A stretch of DNA of 51,968 nucleotides from Deltaproteobacteria bacterium (GTDB lineage: Bacteria; Desulfobacterota; Syntrophobacteria; Syntrophobacterales; Thermodesulforhabdaceae). Below the pieces are notes generated by a model that saw only the letters and a list, made by a program, of their open reading frames with translations, ran no database searches and was not told the DNA's origin. The stretch covers positions 1-51,968 of the forward strand of contig JAFDGW010000026.1 of the NCBI GenBank assembly GCA_019309115.1. Direction: 5' to 3'. How positions within the stretch are numbered: position 1 is the stretch's first letter; each line of letters begins with the position of its first letter. Positions 1 to 51,968 of this stretch are shown in pieces. The position numbers and the translations under genes were made by a program.

Positions 1-90
1 GAAAAATCAGCGGTTTATATCTGTAAAACCTAAACCCTCGAAATTGCATACTTTTTCTAAAAAATATCTTTCATTCTGTCAACAATTTAC

Positions 91-168
91 TTATATTTGT
101 TCACGGATCCAGGATACAAGAGAAATCATAAAGATAGTAAAAAAGAGGATGCTCTGTTTGTATTTCAT
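91..168 (-). CDS. 25-residue ORF with strong RBS, signal-peptide-like; possibly the stub of a broken gene
   Basis: A GGAGGTGAT ribosome-binding site lies just upstream of an ATG at 166-168. The 25 codons read like the start of an exported protein: Lys near the N-terminus, then a hydrophobic stretch (ILFFTIFMISLV), then a TAA stop. It sits 16 nt after the TonB receptor gene on the same strand, so it looks like the next gene of that operon. Either it is a very small membrane peptide or it is the leader of a gene whose remainder was lost. Nothing recognisable is readable to its left. Confidence 0.35.
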   Translation of the reverse strand: MKYKQSILFFTIFMISLVSWIREQI

Positions 169-184
169 CTTATCACCTCCAAAA

Positions 185-2389
185 TTAAAATTTAAAACTA
201 ATTGATCCACCAAAGGTTCTATCAGTCATTGGAAAACCTCGCTGATTTTCGTAGTCCTCATTAAAGAGATTCTTTACATAGAATTTAAATGTAGCTTCTT
301 TGATATGGATATCTCCTAAGATCTTGCTTAAATTCAACTTCTGTTCTATTGCAAAATCAAAAACATGATACCTATCTATAGGCTCATCATATGAGATGAG
401 ATTTCCTGACCCTGGTGGTACTTCTTCATAAACATGGGCAACCTGTTTGTCCTGAAATCTATAATCAAGCATAAGGATGGTATTTGGAAGAGGACGAAAA
501 CGCAAACCCGCATTTACACGGTGTTTGGCACGCTCATCGATTGCTTCTTCTCCAGCTGGTTCACCTCCCATATTTCTCAATTCCAAAAATGAATAACCAA
601 TATAGAAAAACAGATTGTCCAGAATATGTCCGTTAATTTCTAAATCTAATCCCTGATGTCGAATCTCATCAAGATTGATCTTGTAATCACTCAGTTCAAG
701 GCCAGGAGGTACATGATGCCCTGGAGATGGCGTATATTTAGCAAACTTGCTGTTGTATGCCACATAATCATAGATCTTATAAAAATGATAATCTGCTTTC
801 ATAGTGATATCTTTGAAAAGTCTTCTTGTAAGTATAAAATCGAAGGCAATACCATCTTCTGGCTTAACCCACGCACCGTGGGGGATATCTCTTGGTCAAG
901 GCATGCAATGTGGTATTGGATTCCATATCCTACTTATACCAACCGATAAGCTGGTATCCCTTAAATAAGGTGAAAACCTATCAAGCTTGCAAGTTAGAAA
1001 TGATTTTGGCACCAGTTCATTCCTGTGCCTTTTGATAAAAGGATAATCCTCGCCTGTGATCCATGGTTTGCTATGTCTGTAATCCCAGTTAAAAAACCAT
1101 AACTTGGCATCCTCATATCTAAGTCCTAAGGTAAGGATTAGCCATGGAGTGATATCCCACTTGTCCTGAAGATATATTGCCTTGAGATCAGCTCTTTTAT
1201 GGTTGGGCGTGTGATAACCGTATTGAGAATAGCTTTCCGATCTCTCATGACCCCTCCACATCTGAATAATATCAAAACCTACAGTAAATTCATGTTTCCC
1301 AATTTTTATCCTATCCTGTATCTTTCCTCCTCCTTGCCTATGCTGAACGTCGTAGTGGTTACTTCTTACAAATGCTGGCTTAACTTCAGGTCCATACCAG
1401 CCAGTTCCTGGAGCAAGCCAGGTTCTTTCCCAATCCTGTCTTTCATAATAAGCAGCAAGAGTCCAGGTTCCAATTGGAGTTGGCTGTTCCCATCTCAAGC
1501 GGTAAGAGTACTCCTTTCTATCCCTCTCAGGTTCTTGCCATGGCCAATATCCCCAATATCCTTTTGGGGTATCTGGATAGTCTGGATCATAGTCGTGCAT
1601 TCCCGGCTTATTTGTTACTGGTGTTTCCTGGGTTTCATCCATAAGTGCCATATCTAAGGTAACAAAGCCATCATAAGGGAGGAGGTATCCAAGCCTGCAG
1701 GCATAGTTGTTTATATCAGTGCTGTTGTTTCGCAAGTATCCGTCTGTTTCATAATGCTGAAAACCAAAGTCATAAATAAAAGATTGAATTCCGCCCTCTG
1801 TAGTAAAGGAATGAATTTGTGTGCCGTACGATCTGAAGCCACTTTCCATTCTAATATCTGGTTTGAGGCTCAAAAACTTATGTGGTTTTTTCGTTTTTAA
1901 ATTGATTGTTCCACCTTCACTTTTGCCCCAGTAGAGTGCAGAATGAGGACCAGGAATAATTTCAATCTCTTCTATGCGCCAAAGGGGCAAGCTTCCAAAA
2001 TGAACCTGTGTTGTTCCAAACATCCCAGGCCTTTGGATCGTCATTCCATCTATCGCAATGCTAAAACGCATAGGATCAAAGCCTCTCATATATATTTGAT
2101 CATACTCTGGAACAAGATCGCTTCTTCCTCGAAAGTCAATTGTTGGACGGGTCTTTAAGATATCAACAATATTTTGTGGGGTTCCAGGAATTTTGTATTT
2201 TTCTACATTTATCGTTGTGGTAGAAGGATCAAGAACAATTTCTTGTTCTAGCTTGGGAGCTGTAACTGTTACTTCTTCGAGCTTTAAAGCCTTCTTTTGC
2301 TTTTTATCCACATTCTGAGCCAAGACAAGAGCAGGAATCACAACTATTGCTATTCCCAAAAGAAAAACAGTTCGATTCAATTTTTTCAT
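185..2389 (-). CDS. TonB-dependent outer-membrane receptor, interrupted by one in-frame TGA
   Basis: Outer-membrane active transporter expected to import a metal chelate or cofactor using TonB energy. The N-terminus is a signal peptide (residues 1-24), followed by a TonB-box-like EEVTVTAP, a plug domain (about 45-170, with TTTINVEKYKIPGTPQNIVDIL and IYMRGFDPMRFSIAIDGM) and a beta-barrel ending in the typical terminal Phe (GGSISFKF). Read straight through, the frame is 734 residues, normal for the family. The only interruption is a TGA at 896-898 (codon 498). The reading frame is identical on both sides, so this is not a frameshift. The residues around it are HCMP-TGA-PRD, so the stop would form Cys-x-x-Sec if decoded. 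A nonsense mutation (for example Trp TGG to TGA), selenocysteine and a sequencing error are all possible. It lies 23 nt downstream of the DUF4198/methylase gene and probably shares its leader. Confidence 0.85.
868..882 (-). other. Hairpin just downstream of the in-frame TGA (bSECIS-like geometry)
   Basis: On the mRNA strand, 13 nt after the TGA, CCCACG-GTG-CGTGGG forms a perfect 6-bp stem. If the closing pair opens, the stem is CCCAC/GTGGG with loop GGTGC. A stem at this distance with a G at the start of the apical loop fits the general bacterial SECIS description (apical G roughly 16-37 nt after UGA). The hairpin is seen in the sequence. Its role is inference, since it also lies in coding sequence and short GC-rich hairpins occur by chance. 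Confidence 0.4.
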
Positions 2390-2412
2390 GGTAAATCCTC
2401 CTTGACAAAGAT

Positions 2413-3975
2413 TTACCTGTTTAAGAAGTCTCCAACATAAACCAAGCTCTCAAAAGGCAATTTCTGATTACCTACTTTTGACAAGATGTCGGAAAGTGTT
2501 CCTTCAATGACCTTTTGTTTCTTTTTATATCCTGCATGCAAAACAAGAGCTATTGGTGTATTGATAGGATAATGAGCAGAAAGATTTTGAACCAGATCAG
2601 CTAACTTTGTGCCTCTTACAAAGGGCATAAAGATTACCAAAGTTGCCCTGTGGCTTGCTAATCTCTCAATGGTATCAGTTTTTGCTAATCCAGGTAGATC
2701 AGGCATGGTTAAAATAACTGATTTTGTGTCTTTCCCAGATGTAACCCCCTTTTTCAAGGCTGCGTTAGCTGCATTAAAGGAGCTGAGTCCGGGTATAATA
2801 ATTGGTTTCATCTCTTTGAATTCTTTGAGGATCCAAACCCATGGGCCATAGATGAGGGGGTCTCCATGACCGAGAAAGGCTACTGTTTTTCCATCCTTAA
2901 CCGCACGATATACTTGAGCAATGATTTGAGCACGTGCCTTTTCACTCCTTAGAAACTTCTTTAGCTCCTTTCCCTTAAAATCAGATGCCTTTTTCCCATA
3001 GCCAAACCATATCCAAACACCTTTTGGTGGTTCGATTATCTTTTTGCCTTCAAGTTCTTTAGCAAATCTTTTACGTATACCCTCCCAACAGACAATCAGA
3101 TCCGCCTTTCGGATAGCATTTAGTGCCCTTATAGTGATAAGGTCAGGATCACCTGGCCCTACACCTACAAGGTATATCTTTCCTTTCTTTGAATTGCTTG
3201 CAGCAAGGTTTGGTGATGCCAAAAAACCCAAGGTAAATGTTGTTGTATACATATATTGATCAGCCTCGGATATATCAGGATAAGAAGTTTTGTGACCTAC
3301 CTTGAACATCCACTGCCCTTTGGCATTCAATTTGATACGCACAACTCCGTCTGGGTCACTTTTCTCTTCAATTGCCCAATGGTGTTTTTTATCTGTTCTA
3401 TAGCCGGTATAGATTGCCTGGAGATTGACTTTGGAAAGGGGTTTTCCTTCAAATAGAATTTTCAGAGGCAAAATATCACCGGATTTCAAGTTGGCTGGAT
3501 CTTTTAAAGGAATGATTTCAAGTGGTTCACCAGTCATATGAGAAAAAGCATTTGACTTTTCTCCAACTTCAATTAATGCCTTAGCACCCATAATGTATTT
3601 GAAACATGAAACAACGTTTTTAAGCTGTTTTTTATTTCCCAGTTTATGCCCTTCTGTAGTAATAGAAACAAACCCTGGTTTGAGCTTGGCAACAATTAGA
3701 TAAGCCCCTCTTAATTTTGGAACAAACCTGTAAAAGGAAGGAAAGATTTTTTCTAAGAAAATTTTTTCTCCTCTTGGACCAATAGCATAAACCTGTTCTA
3801 ACAATCCTTCACCTATAACCTGATCTCGTGGATACTTATGTCCCCAGCCAATCTCAACCCATACTGTATCCCCTACCTCAGGATAGTAATTACTTACATT
3901 TAACCAGAGCATATGAGCTTGCGCCGAAATAGCCATTAATGTGAAGAAGGTTAGTGTGGCAATGAGTCTTTTCAT
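2413..3975 (-). CDS. Secreted DUF4198 domain fused to a tetrapyrrole (corrin/porphyrin) methylase domain
   Basis: A 520-residue protein in two parts. Residues 1-20 are a signal peptide ending SAQA. Residues about 21-255 match the DUF4198 pattern (AHMLWLN start, GDTVWVEIGWGHKYP, beta-rich), a family often linked to cobalt or nickel uptake. From about residue 265 a tetrapyrrole methylase fold begins: IYLVGVGPGDPDLITIRAL is the classic glycine-rich N-terminal motif, followed by GHGDPLIYGP and IIPGLSSFNAANAAL, as in CbiF/CobM-type enzymes. A catalytic methylase should need cytoplasmic SAM, so a secreted copy is odd. It may be a periplasmic tetrapyrrole or corrinoid binding module, or the signal may be uncleaved. 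It is the first gene after a long structured leader and precedes the TonB receptor, which suggests a metal-tetrapyrrole uptake role. RBS is GGAGG. Confidence 0.75.
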   Translation of the reverse strand: MKRLIATLTFFTLMAISAQAHMLWLNVSNYYPEVGDTVWVEIGWGHKYPRDQVIGEGLLEQVYAIGPRGEKIFLEKIFPSFYRFVPKLRGAYLIVAKLKPGFVSITTEGHKLGNKKQLKNVVSCFKYIMGAKALIEVGEKSNAFSHMTGEPLEIIPLKDPANLKSGDILPLKILFEGKPLSKVNLQAIYTGYRTDKKHHWAIEEKSDPDGVVRIKLNAKGQWMFKVGHKTSYPDISEADQYMYTTTFTLGFLASPNLAASNSKKGKIYLVGVGPGDPDLITIRALNAIRKADLIVCWEGIRKRFAKELEGKKIIEPPKGVWIWFGYGKKASDFKGKELKKFLRSEKARAQIIAQVYRAVKDGKTVAFLGHGDPLIYGPWVWILKEFKEMKPIIIPGLSSFNAANAALKKGVTSGKDTKSVILTMPDLPGLAKTDTIERLASHRATLVIFMPFVRGTKLADLVQNLSAHYPINTPIALVLHAGYKKKQKVIEGTLSDILSKVGNQKLPFESLVYVGDFLNR

Positions 3976-3998
3976 CCCTTACCTCCTGCTTGTTTTTC

Positions 3999-4036
3999 AA
4001 AACAAAAGGCCATATCCCCTTCGTGGGGATATGGCC
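3999..4036 (-). terminator. Strong intrinsic terminator inside the 5' leader (attenuator)
   Basis: On the minus strand a perfect 12-bp stem (GGCCATATCCCC / GGGGATATGGCC, 5-nt loop) is followed by TTTTGTTTT. It ends only about 24 nt before the ATG of the DUF4198/methylase gene, with the RBS in between. No gene lies upstream on this strand for it to terminate, so it most likely controls read-through into the operon. Confidence 0.75.
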
Positions 4037-4206
4037 TTCCTGCCTTTCTGTAATAAGATTCTTAACAAAAAAAGCTGCGAAGGCTTAAGGTTTCCTGCTT
4101 TTTAGCCTTCACGACTTTTGTTTTTCTAAATTTTCATTTTATTTGAGTTGGGCTTCTTGCCACGGTTTCCGTAGCACTTTTTATACTAGAAGCACTTTTC
4201 TGTCAA
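4037..4206 (-). promoter_or_regulatory. Promoter and structured leader RNA, candidate riboswitch of unassigned class
   Basis: A perfect TTGACA (4201-4206) and TATAAA (4180-4185, 15-nt spacer) suggest transcription starts near 4173. The leader then shows a 7-bp hairpin GCTACGG-AAA-CCGTGGC, a second stem (GTGAAGGCT pairing with AGCCTTCGC around an 18-nt loop containing AGCAGGAAACC) followed by a T7 run, and then the terminator at 3999-4036. I looked for cobalamin-riboswitch core motifs (GCCACTG, the GGTGAAA..CCG box, CAGGAGACCTGCC) and did not find them. The T-run after the second stem means there may be two tandem stop points. Gene content hints at a metal or tetrapyrrole signal, but the ligand is unknown. 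Confidence 0.5.
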
Positions 4207-4364
4207 TAGCTTCGTTGAGCCTGTTCGAAAAATATTCACGCGAGTGAGTTTATATTCTGGTTCTTTCGTAAGCGATCACAGGGTAATCATAGTAGTATTG
4301 CAGATTTTTGTATACAGTGAGCAGGCTTTGTGATAAGGGGAAGTGGTCTGAGAGGAGAAGATAG

Positions 4365-4786
4365 TTGAAGCGGAAGAAATTACTCATCGTTGATATTCCG
4401 TCAAGTGCAGAAGCTTTGGGATTGCCTTTTTCGGAAGAGGACTGGAAGGCAATGCCCACAGTGGTTCGGCATTTTATCATTGAGCGTGAAAAGGCGAGCA
4501 TTGAAGGTAAGAAAACGATAGCTGAGCTTTCGGAACGTGTTGAGGAACTTGAAAGGCTTTTGAAAAGCTTTTAAAGTGCAACTCTTCCAATTCAGACCAA
4601 CCTCCTTCGTCGGATAGTCCTTATCGTAAGCCAGGGGCGAGCAAGGAGAAGGAAAAGAAGTCGAGGAGGAAGAAAGGTCATCCTGGAAGTAATAAGGAGC
4701 GGATTCTGTCGCTCGCCATACCTGTAAGCTGCAATGTAAGCCCACTTTTAACGTTCTTGCGAATGCGTTTTACTTCCAAGAGATAA
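4365..4786 (+). pseudogene. IS66-family transposase N-terminal remnant (frameshifted, truncated)
   Basis: The first frame (4365-4574) encodes a coiled-coil N-terminus with EREKASIEGKKTIAELSERVEELERLL. The next frame, starting by 4571, continues with NSSNSDQPPSSDSPYRKPG and then KKGHPGSNKE, the hallmark linker of IS66 TnpC-type transposases (NSSNSSKPPSSD..GGQPGHKG). A shift of frame at about 4570 and loss of everything after about codon 140 leave a non-functional fragment. No DDE catalytic region is present. I did not find intact terminal repeats. Confidence 0.75.
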
Positions 4787-5036
4787 AAGCTCGACATTGA
4801 ATGGTTAACCGAAGTTGACAACGTATAATACCCTGTGGTGGATTACAGTTCACCTTCTTTCACAAAAATAGCCACCGCAACAGTATCAGTAGCCATCACC
4901 CCAAAATCACTGTATGGGATGCATAAGGATTTTCCAAACTGAACTGGAACCAAAATCGCGATAATCCTCCTCTCAATAATTGAACACCAAAAATAGGCTC
5001 CTTTGGATCACCGAGGAGATAAAAGATAGACGTCCA

Positions 5037-6215
5037 CTAGAATTCCACAGTTAAGCGAAGTCCAGCAATCCACCCGTCCACGTCTTCTCCTGCTCCCTCT
5101 TTATACTCGTCATCCATATACTGTATATCCATAGTCAGCGCGAGAATGTCATTTAGACCGAACCGGATGTAGCTTTCGAATACATGGGTTTCGTCTATTT
5201 CCTGATTACCTCCATCAAGATAGGCATAACCAATGCCAATATTATCTTGCTCTCTACCCCAGAGTTTTCCGCTTATGTTAATACCGGCGGAATAAAAGTT
5301 TTCGAAAGTAATGCTTGCTTCATCATCAGACCAACCACAGCGGACCCAAACACCCAGAATATCCCCCAATTCCTGATCGAAAGAAATCACAATACTCTTT
5401 AATGACTCCTCATCTTCGCCAAGAGGATCACTGAAATCGTCGCTTGTAGCATCGAAAATTATCCGGTAATTTCCCTCACCAAAAGGAGTGTCGATGCTAT
5501 AACCTAATTGAAGACCGTAAAACTGATAACCATTGCCTTCGTCATTTTCACCTACTTGCATAATCACAGCCTTTGCGGCAAAATTTCCTACCTCCAGTTC
5601 CACTGCTCCTCCGATGTCATAAGAAGGTAAAAAGGCTACAGGAGCATTGACGAAGGCTTCGTTCATGAACTGGGTGAATTCATCATTGGCGTAGTTGTTT
5701 TCATCCAGATAGTCCGTGGCATCAATTATCCCACCGGTTACGCCAATCTTTACATCTGGTTTTGCAATGTTAAAGGTGTGTTTGTACCATGCAGTAAGCA
5801 GATAATCTCGATTTCTCCCGTTAATATCCTTAACATCGTCTTCGAGATCTGCAGCCCATGGAGATAAAACGAACCTGTGTTTGTCTATATTTAAGGCGTT
5901 CCCTGCTGCGAAACCGAACTTGAAGAAGATTTCATCAGATTCAGTTGGCTGTATGGTAATTTCCGGTTGAATCGGCATTGCCCCTCTACCGAAATTATCG
6001 TCCCCTTCTGACTCACTTGCATTTTCGTACTGATATGCACCCGCAATAGTACCTCCAATCTTTATTTTGCTACCAAAGAGATCCATCTGTTCAACGCGCT
6101 GTCTTAATTGCTCTACTTCATTACGTAACTCACGTAATTCTGACTCATCTGCCCATGCATTGACCCCCAAAAATACCATAAAAAGAACTACCAGCATGCC
6201 TATTAACCTTTTCAT
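5037..6215 (-). CDS. Coiled-coil outer-membrane porin, LbtU-like
   Basis: A 392-residue outer-membrane beta-barrel. Residues 1-22 form a signal peptide ending NAWA. Residues 24-45 (ELRELRNEVEQLRQRVEQM) are a short coiled coil as in periplasmic-helix porins. The rest is an acidic, aromatic-rich barrel ending in Phe (AGLRLTVEF), the BAM recognition signal. The N-terminal helix plus KIGGTIAGAYQYE resembles the LbtU siderophore-porin family, but a general porin cannot be excluded. The GGAGGT RBS fixes the start. It has its own promoter at 6428-6456 and a leader of about 200 nt. It is monocistronic: the next gene on this strand lies beyond the IS66 remnant. Confidence 0.7.
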   Translation of the reverse strand: MKRLIGMLVVLFMVFLGVNAWADESELRELRNEVEQLRQRVEQMDLFGSKIKIGGTIAGAYQYENASESEGDDNFGRGAMPIQPEITIQPTESDEIFFKFGFAAGNALNIDKHRFVLSPWAADLEDDVKDINGRNRDYLLTAWYKHTFNIAKPDVKIGVTGGIIDATDYLDENNYANDEFTQFMNEAFVNAPVAFLPSYDIGGAVELEVGNFAAKAVIMQVGENDEGNGYQFYGLQLGYSIDTPFGEGNYRIIFDATSDDFSDPLGEDEESLKSIVISFDQELGDILGVWVRCGWSDDEASITFENFYSAGINISGKLWGREQDNIGIGYAYLDGGNQEIDETHVFESYIRFGLNDILALTMDIQYMDDEYKEGAGEDVDGWIAGLRLTVEF

Positions 6216-6427
6216 GCCACTACCTCCTCTATCATGGCGTACTGAGCAGTACTAACTTGTTAGGCACACATAAACACAAAAATCCCCGGCTCATTGGCAC
6301 CATGATCCACTTTACAAACACAAGTCAGCCGTTTTGAAATCCTCTTAAAGTCTCTTTCTGGCCTTCGTGGCGTGGTATTCGAGCAAGATTCAAAAAGATG
6401 GAGCTTCCTGCACCCAGTTGTATTTGA

Positions 6428-6456
6428 AACTTAGCAATATTTTCGGTGGCTGTCAA
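6428..6456 (-). promoter_or_regulatory. Sigma-70-type promoter for the porin gene
   Basis: Minus-strand TTGACA (6451-6456), a 17-nt spacer and TAAGTT (6428-6433). This predicts a start near 6421 and a 5' UTR of about 205 nt. The leader contains a short palindrome (GTACTG-AG-CAGTAC at 6239-6252) close to the RBS. Confidence 0.5.
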
Positions 6457-6907
6457 GCTGGATGGAGCCTGTTTGAAAAAACGGATTAGAAGGATAGAGC
6501 AGGCGTATTTTATGCGCAATTGAGGCGGGCATAGAGGGGTTTGGTATCTTTGCGAAAGTAAAAAACAGAAGGAAAAGGAGGGAGATGAAGAAGCAGAAGT
6601 TGAACAGGATTACTTTCCCTATTACGTACCTTGCTGCCATTTCATAGGATCTGGCATTTTCTCATCCACTTTGACAGAACCACTAGCCGTGTTAATGTAT
6701 TACTGGCTTGTACCTGATTACATTAACCTCAAGTGGTTCCATAAAGAGTTTGGCACTATGAGTAGAAAGAAATAGTGTATTTACTATATCGCGCGTCCTC
6801 ACATAGAAACGGGCGATGCTATCTTGTGGAAGAAAAATGGACGCTTTACCAACCTGGAGTAGCGCTTTGATGAGCACAGCAAAAATCGCTAACAAAGAGG
6901 TAATACC
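6457..6907. other. Gene-poor gap, possible degenerate mobile-element sequence
   Basis: No convincing gene. The plus strand holds two short overlapping open stretches (about 6505-6780) in different frames, one with a basic KVKNRRKRREMKKQK segment, without start signal or recognisable domain. They could be decayed transposase pieces. A long open frame on the minus strand runs through this gap and antiparallel to the ArsA gene, but has no family features and is best read as a shadow. Confidence 0.3.
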
Positions 6908-8125
6908 ATGAGAGTAATTCTCTACGCTGGAAAGGGCGGTGTTGGAAAAACAAGTGTAGCAGCAGCAACTGCGCTGCACTCTGCTGAATTCGGATACAAA
7001 ACCCTTATTATGTCTCTGGACATAGCACACAATCTGTCGGATATATTCGATGTAAAAAAATCTCTGCTCGATTTCGGCGAAGGAAAACCTCTCCGCATTC
7101 TTCAGAACCTCTGGATTCAAGAACTTGACATGCATCGGGAGCTCCAGCGCAACTGGAAAGAGGTACACGGTTATCTTTCCATGCTCCTCAACACCACCGG
7201 CTTCAACAACGTTCTGGCCGAAGAGCTCGCCATACTGCCTGGAATGGAGGAGGTAAGTGCCCTTCTCTGGATAAACCGCTACGTCAGGCACGGAAGCTTC
7301 GACGTCATTGTCCTGGACTGTGCGCCCACCGGTGAGGCAATTCGGTTTATAAGTGTGCCAAAGGCTTTGGAATGGTATGTCAAGAAGATCTTCAATCTGG
7401 AAAGAAATATCCTCAGGGTGGCACGCCCCATAGCAAAACGGGTCAGCGATGTCCCACTTCCTGATGAAAGATACTTTGAAAATATCCAGGAACTCTTCGA
7501 TAAACTGCAGGGCGTCGATGAAATTCTCACAGATTCGGACCTTACGAGTGTAAGGCTCGTTGCAAATCCCGAAAGAATAGTTCTTAAGGAAACTCTCAGG
7601 GCCTTTATGTACTTCAACCTTTACGAAATAAACATCGACGCAATTGTTTTGAATAAAATGATCCCAACCTTCGTAGGGGACACGTATTTTGACCAATGGA
7701 AAAAGATGCAGGCTTATTATGTGGACCAGGCAAAGCGGTACTTCGATCCGGTGCCATTATTTACGATAACTCTGTCCGATCGTGAGATCATAGGGCCTGA
7801 GCGACTTGAAGAGCTCGGTAAAAACCTGTTTGGGGAAGAAGTTGATCCAACTCGGGTTTTTCACAAAGGAAGACCTTTTGAGTTTATCAAAAAAGGAGAA
7901 ACCACCGTAATAAAAATAGCTATCCCCTTTGTGGAAAAGGAAGACGTGGAGGTATATTCTTTAGGTGATGAACTTGTGTTGAAGGTCGGGGTACTGAGAA
8001 GAAATATTCCCTTGCCCCGATCGGCAGTATCTTCCGAAATCAGAGCTCATCTCAGGGACGGAACACTTGAAATCGAGCTGGGAGGAGGGACAAATTATGA
8101 ACCAGAACAACCATCAGAAAAATAG
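6908..8125 (+). CDS. ArsA/GET3-family ATPase
   Basis: A 405-residue deviant-Walker ATPase. The P-loop GKGGVGKT lies at residues 8-15, a switch-like DIAHN at 38-42 (DPAHS in typical ArsA) and DCAPTGE at 137-143, the ArsA/GET3 DTAPTGH motif with His replaced by Glu. The C-terminal ~80 residues (from FIKKGETTVIKI) look like the HSP20-like domain found at the end of many bacterial ArsA homologues. Family members couple ATP hydrolysis to release of arsenite or to handling of membrane or metal clients. No arsenic genes are adjacent, so an arsenic role is unsupported here. The next gene starts inside its 3' end. Confidence 0.85.
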   Translation: MRVILYAGKGGVGKTSVAAATALHSAEFGYKTLIMSLDIAHNLSDIFDVKKSLLDFGEGKPLRILQNLWIQELDMHRELQRNWKEVHGYLSMLLNTTGFNNVLAEELAILPGMEEVSALLWINRYVRHGSFDVIVLDCAPTGEAIRFISVPKALEWYVKKIFNLERNILRVARPIAKRVSDVPLPDERYFENIQELFDKLQGVDEILTDSDLTSVRLVANPERIVLKETLRAFMYFNLYEINIDAIVLNKMIPTFVGDTYFDQWKKMQAYYVDQAKRYFDPVPLFTITLSDREIIGPERLEELGKNLFGEEVDPTRVFHKGRPFEFIKKGETTVIKIAIPFVEKEDVEVYSLGDELVLKVGVLRRNIPLPRSAVSSEIRAHLRDGTLEIELGGGTNYEPEQPSEK

Positions 8126-8342
8126 AGGGTGTACCTCTGCCCCCTATGGGTGCCCAATAGGGGAATTGATTTCTCAGGTGTGGGCCACATTTGGAGCTGA
8201 AAGCGAATTCAGAAGGCATATGCGCAACTCAAAAATAGAGTTTTTAAAGGCCATAAGGTCGATAATAGACAAGAAGATCGAGGACCTGGAGAAACACTCC
8301 ACGGCGTCGAAGAAGCGAGCCTGCAAAGTGGAAATAGATTGA
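8097..8342 (+). CDS. Small Cys-containing protein translationally coupled to the ArsA-like gene
   Basis: An 81-residue protein. I chose the ATG at 8097 because GGAGGAGG (8081-8088) precedes it at normal distance. An in-frame ATG at 8067 lacks such a site. It overlaps the ArsA gene by 29 nt, so the two are likely co-translated. The N-terminal part carries CTSAPYGCPIGELIS, a pair of Cys that could bind metal or form a disulfide, and the C-terminal half is a charged helix. I do not recognise the family. Its coupling suggests a partner or regulator of the ATPase. Confidence 0.6.
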   Translation: MNQNNHQKNRGCTSAPYGCPIGELISQVWATFGAESEFRRHMRNSKIEFLKAIRSIIDKKIEDLEKHSTASKKRACKVEID

Positions 8343-8455
8343 GTGTTGTTAACAGTTGCTTGATTTTTGATCTTATTTCCTGAATCCGTGACGAAAATAT
8401 AGTAAATACCCACTCAAGCTTTTGTTTTTTCAGACAATACTGCACGGGCAAAACA

Positions 8456-8472
8456 TTCACCCGCTGGGTGAA
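8456..8472 (+). terminator. Hairpin between convergent operons
   Basis: TTCACCC-GCT-GGGTGAA is a perfect 7-bp stem followed by TTTT on the plus strand, in the 250-nt gap between the ArsA pair and the convergent ubiB gene. It is a modest terminator candidate, possibly working in both directions. Confidence 0.4.
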
Positions 8473-8591
8473 TTTTCCGGCCATGTAAAATTTTACCAAA
8501 AGGATAAAAGACTATCCAAAGCTGTACTATGCTTTCTCTCGGATTCAGGAAAAAGGTGATTTGTGGGCTGAGACAAATAACAATACAGCTT

Positions 8592-10262
8592 CTACATACT
8601 CCCTCGCCTAATAGTAGATACCAACAGCCAGAGTCCCATAACACCAGCAATAATAAACCCAGCCAGACCGATGACTGGTATTTCATGCCACTTAGGAGGG
8701 ACACCAGAAAGTACGATAAGAGATGAACCGATCACAAGGGAAGCCAATACGATGGCAAAGGCAATACGGTTGCTGACCCGGTCAAATGTAGACAGCATCG
8801 GCTCCATGCCCTGATGCTCAAATTCTATCTTTACCCTGCCCTGTCTGGCCTGTCTGAGAATCTCACGTAGTTCACCGGGGATCTCCTTGATGAGATGGAG
8901 AAAATCGGAGCCCGAGTCGTATATGTCTTCCGCTACCCGTTTTGGATGAAGCCTCTGCAACTGGATACGCCGGACAAACGGGGCAGCCTGCTCCATGGCA
9001 TCAAAGTCAGGGTCTAGCACCCTGCCAACTCCTTCTGCCGTGCTAAGGGCCTTGATCATTAGAAAGATATCCTGCGGAATTGTCAGGCGATGCCTTGCGG
9101 CTGTTTCCAAAAGCTGATGTAATATCTTTCCGAAATCCAATTCTTTCAATGGTCGATAAAAATGCAGATCTATGAACTCGGCCACATCCCTCTCCAACGA
9201 ATGGTAGTCCGGTTCCTCATCCGAAATGGTGAGCTTGAGCAGGGCACGCGTTGCCTTTGTTTCATCTCGGTGAACAATACTCATGGCCAGGTCGGCAAAA
9301 TTTTCCCGGCTCTTACGTCCGATGCGGCCCATCATGCCGAAATCCAGGTAGCAGATGACGTTTCCGGGCAGAATAAAGATATTGCCCGGATGGGGATCGG
9401 CATGAAAAAAGCCATGAACAAAGATCTGCTTCATGATCAGGTCAAATCCCCGGCGGGCGATCTCGCGTCTGTCATAGCCTGCTTCATCCAGCCGGGCGAT
9501 TTCGGATGCCTTGATACCGCTTACATACTCCATGGTAAGCACTCGGCTTGTTGTGGCCTCCCGATATATTTTGGGTACATACACGGTAGTATCACCAATA
9601 AACTGCATGGCAAAGCGCTCTTCAAGTTCCTTTTCCAGTGTCCTGGCAAATTCCTCCACGATCCGGGTGGGGCGCTGGATATCCCAACCTTCCAGGTGTT
9701 TTTCCATAAGTGTAGCCAGGTGCAGCATGATCTCCAGATCCACTTCAATGGTCTTCCGGATACCGGGCCTCTGAACCTTTACCACCACCTCATCCCCATC
9801 TACAAGCCGTGCCCGATGGACCTGGCCGATTGATGCTGAAGCCAACGGAGTTTCCTCGAAATCCTTGAAGAGTTGGCCGAGGGGAACTCCGAGCTCTCTT
9901 TCAATAATATCCTTTGCCTGGGCATACTCAAAGGGCGGAACATGATCCTGGAGCTTCCCCAGTTCCCGGATAAATTCCATTGGCAGTAAATCAGGACGAG
10001 TCGAAAGTATTTGGCCCATCTTGATGAAGGTGGGACCAAGTTCCTCCATTGCCATCCTCACCCGCTCTGCCCGAGACAGTGTCTCTATCTTTTCTCTACG
10101 TTTGCGGGAGATCATCTGAAGACCAATTTCCAGGTACTGCTCAATTTTCAGCGTATGCACCAGATCACCAAAACCATATTTGAAAAGTACGGTCAGAATC
10201 TGGCGGTAGCGCTGGATATGACGGTATGTTTTTCCTATTATCCAAATTTTGCGGATATGCAT
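8592..10262 (-). CDS. ubiB: UbiB/ABC1 (AarF) family atypical kinase
   Basis: A 556-residue membrane-associated protein-kinase-like protein. The family signature KxGQ appears as FIKMGQILSTRPDLLP (residues about 79-94), an Ala-rich loop follows (ASASIGQVHRA), then VVVKVQRPG, the HADPHPGNIF catalytic loop and DFGMMGRIG. Two hydrophobic helices close the protein (about 490-550). UbiB proteins are ATPases needed for isoprenoid-quinone synthesis or lipid handling. This organism appears to make menaquinone by the futalosine route, so a ubiquinone role is unlikely and lipid homeostasis is more plausible. The start overlaps the patatin gene by 25 nt. It is the last gene of a TetR-led operon. Confidence 0.9.
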   Translation of the reverse strand: MHIRKIWIIGKTYRHIQRYRQILTVLFKYGFGDLVHTLKIEQYLEIGLQMISRKRREKIETLSRAERVRMAMEELGPTFIKMGQILSTRPDLLPMEFIRELGKLQDHVPPFEYAQAKDIIERELGVPLGQLFKDFEETPLASASIGQVHRARLVDGDEVVVKVQRPGIRKTIEVDLEIMLHLATLMEKHLEGWDIQRPTRIVEEFARTLEKELEERFAMQFIGDTTVYVPKIYREATTSRVLTMEYVSGIKASEIARLDEAGYDRREIARRGFDLIMKQIFVHGFFHADPHPGNIFILPGNVICYLDFGMMGRIGRKSRENFADLAMSIVHRDETKATRALLKLTISDEEPDYHSLERDVAEFIDLHFYRPLKELDFGKILHQLLETAARHRLTIPQDIFLMIKALSTAEGVGRVLDPDFDAMEQAAPFVRRIQLQRLHPKRVAEDIYDSGSDFLHLIKEIPGELREILRQARQGRVKIEFEHQGMEPMLSTFDRVSNRIAFAIVLASLVIGSSLIVLSGVPPKWHEIPVIGLAGFIIAGVMGLWLLVSTIRRGSM

Positions 10263-11206
10263 GCTTTAGCCTCTCTGTATCCCTCGGCAATGACCTCCCG
10301 GGCCCTGTTGAATTCCAGGAATCTGATGTGACCTAAGTGTGGTTGAATCAGCACGTCCGGGCGATCGGTTTTTAGTCTTGTAGCGGTAATCTGTGCCTGC
10401 ATAATATTGATGGAGCTTATTATTACCTCAAAAATGTTAGGCATAGGATCCCTGGACATCCATTGTCTTATATGGGCTAAAGCAGGGAGATTAAGCGTCT
10501 CGAGTCTTTTGTTCAAAGCATCCAGTATTTTGCTCCTTTTCGTCAATCTCTGTGAAGTTCCTATGCCTGAGGCCAATGCACCGGAATTAGGGATACGGGT
10601 TTTACTGATTCCTTTCTTCTCAACAATATCGTGGTTGAGATCAACCGCAATAACCAGATCGGCCCCCATCTCCCTCACTACACTCACGGGAACAGGATTG
10701 ACAAGACTACCGTCTATCAGGATCATATCGCCTTTCCTAACCGGGGTGAATATGCCGGGCACCGAGATGCTGGCCCTCACTGCCTCAATGATGTCTCCAT
10801 CTTTAATGACCACCTCGTTTCCGGTGGCAAGATCGGTTGATACCGCACAAAAGGGTAAGGGGAGATCTTCAATGTTTTTTGCTCCCACATGGATGCGGAT
10901 AAACTCAGATATCCTGTTCCCGTCGATCAGCCCGGATTTAGGGAACACAACATCGAGGAAAGAGGCAATCTGTTTCCAGTCAAGCTGAAGGACAATCTCT
11001 TCCAATGACTCTATGTTGCCGGAAGCATAGATTGCGCCAACCAGTGCACCGATACTGGTCCCTGCCACATAATCGATACGGATGCCTGCTTCAATAAGCG
11101 CCCGGATTACCCCGATATGGGCCCATCCCCGAGCAGAGCCACTACCGAGGGCAAGGCCTAGCTTTCCGGGAGGAACCCTGCTGTTCTTATAAAAGATATC
11201 GGTCAT
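10238..11206 (-). CDS. Patatin-like phospholipase, RssA type
   Basis: A 322-residue lipid acyl hydrolase with a Ser-Asp dyad. It has an oxyanion GSGSARG at residues 21-27, the nucleophile elbow GTSIG at 49-53 (Ser51) and a catalytic Asp in DGS at 165-167. There is no signal peptide, so it probably acts in the cytoplasm or on the inner membrane face. The C-terminal extension (about 220-322) is typical of bacterial NTE/RssA-like enzymes. It lies between the phasin-like and ubiB genes, which suggests a lipid or storage-granule function. Confidence 0.88.
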   Translation of the reverse strand: MTDIFYKNSRVPPGKLGLALGSGSARGWAHIGVIRALIEAGIRIDYVAGTSIGALVGAIYASGNIESLEEIVLQLDWKQIASFLDVVFPKSGLIDGNRISEFIRIHVGAKNIEDLPLPFCAVSTDLATGNEVVIKDGDIIEAVRASISVPGIFTPVRKGDMILIDGSLVNPVPVSVVREMGADLVIAVDLNHDIVEKKGISKTRIPNSGALASGIGTSQRLTKRSKILDALNKRLETLNLPALAHIRQWMSRDPMPNIFEVIISSINIMQAQITATRLKTDRPDVLIQPHLGHIRFLEFNRAREVIAEGYREAKACISAKFG

Positions 11207-11254
11207 TCAGACGCAGCCCAGAAACTAGATTGGGATCTCCTTCACCTCCAGCCC

Positions 11255-11557
11255 CTACTCTCCCGAAGCCTTCTGTTGTTCAATATGCCTGATCTTTTCC
11301 TCAAGCCTTGTAATATCCTCTTTTGTGGCCAAATTCATTTTCTCCAACACCCTTTCTACTATACTCTCAACCTTTGTTTCCAGCTCCTTTCTGGCTTGCT
11401 CGGATTTCTTCATAAATTCATCCACCAGCTCTTTTCCTTCTTTCTCGGTCATTTCACCTTTTTCTATCAGCTCCCTGACCAGTTCCTCGACCTTGTCTCT
11501 AGTCATTGCGGCCAGCCCTACACCTGTTAGCATGGTCTTTTTAATAAGATCAAACAT
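11255..11557 (-). CDS. Phasin-like coiled-coil protein
   Basis: A 100-residue, highly charged helical protein (MFDLIKKTMLTGVGLAAMTRDKVEELVRELI..). The short amphipathic N-terminus followed by a long coiled coil with KEDITRLEEKI matches the small phasin / polyhydroxyalkanoate granule-associated group. It probably coats a lipid or polymer surface, or scaffolds its neighbours. The strong RBS AAGGAGGAAATC precedes the start. No PHA synthase is in the window. Confidence 0.7.
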   Translation of the reverse strand: MFDLIKKTMLTGVGLAAMTRDKVEELVRELIEKGEMTEKEGKELVDEFMKKSEQARKELETKVESIVERVLEKMNLATKEDITRLEEKIRHIEQQKASGE

Positions 11558-11618
11558 GATTTCCTTCCTCCTTTCTTATCAGGTTTCTACAAATTATGTA
11601 AGGTCCAAGGTGTCAGAA

Positions 11619-12587
11619 TCACTTTCGCACAAAATTGCTTGCTCTTTTCCACAATCCCAATCCAGATACCCATGATTTCCATTTTTCGATTTCCAGTGAT
11701 ACGTGATTGTCAAAATTGGCCAGATATTTCGGCCAAATCCGGGAAACAAAGAAAGGCCGGGCCATTTGGCCACTGACAACCACTCCCGCACCGCAGTCCA
11801 TCTCCTCCCTGGCTGCAACGATGTGATATGGTTGGAGACACAGCCAAATGGTTGAACACAAACAATAAGGGAGATTCCTTCGGTAGAAACGGAATTGTCG
11901 CATTACTTGGTCACTCTGTGATAGGTAATGATTCACATAGGTTTCAAGCCGTCTGCATTTTTGACGGTTTACTACAGCTATGGCATTAAGGTCCTTCACC
12001 GCTTCTCGCAGGACATCTAAGAGGCACTCATAATCAACTTTTTTCAGGCATTGTTTCATTTTTGAGAGATATTTGGCGTGCAGAGCCTTTGAAGCACCTG
12101 CAACCCGTTCCCTAGCGACCGTGGCCAGGTACATCCGGGCCAGGGGATCGGTGAACATCACCCCCAGGGCCAGTCGCTTCACCAGTTCCTTTTTACAAAT
12201 CCTCATCCCGTATGAGCAATAAAGCAGCTCAGTGACCCATTCCAGCGTAGAAAAGACCATGAGAGAAAAGAGCATATCAGCGATATCCAGAACCATGCTT
12301 ATGTACCTTCCAATCTGACTTTCCCTCACTTGCAGGATGGCGGTATTTATTAACGCGCGGGTACTCCCCTTGTCCATAACTTGCAAATATCCTTTTTCCT
12401 TCTCCTTGGGGCGTATTACCGGAATCGGCCCCTGGAGAAGCTTATAATTGGTAAGTAGATAGCACAAAAGAGAGACGATTTGATGATCATGAAAGGCGCT
12501 CAAAAGATTCGGTATATTGAAGTCCTTTTGGCTCATGTAGTATTCCTTACCGGCTTTCTCAGCCCTCTCAGCTGCACCGGAGATCAC
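11619..12587 (-). CDS. Unrecognised 322-residue protein, coupled to a radical SAM gene
   Basis: Not recognised. The start ATG overlaps the stop of the radical SAM gene (ATGA), so the two are translationally coupled. The protein is helical and rich in Leu, Tyr and Cys, without signal peptide or clear motif. A central region (about residues 95-135: YISMVLDIADMLFSLMV) is hydrophobic enough to be membrane-associated. Many basic residues flank it. Its position in a lipid-linked operon suggests it may work with the radical SAM protein, as partner or substrate. Confidence 0.7.
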   Translation of the reverse strand: MISGAAERAEKAGKEYYMSQKDFNIPNLLSAFHDHQIVSLLCYLLTNYKLLQGPIPVIRPKEKEKGYLQVMDKGSTRALINTAILQVRESQIGRYISMVLDIADMLFSLMVFSTLEWVTELLYCSYGMRICKKELVKRLALGVMFTDPLARMYLATVARERVAGASKALHAKYLSKMKQCLKKVDYECLLDVLREAVKDLNAIAVVNRQKCRRLETYVNHYLSQSDQVMRQFRFYRRNLPYCLCSTIWLCLQPYHIVAAREEMDCGAGVVVSGQMARPFFVSRIWPKYLANFDNHVSLEIEKWKSWVSGLGLWKRASNFVRK

Positions 12588-14023
12588 TTAACTGCAGCCT
12601 TTGTTTCCTCATAGGGAAATAATTCATCTCTTTCATTTAAGATGGTCCCCAGCTTTTTTGAATAATCATCGAGATGATTAACCAGCACCTGGTCCTCGAT
12701 TATCGATTCTGCTCTTTCATGCGTGGGATAAGGGTGCGTTTTTTTGACCACGCTGCGCAGACAGTGAGGATTATCGATTACCATACAGGGCATCTGATGA
12801 TTCTTGTTCCAGGGCTGACCAGCCCTGATATCCTTAAAAAAATCCGAATTCAGGGCATCCCACAGGTGCCCTCCACGATTATAAATATCTAGGATGTTAT
12901 CTGCGGCAAAGTGGGCAAAGACACAGGGCTCAATATCACCGCTGCTGTTAATGTGAAAATATCCTCCACCTGTTTTGCCGGCCGCCAGACATCCATTTAC
13001 GTAAGGACCGTCATTCCAGAAATCGGCAATAAAGAGGGGGTATTTGTTCCGTATTTCTTTTATTCTGTCATGAAGAGTTACCCTCTGCTCAGGGGTGAGC
13101 ATAAGCGCAGGGTTCGGTCTGAAACCAATAGGGATATACTGGAAAAACCAGCCAAACAGCGCCCCTTTCTCAACAAGAAATTGATAGTATTCTTCCCTAA
13201 GTAGTGTAGAAAAATTATAGGAGGCCGGCACCGTGGAAAAACCAAAGATTACCCCGGCCTCTCTCAGGTTATCCATAGCCTGGCAGATCCTTTGAAACGT
13301 CCCTCTACCCCGCCGATAGTCGGTCTCTTCTTCAAAACCCTCACACGAAATGACCGGGGCAATATTTCCCAGTTGTGAGATTTTCTTGGCCAGTGTTGAG
13401 TCTATTAAAGTGCCATTAGTGAAGACCTGAAAGTAGATATCATTATGCTTGGCAAACAGGTCCAGAAGATCCTCCCTGAAAAAGGGTTCACCCCCCGAGA
13501 CGGTCACAAAATAGATACCCATTGTTTTGGCATCTTCAAAGATCCTGTCAATTACCTCACAAGACAGCCCGTCCTTACGCTGATAGTTGCCCGCATAGCA
13601 GCCAAAGCAGTGTAGGTTACACTTCATAGTAGGGGAAATAACGAAGAAAAAGGGTTGAGGTGTATTGTGGCTGCGCGAGAATTCTTTCCTCTTCTGCCTC
13701 CCTCTAAAGACCGCGTTGAGAAAAAAATTGCTTATAAGTCTCTTGCGGCAAGCTGGACTCTTTTTGGCTACGATCTCAAGGAACTGGATGTGGGGATGGT
13801 TGGCCTCAAAGGCGCTGCGAACTGCATTGACGGCGGGGGCATATGCTCCATCCTTATCCAGGTCCTCAGCTATATCAAATAGTTTTTTCCAGGTTTTTTG
13901 GGAGATTTTGGCCTCCATTCGCAATAGGATGTTACTTACCTTGTTGATCAGCGTGTCTTCCACACGGCCCAGAATAACATTTCTTTTTTCTGCAAAACCT
14001 TTGCGTGAATAATTACTTGACAT
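12584..14023 (-). CDS. Radical SAM protein with SPASM-like C-terminus
   Basis: A 479-residue radical SAM enzyme. The [4Fe-4S] motif C135-x3-C139-x2-C142 reads CNLHCFGC, followed by the SAM-binding VSGGEPFFR. An unusual N-terminal helical domain of about 120 residues precedes the core. The C-terminal region has spaced cysteines in a SPASM-like arrangement (GCLAAGKTGGGYFHINSSG, DIEPCVF, and a later NPHC). SPASM proteins usually modify peptides or proteins. Here the context (TetR, phasin, patatin, UbiB) suggests a membrane or lipid modification instead, which is inference. The gene begins 61 nt after the broken TetR gene. Confidence 0.85.
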   Translation of the reverse strand: MSSNYSRKGFAEKRNVILGRVEDTLINKVSNILLRMEAKISQKTWKKLFDIAEDLDKDGAYAPAVNAVRSAFEANHPHIQFLEIVAKKSPACRKRLISNFFLNAVFRGRQKRKEFSRSHNTPQPFFFVISPTMKCNLHCFGCYAGNYQRKDGLSCEVIDRIFEDAKTMGIYFVTVSGGEPFFREDLLDLFAKHNDIYFQVFTNGTLIDSTLAKKISQLGNIAPVISCEGFEEETDYRRGRGTFQRICQAMDNLREAGVIFGFSTVPASYNFSTLLREEYYQFLVEKGALFGWFFQYIPIGFRPNPALMLTPEQRVTLHDRIKEIRNKYPLFIADFWNDGPYVNGCLAAGKTGGGYFHINSSGDIEPCVFAHFAADNILDIYNRGGHLWDALNSDFFKDIRAGQPWNKNHQMPCMVIDNPHCLRSVVKKTHPYPTHERAESIIEDQVLVNHLDDYSKKLGTILNERDELFPYEETKAAVK

Positions 14024-14083
14024 GCCTCTTACTTCCCTCTCTACTGCACCAATATTTATCGCTGTAAAACGCCTAAGGGTGGT

Positions 14084-14681
14084 TCATGCCTTCGCAACAC
14101 ACCTCTTTTCCGACATCAGCCCATAAAGGAGGATACTCATCAACTCATCAAGATAATGATCAATCCGCTCTTCACTCTCCTGAACCAGCCAGTTTATCTC
14201 AAATCCTCTCAAGGCATGGCCAATGGCCCTGGCCGTTAGAAGGACATCCCTAAGGTGAAATACCCCCTCCTCTACCCCTTCCTTCAAAATGGAGCGGATG
14301 ATATCTACCTCCCGCTCAAAAAATTGGTTTCGAATCTCCTCGGCAGCAGGAAGAAGTTTTTCTATCCCCTCCCGATCCAGGTTCAGGATTTACAGCCCGA
14401 CGCATATAATGAAACTTCGCCCTGGCAAAGGCCATTAATTTGTCCTTTGGCGAGGATTCCCCGGCCACTGACGATGAGAGCTTCTCCACAATCTCGTCTG
14501 ACTCCCTGCGAAGGACTTCCATGTAAACCTTATCCTTGCTCCCAAAGTAGTTGTAAATGGTGGCTTTCGCCACCCTGGCCATGCGTGCCAGTTCATCCAT
14601 GCTTGTTTTACGCAGGCCGTATCGTGCGAACATCTTTTTTGCTATATTCAGTATGGACTCAAATTTTTCCTGTTTCATCAT
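14084..14681 (-). pseudogene. TetR/AcrR-family regulator with a 1-nt frameshift
   Basis: The N-terminal part is a clear TetR DNA-binding domain (ILNIAKKMFARYGLRKTSMDEL, then VAKATIYNYFGSKDKVYMEV). The frame is lost near 14386-14387, where the minus strand reads AATCCTG. Removing one C restores LNLDREGIEKLLPAAEEIRN and joins the rest of the ligand-binding domain, which ends EKRCVAKA. So a single extra base, real or a sequencing error, splits the gene. Tandem ATGs at 14681 and 14678 follow an AAGGAT RBS. If the mutation is real, the operon behind it would be derepressed. Confidence 0.8.
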
Positions 14682-14888
14682 TGGATCCTTCCACTTTTGA
14701 AAATTTAGACTAAAATCGTTTTTCAGTATAGGATGAAACCAAAAAATTATCAAGCATAAAAGGGTTTGTTCGAAAAATATCTTGATTTCAGGAAATTACT
14801 AGGTCGCCGAAGCCGTAAAGCTAGCAACGGGGCAAAAACCTGCTTTTGACGACACACTTCTTTAGGTCGATCTTGAGCTGGGGGAATT

Positions 14889-15512
14889 TCACAAAGTTCC
14901 TCTCCGATGATTCTTAAAGCCATGAGCAATATACCGACCGGGCATGTTGACAATTCTAGTCAGTCTGAGCCCTGCTTTTTCGAAAAGCATTTCCATTGTG
15001 CTGTCATCGGGCAACCTGTGTGACATTACTTCGGGGTGTCTGGCATGGTGTTGTGCCAGCTCTTCACGACTCAGGAGATGAGCGATTACAAGCTCGCCCC
15101 TCACCCATTTCTCGCTTCTCAGAACCCGGGACATCTCACGGAGCGCCTTTTCGTGATCATAAAAATGAGGAAAGGCAGCGAAACAGATCACCCTGTTAAA
15201 AACCCCAGAACCGAAAGGCAGGCTGTGAACATCGGCAACACACAGCAGATCACAGATATGTCCTCGTCTTTTACGAGCTTCCCGAACCATAGGCTCCGAC
15301 AGATCTATGGCAAAAACCCTTCCTCCCGGATCAGTAGCTCTTCGCAAATAGGGGATAAGTATTCCTGTGCCGGTTCCAACATCAAGAACCCATTCACCGG
15401 GTTTAATACCAAACTCAGGGAAAAAGGCCTCAAGCCTTGATACTACCTCCGGAGGATAGCAAAGAGCCTCCCACTCCTCTGCACGGCGGTCGAAGAATTC
15501 CGACGACTTCAT
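14889..15512 (-). CDS. Class I SAM-dependent methyltransferase
   Basis: A 207-residue Rossmann-fold methyltransferase (UbiE/Methyltransf_11 type). Motif I is VLDVGTGTGILIPYL, motif II the acidic FAIDLSEPMV, and a later VICFAAFPHF marks motif IV. I chose the ATG at 15512 because GAGAGGGGAG precedes it. An upstream in-frame ATG would overlap the TonB remnant. The C-terminal ~12 residues are unlike the usual ending of this family and may be altered. It is the last gene of the iron-type ABC importer operon, and such methyltransferases often travel with these transporters. Substrate unknown. Confidence 0.8.
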   Translation of the reverse strand: MKSSEFFDRRAEEWEALCYPPEVVSRLEAFFPEFGIKPGEWVLDVGTGTGILIPYLRRATDPGGRVFAIDLSEPMVREARKRRGHICDLLCVADVHSLPFGSGVFNRVICFAAFPHFYDHEKALREMSRVLRSEKWVRGELVIAHLLSREELAQHHARHPEVMSHRLPDDSTMEMLFEKAGLRLTRIVNMPGRYIAHGFKNHRRGTL

Positions 15513-15528
15513 GACTATCGCTCCCCTC

Positions 15529-15821
15529 TCAGAAAGTACACCTGATGCCGCCCATAAAGGAGGTGCCAGGCATGGGGTATCCCGGCAAATACTCATAATC
15601 GGCATCGGTTATGTTTTCCACCGCAAGATAAAGACTGGTATCAGAAGGCCAAAAACCGGAAGGTAGCCGATAAGAGACCTTGCCGTTAAGCACAAAGTAA
15701 TCATCAACCTTCACAGTACAACTGGAATTTCATCAGCGGATTCAGCCATCAATTTAGATCCCGAAGCAAAAATAGCGCTGCAAAAGACCAGGATAAAAAC
15801 AAAAGCCTCCGAAAGCCTCAT
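15529..15821 (-). pseudogene. TonB-dependent receptor reduced to its two ends by an internal deletion
   Basis: An ATG at 15819-15821 behind AGAGGAGG opens a signal peptide (about 36 residues, LSEAFVFILVFCSAIF) that stops at 15711. Overlapping it in another frame is the last ~60 residues of a TonB receptor barrel (YFVLNGKVSYRLPSG, LAVENITDADYEYLPGYPMPG, ending CTF). About 600 codons of plug and barrel are missing. The transport operon has therefore lost its own outer-membrane gate and would depend on another receptor. Confidence 0.8.
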
Positions 15822-15851
15822 GATCAATCCTCCTCTGCCCAACCACACAGA

Positions 15852-16397
15852 TCACGGCCAGCCCCACCACCATGGGCCGCACCATCGATAACACCACCAG
15901 GAATCACAACACCAAGACGGACAAACATAAACAGGGGCCTCCTTTTCCGGGGGCCAGAGATATATATCTTCCGCCTCTATCAAAGGATACCTGTACTCCA
16001 CTTCACCGAGCTTCTCACGATGATCGCCGGTTACCACTCCACCAACGGTGACCTTCCTTCCCCGAGAGTAAATTGCCGGATCGAGAAACCTGTGAGTGTG
16101 GGCCATAAATCGGCCTTCCGATCTGTCGACATTCTCCGGTCGAGAACCCGGTTTGGTCGGGACCTGAAGTATTTCACACATGGTGCCGTCCAGAAGAACT
16201 CTGCACTCCAGGATAATCCCCGAAAGTATCACCGTTTTTCCCTTGAAACCCATCGGATTTCTTTTAAGATCCTTGAAGGATATGGGTTCGCTCCGCTTGA
16301 TAAGCTCCGGATTGATCACGTACTGGGCACACCCCAGAACCACCACGAAAGAAAGTATTACAAATGTGGCTTTCAGATATATCGACAAGCGATTCAT
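15852..16397 (-). CDS. Slp-family outer-membrane lipoprotein
   Basis: A 181-residue lipoprotein. The ATG at 16397 follows GAGGGG. The signal peptide ends in lipobox VVLGC. The body matches the Slp pattern (ISFKDLKRNPMGFKGKTVILSG, RGRKVTVGGVVTGDH). The C-terminus is odd: a run rich in Trp and Cys (CPSWCCDSWWCYRWCGPWWW) that could bind a metal or sit in the membrane surface. It lies between the binding protein and the TonB remnant of the ABC operon, so a role in cofactor or metal capture at the outer membrane is plausible. Confidence 0.75.
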   Translation of the reverse strand: MNRLSIYLKATFVILSFVVVLGCAQYVINPELIKRSEPISFKDLKRNPMGFKGKTVILSGIILECRVLLDGTMCEILQVPTKPGSRPENVDRSEGRFMAHTHRFLDPAIYSRGRKVTVGGVVTGDHREKLGEVEYRYPLIEAEDIYLWPPEKEAPVYVCPSWCCDSWWCYRWCGPWWWGWP

Positions 16398-16410
16398 ATT
16401 TCCCCTCACA

Positions 16411-17511
16411 TCAGTTCTGATCTTCCTGCCAAAACGGCGGATTTGACCCCAGAGCCCCATAATCATCCGCCATGGGACCATAAAGAGAGGCACCCACAAA
16501 AAAGGTGTATATTTCGTCGGCTTTCTTTTTCAGGTCGATGTCAGCAAAACGCTCTGGAAAGAGGATCTTTCCGACGGCATAGGCATCTATCAAGGCCGTT
16601 TCCACATTGGTTGTGTAGAAGTTAAAGGGAAAGAGAGTATAAATTTCCCGGTTTTTATAGGCCTTAAGGGCACGATAAAATTTCCGATGTTTATGGAAAT
16701 CATCAAGCACAAGAGCCAGCCCTCCACCGTCAATAAAGATCACGTCTGGATCAAGCCGAAGCAGGGCTTCTTTATCAACAAAGAGGTGCGAACCAATACG
16801 GGATGGAAGCCTTTCGGCACAGTTGGGGATACCTATCCATGAAAAGGGGATATAATTAAGTTCCGTACTTTCTATTCCATGTGCTCCCCGATAGCCAATA
16901 CCGCCCACATAAACGCAGAGATTGCTCCTTCCCCGGGCCATAGTGGTTCTGCTAATGAGATCCTTCCGTAAAGAATTTACATAATCGACAATTTCCCGAG
17001 CTCTTTCCTCTCGACCGAGAATCTTTCCTGCAAGAACCAGAGAATCCAGAATTTCTTCTCCAAAGGTTGCAAAGGCTCCGTAACTCAGGACAATCACAGG
17101 TATTCCCGAAAGCTTCTGAACTTCATCCGCCAGCTTTCCCTCCATGTAGGTCACAAAAATCACATCCGGCTTTACCTTAAGAATCGGCTCAAGGTCGGGC
17201 TTTGTGTTTATGCTCTGAGGCCCTCCCGGTCCTATGCTGGGAAGCTTTGTAAGTTCAGGGTGGGCCATCCAGTAAGGCCGCCCTCTTGGAAACCGCTTTT
17301 CCATTTCTTCCACACCAACAACCATATCCTGGGCATTTAGATAGACAATCAGCCTTAGTGTCCCGGGGCCTATACAGATGACACGCCGAGGATTATCCGG
17401 AATCTCCACATGTCTTGATCCCATATCGACAAAAATTTCAGCACTCACATGGAAAGACCAGATATGTATTAAAAGCAGGGCAAACAACAAAATCATACGG
17501 GAACGATACAT
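16411..17511 (-). CDS. Periplasmic substrate-binding protein, iron-complex/cobalamin (FecB/BtuF-like) type
   Basis: A 366-residue class III solute-binding protein. It has a signal peptide (1-24, HVSA), then the entry motif VEIPDNPRRVICIGPGTLRLIVYLNA and VKPDVIFVTY. The long helix linking the two lobes is visible (ILDSLVLAGKILGREERAREIV). It overlaps the ATPase gene by 19 nt. It delivers an iron chelate or related cofactor to the permease. The ligand cannot be read from sequence, and the RFPRGRPYWMAHPEL region is typical of iron-complex binding proteins. Confidence 0.85.
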   Translation of the reverse strand: MYRSRMILLFALLLIHIWSFHVSAEIFVDMGSRHVEIPDNPRRVICIGPGTLRLIVYLNAQDMVVGVEEMEKRFPRGRPYWMAHPELTKLPSIGPGGPQSINTKPDLEPILKVKPDVIFVTYMEGKLADEVQKLSGIPVIVLSYGAFATFGEEILDSLVLAGKILGREERAREIVDYVNSLRKDLISRTTMARGRSNLCVYVGGIGYRGAHGIESTELNYIPFSWIGIPNCAERLPSRIGSHLFVDKEALLRLDPDVIFIDGGGLALVLDDFHKHRKFYRALKAYKNREIYTLFPFNFYTTNVETALIDAYAVGKILFPERFADIDLKKKADEIYTFFVGASLYGPMADDYGALGSNPPFWQEDQN

Positions 17512-18251
17512 AATGGACGTCCCTCCGATCCTTCAACTATGGAAACCTTCACTCCGTACACTGCCTCAATTACATCTTCCGAAAGTTCCTCGGGTCTGAG
17601 GGCAGCGAATATTCTGCCGTCTTTGAGAAAGAGCAGCCTGGAGCAGAAGCGGACGGCCAGATTCACGTCGTGAATGGCAACCAGGGTGGCCAATTTCTGA
17701 GAAATGGTAACCCGATTAAGGAGTTTCATAACGTCCAGTTGATTTTTCATATCCAGATGGCTTGTAGGCTCGTCGCAAAGAAGCACTCTCGGCAATGTGG
17801 CAAGGGCACGTGCAATGATAACCTTCTGTGCTTCTCCACCACTTAAGGTGCGCATAGGCCGGGTGCTGAGGTGAGACAGATTCAACATATCAAGAACCCT
17901 TTCCACAACTTTCATATCTTCGAGACGGGGCCTGCTTGAACCGTGAGGCAGCCTTCCGAGGAGAACTACATCAAAAACGGTGAGCTCCATTTCAGGGGAT
18001 TTTTGAGGAACCCAGGCCATTTTTTGGGCCCGTTCCGCAGTCTTCATATTCCTGACATTCTGATCACCTATTAGAACTGCGCCATTGGTGGGGTTGAGTA
18101 GCGCCAGAATACATCTCAGAAGTGTTGACTTTCCTGCCCCGTTAACTCCACAAAGTGCAACCATCTCGCCGGGACGGATACTAAAAGACACTGAGTCCAG
18201 AACGGGATGGCTGTTGTATGAAAAGGCTATCCCATCAATCTTCAGAATCAC
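17493..18251 (-). CDS. ABC transporter ATPase, FecE/BtuD-like
   Basis: A 252-residue ATPase energising the adjacent permease. Walker A GVNGAGKST at residues 35-43, Q-loop WVPQ, signature LSGGEAQKV, Walker B VLLCDEPTSHLD and a switch His (AIHDVNLA) are all intact. It overlaps the permease stop by 4 nt, so the pair is translationally coupled. Order permease-ATPase-binding protein is normal for iron-complex importers. Confidence 0.92.
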   Translation of the reverse strand: MILKIDGIAFSYNSHPVLDSVSFSIRPGEMVALCGVNGAGKSTLLRCILALLNPTNGAVLIGDQNVRNMKTAERAQKMAWVPQKSPEMELTVFDVVLLGRLPHGSSRPRLEDMKVVERVLDMLNLSHLSTRPMRTLSGGEAQKVIIARALATLPRVLLCDEPTSHLDMKNQLDVMKLLNRVTISQKLATLVAIHDVNLAVRFCSRLLFLKDGRIFAALRPEELSEDVIEAVYGVKVSIVEGSEGRPLCIVPV

Positions 18252-19270
18252 CTCTTCCCCCTTACCAGCAGATAAATAAAAAGAGGTGCCCCGAGAAATG
18301 ACGTGGTTATGCCAACAGGGAAGGAACCCGAGCCAATAATAAGGCGACTGAAGGTGTCGGCTCCAAGGAGAAGTAGGGCTCCAATCATGGTCGAGGCCGG
18401 AATGACATGACGATGGTTACTTCCGCAGATCCTTCGGGCAATGTGAGGAGCAATAAGGCCGACAAAGGCAATGAGCCCGTGAAAGGCCGTTGCCAGTGCG
18501 GTGACCACTGACACAGCCATAATGCACTGCCATCGCAGTGAGTTTACCGCGATTCCCAGAGAACTTGCCGTATCATCACCTGCTTCAAAGGCGTTGAGCT
18601 TCCATGAATGCCGATAAACGAGCAGAAAAACAAAGACTGTCGCAAAAAAGACAGCTGAGATCTCATTCCAGCCGGAACGCCCCACATCTCCAAAACTCCA
18701 CGCAATCGCACGGGCAAGCTGAGTTTCATCCGTAATGTACTGCAAAAGCACCGTACCGGCCCCATAAAGGGAAGATAAAGCCACTCCGGAAAGGATTATT
18801 GCTTCGGGGGCAAGCCCACGGATTCGACCCAGAAGAAGGATAATTGCCATGGAACTCAAAGCTCCGAGAAAGGCCGAAAAACCGACGGATAACACAGAGC
18901 CTTTAAGAACAATTATGGAAAAATATGCTCCAAAGGCCGCTCCCTGGCTTATTCCCAGGGTTGAAGGAGAAGCAAGAGGATTCCTGAGAAGCGTCTGAAT
19001 GCATGCCCCCGACAGGGCAAGACCTGCTCCAACAACAAGGGATGCCACAATTCTCGGGAGCCTGACACTCCACAAAACCACACTCTCCGGGCCTCCGACC
19101 GACCCTGTGATGATACGAACCATTTCCCTGAAGGAGATCTCATATGTGCCTTTGCACAGGGCCATGACCGCCAGAAGAAGCGTCCCCGTTAAAAGTATCA
19201 AAAAGAAAAGGCGCTTTTTCTGCAAGCTCTCAATATAAACATCAACAACGCTCTTATGCACACCACTCAT
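18248..19270 (-). CDS. FecCD-family ABC permease
   Basis: A polytopic permease of about 340 residues. The ATG at 19270 (MSGVHKSV) is preceded by GGGGAAG. An upstream in-frame ATG would lie inside the leader hairpin and is unlikely. Family motifs: LRLPRIVASLVVGAGLALSG, QTLLRNPLASPSTLGISQGA, the GLIAFVGLIAPHIARRICG loop that contacts the ATPase, and GSFPVGITTSFLGAPLF near the end. It is the first gene of the operon. Confidence 0.9.
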   Translation of the reverse strand: MSGVHKSVVDVYIESLQKKRLFFLILLTGTLLLAVMALCKGTYEISFREMVRIITGSVGGPESVVLWSVRLPRIVASLVVGAGLALSGACIQTLLRNPLASPSTLGISQGAAFGAYFSIIVLKGSVLSVGFSAFLGALSSMAIILLLGRIRGLAPEAIILSGVALSSLYGAGTVLLQYITDETQLARAIAWSFGDVGRSGWNEISAVFFATVFVFLLVYRHSWKLNAFEAGDDTASSLGIAVNSLRWQCIMAVSVVTALATAFHGLIAFVGLIAPHIARRICGSNHRHVIPASTMIGALLLLGADTFSRLIIGSGSFPVGITTSFLGAPLFIYLLVRGKR

Positions 19271-19287
19271 CCCTACACTTCCCCACC

Positions 19288-19354
19288 CGAAAAAAACAAA
19301 AAGGTCACAGACCTCACGGTGATTCTTCACCCTCCTCGAGGTCTCCGTGACCTT
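19288..19354 (-). terminator. Leader terminator-like hairpin in front of the ABC importer operon
   Basis: On the minus strand a 15-bp interrupted stem (AAGGTCAC and AGACCTC pairing with GAGGTCT and GTGACCTT, a 2-nt bulge) encloses a smaller GGTGA-TTCT-TCACC hairpin and is followed by a T-rich run TTTGTTTTTTTTCG. It lies only about 20 nt before the permease start, with no gene upstream on this strand, so it looks like an attenuator. Upstream sequence contains AGGAAAC..GCAATAAAAAGCC, loosely similar to the leader at 4037-4179. An AT-rich stretch (about 19440-19460) resembles a degenerate Fur site only weakly. Confidence 0.6.
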
Positions 19355-19611
19355 TTTTCTTACTCTGCTTTTATTTACTGTATAATCAGGCCTTCAAGGC
19401 TTTTTATTGCAAACGTTTCCTAACATAGAATAATAACCTACGCAATAATCATTTTATGCAATATAGGGTCCCCCTGAAACTAAAGAACATTCTTGATAAA
19501 ATTTGTGGGCATTGTGTTTGGCAACCGCCATTACCTTTCTGCTTGCCTGTGGGCGTTGAAAATGGTTAAAAAGAATTTTACAAGGTAACCAGTGAAGCGG
19601 AGAAGCTAGAA

Positions 19612-20415
19612 ATGCCAGTCAGTGTAGCTTTCATTAAACGGCTCGAATCGGTCGATCCTCAGTTAAGGAGTGTTCTCATTGCGATGCTCGAGGAGATCGA
19701 GCGTCAAAGGGAAGAGTCCGTCACAAAACGAGAATTCAATGAACTTCGCGACGCCGTAAAGGAACTCGCGCAAGCCCAAACAAGAACTGAGCAACGACTC
19801 GAAGAACTGGCTGAGGCACAGAAAAAAACAGAAGCAAGATTGGACTCACTCGCACAGAAAGTTGAAGAACTAACCGAAGCACAAAAAAGAACAGAAGCAA
19901 GAGTCGAAGAACTGGCCGAAGCACAGAAAAAAACAGAGACGAGAGTCGAAGAACTGGCTGAGGCCCAAAAGAGGACGGAAGAGGAGATTCGGGCTTTGGC
20001 TCGACGCCTGGATGTGGTTGAGGAACGTGTCGAAGGCATTTCCAATTCAGTGGGGTATAGTCTGGAGAACAGAGCATACGGCAAAATTCCATTGCTGCTT
20101 CGCGACAGATTCGGCATCGAAATTGACGGAAGGCTAGTTCGAAAATATGTAACAGTTGGAAGCAAGTTCATTCAGGTGAACATTTACGGCTATGGCAGGC
20201 AGAATGGTAGGAAAATCCTTATACTAGGCGAATGCAAAGTTCGCCCATCGAAAAAAGAAATTCTCAGATTTGAGAAATACGCTGAAAAAATCAGCACTCA
20301 GGAAGGTTTGGAAATCTTTCCGCTTGTTGTTGCCCATGATTTTCCACCGCCAATTGAAGAGTTTCTGAAAGAAAAAAACATCCCCTATTTCTGGTCTTAT
20401 GAGCTCGAAGAGTGA
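19612..20415 (+). CDS. Coiled-coil protein with DUF3782-type PD-(D/E)XK nuclease-like C-terminus
   Basis: A 267-residue protein. Residues about 35-145 are a long coiled coil built of 14-residue repeats of the form [14 protein letters not shown], with near-identical 42-nt DNA repeats at 19790-19985. The C-terminal ~110 residues contain [11 protein letters not shown]-like and [15 protein letters not shown], where E and K of GECK fit the E-x-K of a PD-(D/E)XK fold. This arrangement is known from DUF3782-type proteins of thermophiles, whose function is not established. Upstream sequence has only a weak GGAG site. The repeats make the gene prone to length change. Confidence 0.75.
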
Positions 20416-20558
20416 GGCGGATTCCATCGGTAAGGGCTTTTTCGCACCGAGCTAAGGTGTTTTTAGGAGGGGCTTTTCACGTTCCATTTCCCTTTCATGA
20501 TCAAGCGCAAATCCCCTCCTAACCAACTCAAAGCTAATCAAACCAAAAGCACCAAGAA

Positions 20559-20636
20559 CTATCCCGATCCGCTGCGCAAAACTTCTACCACATTTCTGCA
20601 AACTTCACATTTGTAAACCTGTAGCTTTTCAGCCAT
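20559..20636 (-). pseudogene. Desulfoferrodoxin/desulforedoxin N-terminal stub
   Basis: A short frame with the start MAEKLQVYKCEVCRNVVEVL, which matches the desulforedoxin-like iron domain at the start of desulfoferrodoxin (normally EVYKCEVCGNIVEVLHGG). The first Cys pair is present, but the conserved Gly after it is Arg and the frame stops (TAG) after 25 residues, before the second CC pair. The sequence beyond shifts into another open stretch (20432-20560) with a hydrophobic IGIVLGAFGLISFEL segment, not recognised. The gene seems truncated. The rest of the 20416-20739 gap holds nothing else I can support. Confidence 0.6.
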
Positions 20637-20739
20637 CTTCAAGTCTCCTTTGTTGCCCCGTATTCCCAACTGCTCTTCACAACCAGCCACCAGACAAGTA
20701 AAATATGATTATCCTCTGTAAAAAATTGCTATCAGGCAA

Positions 20740-22785
20740 CTAATCAGCCACACGCGAAATTCTGCACGGAATTCCTTTTATCAAAGGAGTACCAAAATCT
20801 TTCCCCACGTCCTTAGTCGAGGTAACCATGTTGTAGTTGGACTTCCGCCACTCGTATTGCTTGTCAACTCCAGATTCAGGGAACCACCAGCCATAAGCAG
20901 CCATAACCACGGAAGGATGTATTTTATCGCTGAGAGAAGCATATTGAGTCATGGAGCCGTGTTGCGTTTCGATGCGAACGAGATCTCCAGACTTTATACC
21001 ATATTGCTGCGCTACATCCGGGTGAATGATACACTCAGGTCGAGGGCTCCTCTTACGGAGATCTTCTAACCATCGATACGATGAATGAAGATAAAAAGGA
21101 TCCTTACGACATGTTAACAGCAACGGAAACTCTGCGTCTACTTCCGAGCAGCCAAACAGATTAAATTCCCTATCCGGCATGAGTTCCACCTTACCGCTAC
21201 CAGTTCTAAAGGTGTCGGTCTGCTCCACTGGGCCTTTGAGAATTCCCATTTTTACGAATTCTTCGTAGCCTATTCCAGAAGGTTCCAGCACTTCTTCCAG
21301 AAACATCTCATAATCGTCATACCAGAATTCGGGCGGGCTAATTCTGCGGCCAAGCTCGTTCAGTATTTTCATATCTGGCCAACAATCTTCAGGAGGATCA
21401 ACCAGCTTGGGTCTTGCAACGATAAAACCATGCCCGAGGCCGTAATGGCCAATGTCGTTAAATTCAAAATGTGTTGCCGCAGGAAGTACTACATCAGCGA
21501 AAAGCGCCGTTGGAGTTAGAAATACGTCTGCCACCGCCAGAAAATCCAGGGACTCAAGAGCCCTGCGAGTTACTTCCGAATCTGCGTAAGCTAACAGAGG
21601 GTTAGTACACTGCATGTAGGCTGCCCTGACGGGGTACGGATCATCTTCGAGAACGGCTTTACGAAAATAAGCCGGCGGAACCGTCATCAACCCCGGTACG
21701 GCGCCGAAATGGGCGTGTATCATTTCTTTTCTTTTGTTGGGAATTACACTGGCTCTGACGAATTTACCCAGCTTGGCAATGGCCGGATCCTTAGCCCAGA
21801 CGTTTCCTCCCCTTCTTCCCAGGTTTCCTGTAATTGCCATCAGGCTTACCATAGCTCTTGCGGTTTCATAATTCCTAGGGGTATGTTCTATTGCATTCCC
21901 CCAAAGAAGCATGGCCCTTTCTGCCTTAGCGTAAACATAAGCCGCTTCCCTAATTTTCTCCGGATCCACCCATGTAGCTTTTGCCAGTTTTTCAAGATCA
22001 TACTTCAGAATCGCATCCTTTAATTTGTCAAAACCACTTGTCAGGTTATTTACAAAGGCGACGTCATAGAGCTTTTCTGAAATTATTATGTGAATAAATG
22101 CGGCTGCCAGTTCAAGGTCGGCACCAGGTTTGACCTGAAGGTGAAGGTTTGCACGACTGGCAAGCTCTGTGTGGAAAGGATCTATCACCACAAGTTGAGC
22201 ACCTTCACGAAGTCTATCTAGCAACAAACGGCATATTTGACCTTCTTCGTTAGTGGCCAATGGATTGCTTCCCCACAATAGAATTAGGTCTGTAGGATGC
22301 TCCAAATCAGCAACGGGGTAAAAGCCGCAAGCGTGAAAGCCGGCAACTTCCCTGGGAGCATGACATAGATCCTGCACGGAGACCACGTTAGGGGACCCGA
22401 AAACATTAGCCAGCCTTATGAGCACAAAGTGCTCCAATCCTTTTGGCATCCCCTGACAAAAGGCAACGGCCCTGGCACCATATTCTTCCTTCACCTTGAG
22501 AAAATTATCGGCAATCAAATCCAGCGCTTCATCCCAGGATATTTTTTTCCACTCGCCGCTCCCTCGCTTTCCCACTCTTTTCATCGGATACCGCAGGCGA
22601 TTGGGGTGGTAAAGCTTTTCTATAGCCGCCACAGCTTTTCTACAGACGTAACCTTTGTTAAGATGCCCGTTAGGATGACCTGTAATCTTGATAATTTTAC
22701 CATCCTGGACCTTTACTTTAATGGTGCATCCACCGTGATCCATACGTGAACAGTGAGTAACAAACCATCCGTTCTTTGCGGTCAT
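20740..22785 (-). CDS. Molybdopterin oxidoreductase (DMSO-reductase superfamily) with Asp in the Fe-S motif
   Basis: A 681-residue bis-MGD enzyme. The ATG at 22785 overlaps the upstream stop (ATGA). An alternative start 6 codons upstream exists. The N-terminal Fe4S4 site reads C12-x3-D16-x3-C20-x27-C48, so one of the four usual Cys is Asp. The metal ligand is probably C141 in VQDLCHAPR, after an intact MGD-binding region (DLILLWGSNPLATN). The C-terminal MGD domain is complete (VRAAYMQCTNPLLAYAD, DVVLPAATHFE, IHPDVAQQYGIKSGDLVRIET). No signal peptide and no adjacent Fe-S or membrane subunit, so it is likely a soluble cytoplasmic enzyme. Substrate unknown: formate, thiosulfate or a hydratase-type reaction all remain possible. 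It ends the dnaE operon. Confidence 0.85.
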   Translation of the reverse strand: MTAKNGWFVTHCSRMDHGGCTIKVKVQDGKIIKITGHPNGHLNKGYVCRKAVAAIEKLYHPNRLRYPMKRVGKRGSGEWKKISWDEALDLIADNFLKVKEEYGARAVAFCQGMPKGLEHFVLIRLANVFGSPNVVSVQDLCHAPREVAGFHACGFYPVADLEHPTDLILLWGSNPLATNEEGQICRLLLDRLREGAQLVVIDPFHTELASRANLHLQVKPGADLELAAAFIHIIISEKLYDVAFVNNLTSGFDKLKDAILKYDLEKLAKATWVDPEKIREAAYVYAKAERAMLLWGNAIEHTPRNYETARAMVSLMAITGNLGRRGGNVWAKDPAIAKLGKFVRASVIPNKRKEMIHAHFGAVPGLMTVPPAYFRKAVLEDDPYPVRAAYMQCTNPLLAYADSEVTRRALESLDFLAVADVFLTPTALFADVVLPAATHFEFNDIGHYGLGHGFIVARPKLVDPPEDCWPDMKILNELGRRISPPEFWYDDYEMFLEEVLEPSGIGYEEFVKMGILKGPVEQTDTFRTGSGKVELMPDREFNLFGCSEVDAEFPLLLTCRKDPFYLHSSYRWLEDLRKRSPRPECIIHPDVAQQYGIKSGDLVRIETQHGSMTQYASLSDKIHPSVVMAAYGWWFPESGVDKQYEWRKSNYNMVTSTKDVGKDFGTPLIKGIPCRISRVAD

Positions 22786-23066
22786 TTCCTTTTCTCCTTC
22801 CATGCGTTGATTATCTTGGTTAAAAGAACAGCCAACCGTCTGTCGGAAAGAGACTTCCTGCTGTAAAACATATCCAGAAGATCAAGATCTTCTAGCTTTA
22901 AAAGCCGCTCCAGGTCGTCAAGTTCTTCCGAGGTTAGCTCGTGACCATGTCTGTTCCAGAAATGGTTAAGGATCGTTTCAACTTCAAGATTTGCTCGTTT
23001 TGCAATGTGATAACGAAGTCTTTTTCTCCTTACCGCTTCACAAGTTCCGCCAGTATTTCCCGCCAT
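22782..23066 (-). CDS. SdhE-like small protein
   Basis: A 94-residue helical protein. RRKRLRYHIAKRANLEVE, LNHFWNRHGHELTSEEL and DDLERLLKLEDLDLLDMF follow the SdhE/SDHAF2 pattern (RRxRLLWRxRRGMxELDxLL..FxxxH..LS..EL..FExLLxxxD.dLL), though the RGxxE motif that contacts FAD in true SdhE is replaced by KRANLE. SdhE assists FAD attachment to flavoprotein subunits. With that motif altered the function is uncertain. It overlaps holC by 37 nt and the molybdoenzyme by 4 nt, so it might serve as that enzyme's assembly factor. Confidence 0.6.
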   Translation of the reverse strand: MAGNTGGTCEAVRRKRLRYHIAKRANLEVETILNHFWNRHGHELTSEELDDLERLLKLEDLDLLDMFYSRKSLSDRRLAVLLTKIINAWKEKRK

Positions 23067-23509
23067 CTTTCTCTTTCCCTACGTGGTACATGATGTAGCT
23101 CAAGGCCCAATCTTGCCGCATCTTTCCACAATGCCCGACTTTTCTGCTTCTGACTATCATCATCTAGAACCACAAAGTGAACCGTCCACGGAAGAGCCCC
23201 TAAAAGCGTGACATCAGCTTCCTCAGCAAAAATCAGCACATCCCCCGCTATCGGCGTCGGAAGTTCATTCACGACTATGATAACTCGCTCGAGCGCCATG
23301 TCTTCAGGTGCTTCCGGCCGGCCAATTCTGTGAGGTACAAAGCTTTCTTTGTGAAATGTCCACAACAGATTGTCAAAATGGGAAGCCCCTGCCGTCGAAA
23401 GAGTATGAACAAGAACGGTTTTGCCAAGTTCGTACATAATCTCCACAACGCGGCATAGATCTCGATCCCTAAACTGCTGCACCGTTTCCAAAAAAACTAC
23501 ATCCGCCAT
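23030..23509 (-). CDS. holC: DNA polymerase III chi subunit
   Basis: A 159-residue protein with the HolC fold pattern: VVFLETVQQFRDRDLCRVVEIMYELGKTVLVHTLS, then FDNLLWTFHKESFVPHRIG and VIIVVNELPTPIAGDVLIFAEE. Chi links the clamp loader to SSB. The YELGKTVLV and LLWTFHKESFVPH blocks are strongly diagnostic. It stands in a dnaE operon, which supports the call. RBS is GAGGT. No psi subunit is visible nearby. Confidence 0.85.
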   Translation of the reverse strand: MADVVFLETVQQFRDRDLCRVVEIMYELGKTVLVHTLSTAGASHFDNLLWTFHKESFVPHRIGRPEAPEDMALERVIIVVNELPTPIAGDVLIFAEEADVTLLGALPWTVHFVVLDDDSQKQKSRALWKDAARLGLELHHVPRRERERWREILAELVKR

Positions 23510-23516
23510 GGATACC

Positions 23517-23861
23517 TCAGCAGGTCAAATGAAAAACTCCCGCTACAGATTGCCCTTTTCTGTACAGATCGTTGAAAATTTCTACCGCCTTACCCGTTTT
23601 GTCGAAACGAAGTTCTATGCCCTTTTCTGAAAGCAAGTCCTTCAATTGCGGATCTATTCGCATCAACCCATTAGCACCAGTGCCAACAACCAAAACTTCT
23701 GGCGCACTTTTTACCACATCGACCACGTCTTCATAACACAAAAAATGGCTCTCCCGACGCCACCAGTTTGGATAAACCTTGCCTTCAATAATCTTCAGGT
23801 CGGTATCATACCTTTTTCCTGCAATGACCATTGAACCAAAGGAATACTTTTCTATAAACAT
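23517..23861 (-). CDS. Mth938/DUF498-domain protein
   Basis: A 114-residue single-domain protein. FIEKYSFGSMVIAGKRYDTDLKI, WWRRESHFLCYEDV, EVLVVGTGANGLMRI and a final EIFNDLYRKGQSVAGVFHLTC match the MTH938/NDUFAF3-like family, whose role in bacteria is not settled (a complex-I assembly role is known for mitochondrial homologues). It sits 30 nt after dnaE and 7 nt before holC, on the same strand. Confidence 0.85.
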   Translation of the reverse strand: MFIEKYSFGSMVIAGKRYDTDLKIIEGKVYPNWWRRESHFLCYEDVVDVVKSAPEVLVVGTGANGLMRIDPQLKDLLSEKGIELRFDKTGKAVEIFNDLYRKGQSVAGVFHLTC

Positions 23862-23891
23862 AACATCTTACCTCTCCACCGAGTTACCACC

Positions 23892-26800
23892 TTATTGTTT
23901 TCCATAAACAAATTCCACGGAAGAGCCGCCGAAAAACCGCTTCAAATTGCCGATAAAATCCCGTGTTGGAGTTACATACAGATCTTTATCGAGCATCATT
24001 ACCGCTTCTGCTTTTCCATCTACTTCGAGGTGTAAACAAATTGGGCAGTTACCGGGATTGTCAGCTATCAGACGTCGAAAGCGAAGGATATCGTCTCGCT
24101 TCAGATTTGACGCTTTCAACCGAACTATTACCTGAGACACCGACCTCTGCGCTGCTTCCTCAACTGTCAGTATTTCGGAAGCTATGATTTTCGACGACTT
24201 TTCGTCATGCTGCACGATACCAATAACCACTCTAGGATCATCGTCTTCCACAAGCAGATCCCTGAACATCGCATAGGTTTCCGGGAATGCAACAACCTCA
24301 ACAATACCTTCTCTATCTTCCAGATTCAAGAAGCCCATTCGTTCTCCACGGCGAGTCGTGATCTCCTTCACCAAGCTGAGCATACCGGCGAGCATGATAC
24401 GGGAACCTTCAGGACGAGCTGTTATATCCTGAGTGGTCCCTGTACATATCTGCGAAATTTTATCCTCGTAAAAATCCAGCGGATGCCCTGATATATAAAA
24501 TCCAATGGCTTCTTTTTCGTAATTCAAAACCGTACGCTTGTCCCACGGTGGTGTATCCGGCAGTTTCTGAGGTCGAGATGGTAGCTTTTTCCTGCTTCTG
24601 AGTATCGTCAAAAGGTTCAGTTGCCCATTCTGAGTCCCCCTTTGAAAAAGTTGTGCCTTGTTTATTGCATCGTCTAGAGCAGCAAGGACTTGTGCTCGAT
24701 TATCATGCAAAGAATCAAAGGCCCCGCACTTAATCAGCTGCTCTATTACCCGCCGGTTTACCCGCTGACCATCAACTCTTTGGCAAAAGTCAAAAATCGA
24801 CAAAAAAGGGCCATCATTCGCTCTACTTTCCATGATAGCGTCAACGGCTGCATCACCCACGTTTTTCACAGCTCCGAGGCCAAACCGAATCTTACCTTCT
24901 ACCACCGTAAATCCACGATCACTGAGATTAACATCAGGTGGCAACACCTCAATGCCCTTTTCCCGACACTCATTTATCAGTTTAACCACCTTGTCAGTGT
25001 CACTTAACACACTGTTTAACAGGGCTGCCATAAACTCTACGGGATAATGAGCCTTCAGATAGGCCGTCTGATAAGCAACAAAAGCATAAGCTGCGCTGTG
25101 AGACTTGTTAAAGCCGTAAAGGGCAAATTTTTCCATTCGGTCAAATATTCGGTTAGCCTTGTCCAGATCAATCCCTTTGGCCTTGGCGCCGCTGAGGAAC
25201 CTTTCCCTCTGTGCTTTCATCTCTTCAGGCTTTTTCTTTCCCATGGCACGGCGAAGGATGTCAGCTTCTCCTAGCGTGTAACCCGCAAGGACGCTGGCAA
25301 TTTGCATTACCTGTTCCTGATAGAGAATAACTCCATAGGTTGGTTCAAGAATCGGTTTTAGTTCTTCCAATTCGTAGGTCAAGGGGACTTCGCCGTGCTT
25401 GACTTTTATGTACTGATCCACCATGCCGCTTTCCAGAGGGCCGGGACGGTAAAGAGCCACAAGGGCAACTATGTCGGAGAAGCGTTCAGGCTTCAGCCGC
25501 ACCAATATGTCTCTCATGCCGGCACTTTCCAGCTGAAAAACCCCCGTCGTGTCGGCTCGACACAGAAGTTCGTAGGTATCTTCATCATCCAGGGGAATCT
25601 CCGTCATGTTGAGCTTCACACCATGATTTCTTTCAATAAGTTTTACGGCATCGTCTATGACCGTAAGATTCCTTAAACCAAGAAAGTCAAATTTGATGAG
25701 CCCTGCCTTCTCGACGTATTTCATCGAGTACTGGGTCACCACTTCACCTTCCTGATCACGGTATAGCGGAACATACTCAACTATCGGACGGTCACCGATG
25801 ACCACACCTGCCGCATGGGTCGAAGCATGACGGGCCAGTCCTTCAAGGACGAACGCAATGTCAAAAAGTTCCTTAATCTGGGGATCTTCATTTTGAAGCT
25901 CTTTAAGGCGAGGCTCCAGCTCAAAGGCTTTTTTCAGGGTCATACCCGGTGTTCCGGGAACCAGCTTGGCTATACGATCCTGTTCATTGTAAGAAAACCC
26001 CAGAGCACGTGCTACATCGCGAACAACTTGCCGCGCCTGCATGGTTCCAAAGGTGGTTATGTGAGCTACCCGGTCACTTCCGTACTTTTCCGTAACATAC
26101 CTTATAACCTCGTCACGACGCCTTTTGCAGAAGTCAACATCAATGTCGGGCATACTGATGCGTTCTTCGTTCAAAAAGCGTTCAAAGAGCAAACCGTGCT
26201 CGATCGGATCTATGTCGGTAATTCCCATGACATAAGCTACCAAACTGCCGGCGGCTGACCCACGCCCAGGGCCAACTGGAATTCCTTGAGATTTTGCGTA
26301 GTTAATAAAATCAGCTACTATGAGAAAATAGGGCGCAAAACCTGTTTTCTTGATAACAGTAATTTCTTTTTCAAGCCTTTCTTCGTACACGGCAAAGGCA
26401 TCATCGCCCAGCTTTCTTCTTCGCTTTATTTGGTCCCACCTCCTGCGTAAGCCCGCACGAGCTTCCCCTTCGAACTGCTCTTCGGCCGTCTTGCCGTTTG
26501 GCAAAGGGTATTCCGGAAAGTGATACCTTCCCAAAGGAATTTCGAGGTTGCACTTATCCGCAATTTCCAGAGTGTTCTTCAATGCTTCTGGAATATGCCT
26601 GAAGGCATCGTACATCTCAGCTGGGGCTTTAAAATAAAGTTCATCCGTTTGGAAACGCATTCGGTTCTGATCGAGAACCGTTTTGTTGGTCTGAATGCAG
26701 AGAAGAATCTCATGGGCTCGCGCATCGACTTTCCTCAAGTAATGGCAATCATTTGTTGCGACTAGGCCAAGACCAAGATCAGAAGCAAGGCGAATCAGGC

Positions 26801-27389
26801 CTTCGTTTGCCTTTGCCTGTTCAATCAATCCATTCGCCTGAAGTTCGATGTAGAAGTTGTCACGACCGAATATGTCGGCATATTCGGAAGCAGCCTTCTT
26901 TGCCCCGTCATAATCATCTCTAAGAAGATGTCTTGCAACTTCGCCTTTTAGGCAACCAGAAAGCGCCATAAGGCCGTCTGAATGCTTCGCCAGGTGCTCT
27001 TTATCAACGCAAGGTTTGTAGTAAAACCCTTTGAGGTGAGCGATAGTGACGAGTTTCATCAGGTTGCGGTAACCCACGTAATCCTTTGCCAGCAATACAA
27101 GATGATAATTTCGATCTTCATCCTTTCCCGACCTCGCATGAGCATGCTCGGCTTGCTCCTCAATGGGATACGGGCTTATGTACACTTCACAACCTACTAT
27201 GGGTTTGATGTTGTTGGATCGAGCAGCTTCGTAGAATTCGAGGACGCCATACATGTTTCCGTGGTCGGTTATGGCAACAGCCGGCATGTTGTACGCCTGG
27301 GCCGTTTTCATCAAATCTTCAATCTTTATCGCCCCATCAAGCAGACTATAGTGAGTGTGAACGTGCAGGTGAACGAATTCGGACTTCAT
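23892..27389 (-). CDS. dnaE: DNA polymerase III alpha subunit
   Basis: A 1165-residue replicative polymerase. The ATG at 27389 (MKSEFVHLHVHTHYSLLDG) has RBS GGAGGTAAA. A longer frame upstream has no site. Domains in order: PHP (HVHTHYS, TDHGNMYG), palm/polymerase with GPGRGSAAGSLVAYVMGI and catalytic PDIDVDF, fingers (FGFNKSHSAAYA block), an HhH region, an OB fold (MLAGMLSLVKEITTRRG) and the C-terminal tail. Length and motifs are as expected for DnaE1. Nothing seems missing. Confidence 0.97.
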   Translation of the reverse strand: MKSEFVHLHVHTHYSLLDGAIKIEDLMKTAQAYNMPAVAITDHGNMYGVLEFYEAARSNNIKPIVGCEVYISPYPIEEQAEHAHARSGKDEDRNYHLVLLAKDYVGYRNLMKLVTIAHLKGFYYKPCVDKEHLAKHSDGLMALSGCLKGEVARHLLRDDYDGAKKAASEYADIFGRDNFYIELQANGLIEQAKANEGLIRLASDLGLGLVATNDCHYLRKVDARAHEILLCIQTNKTVLDQNRMRFQTDELYFKAPAEMYDAFRHIPEALKNTLEIADKCNLEIPLGRYHFPEYPLPNGKTAEEQFEGEARAGLRRRWDQIKRRRKLGDDAFAVYEERLEKEITVIKKTGFAPYFLIVADFINYAKSQGIPVGPGRGSAAGSLVAYVMGITDIDPIEHGLLFERFLNEERISMPDIDVDFCKRRRDEVIRYVTEKYGSDRVAHITTFGTMQARQVVRDVARALGFSYNEQDRIAKLVPGTPGMTLKKAFELEPRLKELQNEDPQIKELFDIAFVLEGLARHASTHAAGVVIGDRPIVEYVPLYRDQEGEVVTQYSMKYVEKAGLIKFDFLGLRNLTVIDDAVKLIERNHGVKLNMTEIPLDDEDTYELLCRADTTGVFQLESAGMRDILVRLKPERFSDIVALVALYRPGPLESGMVDQYIKVKHGEVPLTYELEELKPILEPTYGVILYQEQVMQIASVLAGYTLGEADILRRAMGKKKPEEMKAQRERFLSGAKAKGIDLDKANRIFDRMEKFALYGFNKSHSAAYAFVAYQTAYLKAHYPVEFMAALLNSVLSDTDKVVKLINECREKGIEVLPPDVNLSDRGFTVVEGKIRFGLGAVKNVGDAAVDAIMESRANDGPFLSIFDFCQRVDGQRVNRRVIEQLIKCGAFDSLHDNRAQVLAALDDAINKAQLFQRGTQNGQLNLLTILRSRKKLPSRPQKLPDTPPWDKRTVLNYEKEAIGFYISGHPLDFYEDKISQICTGTTQDITARPEGSRIMLAGMLSLVKEITTRRGERMGFLNLEDREGIVEVVAFPETYAMFRDLLVEDDDPRVVIGIVQHDEKSSKIIASEILTVEEAAQRSVSQVIVRLKASNLKRDDILRFRRLIADNPGNCPICLHLEVDGKAEAVMMLDKDLYVTPTRDFIGNLKRFFGGSSVEFVYGKQ

Positions 27390-27497
27390 TATTTTACCTC
27401 CGGTCCAGTAATTAATTGCGGGCAAAGGTTGTAACGCCAGTTCAAACACTATAAACTTGCTCTGAAAACATGGCAACTTTGGTGCGGGAGATTAACC

Positions 27498-28433
27498 ATG
27501 AAGTTGATTGGTCTGACCAATCAAGTTTTCTACACCGTGCCCCAATCGATGAAAAACTTTCAGGCCTGTGCTGGGTTGCTTATTAAAGGTGAAAAAACAA
27601 TAGCTATAGACACAAACATGGGGCCCGATCAGACTCTTGCATTCCTCGTAGAACATAAGCCTGATATGGCTATTATTACCCACTACCACATAGATCATAG
27701 CACATGGGCAAAAACGGTAGATGAAATTGAGACCATAGAACTTTTCGTTCCAGAATCGGAAGGCCATTTGCTTACTTCGATAGAAAAATTCGTTGATCAC
27801 ACGGCGGGACCTTACGGACTTCATGCGGAATGGAAAGATTTCACGGTCAACACGGCAAAATTCAAACCAATCTCTCGATTTTCAACTTACGATTGGAACA
27901 GATTTCCCGAGATAAAAAAACCCCTTGTGAAACCTATCTTTACACCTGGACACTCACCGGGCCACTTTGCCTTTTATCTGCCGGAAGATGGGATACTCTT
28001 TACGGGAGATATGGGTGTGGATCGCTTTGGTCCGTGGTATGGATGGGGTGATTGCGATTTAAAAAACCTTATGGAATCGATCATCAAGCTTCGAGAAATT
28101 CCAGCCAGAATTCTGGCAACGAGTCACGGCGGCATAGTGTCCGAAAACATAGAACGTGCATGGGACAGAGCCATTGAAATATTAATTAAGCGCGAATCCT
28201 TCGTAGCTCGGAAACTTGAACTTGGCGCCGGAAAAGACGAGATAGTGCGAGAAGGCATATTTTTCCCGCAAAAAGAAAGGGTCTCCGAACCCATGAAATC
28301 ATTTCTTTACATGTGGGATTCCTTTATGTTCGATCATCACAAGAAACTGCTCGAAGAAGGTGGATTTAGAGCTTATTTCCCTGAAGTGGTTAAAAAGTTT
28401 TTCCGAAGCCTAAATGCGGAGAATAAAGCATGA
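27498..28433 (+). CDS. Metallo-beta-lactamase-fold hydrolase
   Basis: A 311-residue zinc hydrolase. Metal motifs: THYHIDH at about residues 60-66, GHSPGH near 151-156 and TGDMGVD near 170-176, then SHGG. The C-terminal ~90 residues are helical. Substrate unknown; GHSPGHFAFYL is common in glyoxalase-II-like and thioesterase-like members. It starts a plus-strand operon divergent from dnaE, and overlaps the next gene by 4 nt (ATGA). Confidence 0.85.
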   Translation: MKLIGLTNQVFYTVPQSMKNFQACAGLLIKGEKTIAIDTNMGPDQTLAFLVEHKPDMAIITHYHIDHSTWAKTVDEIETIELFVPESEGHLLTSIEKFVDHTAGPYGLHAEWKDFTVNTAKFKPISRFSTYDWNRFPEIKKPLVKPIFTPGHSPGHFAFYLPEDGILFTGDMGVDRFGPWYGWGDCDLKNLMESIIKLREIPARILATSHGGIVSENIERAWDRAIEILIKRESFVARKLELGAGKDEIVREGIFFPQKERVSEPMKSFLYMWDSFMFDHHKKLLEEGGFRAYFPEVVKKFFRSLNAENKA

Positions 28434-29404
28434 AGAAAACTATTTTTGTAAAGGATCTTAAAGTCGGGTCCCCTGTTACGTCTATTTTCGTGATTAATGA
28501 ACGAGAGGTTCGCTTCACGAAAAACGGAAAACCTTATATGCACCTTTGCCTGGCAGACCGAACCGGCTACGTTTATGCCAAAATATGGGATTCTGCTGGA
28601 ATAGACTTCGATTCTGTACCTGAATCCGGCCCCGTTCTGATATCCGGAAAAACGGAAACCTTCCAAGACGCCATTCAAATCATCGTGGAAAAAATCTCAG
28701 GCGCCAGTGTTGATAACCTTCAGAAAGAGGACTTCCTACCTGCTTTACCTGATGAAGATATAACCAAATTGGTCAAAGAACTTAACAAATACTACGCCAG
28801 ATTAGACTGCAACTGGTGCAAAACGCTATGGAAAACCTTTCGCTCGTCAACGGAACTTTTCAATAAATTCTGTGAAACCCCGGGTGCATTGAAGATCCAC
28901 CACCCTTACATTGGTGGACTGCTGGAACATACGGTTTACGTGTTGAGACTCCTCAGCAGCATTTATCCGCTATACCCTGACTTGGACAAGGATATACTCC
29001 TGACGGGAGGACTATTCCACGACATAGGAAAAACGAAGGAATATGTTTACGACTGGTCTATAGATGTTTCCGACGAAGGACGGCTTATGGGGCACACGGT
29101 CATGGGTGTGGAAATAGTAAAAGACCTGATTGGTAGGATAGCCGGCTTTCCGGAACAGAAGGCAATGCTCATATATCACATGATACTAAGCCATCATCGG
29201 GAAGCAGAATACGGAGCAGCCAGACCACCCATGACTCGCGAAGCGATGGTCTTACATTTTGCCGATAATTTGGACGCAACACTTAACGAAATGAACAGAA
29301 TTTACACGGAAACCGGCGAAGGTGAGCGGTGGACACCATATCAGCGGAATTATGGCAGTAGATTTTTTGTTGGTGCGCTGAACACAAGCGGGAGCACTGA
29401 ATGA
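28430..29404 (+). CDS. HD-domain/OB-fold protein, YhaM-like 3'-5' exoribonuclease
   Basis: A 324-residue protein with an N-terminal OB fold (about 1-95) and a C-terminal HD phosphohydrolase domain. HD motifs: GGLLEHTVYVLRL, GGLFHDIGKT, GHTVMG and SHHREAEYG. This order (OB then HD) is that of YhaM/CBF1 nucleases that trim RNA or DNA 3' ends. It is coupled on both sides by ATGA overlaps, with the MBL hydrolase and tmk. Confidence 0.85.
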   Translation: MKKTIFVKDLKVGSPVTSIFVINEREVRFTKNGKPYMHLCLADRTGYVYAKIWDSAGIDFDSVPESGPVLISGKTETFQDAIQIIVEKISGASVDNLQKEDFLPALPDEDITKLVKELNKYYARLDCNWCKTLWKTFRSSTELFNKFCETPGALKIHHPYIGGLLEHTVYVLRLLSSIYPLYPDLDKDILLTGGLFHDIGKTKEYVYDWSIDVSDEGRLMGHTVMGVEIVKDLIGRIAGFPEQKAMLIYHMILSHHREAEYGAARPPMTREAMVLHFADNLDATLNEMNRIYTETGEGERWTPYQRNYGSRFFVGALNTSGSTE

Positions 29405-30027
29405 CGGGCAAGGTTATAAGCTTCGAAGGAATCGACGGAGCAGGAAAAACATCGGCGATAAAGGAGTGTAAAAGGCGGCTGAGAAACATGGGATTGAGGA
29501 TCACCGTCGTGGAAGAACCGGGCGGATGTGAACTCGGAAGATGGCTAAAGACGATCCTTACTGAAAATGGTAAGACCGTTAACGACCCATGGGCAGAGGC
29601 ACTACTTTTTCTGGCTGCCCGTGTTGAAAACATTCGAGAACTAATTGAGCCGGAAAGAGCCAAAGGAAAATGGGTGCTTATTGACCGCTTTGTGGATTCC
29701 ACCATTGCATATCAGGGCTACGGCAGGGGACTGGACACTGACACGCTGGAAGAGATTTATAACCGTGTGAGCGGAAGATTTTACCCTGATTGCACTATTC
29801 TCTTAGACTGTCCCGTAGATGTCGCAGAAACAAGGATTGCCCAAAGGGCAACGAAAAAATCTCGATGGGAAAGGTTGGGGCGAGATTTTTTCGAAAGAGT
29901 TAGGCGCGGTTATCTGGAATTGGCCCAAAATAATCAGAATCGGATTGTGGTAGTTGACGCCTCTTATGATTTTCCCGAAGTGATCAATTCGGTCATGAAA
30001 ATTCTCGAGTCCCTGGTTGAATGGTAG
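29401..30027 (+). CDS. tmk: Thymidylate kinase
   Basis: A 208-residue dTMP kinase making dTDP. P-loop FEGIDGAGKT, the EEPGG (DRX-like partner) motif, DRFVDSTIAYQGYGRGL and a LID region with the arginines of KKSRWERLGRDFF are present. Its stop overlaps the holB start by 7 nt, a common neighbour pair in bacteria. Confidence 0.95.
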   Translation: MTGKVISFEGIDGAGKTSAIKECKRRLRNMGLRITVVEEPGGCELGRWLKTILTENGKTVNDPWAEALLFLAARVENIRELIEPERAKGKWVLIDRFVDSTIAYQGYGRGLDTDTLEEIYNRVSGRFYPDCTILLDCPVDVAETRIAQRATKKSRWERLGRDFFERVRRGYLELAQNNQNRIVVVDASYDFPEVINSVMKILESLVEW

Positions 30028-31040
30028 AGGAGTATCGGCCTGTGTTGATTGATTTTGAAGAAATACATGGTCAGAGTCGTGCAAAGAAGTTGATAGGCAG
30101 GCTTATTCGTAGCACGCGAGTTCCACACGCACTGCTTTTGACCGGAAGGCAAGGTATTGGCAAGAAAAGTTTTGCTCTCGCTTCCGCAGCTCTTGCCATG
30201 TGCCGTGATTCTGAAAACAACAGTTTTTCACCGTGCGGAAATTGCAATTCCTGCAGGCGTTTGCGTTCCAATATGAACCCAGACTTAATACTCATAGCCC
30301 CGGAAGGAACTGTTATAAAAATTGATCAAGTGAGAAACATTATACCAGAGTTAAAGTTCAAACCATCATATTCAGCAAAGCGTGTCATAGTTGTGGAAGA
30401 AGCGGAAAAAATGACCGAGGAAGCTGCAAATGCCCTTCTGAAATCGCTTGAAGAACCTCCCCCACACAACATTTTCATTCTGCTTGCAACAGATGCTCAC
30501 AGGCTCCTGCCAACTATCGTCTCACGGTGCTGTCAGATAAGACTTGAACCCGTTCCGCACGAAGTACTCAAACGGATAGCTATTGATAAAAGCGGTCTGG
30601 ATAACGACACGGCGGATGTGTGCGCCTTCCTTGCCGGTGGCAGCATCGAGAAACTCAACGAATGGTGTACCGAAGAAAAACTCAGAACTTGGAAAGAAGT
30701 GAACCAAGTAATAGAAAACCTCAAAACACAACCAGTTTGGAAGTTTTTTGAAACTGCCAAAGCATTAACGGAACGGTTCGATTCCTTTGAAGATTTTGTT
30801 TACCTCATCAAATCAAAGCTCGTTCTCTTCATAAGATCTGAGATTCGTAGTAAGAGAAAAGAGCGATTGGGCAAGCTACTTGATACCCTTGACTTTGTCG
30901 AAGAAGGGGAGCAAGCTCTCAGGTTCAATGTTAATAAGCTGTTGCTGGCCGAGGAAATCGGCCTGGCCATTAGGGAATGTATGCATGAAGAAGATAGCTG
31001 GAATAAGATTTCGAGAACGAGGATTTATTCGACACTTTGA
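30021..31040 (+). CDS. holB: DNA polymerase III delta' subunit
   Basis: A 339-residue clamp-loader subunit with AAA+ fold. Walker A TGRQGIGKKS, a zinc module with cysteines in CGNCNSC and an upstream Cys, a Walker-B-like VVEEAEKMTEEAANALLKSLEEPP and a sensor/SRC motif (TIVSRC). C-terminal helical domain intact. The start used overlaps tmk by 7 nt. Confidence 0.9.
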   Translation: MVEEYRPVLIDFEEIHGQSRAKKLIGRLIRSTRVPHALLLTGRQGIGKKSFALASAALAMCRDSENNSFSPCGNCNSCRRLRSNMNPDLILIAPEGTVIKIDQVRNIIPELKFKPSYSAKRVIVVEEAEKMTEEAANALLKSLEEPPPHNIFILLATDAHRLLPTIVSRCCQIRLEPVPHEVLKRIAIDKSGLDNDTADVCAFLAGGSIEKLNEWCTEEKLRTWKEVNQVIENLKTQPVWKFFETAKALTERFDSFEDFVYLIKSKLVLFIRSEIRSKRKERLGKLLDTLDFVEEGEQALRFNVNKLLLAEEIGLAIRECMHEEDSWNKISRTRIYSTL

Positions 31041-31833
31041 CTGCGGTAACTACGAAATCAAGCGGGGTGATTACGTACTTGGAGAGGGTGACGAGGGAGT
31101 GCTTGCGGTAGGAATTGTTGTGGAAGGTCCTATAGAGTTCCCGGACGATGCGGTGGGAAGTACGATACGGAAGATCGAACGACCCGCCACGGAAGAAGAA
31201 ATCAAAATGCATCTCGAAAATCTCGAAATCGAAGAAAAGGCCAAGCAATACTGCCTTGAGCGGATAGAGGCTCATGGGTTGCCCATGAAACTAGTGGATG
31301 TTGAGCTTTTGTTTGACAGATCCAAGATCATATTCTTTTACACCGCTGAAGGCCGGGTGGACTTTCGAGAGCTTCTGAAGGATCTGGTACGGCATCTGCG
31401 CATGAGAATAGAACTACGGCAAATCGGGGTCCGTAACCGAGCGTCAATGGTCGGGGGAATCGGAATGTGCGGAAGACCAGTGTGCTGCGCGCAGTTCCTC
31501 ACGAAATTTCACCCAGTATCCATAAAAATGGCTAAAGAGCAAAACCTGAGCCTGAATCCATTTAAAATATCCGGTGTGTGTGGTCGGTTGATGTGCTGCC
31601 TACAGTACGAAACGGACATCTATTTGCTACTCAAGCAAGATCTTCCAAAGGTGGGAAAGAGGATTAAAACCGAATATGGAGAAGGAAAAGTAATCAGGCA
31701 AAACGCCATTGAAAGAACCGTTACCGTTGAACTTGATGATGGCTGTCTGGTAGAAATAGCTTTTCCACCGCTTGAGTATAACGAAACCGTCGAAAGCAAA
31801 TACATCGAAACAGGAAAAGAGGAAGGAGAATGA
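30985..31833 (+). CDS. ricT: PSP1-domain regulator (RicT/YaaT-like)
   Basis: A 282-residue protein. The ATG at 30985 (MKKIAGIRFRE) is chosen: upstream in-frame codons lie inside holB and encode no PSP1 sequence. PSP1 hallmarks: RRRIELRQIGVRNRAS-like block (IELRQIGVRN), GMCGRPVCCAQFL and GVCGRLMCCLQYE, whose Cys pairs bind an Fe-S cluster in RicT of Bacillus. It belongs to the tmk-holB-ricT-metG neighbourhood seen in many bacteria. It overlaps holB by 56 nt. Confidence 0.85.
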   Translation: MKKIAGIRFRERGFIRHFDCGNYEIKRGDYVLGEGDEGVLAVGIVVEGPIEFPDDAVGSTIRKIERPATEEEIKMHLENLEIEEKAKQYCLERIEAHGLPMKLVDVELLFDRSKIIFFYTAEGRVDFRELLKDLVRHLRMRIELRQIGVRNRASMVGGIGMCGRPVCCAQFLTKFHPVSIKMAKEQNLSLNPFKISGVCGRLMCCLQYETDIYLLLKQDLPKVGKRIKTEYGEGKVIRQNAIERTVTVELDDGCLVEIAFPPLEYNETVESKYIETGKEEGE

Positions 31834-33749
31834 AAAGATTTTATGTAACCACTCCGATTTACTACGTTAACGCAGCCCCTCACATTGGACATGCCTACAC
31901 CACAATAGTTGCCGATGTAGTCAACCGCTTTTACAAACTAATAGGATATGAAACGTACTTCCTCACCGGAACGGACGAACACGGAGACAAAATAACCCAA
32001 GCAGCTAGAGAAGCGGGCATGGAGCCCAGAGCATACGTGGATAAAATAAGCCAGCTTTTTCGTGACCTGTGGCCTCGGTTAAACATATCCAACGATTACT
32101 TCATACGCACCACTGACGAAAGTCACAAGAGGGTGGTCCAGTACATACTCCAAAAGGTTTACGATGCCGGAGACATCTATTTTGGCTCCTACCGTGGGCT
32201 TTACTGTGTTGGATGTGAAAGATTTTACACCGAGCGAGAGCTTGTCAACGGAAAGTGCCCGGACCACGACAAAGAACCGGTGGTGCGTGAAGAGGAAAAC
32301 TACTTCTTTCGAATGAGCAAATATCAAGACTGGCTTGTTGAATACATCAAAAACCACCCAGAGTTTATACAGCCGGAAAGGTACAGAAATGAAGTTCTGG
32401 CTTTCCTGCGTGACCCTTTAGAAGATCTTTGTATTTCACGACCAAAAGAGCGGTTATCCTGGGGTATAACTCTGCCATTTGACGATAGGTATGTTACCTA
32501 CGTTTGGTTCGATGCCTTAATAAACTATGTTTCCGCATTGGGGTATCCTGATGGAGATCTCTTCAAAAAGTTCTGGCCCGTCGCTAATCACATTATAGCG
32601 AAGGACATTCTAAAACCTCATGGGATTTACTGGCCCACAATGCTAAAGGCTGCCGGTATTGAACCGTATCAGAGTCTTCATGTTCACGGATACTGGAAGA
32701 TAGAAGAAGGCAAAATGAGCAAGAGTAAAGGGACGGTGGTGCGCCCTCTAGACCTGGTGAACATTTATGGTCTGGACGCCTTTAGGTACTTTCTGTTGAG
32801 GGAAATGGTGTTCGGGCTGGATGCGAACTTCAGTGAAGAGGCTCTGATACAGAGGCTGAATTCTGACCTTGCGAATGATCTGGGCAATCTTTTTAGCAGA
32901 ACACTCGCCATGGTTCAGAAGTTCTGCAACGGCAGAGTTCCATCCATGCCGGAAGGTGGCGAAGAACCAACAGAAACTGAGATATGGGAGCAAGCCGACA
33001 GGACAGCGGAGGAATACGAAAAATCCATGCGTGAATTTGCCTTTCACAAGGCATTGATAGCCATCTGGGAACTTATCAACAGGGCAAATAAGTACGTTGA
33101 TGAGATGGCACCATGGGAACTTGCAAAGGACGAAACAAGGCGAAAACGGCTTGCGGTTGTAATGAGAACGCTTTTGGAAATAAACCGCATGGTGGCGGTT
33201 TTGATAGCACCCTTCATGCCTGGGACGGCTGAAGAAATGCTCATAAGACTTGGCATTGACAAGAAGGTGCTTGAACTAAGATGGGAAGATGCTCGAAAGA
33301 GACTGGGGTTGAAAGAAGGCTATGAGGTAGAAAAAGGCAAGGCATTGTTTCCAAGGGTCAACATGGAAGAATGGAAGAAAAAGATGGAAAAGGAACAAAA
33401 AGAAGATAGACCAGTAGAAAAGGTAGATGAACTCATTAGCATAGAAGAATTTCAACGGATAAAACTTAAGGTTGCAACGGTGCTTGAAGCCGAACGAGTG
33501 CCTAAATCAAAGAAGTTAATGAAGCTTATTGTTGACGTAGGTGGGAAACGCCAGATTGTTGCCGGTATTGCCCAGTATTATGAACCTGAAGATCTGGTAG
33601 GCAAACAAGTGGTTATCGTCTCGAACCTGAAGCCGGCAAAATTAATGGGAATAGAATCACAAGGCATGATGCTTGCGGCCGAATCTCCTGAAGGTCTTGC
33701 TATGGTTACCTGTGATAAGCCAGTTCCAGCCGGTTCTGAAGTACGGTAG
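31830..33749 (+). CDS. metG: Methionyl-tRNA synthetase with C-terminal tRNA-binding domain
   Basis: A 639-residue class I synthetase. HIGH motif PHIGH at residues 17-21, KMSKS in GKMSKSKGT near 295, a single zinc knuckle (CVGCERFYTE..CPDHD), and an OB-fold tRNA-binding domain (about 535-639; KLKVATVLEAERVPKSKKLMKL). It joins ricT by ATGA overlap. All catalytic elements are intact. Confidence 0.96.
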   Translation: MKRFYVTTPIYYVNAAPHIGHAYTTIVADVVNRFYKLIGYETYFLTGTDEHGDKITQAAREAGMEPRAYVDKISQLFRDLWPRLNISNDYFIRTTDESHKRVVQYILQKVYDAGDIYFGSYRGLYCVGCERFYTERELVNGKCPDHDKEPVVREEENYFFRMSKYQDWLVEYIKNHPEFIQPERYRNEVLAFLRDPLEDLCISRPKERLSWGITLPFDDRYVTYVWFDALINYVSALGYPDGDLFKKFWPVANHIIAKDILKPHGIYWPTMLKAAGIEPYQSLHVHGYWKIEEGKMSKSKGTVVRPLDLVNIYGLDAFRYFLLREMVFGLDANFSEEALIQRLNSDLANDLGNLFSRTLAMVQKFCNGRVPSMPEGGEEPTETEIWEQADRTAEEYEKSMREFAFHKALIAIWELINRANKYVDEMAPWELAKDETRRKRLAVVMRTLLEINRMVAVLIAPFMPGTAEEMLIRLGIDKKVLELRWEDARKRLGLKEGYEVEKGKALFPRVNMEEWKKKMEKEQKEDRPVEKVDELISIEEFQRIKLKVATVLEAERVPKSKKLMKLIVDVGGKRQIVAGIAQYYEPEDLVGKQVVIVSNLKPAKLMGIESQGMMLAAESPEGLAMVTCDKPVPAGSEVR

Positions 33750-33787
33750 CAAAAAGCCCGTAAGACTCTCGGTAAAGAGGTGTTGCC

Positions 33788-34162
33788 ATGGCAATTCGAA
33801 TAAAGAGCATCTTTGAACCCCCCGAAGCCGAAGACGGGCTCAGGTATCTCATCGAACAGTCCATTCCGGCAGGGATAGACAAAGACTCACTCGAACTGAC
33901 GGGCTGGATTAAAGAACTAGCACCCGGAGTTACCTTTGACCCCAACGAGCCGATGGATGAAGACTCATGGAGAAAATTCAGACGGCTCTATTACCAAGAA
34001 CTCATGGATCCATCTAAAGAACCGGCCTTAGCCTTGCTAACGGAGAAAGCTCAATCGGAAGTTGTAACGCTGGTTTTTCGGGCCGCAGATCCTAGGAGAA
34101 ATCATGCCGTTGTTTTGAAGACGCTTATAGAACTTCGCATGCGAATTTACGACGAGTTTTAG
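33788..34162 (+). CDS. DUF488-family protein
   Basis: A 124-residue protein. IRIKSIFEPPEAEDGLRYLIEQSIPAGI, WIKELAPG and WRKFRRLYYQEL, then VVTLVFRAADPRRNHAVVLKTLIE follow the DUF488 layout, although the usual Arg of LWPRG is missing (SIPAGI). The active-site Cys found in some DUF488 members is absent. RBS GGTGTTGCC is weak but AAAGAGG precedes it. Function unknown. Confidence 0.7.
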   Translation: MAIRIKSIFEPPEAEDGLRYLIEQSIPAGIDKDSLELTGWIKELAPGVTFDPNEPMDEDSWRKFRRLYYQELMDPSKEPALALLTEKAQSEVVTLVFRAADPRRNHAVVLKTLIELRMRIYDEF

Positions 34163-34174
34163 TGTAGACAAGCT

Positions 34175-35098
34175 GTGGGTTCCATTCTCAGTAATGCCAC
34201 CATTCCGATTTTCTCAGTCATAGTCCTCGGTTACTTCCTGCGAAAAAAGGAGGTTATCACGCCCCAATGGATCGGCCCTGCCAATACGGTAACTTTCTAC
34301 GTGGCTGTTCCTGCTGTAATTTTTCGAGCCGTCGCACGTCAGGAAACGATAATAAAGCTCTCGGCTCCTGTGTCGCTTGTAATTCTTGGTTCAATAGGGG
34401 TGGCCCTGTGTGTGGCATATATGGTAACACTACTGGCAAAAATAAAAGGTGACACTGCAGCAACTTTCGTTCATTCGTCCGTACACGGCAACATAGGCTA
34501 CATGGCTTATGCTGTGGCATATTACGGACTCGGAAAGAGTGGCTTTCAAACAGCGGTATTTCTCAGCCCCCTTCTTTTAATAGCTCAGAACACCGTAGCG
34601 GTACTAATCTTCGCCCTGAAGGAACGTTCCGGCCAGACAAAAATTCTGTTAAAGCTTTTCCTGACCGGCATATGTGTCAATCCCATAATACTCGCCGTCG
34701 TTAGCGGAATCATCGTATCGCTGTTTCAGATACACATACCCGTTTGGCTGGGCCAATTTATCGACATTCTCGCCTCTATGGGACTACCTACGGCACTGCT
34801 CCTGATAGGATCCAACCTGACCTTTACCAACGTGGGAAACGATGTAACAAAACTTGCAGCTGTTGGTTGCATAAAACTTTTACTTATGCCACTTACCGGA
34901 GTGGTATTACTACATCTACTTCATCTACCCGCAGATTATGCTAAACCCTTTGCTATTTTGCTCGGGGCCCCAACGGCAACGGTAACCTATGTCATGGCAC
35001 GACAGCTCGGTGGGGATCCTGTCTTCGCTTCTGAAGCAATATCCATTCACACCTTAGCTTGCGCCGTCACCTACAGCATTTCCCTCGCAGTGTTATAA
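34175..35098 (+). CDS. AEC-family (auxin efflux carrier-like) membrane transporter
   Basis: A 307-residue polytopic protein with about ten membrane helices. VILGYFLRKKEVITPQ at the start and GLPTALLLIGSNLTF plus APTATVTYVMARQLGGD in the second half are the repeated signature of AEC transporters. It seems to use GTG at 34175. Substrates are typically organic acids or unknown. It ends the metG operon and converges on cysQ with a 25-nt gap. Confidence 0.85.
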   Translation: MGSILSNATIPIFSVIVLGYFLRKKEVITPQWIGPANTVTFYVAVPAVIFRAVARQETIIKLSAPVSLVILGSIGVALCVAYMVTLLAKIKGDTAATFVHSSVHGNIGYMAYAVAYYGLGKSGFQTAVFLSPLLLIAQNTVAVLIFALKERSGQTKILLKLFLTGICVNPIILAVVSGIIVSLFQIHIPVWLGQFIDILASMGLPTALLLIGSNLTFTNVGNDVTKLAAVGCIKLLLMPLTGVVLLHLLHLPADYAKPFAILLGAPTATVTYVMARQLGGDPVFASEAISIHTLACAVTYSISLAVL

Positions 35099-35123
35099 AC
35101 AATGCCGGCAACTCTACACTCAC

Positions 35124-35948
35124 TCATGATGTCACGACAGTTTTCCGAATCCACTCCCAAAAAGAGCTTGCAAGAAACCATTCCCGGTCAGGAACAACGA
35201 TGAACGGGCCGTTTTTCAATGTTTCCTTATTGTACTCTAGCGGACTACCTGTCACATTTATAACAGCACCTCCGGCAGCTTCCACCACCGCCTGGCCAGC
35301 TGCCGTATCCCACTCCCAGGTTGGACCAAACCTTAAGTAGAAATCAACATCTCCTTCGGCAACGGAGCAGAACTTAAGCGCACTACCACGAACAACAGGT
35401 TCACAACAATCGCTGAAATCTTCTAGAAATCTACGAGTTATCTCATCGAGGTGAAAACGACTTATTGCAACCTTCAGGCGGCGGTTCGTAGGAATCTTCG
35501 CCGTTTTTAAAACCTTGCGTCTTTCGTTGTCTATCCTCAAAGCTCCCCTATCCCCATACCCCAGGTAAAGCCTGTTGAACACTGGCACGTACACGAATCC
35601 AAAAACTGGCCTGTTACGACGCACGAGACCGATATTTACGGTAAATTCGTCAGCCGAATTTATAAATTCTTTTGTGCCATCCAGAGGATCAACAACCCAG
35701 AAGTATTCCCAACGAAGCCGTTCTTCATAAGGTATCTCTTTTCCTTCCTCGGACAGCACCGGGATGTTCGGAAAGTAATTTCCAAGAGCCTCCTTAATTA
35801 TCCTATGGCTGTGAAGATCCGCCTCCGTTAAAGGAGATTTGTCCTCCTTAAAGGATGTGCTGTAAGTCCCCTTGTAGTATTCTAAAATCACCTTCCGGAG
35901 TTTTCTGGAAAGCTCAACAAAAAAGGTTTCATTCAGGTTAATCCTCAT
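35124..35948 (-). CDS. cysQ: 3'(2'),5'-bisphosphate nucleotidase, CysQ-like
   Basis: A 274-residue inositol-monophosphatase-fold enzyme. The ATG at 35948 follows GTGGGG. A GTG five codons earlier is possible. Metal-binding motifs: SEEGKE (about 64-69), DPLDGTKEFI and WEWDTAAGQAVVEAAGG. These fit CysQ, which recycles PAP from sulfate activation, plausible in a sulfate reducer, but an inositol phosphatase cannot be excluded. Confidence 0.8.
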   Translation of the reverse strand: MRINLNETFFVELSRKLRKVILEYYKGTYSTSFKEDKSPLTEADLHSHRIIKEALGNYFPNIPVLSEEGKEIPYEERLRWEYFWVVDPLDGTKEFINSADEFTVNIGLVRRNRPVFGFVYVPVFNRLYLGYGDRGALRIDNERRKVLKTAKIPTNRRLKVAISRFHLDEITRRFLEDFSDCCEPVVRGSALKFCSVAEGDVDFYLRFGPTWEWDTAAGQAVVEAAGGAVINVTGSPLEYNKETLKNGPFIVVPDREWFLASSFWEWIRKTVVTS

Positions 35949-36070
35949 GGTTACGTGCCCCACTGAAGTTTACAGTTCATCTAACCGGTTTTCCAATATC
36001 CATCTCGAGATTTGTCGAGTAGCTTGCACCGTACGCTTATGAGTTTTCGTTTTCAACCATAAAGATTTTG

Positions 36071-36112
36071 TTGACTTTTTCACTTCTTCAAAGATAATGA
36101 CCAGGTGGTCAT
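36071..36112 (+). promoter_or_regulatory. Promoter with overlapping TetR operator
   Basis: TTGACT (36071-36076), a 16-nt spacer and GATAAT (36093-36098). An inverted repeat ATGACCA-GG-TGGTCAT (36097-36112) overlaps the end of the -10 box and the start site. The arrangement is typical of TetR autorepression, and the first gene of the operon is a TetR regulator. It would control menaquinone synthesis. Confidence 0.65.
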
Positions 36113-36148
36113 CAATCTGTGTTTTTGTGTTTGCACGAGCAGGTGAAT

Positions 36149-36826
36149 ATGAGAAACCGAGCGGAAGTTCCCACCGAGGTTTTCCGAAAGCTCCCCGCAG
36201 AAAAACGAGAGCGGATTATATCAACGGCGGTTGAAGAGTTCGCCGAACATGGTTTTCATCAAGCAAGCATCAACCGGCTGGTAAAGCGGCTTGGTATAGC
36301 TAAAGGATCCATTTTTCAATATTTCACTTCAAAGGAAGGTTTATTTCAAGCTGTCTTTGACCATTGTGTTGACCAGGCAAGAAAGCCACTCCGTGAAATA
36401 AAACACCACCCAGAAGGAATGGGCTTTTTCGACAAAATAAGGGCAACCCTTGAAGCCGGAATTAGATTTGTCCGTGCACATCCCCAAGCATATAAACTTT
36501 ATCTGAAGATGATATTTCAGGAAAATTTTCCCTATCGGGAAAAACTTCTGAGCAGGTTACACTTATTTTCTGCTGACTACCTTGAAGATCTTATACGGCA
36601 GGGAATTGAAAAAGGAGAAATAAGAAAGGACATCAACGTACCCACGGCCGTGTTTTTTCTGGATGCCCTCCTGGATCGTTTTATACAGGCATACGTTGTG
36701 GCATTCTGGGATGCAAGTTCAGTCATACATCAGGCAAAGGATGAAGATTTAAAAAAGCACATAGAAGAATTTGTAAAGTTAATAAGATCAGGGCTGGAAG
36801 CGAAGACTAATGAGCATACCTGCTGA
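36149..36826 (+). CDS. TetR/AcrR-family regulator of the menaquinone operon
   Basis: A 225-residue regulator. N-terminal helix-turn-helix: RERIISTAVEEFAEHGFHQASINRLVKR followed by GIAKGSIFQYFTSKEGLFQAVF. The C-terminal domain is helical and variable. I chose the ATG at 36149 (MRNRAEVP) after GCAGGTGA. An upstream ATG at 36119 is less well placed. It overlaps mqnE by 17 nt, so it is co-transcribed with the pathway. The palindrome at 36097-36112 is its likely site. Confidence 0.85.
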   Translation: MRNRAEVPTEVFRKLPAEKRERIISTAVEEFAEHGFHQASINRLVKRLGIAKGSIFQYFTSKEGLFQAVFDHCVDQARKPLREIKHHPEGMGFFDKIRATLEAGIRFVRAHPQAYKLYLKMIFQENFPYREKLLSRLHLFSADYLEDLIRQGIEKGEIRKDINVPTAVFFLDALLDRFIQAYVVAFWDASSVIHQAKDEDLKKHIEEFVKLIRSGLEAKTNEHTC

Positions 36827-37883
36827 AATTTGGACAAAGATCAAAAACGGTACCAGGCTTTCTCGGGATGATGGAATAAGACTTTTTCAAACAAATGATC
36901 TTATCGGACTTGGAGAGCTGGCCCATACCGTAAGAAGTAGATTAAACGGAAAAAGGGCTTACTTTGTTAGAAATCGGCATATAAATTATTCAAACATTTG
37001 CGTGAACGGATGTGCCTTCTGCGCCTATGGAAAACAACCTGGCGAAGCTGGAGCCTTTGAATTAACGATAAATGAAATAGTCGAAAAGGTTACGGCACCC
37101 GATGCAAAAGCCATAACAGAAGTGCACATTGTAGGTGGCTGTCATCCGTCGAAGCCATTTTCCTATTATGAAGAAATTGTGCGAGCCGTAAAGCAGGCTC
37201 GACCCAGTTGCATTGTAAAAGCCTTTACGGCAGTTGAAGTGGAACACTTTGCCCGACTGGAGAATATTTCGGTAACACAGGCGCTGGAACGGTTGAAAGA
37301 AGCAGGGCTTGATATGATGCCCGGCGGCGGAGCAGAAATCTTTGCTCCATCGGTTCGCTCAAAAATCTGCCCCAAGAAGCTCTCCGGAGAAGGTTGGCTC
37401 AGCGTAATGGAAACAGCCCACAGGATGGGAATACCCACCAATGCAACCATGCTTTTCGGGCACATAGAATCAATCGAAGACCGGGTGGATCACCTCATCG
37501 CACTTCGAGAACTTCAGGACAAGACGAATGGTTTTGTGTGTTTTATCCCATTGCCCTTTTTGTCTAAAAAATCTCCCATGAGTCACATTCACGGCCCCAC
37601 GGGCGTAGACATACTCAAAACCATTGCAGTAAGCAGACTTATGCTGGATAACATACTTCACATTAAGGCTTACTGGGTTATGCTCACCGTCAAGTTAGCC
37701 CAACTGGCGCTGTGCTTTGGGGCCGACGACTTTGACGGAACAGTAATGGAAGAAAAGATCGGCCACATGGCGGGTGCTGAATCGGAAGATGCTCTGACGG
37801 TAGAAGAGCTCCAGTATGTCATTCAATCGGCAGGTTTTGAACCGGTCGAACGGGATAGTTTTTTTAATCCGCTGAGGCGATGA
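36810..37883 (+). CDS. mqnE: Aminofutalosine synthase (radical SAM)
   Basis: A 357-residue radical SAM enzyme adding an adenosyl group to the chorismate-derived enolpyruvyl-benzoate. Cluster motif C64-x3-C68-x2-C71 (CVNGCAFC). Family motifs YFVRNRHINYSNICVNGC, GGCHPSKPFSYY, GLDMMPGGGAEIF and HIKAYWVMLTVKLAQLAL distinguish MqnE from MqnC. It is the second enzyme of the futalosine route. Confidence 0.93.
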   Translation: MSIPAEIWTKIKNGTRLSRDDGIRLFQTNDLIGLGELAHTVRSRLNGKRAYFVRNRHINYSNICVNGCAFCAYGKQPGEAGAFELTINEIVEKVTAPDAKAITEVHIVGGCHPSKPFSYYEEIVRAVKQARPSCIVKAFTAVEVEHFARLENISVTQALERLKEAGLDMMPGGGAEIFAPSVRSKICPKKLSGEGWLSVMETAHRMGIPTNATMLFGHIESIEDRVDHLIALRELQDKTNGFVCFIPLPFLSKKSPMSHIHGPTGVDILKTIAVSRLMLDNILHIKAYWVMLTVKLAQLALCFGADDFDGTVMEEKIGHMAGAESEDALTVEELQYVIQSAGFEPVERDSFFNPLRR

Positions 37884-37886
37884 GAG

Positions 37887-38996
37887 ATGGAGGTAACAGA
37901 GATTATTGAACAGGTTGAAAGGGAAAAACGCCTGAATTTTGATGAAATCATGAAGCTTTATAACGAAGCAGACCTTTTCACCCTTGGCCGCTTAGCCTCT
38001 GCTATCAGATTCAGAAAACGTCCAGAACCTTACGTTAGTTATGTGGTGGATCGGAATATAAATTACACGAACATATGCGTCTGCGGGTGTAAGTTTTGCG
38101 CTTTTCATCGTCCACCCGGACATCCCGAAGGCTATGTTATATCCAGAGATGAACTGAGGCGCAAAATTCAAGAAACCGTCGAACTTGGTGGAACCCAGAT
38201 TCTTCTGCAAGGTGGGCATCACCCGGACTTGGATATTTCTTTTTACGAAGATATGCTTAGGTTCATAAAAACTGAATTTCCATCAATCCATGTACACGCA
38301 TTTTCACCTCCGGAAATTGCCTTTTGGGCCAAGCGTGAAGGCCTTACGGTCAGAGAGGTTATTGGTCGCCTGATCAAAGCAGGGCTGGATTCCATCCCTG
38401 GAGGTGGGGCAGAGATATTGGTTGACGAAGTCAGAAAGGCGGTATCGCCGAACAAATGCTCGGCATCTGAATGGTTGGAAGTTATGGAAGAAGCCCACAG
38501 GCTGGGATTAAAGACGACAGCCACAATGATGTTCGGGCACGTGGAAAAACGAGAGCATAGAGTTCAGCATTTACTTGCCATACGAGAACTTCAAGACAGA
38601 ACCGGTGGATTTACCGCTTTTATACCGTGGACATTTCAACCTCGAAACACGAAAATCCCGAAAAAGATGCCGGAGATGAGTGTCGAATACCTCAGATTAC
38701 TTGCTATCTCGAGAATAGCCCTCGACAATTTTGACAACGTTCAGGCATCTTGGGTAACCATGGGTCCTTATGTGGCTCAAACGGCGCTTTTCTTTGGAGC
38801 AAATGATTTCGGGTCAACGATGATAGAAGAAAACGTGGTTGCGGCAACAGGAGTTTCCTTTCGCATGTCAATCAGTGAAATAAAACGGCTTATTGAAAGA
38901 GCTGGTTTTATACCAAGACAGAGGACGATGGCCTATGAGTGGGTTGATGAAGTGCATAAGAGCAAAATGGGTATGGACAACGAGAGGATGGGTTGA
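37887..38996 (+). CDS. mqnC: Cyclic dehypoxanthinyl futalosine synthase (radical SAM)
   Basis: A 369-residue radical SAM enzyme closing the carbocycle of the menaquinone precursor. Cluster motif C64-x3-C68-x2-C71 (CVCGCKFC). GGTQILLQGGHHPDL, GLDSIPGGGAEIL and QASWVTMGPYVAQTAL are typical of MqnC. It starts 3 nt after mqnE and its end is overlapped by the next gene. Confidence 0.93.
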   Translation: MEVTEIIEQVEREKRLNFDEIMKLYNEADLFTLGRLASAIRFRKRPEPYVSYVVDRNINYTNICVCGCKFCAFHRPPGHPEGYVISRDELRRKIQETVELGGTQILLQGGHHPDLDISFYEDMLRFIKTEFPSIHVHAFSPPEIAFWAKREGLTVREVIGRLIKAGLDSIPGGGAEILVDEVRKAVSPNKCSASEWLEVMEEAHRLGLKTTATMMFGHVEKREHRVQHLLAIRELQDRTGGFTAFIPWTFQPRNTKIPKKMPEMSVEYLRLLAISRIALDNFDNVQASWVTMGPYVAQTALFFGANDFGSTMIEENVVAATGVSFRMSISEIKRLIERAGFIPRQRTMAYEWVDEVHKSKMGMDNERMG

Positions 38997-40170
38997 AAAC
39001 GGAGCAGTGTTAATAGACTCTGAATCGGGAACAACGGCTGCCGTCGGTAGCTTCAACGAGTTGCAGAAAGATTCTAGTTTGAGCTTTGATTCGGTAGCTG
39101 ACCTGGATGGTGCAGCAATCATCCCAGGTCTTGTGAACGGGCACACTCATCTAGAACTTTCTGCAATTGCTCCCATGGCAAAGCCGTCCAGCTATTTCTC
39201 TTGGGTGGAAAAGGTCGTTGAAGCCCGCAGCAGGGTTTCCGAGGAATACCTGTATCTGGCATTTGAAAAAGCTTACAAGGACGCTTTTGACTCCGGCACT
39301 CAGTTTCTCGGAGACATAACCAACATGCCCTTTGAACCAGCAAAGGACTCGTTCATCGTATGGGGTGCGCCTGCCGGAAACGTTTTACATCGCCATATAT
39401 TTTGGGAACTCATCGGATTCAATGTGGATAACATAATCGATGCTCTGGACTGGAGCCAGAAACGTATGTTTATGGAAAAAAAGTATACGGAAAAGCTCAG
39501 TCTTGTGCCACATGCCGTCTATTCAACATCGGGCAAGTTAATAAAACAAACTTTTCACTGGACCCGAAGCCGTAAGAGACCTTTCACGATTCACGTTGGT
39601 GAAATAGAAGAAGAAAACCAGTTTATGAAGGATGGAACCGGGCCTTGCCGCGATATTCTTGAATTTCTCGGCCGCTTTGATAGTCGGTGGTTACCACCTG
39701 GCAAATCCTCCGTGGAATACCTAGACGAGCTTGGTGCACTCGACAACGGCACCTTGCTTGTGCACTGTGTTCATCTAACCGAATCAGACTGGGATTTGGT
39801 AAAAAAGCGCGGAAGCTGTATCTGTTTCTGTCCCAGAAGTAACAATTTCCTCGATGTTGGAAAGGCTGATGCGCAAAAGGCTTATCTAATGCAAATACCC
39901 GTTCTCATCGGTACGGACAGCCTGGCCAGTAATGAAAATCTGAATCTTTTTGAAGAAGCGCTATTCCTTGCGGAGCAAAACCCATCGGTAGAGCATAATC
40001 TCATTCTTCACAGCATAACCTATGCGGGTCTTCGGTTTTTTGGACGGATGAACAAGAAAGTGCAATATCTGGCTGTTGATGTAGATGAGAACGTTTCTGT
40101 TGGTGAACTCAGCGAGTGTGTCTTAAATCAGGGCATGAGGAAAAGATTCAGATGGATCGAATTAAATTAA
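38947..40170 (+). CDS. mqnX: Aminofutalosine deaminase-like amidohydrolase
   Basis: A 407-residue amidohydrolase-superfamily deaminase. The start at 38947 (MKCIRAKWV) fits the family's N-terminus, overlapping mqnC by 50 nt; an ATG four codons earlier also exists. Zinc motif NGHTHLE, then HVGE, HCVH and a catalytic Asp in GTDSLASNE. In this operon the reaction is 6-amino-6-deoxyfutalosine to futalosine. A separate nucleosidase (MqnB) is not seen in the window. Confidence 0.75.
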   Translation: MKCIRAKWVWTTRGWVENGAVLIDSESGTTAAVGSFNELQKDSSLSFDSVADLDGAAIIPGLVNGHTHLELSAIAPMAKPSSYFSWVEKVVEARSRVSEEYLYLAFEKAYKDAFDSGTQFLGDITNMPFEPAKDSFIVWGAPAGNVLHRHIFWELIGFNVDNIIDALDWSQKRMFMEKKYTEKLSLVPHAVYSTSGKLIKQTFHWTRSRKRPFTIHVGEIEEENQFMKDGTGPCRDILEFLGRFDSRWLPPGKSSVEYLDELGALDNGTLLVHCVHLTESDWDLVKKRGSCICFCPRSNNFLDVGKADAQKAYLMQIPVLIGTDSLASNENLNLFEEALFLAEQNPSVEHNLILHSITYAGLRFFGRMNKKVQYLAVDVDENVSVGELSECVLNQGMRKRFRWIELN

Positions 40171-41087
40171 AGGTTGGACGAATAGGTTACCTTAATGTTT
40201 TGCCCGTTTACTATCCGTTGGAACATGGATATCTGAGCCATAATTTTTCGTTCGTCTATGGATCCCCGGCGGAACTTAACGAAGCTATAAGGAAAGGAAA
40301 GTTGCACCTAAGCGTGGTTTCGTCTATTGAATACGCCAGACACCACGAGCGATATCTGATCCTGCCGGATCTCAGTATTTCAGCTCGAGGAAAGGTGAAA
40401 AGCGTGTTGCTTTTGAGCAGGATTTCACTGAAACACTGCTCATCTTCTCCTGTGGTTCACACTACGCCGCAGTCTCATGCATCGGTCGCCCTTGCTGACA
40501 TACTTCTTAGGGAAATTTTCGAGCTTGAATGTAACTTCGTAACATGCGCAAGGCCGTTGTGGCAGACCAAGAGGTATAGCCCAGACTCGCCAGAAATTTA
40601 TCTCGCAATCGGTGACGAAGCACTTTACTGGGCGAAAAAAGGTTTCTTTCCACACGTGTACGACCTTGGAGAACTGTGGACACAATGGACCGGCAAACCT
40701 TTTGTGTTTGCCCTCTGGGTTTGCAGAAAGGAAGTGGCAAAACGATTCAAGAAGCTGGTAACAAAAGGAGCTCGCCTGTTAACAAATGCGAAGCGCCTTG
40801 GGTTGGAAAACCTCGATGAAGCTATAAAACAGGCTGCTCGTACCAGTTTTCTTACCTCTTCTGAACTTAAAGATTACTTCAGCACCTTAAGCTACAGGCT
40901 TGGGGATGATGAAATTGATGGTTTGCTTCTTTATTTCGCCTATCTTGTGAAACACGGTATAATAACAAAAATACCGCCTGTTCAGATTTTAAACATCGGG
41001 CGAGGTGATGGCCGTGAGCGGTATAAATATACGAATGAAAAGGTTTTTCAGGGAGAGTTCGGGAAAAACAGTCATATTCCCGCTTGA
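40152..41087 (+). CDS. mqnA: Chorismate dehydratase-like (MqnA)
   Basis: A 311-residue periplasmic-binding-protein-like enzyme. KVGRIGYLNVLPVYYPLEHG is the MqnA N-terminal signature; LHLSVVSSIEYARH and the later TSVALADILL-like HASVALADILL, AIGDEAL follow. The ATG at 40152 has GAGGAAAAG in front. It removes water from chorismate to give 3-enolpyruvyl benzoate, the first step of the pathway. It overlaps the aldolase gene by about 80 nt in a different frame. Confidence 0.88.
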   Translation: MDRIKLKVGRIGYLNVLPVYYPLEHGYLSHNFSFVYGSPAELNEAIRKGKLHLSVVSSIEYARHHERYLILPDLSISARGKVKSVLLLSRISLKHCSSSPVVHTTPQSHASVALADILLREIFELECNFVTCARPLWQTKRYSPDSPEIYLAIGDEALYWAKKGFFPHVYDLGELWTQWTGKPFVFALWVCRKEVAKRFKKLVTKGARLLTNAKRLGLENLDEAIKQAARTSFLTSSELKDYFSTLSYRLGDDEIDGLLLYFAYLVKHGIITKIPPVQILNIGRGDGRERYKYTNEKVFQGEFGKNSHIPA

Positions 41088-41817
41088 CCATGGAGTGACC
41101 TGCGGCCCGATCCTCGGGATTGAAAACCTGGCAACCACCATGAGATGGGGCGTTGAAGCCGGGGCTGATGCCTTTGTGCTCCATAAGGGAATGTTTGATA
41201 TTGCTGCCACGGTGCCAGGGCTGAAGCAGGGCTTATTCCTGCATGTGTCGGGAAGCACTCAGCTGGGAAGAGCAGTCAATCGTAAGGTGCCAGTATCTTC
41301 TGTGGAAGAAGCCATACGGCGGGGAGCGGACGGCGTTTCCTGCCACATAAACCTGGCAAACCCTGATGAACCTGAAATGATCAGGGATCTTGGAATCCTA
41401 AGCGATGCGTGTTTCAAATGGCAAATGCCCTTGTTGGTGATGATTTACATACGGGGAAGCTACGCCAACGAGGTTGACAGGGATCAGGCCACGGTTCACG
41501 CCGTCAGGCTAGCAGCAGAACTGGGGGCAACTATTATTAAGACGTCGTGCCCATCATCTCAAAAATACATGGAAAAACTGGTGCAGGTTTCTCATGTTCC
41601 TGTGGTATTGGCTGGTGGAGCAAAGGTATCCAATGAGAAAGAATTGCTAAACCGAATACATGAAGCAATGAAATGCGGAATTCACGGAGTTGCGGTAGGC
41701 AGAAATGTTTTTCAGCATTCTAATCCTGTTCTTTTTCTAAAAGCTATACTCGGAATAGTTCACGAAGAAATGTCGCCTCAGGAAGCCTGGGACATGTTGG
41801 TCTCTGCCGGCGAATAA
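41008..41817 (+). CDS. DhnA-type class I aldolase, ADH-synthase-like
   Basis: A 269-residue aldolase resembling 2-amino-3,7-dideoxy-D-threo-hept-6-ulosonate synthase. Motifs: VIFPLDHGVTCGP, DGVSCHINLANPDE, a Schiff-base Lys in TIIKTSCP and VVLAGGAKVSNEKELL. In archaea and many Desulfobacterota this enzyme starts an alternative entry into the shikimate/aromatic pathway. Here it lies in the menaquinone operon after mqnA, so it may raise chorismate supply. The ATG at 41008 is preceded by GGGCGAGG. Confidence 0.8.
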   Translation: MAVSGINIRMKRFFRESSGKTVIFPLDHGVTCGPILGIENLATTMRWGVEAGADAFVLHKGMFDIAATVPGLKQGLFLHVSGSTQLGRAVNRKVPVSSVEEAIRRGADGVSCHINLANPDEPEMIRDLGILSDACFKWQMPLLVMIYIRGSYANEVDRDQATVHAVRLAAELGATIIKTSCPSSQKYMEKLVQVSHVPVVLAGGAKVSNEKELLNRIHEAMKCGIHGVAVGRNVFQHSNPVLFLKAILGIVHEEMSPQEAWDMLVSAGE

Positions 41818-41822
41818 AAAAG

Positions 41823-42404
41823 ATGAACACAGAACGCACCATCATCGTGGCAATAACAGGTGCCAGTGGATCGTTATATGCTAAAGAACTCATGAAATTC
41901 TTAGGAAAGCATTTGTTTCTGCGAATGTACGTTGCAGTATCGGATGCGGGCCGCATTGTTTACGAAATTGAAACGGGAAATTCCATTGAACGGGATGTGC
42001 CTGAAAATGCCGAACTTTTTTCAGAAAAAGATTTTTCCGCACCTTTTATAAGTGGCTCCTGTCCTTTCGATGCTATGGTGATCGTACCGTGTTCCATGGC
42101 AACCCTTGCAGCTGTAGCGCAAGGAACGGGACAGAACATCATACACCGCGGAGCGGACGTTTGTCTGAAAGAACGCAGGAAACTGATATTGGTTCCCAGG
42201 GAAACCCCTTTGTCGGTGGTACACCTTCGTAACATGCTCATCTGTGCAGAAATAGGGGCAGTGGTCCTGCCTGCAATGCCGGGCTTTTACCACCACCCCC
42301 GAAGTGTAAACGACGTGGTAAAATTTATAGTGGCTCGCATCCTTGATCATCTGGAAATTTCCCATCAAATGGTCGCCGCATGGAATCCCACGGTTAGTGT
42401 TTGA
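41823..42404 (+). CDS. ubiX: UbiX-like flavin prenyltransferase
   Basis: A 193-residue flavoprotein-fold enzyme making prenyl-FMN for UbiD-type decarboxylases. IVAITGASGSLYAKELMKFL, VIVPCSMATLAAVAQG, LILVPRETPLSVVHLRNML and VLPAMPGFYHHP are UbiX motifs. Its place at the end of the mqn operon implies service to the late menaquinone decarboxylase, not encoded here. It overlaps the convergent AICAR transformylase by 11 nt. Confidence 0.92.
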   Translation: MNTERTIIVAITGASGSLYAKELMKFLGKHLFLRMYVAVSDAGRIVYEIETGNSIERDVPENAELFSEKDFSAPFISGSCPFDAMVIVPCSMATLAAVAQGTGQNIIHRGADVCLKERRKLILVPRETPLSVVHLRNMLICAEIGAVVLPAMPGFYHHPRSVNDVVKFIVARILDHLEISHQMVAAWNPTVSV

Positions 42405-43680
42405 AAGCCCTCTGGCCTGTAAAAACCATTGCCACATTAGCTTCGTTGCAGGCTTCTATAACTTCCCAGTCTCTTACGGAGCCGCCGGGTTGTATCACCG
42501 CCGTAACCCCCTCACGAATGCCCACGTCTACGCCATCACGGAAAGGGAAAAATCCATCGGATACCATCACAGCACCCTGCAATCCTCCCTTTGCCCTCAC
42601 CGTTTCTTCGTCAATTTCTTGTTTCATTTCCTTGGGCTTCTCTCCCTTTCGAACGGCCAGTTCTAGTTCCTTGTATGAAATGCCATATCTGTCAAAACAC
42701 AGAGCATCTGCATACTTTTGATAAGCTTTGAAAACAGCTATTTCTGCAACTCCCACCCTGTCCTGTTCTCCCGTACCGATTCCGACGGTGCATTCATCCT
42801 TAACGTAAAGAACTGAATTGGAAGTAACACCCTGTTCCACGAACCAACCGAAAAGTAGGTCCCTCGCTTCAGCATCTGTAGGTTTTCTGTTGATTCTATA
42901 AACCCTTCCGTTATGCTTTACTTCAGGTAAAATGAAATCATCAGGCGTTAGCACTCTGCACAACGGCGATTGCTGAACAATGATTCCACCGTCAATAAGT
43001 GACTTAAAATCAACGAACCGCAGTGTACGGTACTCTGCTAGGCGATCTATACGTTTTATGCGTATAATACGTAAGTCTCGTCGTTTCTTCAAAATGTCAA
43101 CGGTGCCGTCCTCGTATTCAGGAGCTGCCACCACTTCCAGATAATAGTTAGCAATTACTTCGGCCGTTTCTTTATTAACAGGGCGGTTCAACACTACACA
43201 TCCACCAAAAGCGGCCACACGATCAGCACGATAGGCTCTTTCAAAAGCCCTGGCTAACGAATCTGCAGATGCAGCCCCACATGGGTTGTTGTGCTTCAAT
43301 ATAACTGCAGTCGGTTTGTCCATTAGAAACTTCAGCACGTTAAGGCCGTTGTCAACGTCGGTAAGATTTATCTTGCCCGGATGTTTGCCCGCCTGGATCA
43401 TGTCTTCTTCCACGAGAGAACTAACCAGCCCCATACCCGGGCTTATAAATTCACATTCTCCTAACACCAGATTTCCATTCACCAGTTCGTAGAGGGCAGC
43501 CTCTTGTCCAGGATTTTCGCCGTACCTCAAGCCCTGCTCCACAATCTCGCCGTTGTTCTGCGTAATCTTCCATGTTTTCTTGCGATATTCCAAAGTAACA
43601 TCACCGAAGGTTATGCTGAGCCTATCTGGAAAATGATCCGAAACCACGGTGCGATACATTTTCTTTAAATCTTTTTCCAT
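42394..43680 (-). CDS. AICAR transformylase domain without IMP cyclohydrolase (PurH C-terminal part)
   Basis: A 428-residue protein aligning to the PurH transformylase part: LRYGENPGQEAALY, AVILKHNNPCGAASA, FGGCVVLNRPV, GIGTGEQDRVGVAEIA, DGFFPFRDGVDVGIREGVTAVIQPGGSVRD and MVFTGQRAFKH. PurH is normally about 520 residues with an N-terminal MGS-like cyclohydrolase. That domain is absent and replaced by about 25 unrelated residues. A separate cyclohydrolase must exist elsewhere. Final residues match the family end, so it is complete. Confidence 0.88.
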   Translation of the reverse strand: MEKDLKKMYRTVVSDHFPDRLSITFGDVTLEYRKKTWKITQNNGEIVEQGLRYGENPGQEAALYELVNGNLVLGECEFISPGMGLVSSLVEEDMIQAGKHPGKINLTDVDNGLNVLKFLMDKPTAVILKHNNPCGAASADSLARAFERAYRADRVAAFGGCVVLNRPVNKETAEVIANYYLEVVAAPEYEDGTVDILKKRRDLRIIRIKRIDRLAEYRTLRFVDFKSLIDGGIIVQQSPLCRVLTPDDFILPEVKHNGRVYRINRKPTDAEARDLLFGWFVEQGVTSNSVLYVKDECTVGIGTGEQDRVGVAEIAVFKAYQKYADALCFDRYGISYKELELAVRKGEKPKEMKQEIDEETVRAKGGLQGAVMVSDGFFPFRDGVDVGIREGVTAVIQPGGSVRDWEVIEACNEANVAMVFTGQRAFKH

Positions 43681-43802
43681 TTGACAACTCCTTCCATGCG
43701 GTGTTTGGTATGACCTTTCGAAAATCTGAGCACCTCAGAAAATCATCGTCCACACAATTACAATGGACGCTTGGACAAATCAATTACTGGGGAGTTGAAA
43801 AA

Positions 43803-44888
43803 ATGATGGCACCAGCGTGGAAACCAAATTGTGCACCAACAATGGTTGGATCAATGCCCCACAGAAATAGGAAAGAAGTTATAGAAATGATACTGAACAG
43901 GCTCGATGAAATTCCCGTTTGGCCACAGCTTTCGCCCTATAAATCGGAAGGAATGATGGTTCAATACCTGGAGGGACTTCCCGGACTAATCCAAGAAGAT
44001 GACGAACGTTACATTTTTGACACCGAACTACCGAACTTTGAAGAAGACTTGTACAGGCTGTATGATGCTTACGTTACTGTGTCGGGGGACGAATCTTATC
44101 GTGATGTTTTGAAAAATTTTGCCTTTGGGCCGGAGACGGGAGCAACCTTTTACGCTTTTACCAAAGCTTTAGAGCGCCACGGTAAAGACTATATAGCACT
44201 CAAGGGACAGGTCGTTGGTCCTTTTACGCTATTGAGTTACCTAAAAGATAAAAATGGCCGCCTGGCTTTGTACAACGAAAAGATGCAAGATGTGGTCCCG
44301 AAGCACCTTGTCATGAAAGCCCTGTGGCAAGCAGAAGAATTAAAAAAATATTCACGGCGAGTCATCATCTTTTTCGACGAGCCGGCATTGGCTGGATATG
44401 GATCGTCGGCCTTTATTAGTGTATCTCGGGAATTTATCGAAAAGATGATCGCAGAAATGTGTTCATTATTGCAATCTCATGGCGTTATGGTGGGAATACA
44501 TGTGTGCGCAAACACCGATTGGTCTTTGCTGTTAAGATCCTCAGTTGATATTGTGAATTTTGATGCTTATAGTTATAGTGATAAGTTTTTATTGTACTCC
44601 AGCGATATACGCAATTTTGTTCAGAAGGGTGGATACATAGCGTGGGGTTTGGTTCCGACGGATGAGTCGGAAAAGATTTGGAAAGAAAGCGTCGAAAGTT
44701 TGGAAGCATTGCTTGTAAAAATGATAGAAGATTTATCCGACAAGGGGTTGGTGAAAGGCGATATTTTTCGCTCTTCGCTTGTCACGCCCAGTTGTGGGTG
44801 CGGAACACTTACCGTAGAAGATGCCGAAAAAGTGCTGGATCTCCTGGTAACTACTGTGCATAGGGTTAGAGAAAGGTTTAAAGTCTAA
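43803..44888 (+). CDS. MetE/UROD-fold methyltransferase (core methionine synthase-like)
   Basis: A 361-residue protein of the cobalamin-independent methionine synthase C-terminal/UROD superfamily. CAPTMVGSMPHRN opens it. Zinc ligands appear as HVCANTD (His and Cys) and CGCGTL. The ATG at 43803 has GGGGAG before it; an upstream ATG does not. Proteins of this size may be core-MetE, using a methyl-corrinoid in place of methyl-folate, but corrinoid or other methyl transfer is possible. It is divergent from the transformylase gene. Confidence 0.75.
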   Translation: MMAPAWKPNCAPTMVGSMPHRNRKEVIEMILNRLDEIPVWPQLSPYKSEGMMVQYLEGLPGLIQEDDERYIFDTELPNFEEDLYRLYDAYVTVSGDESYRDVLKNFAFGPETGATFYAFTKALERHGKDYIALKGQVVGPFTLLSYLKDKNGRLALYNEKMQDVVPKHLVMKALWQAEELKKYSRRVIIFFDEPALAGYGSSAFISVSREFIEKMIAEMCSLLQSHGVMVGIHVCANTDWSLLLRSSVDIVNFDAYSYSDKFLLYSSDIRNFVQKGGYIAWGLVPTDESEKIWKESVESLEALLVKMIEDLSDKGLVKGDIFRSSLVTPSCGCGTLTVEDAEKVLDLLVTTVHRVRERFKV

Positions 44889-45178
44889 ATGTTCTATATT
44901 TCGATGTTATTTCGAAATTCAGAAGTTTTATGTTGACAAAAAACGGACGGCTACTTAGGTTTACGGTGCCGCGTGAGGGGGTTCTTAAAAACGCGTTAGA
45001 AAATGAAACTAACAGGTTAAAATTTACGACCTGTTTTGATGAATATCTAGAGTGTGGAGGACTTTCCGCTGGCCAATTAGACGGTTAGTTGTACAAAGTT
45101 TTATTCTCTTACACCGAAAATATGAAAAAGCTAAAAAATTTTTTCGAAGGAAACTCTAGGTTTGGAGGAGGAAATAAA
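44889..45178 (+). promoter_or_regulatory. Intergenic region with a weak promoter candidate
   Basis: TTGACA at 44933-44938, a 17-nt spacer and TAGGTT at 44956-44961 could serve the regulator gene at 45179. A 52-codon open frame at 44930-45088 overlaps it, without a good RBS or recognisable motif, so I do not call it a gene. Confidence 0.3.
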
Positions 45179-45772
45179 ATGGAAGTAGAGTACAAAAACA
45201 TTGATCCAAAACTGGTAGTAAATGAGATTAGGAACGGTCGATCTATCGAGGCTGTTCAGAAGCTTTTTGGGCTACGCTTTAAAAGCGAGGTTATGGATCT
45301 GTACACAAGAGGTTTGATGGAATTGGGTGAGATACCACCTGTGGATTTCACCAAGAAAAAGCAACGCAGTACGAACCGTGAGACAACCCAACAAACCCCT
45401 GTTCCTGCAACACGGGCAAATGTTCAACCTGTCGATGAACCTGAGGTTGTATATGTAGAACCATCTAAATCAATCGTGAGCACCCCTTCTGTGATGCCTT
45501 CTAATCCGTCGGCTAAACTGGAACCCGCTGTTACTAAAGCTACCGTAACTTCTGAAAAAACCGAAAAGCCTGTGGTAATCAGGCGGAGAGAACGCAAGCC
45601 AAATGTATACATAAAAACGAATAATTTCAGAACCATAGGTCAAAGCGGTAGTATAACCTTGAACAAAGCCTTGCTTATTGACCAGCTTGGCTTTTCAATT
45701 GGTGATACCTTTGAAATCTGTCGAGAAGATGACCGCATAGTGTTGCAAAAAATAGACAATGCGCCAATTTAA
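45179..45772 (+). CDS. Putative regulator with AbrB/SpoVT-like C-terminal domain
   Basis: A 197-residue protein. The ATG at 45179 follows GGAGGAGG. The N-terminal ~50 residues (VVNEIRNGRSIEAVQKLFGL) could be a helix-turn-helix. A Pro/Ser/Thr-rich low-complexity linker fills about 55-140. The C-terminal ~50 residues (FRTIGQSGSITLNKALLIDQLGFSIGDTFEIC) match the AbrB/MazE swapped-hairpin fold that binds DNA as a dimer. Function unknown; a transition-state-type regulator is the best guess. Confidence 0.65.
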   Translation: MEVEYKNIDPKLVVNEIRNGRSIEAVQKLFGLRFKSEVMDLYTRGLMELGEIPPVDFTKKKQRSTNRETTQQTPVPATRANVQPVDEPEVVYVEPSKSIVSTPSVMPSNPSAKLEPAVTKATVTSEKTEKPVVIRRRERKPNVYIKTNNFRTIGQSGSITLNKALLIDQLGFSIGDTFEICREDDRIVLQKIDNAPI

Positions 45773-45899
45773 TTGAGTTATAACACTATTGGACCATTTC
45801 TTGCTGCCGCGCGATGTGGGAAGGGGGGGGTGTGCTGTTTGTTTTCAGCATATCTCTTCCTTTACCTGGCTTAATTGTAAGTGTGGTATTCCCTACCGA

Positions 45900-46017
45900 A
45901 GAAGTTGCTTACCTCATAAGTGGTAGAGTGGAACGACACACATTAAAGCCTAGGGAGCAAGTGTGTATGCACTCGCCGAAATGGGAAATCCCTCACTTTC
46001 GATGAGGAATGGTTCAC
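45900..46017 (+). mobile_element. IS605-type right end with TnpB C-terminal tail remnant
   Basis: The plus-strand frame ending at 46005 finishes RVERHTLKPREQV..SPKWEIPHFR, resembling the C-terminal tail of TnpB proteins. Its stop codon lies within a hairpin (CCTCA-CTTTCG-TGAGG at 45991-46006) followed by GGTTCAC (46011-46017). The run GAAATGGGAAATCCCTC before the hairpin is the usual right-end/omega-RNA pattern of IS200/IS605 elements. The catalytic part of TnpB and the left end are gone, so this is a scar. The right end abuts ridA. Confidence 0.55.
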
Positions 46018-46400
46018 GTTATTACAGCAATAGCATCAATTTCCACCCGGGCTCCTCTAGGAAGTCCGCTTACCTCAATACAGGCGCGGGCGGGACGATG
46101 TTCTTTCACAAACCGCTCATATACGCGGTTCATTGACGCAAAATCGTTAATATCGGTGAGATAAACGGTGGTTTTCACCACATCGTCAATGGAAGCACCT
46201 GACGCCTTCAGAACGGCACAAAGATTTTTCATAACCTGTTCTGTTTGTGCTTCTATGGTTTCAGGGATAGTTCCATCGGCCGGGTTAATACCTATCTGGC
46301 CAGAAACGAAAACAATATTTCCAACTTTAACAGCCTGGGAATAGGGGCCAATAGCCTTTGGCGCGTTATTAGTTTCAATATAAGCTCGTTCTCCCTTCAC
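46014..46400 (-). CDS. ridA: RidA-family enamine/imine deaminase
   Basis: A 128-residue Rid protein that hydrolyses reactive 2-aminoacrylate-type enamines from amino-acid metabolism. NNAPKAIGPYSQAVKVGNIVFVSGQIG, then IDDVVKTTVYLTDINDF, and RPARACIEVSGLPRGARVEIDAIA with the catalytic Arg and Glu/Asp region are present. The start is GTG at 46398-46400 after GTGAGGA. The stop codon (46014-46016) lies inside the IS605-type right end. Confidence 0.92.
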   Translation of the reverse strand: MKGERAYIETNNAPKAIGPYSQAVKVGNIVFVSGQIGINPADGTIPETIEAQTEQVMKNLCAVLKASGASIDDVVKTTVYLTDINDFASMNRVYERFVKEHRPARACIEVSGLPRGARVEIDAIAVIT

Positions 46401-46507
46401 TTTTAATCCTCACTTTATCTGTCGAAGAAGAATCCGCCCCTCCTGGGCAAGATTCTTCCCCTTCAGATCTAGGTTTATGAGACCCTGGCAATCCAAAGAG
46501 CTAAAGA

Positions 46508-46771
46508 TTACTTTTTCATGTGCTTAAGAAATATATTTTCACACTTATTTGCCATGGCTTCAGCTCTGTCAGCGGCCTGTTCAGCACGAGTGGCTGCTGC
46601 TTCGGCTGCCTGAGCGTTGCTCTGGCACTGTTGTTTAGCCGCCTGAGCCTCCTGCAGAGCCTGCTGCGTCTGTGCCTGCAAGGCTTTTATTTCGTTCGTG
46701 CTCGCACAACCACCGAGTACGCAAAATCCAAAAGCCGCTGCCAAAATGACACCTGCTGTCTTTCTCTTCAT
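46508..46771 (-). CDS. Small alanine-zipper lipoprotein (Lpp-like)
   Basis: An 87-residue lipoprotein. The ATG at 46771 follows GGAGG and gives a short signal peptide with lipobox VLGGC. The mature part is Ala/Gln/Glu-rich in heptads (ALQAQTQQALQEAQAAKQQ, AEAAATRAEQAADRAEAM), as in Lpp/OprI, and ends in a Lys-rich tail (HMKK). It probably anchors or spaces the outer membrane from peptidoglycan. It has its own promoter at 46839-46867. Confidence 0.8.
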   Translation of the reverse strand: MKRKTAGVILAAAFGFCVLGGCASTNEIKALQAQTQQALQEAQAAKQQCQSNAQAAEAAATRAEQAADRAEAMANKCENIFLKHMKK

Positions 46772-46838
46772 AATACCAACCTCCGTTTTTTCTCTTAAAT
46801 TAGTACAGCCCCTGAATACAGCCCCAATCTGAATACCC

Positions 46839-46867
46839 ATGCTAATAAGCCAAATATGAGCCGTCAA
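46839..46867 (-). promoter_or_regulatory. Promoter of the alanine-zipper lipoprotein gene
   Basis: Minus-strand TTGACG (46862-46867), a 17-nt spacer and TAGCAT (46839-46844), about 65 nt before the lipoprotein start. A second TTGACA lies just upstream on the same strand. Confidence 0.45.
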
Positions 46868-47415
46868 GCTCTATTGTCAATGACCAAATAGATTGTTCGA
46901 TGGAAACAACAAGTGAGTCCCGCAATCTGAGCACAAAGAAAAATCGAACCGAAAGAGCATCTCGTCGGAATAGTTGTTTCCCATAGGGCACACAGTCGCG
47001 GACAGTCTAACTATGGCACTGGATTGTATATGATGTTTGCATTCCAAATCGCAAGATGAGACTCAGTTTTTCGTTCCAAATCTTTACTTACAAATCTGCA
47101 CCCTTTATTTGGTGCCCCCGGCAGGATTCATGGTTTTGCATGGAGGCTAGATGTTACAAGGCACAGTCGTCATACCGTCAAAGAGCGTACCGTCAAAACT
47201 ACCGTCTCTTTTATTCGTTACCACCGTTTTCTTTGGGGTAGTTGGATTTTTGCCCCGCTTTCACCTTTCAGCAATGAAGTCCTGTTTTGTGGACCAGAAG
47301 TATGGTAAATATTCGGTAGCATGGGGACTAGGGAAGGCCAACCGAAAAGCCGGGCATCCCCACCCGGCCTGTCCCCGACACACCAAAAACTGGGGGAGCC
47401 TAGGGGAGGGCAAAC
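46868..47415. other. Non-coding border of the accessory element, with TACCGTC repeats
   Basis: No convincing gene. TACCGTC occurs three times close together (47173, 47188, 47200). Its complement GACGGTA shares the GACGGT core of the repeats at the end of the primase gene. Just before the next gene is a hairpin GCCGGG-CATCCCCA-CCCGGC (about 47350-47370) and a GGGGAGGG ribosome-binding site. This could be the left border or a replication/regulatory region of the element. Confidence 0.4.
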
Positions 47416-48639
47416 ATGAAACATTCCGAAGCTGAAAAGAAATTCATCGAATGGATGAAAGACCAACCAATACCTGTGGATGAGGAGCTTTGTGAAGATT
47501 CATCAAGGTTCATTATTGAGGTTGCGAGAGAATGTTTTCTCAACGAAAAGGTTTCCTGCTATACTTTGGCGGAATCTGATGAATTCCTACTAAAAATCAT
47601 TAGACAGGAAGTGCACCTAGATTTACTTGTGCCGTTGCGCCCAATTGATAAAGAGGCCGTTGCCGAAGTATCGTTGGCCTGCATAGCGCTGATCAGAAAC
47701 GAAAATCTGCCATGGTCCGAAAGGGTAGACAGCGTGTATGATATGTTATTTCACGTCTATTTAGACTTTGTCCGGGCAGTGCTCAGGAAGGACCATGCAG
47801 CCAGCGATGATGAAATGAATGCGCTGTGCAAGGGCGAAATCCCCCCGGAGGTAGTAAGAAGAATTGTAGAAAGAGCTTATTTATTGCTTTACTTTTTTTA
47901 CGCCTCAGAACCAATACCACAAAGATCACAGCAAAATGTGAGAATTGACCTGTGGCACTTCAATAAGTTTTTTCTAACCCTACCCTTGCCATTTGTTGAG
48001 AGAAAAAGACAAGGCCAGGGTATTGAGGTTGAAATAGAAGAACGTGAATACAAATATCCCGAACAAGAAGAAACCGAACACGGAGAACAGTTTGTCATTC
48101 CATACGATGCGGCGTTGTTTTACGTGTGGTATATGATAGCAATTGGTTTTAGAGCAGTGGTTTTCTGTGACATTCTTCGAGAGCTTATAAATAACGGGTG
48201 CGGTTCGGTTTTCAGCGTTGCTACTGAACTGGGCCTTTTGCTTGGGGAGCTAGCGGCCCTTGCAACAGCCGATGAAGTGCCATTTATAGCATTGCTTGCC
48301 CATAAGACCGTCTCTTGTGCGCTTCGACATGCAGGGGCATTAGAAAAGAACAAAGACGTAAAAGCAAAGATAATTGAATATGCAATGCATAAATTCGAGC
48401 AGGCTAAACTAACAGGAAAGAAGGTTTCCTGCTATACTTTGGCGGAAGAGGTTTATCGTGACCTGCTCACAGCAAAAAGAATACAAGAAAGCGGAAAGGC
48501 ACAAAGGAATGTGCCCACATCAGCAATCCCAAGCCTGCTTATAGGCCTTGACCTAAACAAAATCCCCACTTCCAGCAGAACCATATACAATTGGTTAAGG
48601 GATGCGGGGTTCCTACCAAGCAAGAAACGCAAGCCATAA
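47416..48639 (+). CDS. Unrecognised 407-residue accessory protein with a C-terminal helix-turn-helix
   Basis: Not recognised. RBS AGGGGAGGG precedes the ATG. The protein is mostly helical. Nonapeptide KVSCYTLAE appears twice (about residues 45-53 and 336-344), encoded by an identical 27-nt sequence. The C-terminus (TSSRTIYNWLRDAGFLPSKKRK) looks like a helix-turn-helix or winged-helix DNA-binding tail. The middle has a Glu/Gln-rich segment and a hydrophobic YVWYMIAIGF. It lies upstream of the AlpA-like and primase genes, which suggests an element-specific regulator or replication accessory. Confidence 0.7.
   Translation: MKHSEAEKKFIEWMKDQPIPVDEELCEDSSRFIIEVARECFLNEKVSCYTLAESDEFLLKIIRQEVHLDLLVPLRPIDKEAVAEVSLACIALIRNENLPWSERVDSVYDMLFHVYLDFVRAVLRKDHAASDDEMNALCKGEIPPEVVRRIVERAYLLLYFFYASEPIPQRSQQNVRIDLWHFNKFFLTLPLPFVERKRQGQGIEVEIEEREYKYPEQEETEHGEQFVIPYDAALFYVWYMIAIGFRAVVFCDILRELINNGCGSVFSVATELGLLLGELAALATADEVPFIALLAHKTVSCALRHAGALEKNKDVKAKIIEYAMHKFEQAKLTGKKVSCYTLAEEVYRDLLTAKRIQESGKAQRNVPTSAIPSLLIGLDLNKIPTSSRTIYNWLRDAGFLPSKKRKP
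47548..47574 (+). repeat. 27-nt direct repeat, copy 1
   Basis: Identical to 48421-48447, within the same gene. It begins AAGGTTTCCTGC and ends TTTGGCGGAA. It encodes KVSCYTLAE in frame in both places. Confidence 0.95.
48421..48447 (+). repeat. 27-nt direct repeat, copy 2
   Basis: Exact second copy of the sequence at 47548-47574, 873 nt downstream, in the same reading frame. Confidence 0.95.
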
Positions 48640-48656
48640 TGCGCTGCCTTTAATTT

Positions 48657-48695
48657 CTGAAAAAAGCCTTTTTTCAGAAAAAAGCCTTTTTTCAG
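48657..48695 (+). terminator. Tandem T-rich hairpins after the 407-aa gene
   Basis: Two overlapping palindromes of the form CTGAAAAAA-GCC-TTTTTTCAG (48657-48677) and CAGAAAAAA-GCC-TTTTTTCAG (48675-48695). Stems are A/T-rich and followed or preceded by T6. They may end transcription of the upstream gene or act as a binding region. Confidence 0.45.
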
Positions 48696-48774
48696 ATTGT
48701 TGTTCAATACTTAGCGCCTTACGCTAACAAAAACTAATCAAGTGTAAAAGCAGCCGGAAAAATAGGAGGTACAG

Positions 48775-48966
48775 ATGCAGCAAAGGTACATCAGGATTAA
48801 AGACCTTACCGAAAGATACGGCATACCGCGGAGCACGGTTTATTACTGGCAAAAATCCCTGGGCTTTCCACAGCCGATTAAACTCGGAAAACGTCGGGTG
48901 GTTTGGAGCGTGGACGAAATTGAACGCTGGATTGAGGAGCGTCGAAAAGGAAATGAAAGGGAATAA
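48775..48966 (+). CDS. AlpA/MerR-like excisionase-type DNA-binding protein
   Basis: A 63-residue winged-helix protein. RYIRIKDLTERYGIPRSTVYYWQKSLGFPQPIKLG followed by VVWSVDEIERWIEERR is the AlpA/excisionase (phage-regulator) pattern. RBS AGGAGG at normal spacing. These small proteins regulate excision or control genes of prophages, satellites and integrative elements. The next gene starts 12 nt later. Confidence 0.88.
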   Translation: MQQRYIRIKDLTERYGIPRSTVYYWQKSLGFPQPIKLGKRRVVWSVDEIERWIEERRKGNERE

Positions 48967-48978
48967 GGAGGAGGAGCC

Positions 48979-51921
48979 ATGAGAATCGATAAAGGAACGG
49001 TAGAAAAATTTCTTGATGTTGTCATGGACGGCATTGTGGAGGTACGAATAATAAAGGTCCCCAAAATGGGGACCATCTTCGGGTATTACACCGATACGCT
49101 AAAGCTTATTTCAGACATTCAACGATACAACCATAACATTTATATCACGCTTAACCCACCTATAAAAGCGCTTTTTGCCCGGTCGGCAAATAGGCTCACC
49201 CCTAGGCCTGAGAAAACCACTGGCGATGATGAAATTGCCTCCCGCCGGTGGCTTTTCATTGACATTGACTCGCAACGTCCTTCGGGAATATCAGCCACTG
49301 ACGATGAGAAATTCCATGCCTGGGAATTAGCAAAAACCATTGCAAGCTTTCTTAGAAATAAAAAGTGGCCTGAACCGATATTTTGCGATTCGGGAAACGG
49401 TTACTACCTTCTGTACCGGATTGACCTGCCGAATGACAGCGAAAGTACTACACTGATTAAGAAGGTTTTGGCCTACCTAGATTTGCGTTTCAGTAACGAA
49501 GGTGCTGAAATTGATACTTCTGTGTATAATGCAGCCCGGTTAGTGCGCTTAATAGGTACAATCAACCGCAAAGGGGATAATGTTCCGGAAAGGCCTCACC
49601 GCTTAACCAAAATTCTCAAAATCCCCGGTTCGATCGAAGTTGTACCTAAAGAAAAGCTTGAGGAGCTGGCCAGAAGGCTACCAGAGCCCGAACAGGACAC
49701 GGCACCACAGCATTACACAAGAGGCACATTTGACGTTCAAGCATGGCTGGAGCGTCACGGCTTGGAAATTAAGCGTGTGAAGCCGTACGGAGGCGGCACT
49801 TGTTATGTACTAAAAACCTGCCCCTTCAACCCTGAACATACGGATAACGCTGCCTTTGCGATTCAATTCGGTAACGGCGCTATTGCAGCCGGGTGCCACC
49901 ACGATTCTTGTACTTGGACCTGGCATGATTTACGTAAGAAGTATGAACCACACTACGACGAAGCGAAGAAGAGCAGGCAGAAAGACAATAACGGAGAAAA
50001 AGCCCCTGAGGACGACGAACAATCTACAAAGCAGGTCCAGGCTCAGGTTCTCATCGACCTGGCTTTTGCGCATGGTATAGAGCTCTTCCATACCCCGGAG
50101 GGTGAACCTTATGCATCGTTCAGGGTTAACGGACACATAGAAACATGTCAGATTTTGAAGAATAACGGTAAGTTACGATGTTGGCTCAGAAAGCTCTTCT
50201 CTCAAGAGTACCAGCGACCCCCAGGCAGCCAGGCCGTTCAAGATGCGATTTATATGCTTGAGACATACGCACAGCTAGACGGCCCCGAAATGCCTGTCTT
50301 CATCAGGGTGGCCGAATTTGGGGGCAAAATATACGTCGATCTTGGTGATGATGAAGGCCGAGCGGTCGAAATATCCCCCGCTGGTTGGCAGGTGGTAAAA
50401 AATCCCCCTGTACGTTTTTTACGACCAAAAGGCATGTTGCCACTACCTGTTCCCCAAAGTGGAAACCTGGACTTGCTCAGGAAATACATAAACGTTGGCT
50501 CTGAGGATGATTTTTTGCTTGTTGTCTCATGGCTTTTAGCAGCTCTGAGGCCAACAGGGCCATACCCAATCTTAATCCTGCAAGGCGAGCCAGGATGCGC
50601 AAAGACGACAACAGCAAGGGTTCTGAAATCACTTGTTGACCCGGATTCGAGCGACACCCTACGACCACCACGGGACGAGCGAGATTTGATGATCATTGCT
50701 GTGAACTCCTGGTGTCTATCTTTCGACAACCTGTCGGGTGTTAGCCCCTGGTTGTCTGATGCTCTATGCTGTTTGTCAACAAGGGGCAGCTTCAGCACAA
50801 GGAAATTGTATGCCGATGATGAGAGAGTTACCTTAAATGCAATGAGGCCAACAATTCTCAACGGCATCGATGCTATCGCCACCCGATCTGACCTTTTAGA
50901 CCGGGCTATCGTACTGGACTTACCCATTATACCAGAGCACAAAAGACAATCAGAGCGCAAATTCTGGAGCTCTTTTGAAAGGGATCGGCCCTATATCCTT
51001 GGGGCTCTTTTTGACGCTGTAGCCACAGGGCTGAGGAATTTACCCGATGTTAGCGCTCAGGACCTGCCCAGGATGGGCGACTTTGCTGAATGGATTTTGG
51101 CATGTAAGCCAGCACCACAGGGGGATTTCATGGCGGCGTTTTATGGCAACAGGGGTGAGGCGGTACAAAACACCCTTGAAGCGAGCTTAGTGGCTCAGGG
51201 GATCACGAGACTACTTAAAGAGGAAGAGTCCTGGCAGGGAACGGCTACCGAGCTACTAAACTTGCTCTGTTCGTACATGACGGAGGAAGAACGGCGTCGT
51301 AAGTCCTGGCCAAAAGCCGCAAACGTATTGTCGAACCAATTAAAGAGGATTGCACCGCTTTTGCGACAGCAGGGAATTGAGGTTGAGTGGGACCGGTTAC
51401 CAGGTACTCGAAAGCGAATTATTAGATTGGGTATGCAAAAGACCGTCCTGACCGTCCCAACCGTCCCAGCAGATAAAAAATCTAGTGATATTCATGGCTT
51501 GCAAAGCGAGGGCAAAAACTGGGGATCGTCCCAAGATCGTCCCAACACACCCCCAGGATCGTCCCGACCGAGCGGTAGGGACGATAACTCATCCGCTGGG
51601 ACGATGGGTGGGACGATCAAGCAATTTTGTAACTATCCGAAATCATTGAAATGGGACGATAGGGACGATCGGGACGATCATATCCTTACTAAATCCATTG
51701 ACAAGAATGAAGCCCACGACGACGACGATTTATTGAGGGGTACGTCTAGCGGGTGTGACGATGGTGACGATAAATGTGACGGTCCTGTGACGATGAGGCA
51801 GTTTTGTAACTATCCGAAATTATTGAACTGTGACGACTGTGACGGTCGTGACGGTGATTTGCATACCCAATCTAAAGACAAAAAACACAACGACGACGAT
51901 TGGGTCGAGGGGTACGTCTAA
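48979..51921 (+). CDS. Element-encoded primase-polymerase/helicase-type replication protein
   Basis: A 980-residue protein. The N-terminal region looks like an AEP/PrimPol-type primase: D95-x-D97 in FIDIDSQ, GNGYYLLYRI and the later AARLVRLIGTINRKG. A Cys/His cluster follows (CPFNPEHTDN and CHHDSC), probably zinc-binding. A central domain has a Walker A GEPGCAKTT at about residues 536-544 and Walker-B-like SFDN near 580, with an arginine-finger-like DRAIVLDLPII; this is a superfamily-3/AAA-like ATPase. The last ~110 residues are acidic and repetitive (DDRDDRDD, CDDCDGRDGD) and are encoded by the 9-bp repeats described separately. It is the replication engine of the element. RBS GGAGGAGG. Confidence 0.8.
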   Translation: MRIDKGTVEKFLDVVMDGIVEVRIIKVPKMGTIFGYYTDTLKLISDIQRYNHNIYITLNPPIKALFARSANRLTPRPEKTTGDDEIASRRWLFIDIDSQRPSGISATDDEKFHAWELAKTIASFLRNKKWPEPIFCDSGNGYYLLYRIDLPNDSESTTLIKKVLAYLDLRFSNEGAEIDTSVYNAARLVRLIGTINRKGDNVPERPHRLTKILKIPGSIEVVPKEKLEELARRLPEPEQDTAPQHYTRGTFDVQAWLERHGLEIKRVKPYGGGTCYVLKTCPFNPEHTDNAAFAIQFGNGAIAAGCHHDSCTWTWHDLRKKYEPHYDEAKKSRQKDNNGEKAPEDDEQSTKQVQAQVLIDLAFAHGIELFHTPEGEPYASFRVNGHIETCQILKNNGKLRCWLRKLFSQEYQRPPGSQAVQDAIYMLETYAQLDGPEMPVFIRVAEFGGKIYVDLGDDEGRAVEISPAGWQVVKNPPVRFLRPKGMLPLPVPQSGNLDLLRKYINVGSEDDFLLVVSWLLAALRPTGPYPILILQGEPGCAKTTTARVLKSLVDPDSSDTLRPPRDERDLMIIAVNSWCLSFDNLSGVSPWLSDALCCLSTRGSFSTRKLYADDERVTLNAMRPTILNGIDAIATRSDLLDRAIVLDLPIIPEHKRQSERKFWSSFERDRPYILGALFDAVATGLRNLPDVSAQDLPRMGDFAEWILACKPAPQGDFMAAFYGNRGEAVQNTLEASLVAQGITRLLKEEESWQGTATELLNLLCSYMTEEERRRKSWPKAANVLSNQLKRIAPLLRQQGIEVEWDRLPGTRKRIIRLGMQKTVLTVPTVPADKKSSDIHGLQSEGKNWGSSQDRPNTPPGSSRPSGRDDNSSAGTMGGTIKQFCNYPKSLKWDDRDDRDDHILTKSIDKNEAHDDDDLLRGTSSGCDDGDDKCDGPVTMRQFCNYPKLLNCDDCDGRDGDLHTQSKDKKHNDDDWVEGYV
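51442..51855 (+). repeat. 9-bp iteron-like repeats inside the primase gene 3' end
   Basis: About 19 copies of a 9-mer with core GACGRT. Complement-strand copies ACCGTCCCA at 51442, 51451, 51460 and ATCGTCCCA/G at 51525, 51536, 51558. Plus-strand NGGGACGAT at 51577, 51597, 51609, 51652, 51661 and 51670. From 51754 on the spelling is NGTGACGAT/GGT: 51754, 51763, 51775, 51786, 51829, 51838 and 51847. Several groups are exactly 9 bp apart. The segment 51625-51678 recurs at +177 bp (51802-51855). Iteron arrays next to a replication gene often form the origin. Confidence 0.75.
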
Positions 51922-51968
51922 TGGACTGCCAGGCCATTCTGAAGGTGGCACACAACAACGGGGTTACC
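51921..51968 (+). CDS. Start of the next gene of the accessory element (partial)
   Basis: The ATG at 51921 overlaps the primase stop by one base (TAATG), suggesting coupling. Only 16 codons (MDCQAILKVAHNNGVT) are in the window. Not recognised. Confidence 0.5.
   Translation, partial: MDCQAILKVAHNNGVT

Follow-up and report, generated by a model that had tools for sequence, protein, structure and literature searches.

We analyzed a 51,968-nucleotide stretch of a deltaproteobacterial genome (hereafter the window; contig JAFDGW010000026.1 of assembly GCA_019309115.1) and found that the gene of a TonB-dependent receptor, at positions 185–2,389 of the minus strand, contains an in-frame TGA that, judging from the sequences compared, is almost certainly decoded as selenocysteine (Sec), which would make it a selenoprotein gene and not the product of a nonsense mutation. 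The coding logic, the SECIS element, the decoding machinery and the pattern of Cys, Sec and loss among relatives are all supported by sequence evidence. A metal or tetrapyrrole role for the receptor is a tentative proposal, whose cargo and chemistry we infer. TonB-receptor selenoproteins have already been described, and the window gene adds one member.

Results

On the minus strand, the receptor frame runs from an ATG at position 2,389, with a GGAGG ahead of it, through the TGA at 898–896 to a TAA at 187–185, giving 734 residues and a stop. In a genome search, exactly one TGA was found inside the complete 734-codon frame. The frame is the same on both sides of it, as an earlier reading made from the sequence alone had stated, and stays open for 236 more codons. 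Both parts expected of a TonB-dependent receptor are present: the Pfam domains Plug and TonB_dep_Rec_b-barrel score above their cut-offs, and the C terminus reads ...SFKF, with the final Phe in which outer-membrane proteins end. Translated only as far as the TGA, the receptor is a plug with half a barrel; with the TGA read through, the barrel domain scores 73 bits in place of 33 and is covered to its last position. In a listing of the other TGAs of the window flanked by open frame, none was seen to split a recognized domain.

The TGA (896–898, minus strand) is codon 498 and lies in the context P-H-C-M-P-TGA-P, where it is predicted to encode the Sec of an H-C-M-P-U motif. The partner Cys of the resulting CxxU, residue 495, is encoded by a TGC at 905–907 of the same strand, in agreement with the Cys-x-x-TGA that the sequence-only reading had proposed.

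With the TGA treated as a residue, the receptor matches the profile NF049945 (TonB-dependent receptor, FCYXU motif-type) over its full length (880.4 bits against a cut-off of 825; residues 1–734, profile positions 1–697) and has its Sec at the equivalent place within a C-x-x-U. It differs from that family in its motif, HCMPU, and in the segment past the Sec (PRDIPHGAWVKPE), which resembles the non-Cys sister clade. The letters F and Y do not define membership, since they are missing from the window motif and likewise from those of three TGA-containing relatives (YCIIU in L100, VCEVU in L101 and YCQVU in L102). NF049945 is listed among the prokaryotic selenoprotein families in a 2026 review (PMC13188914), and NCBIfam holds four models of TonB-receptor selenoproteins, NF049944–NF049947. 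In 2025, deep-Sep predicted such a selenoprotein in Desulfosarcina sp. BuS5 (PMC12013277); that receptor, as published, resembles the window gene in the in-frame TGA, the Cys homologues and a SECIS-like structure downstream. The deep-Sep prediction and the four models supersede the initial remark that no TonB receptor selenoprotein was known. Across 395 genomes of the phylum, we found other receptors with an internal TGA, belonging to the FCYXU, CU and PCPU types. Assignment as a haem receptor was rejected, the score against TIGR01785 (TonB-dependent haem receptor) being 86.1 bits with a cut-off of 316.85.

A single-sequence query against the GTDB genome contigs returned no relatives of the receptor, while an alignment query of the same contigs returned 14 that were near full-length. 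At the column of the Sec, three of these have TGA (L100, L101 and L102), two have Cys (L097 and L099) and nine have Asn or Gln. A Cys three residues ahead of this column is found in the window gene and in all five Cys- or Sec-type relatives, which gives CxxU in the window and in the three TGA-containing genes and CxxC in the other two; it is found in none of the nine Asn/Gln-type relatives. In a maximum-likelihood tree including ten Asn/Gln-type receptors (the nine sampled at the column and one from genome G070), these form one clade with 99/99 support that excludes the window gene, which groups with the Cys- and Sec-types. In these alignments the Cys and its Cys/Sec partner are thus retained or lost together, as is predicted by a functional C-x-x-U and not by random nonsense mutation. 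The comparison of homologues proposed earlier therefore came out with Cys or TGA in five relatives and with Asn in the nearest homologue by identity (L089, 48%). The latter is not decisive because the monophyletic clade to which L089 belongs, and from which the window gene is excluded, has also lost the partner Cys. One family receptor (L056/L069; G100:C22:16376-18408) has halves matching different frames and is probably frameshifted or a pseudogene in that genome.

Downstream of the TGA lies a SECIS-like hairpin (CCCACG-GUG-CGUGGG; positions 868–882, minus strand) with a 6-bp stem and a predicted folding energy of –12.8 kcal/mol. It begins 13 nt past the TGA, at a suitable distance as had been noted before, and its loop GGU (877–875) is placed at +18, the same position as in Escherichia coli fdhF and in the selD of the host genome; a G or GGU in the apical loop is expected at about +16 to +21 in bacterial SECIS elements. 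The spacing is canonical. The stability by itself is not significant (z = –1.16); as its folding energy is not exceptional, the hairpin proves nothing alone. Of 8,682 background TGA triplets, a set that itself includes some real SECIS elements, only 0.31% had a GGU at +17 to +19 inside a loop closed by 6 bp or more. The three TGA-containing relatives have 7-bp stems of differing sequence with AGGU or AGGC loops.

The host genome, a 2.5-Mb draft that is 96% complete and in which the window comes from a single contig, encodes the full set of decoding components looked for in bacteria with selenoprotein genes. Profile scores were 77 bits for tRNA-Sec, 364 for selB, 606 for selA and 386 for selD, all above the curated cut-offs, so the search for selA, selB, selC and selD suggested by the sequence-only reading found every one of them. 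The selD gene carries an in-frame TGA of its own.

The same genome contains a second selenocysteine TonB receptor, of the PCPU type (L002:1456-3516, equal to G000:C46:19718-21778, plus strand; NF049947, 1,227 bits). Its TGA lies in SRSYRLPCP-TGA-DYYWWARC and its frame continues to ...GVKF, with the TGA and a hairpin at the place corresponding to that in the window receptor. Its hairpin sequence (GGGCGCGGUGCGCGUCC) shares the apical CGGUGCG with the window hairpin but differs in the stem. The window receptor is thus like NF049947 (PCPU motif-type) in having the TGA at the corresponding place past a FRAP-like box and the hairpin loop CGGUGCG, and in the family having a member in its own genome; it is unlike NF049947 in scoring 184 bits where the cut-off is 800, and in having C-x-x-U instead of C-P-U. 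Across ten PCPU receptors of the phylum, the third base is invariant at just 3 of 101 fourfold-degenerate sites, and two of those three are the Ala and Arg codons (GCG CGG) of the stem-loop. This synonymous-site pattern is direct evidence that the PCPU family is under constraint at the RNA level, as a working SECIS would be. The second receptor also adjoins tetrapyrrole-methylase, DUF4198 and amino-acid permease genes. At another locus (L079:11031-11993, minus strand; G257:C69), a CU-type Sec TonB receptor adjoins an SsuA/NMT1-like substrate-binding protein whose gene is itself interrupted by an in-frame TGA (DVIVA-U-DPTATM). A SaoA-like ABC ATPase (266 bits; cut-off 360) is also encoded there, as is a 2-hydroxyglutaryl-CoA dehydratase D-type protein, and the gene order in L078 is similar.

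An AlphaFold model of the window receptor, built from a 15-sequence alignment (pTM 0.83), has residue 498 in the segment 491–510 between the barrel strands 479–490 and 511–525. By strand count, the Sec is predicted to lie in extracellular loop 7, a loop modeled with low confidence (pLDDT below 50 for residues 495–500). The closest solved folds in the PDB are BtuB, PqqU and the copper receptor OprC. By our reading, the flanking motifs SRIWNP and VKPE are FRAP-like and NPNL-like boxes. In HemR-type receptors, His461 sits between the FRAP box and the NPNL box. Conserved His128 and His461 accompany these boxes in the HemR/HmbR haem receptors, and both are thought to bind haem (PMC6449446). The window receptor would share with them, if the boxes are homologous, a variable ligand residue between the two boxes; it differs in that the proposed ligand is Cys/Sec and in its TIGR01785 score (86 of 317 bits).

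Directly upstream of the receptor, at 2,413–3,975 of the minus strand, is the gene of a predicted secreted protein fusing DUF4198 (PF10670) to a tetrapyrrole-methylase fold (PF00590). Many FCYXU and PCPU receptors have a homologue of either part, or of both, beside them, frequently along with an amino-acid permease, and genes with the tetrapyrrole-methylase fold are found beside the window gene and beside the majority of its relatives. The link is not universal, as the Cys- or Sec-type relatives L099, L100 and L102 have other neighbors. Tetrapyrrole-methylase-fold proteins beside TonB receptors were seen in the window and at L076, L080, L082, L083, L089, L092–L096 and L101; several have apparent signal peptides, and some are duplicated or fused to DUF4198. 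A SAM-dependent enzyme fold would be odd in the periplasm, and the protein may instead be a binding protein. After the CxxC homologue L099 (G022:C535, 8211-14198) come a ParA/CbiA-like ATPase and an ABC transporter of the Opp/Nik type; none of the transporter's members reaches the curated nickel cut-offs. A literature search for a module of tetrapyrrole methylase, DUF4198 and TonB receptor returned nothing specific.

Discussion

In the mechanism that we propose, UGA codon 498 would be decoded by SelA, SelB, SelC and SelD under the direction of the hairpin that follows it closely. This would place a Cys-x-x-Sec pair in extracellular loop 7, which is long, with the FRAP-like SRIWNP on one side and the NPNL-like VKPE on the other and, if the homology holds, near the position of the conserved haem-binding His of haem receptors. 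There, acting as a soft ligand or as a redox pair, it could capture a metal or a metallo-tetrapyrrole that TonB-driven transport then imports, and the adjoining secreted DUF4198/tetrapyrrole-methylase-fold protein might handle that cargo in the periplasm. It is the position of this secreted protein's gene beside the receptor that suggests capture of a soft metal or metallo-tetrapyrrole. The more specific version, in which the Sec of loop 7 is a direct soft ligand of a metallo-tetrapyrrole or organometal and the secreted neighbors are its periplasmic acceptors, is speculative and rather doubtful as it stands.

The Sec might instead have a redox role, as a Cys–Sec selenenylsulfide switch or a cell-surface reductase of the cargo, and not bind metal. 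CxxU is a classic redox motif, it is the motif of this receptor, and Cys and Sec are interchangeable at the column; yet the site falls in a predicted extracellular loop, and we know of no dithiol reductant on the extracellular side. The neighboring genes, moreover, are transport and tetrapyrrole/DUF4198 genes and not thioredoxin-like ones, and the PCPU and CU relatives differ in spacing (CPU, CU), a variation more in keeping with metal ligands than with a fixed CxxC fold. We regard the redox role as possible but rather unlikely.

A related question is whether the receptor imports no tetrapyrrole but a chelate of nickel or cobalt, or some other small metallophore. DUF4198 proteins have been linked to metal uptake, BtuB, PqqU and OprC are among the closest folds, and the Nik/Opp-type transporter beside L099 points in the same direction, although its scores below the nickel-specific cut-offs weaken the argument for nickel. 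The window gene and most relatives, however, adjoin tetrapyrrole-methylase-fold genes and not Nik genes, and we consider such a cargo unlikely.

Whatever the cargo, a nonsense mutation or assembly error in an ordinary receptor, with a hairpin present by chance, is a very improbable account of the TGA. The gene does come from one contig of a draft genome, its closest homologue has a sense codon, for Asn, and the z-score of the hairpin is modest. A chance TGA would nevertheless have had to hit the one column occupied by Sec or Cys in relatives, with the partner Cys kept at –3. It would also have needed a GGU at the canonical +18 and a host genome that has the Sec machinery and another receptor of like build. 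The 236 downstream codons are intact through the C-terminal strand and its Phe. With the wrong column pattern for a nonsense mutation and canonical SECIS spacing, we reject this explanation. General reassignment or suppression of UGA in the host, for example as Trp, could account for the one TGA read through but has a negligible chance of being right and is rejected, because TGA is an ordinary terminator that ends 18 of the 35 main ORFs of the window and is the commonest stop there, the Sec machinery is complete, and Trp stands at the TGA column in no relative.

Under selenocysteine decoding, the receptor TGA would be a sense codon. Standard ORF calling would read it as a stop and annotate the receptor as truncated or split. 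Selenoproteins of this kind have so far rested on prediction, and our analysis supports them independently through the synonymous-site constraint seen in a paralogous family, the gain and loss of Cys and Cys/Sec as a pair, and the presence of two such receptors in one genome. New here are the placement of the Sec in predicted extracellular loop 7 and the tetrapyrrole-methylase/DUF4198 neighbor. It is unusual for an import receptor exposed at the surface to contain selenium, and the conserved neighbors offer a testable guess at its cargo. If the proposed capture is true, these relatives of sulfate reducers would employ selenium at the cell surface in a high-affinity uptake route not described before.
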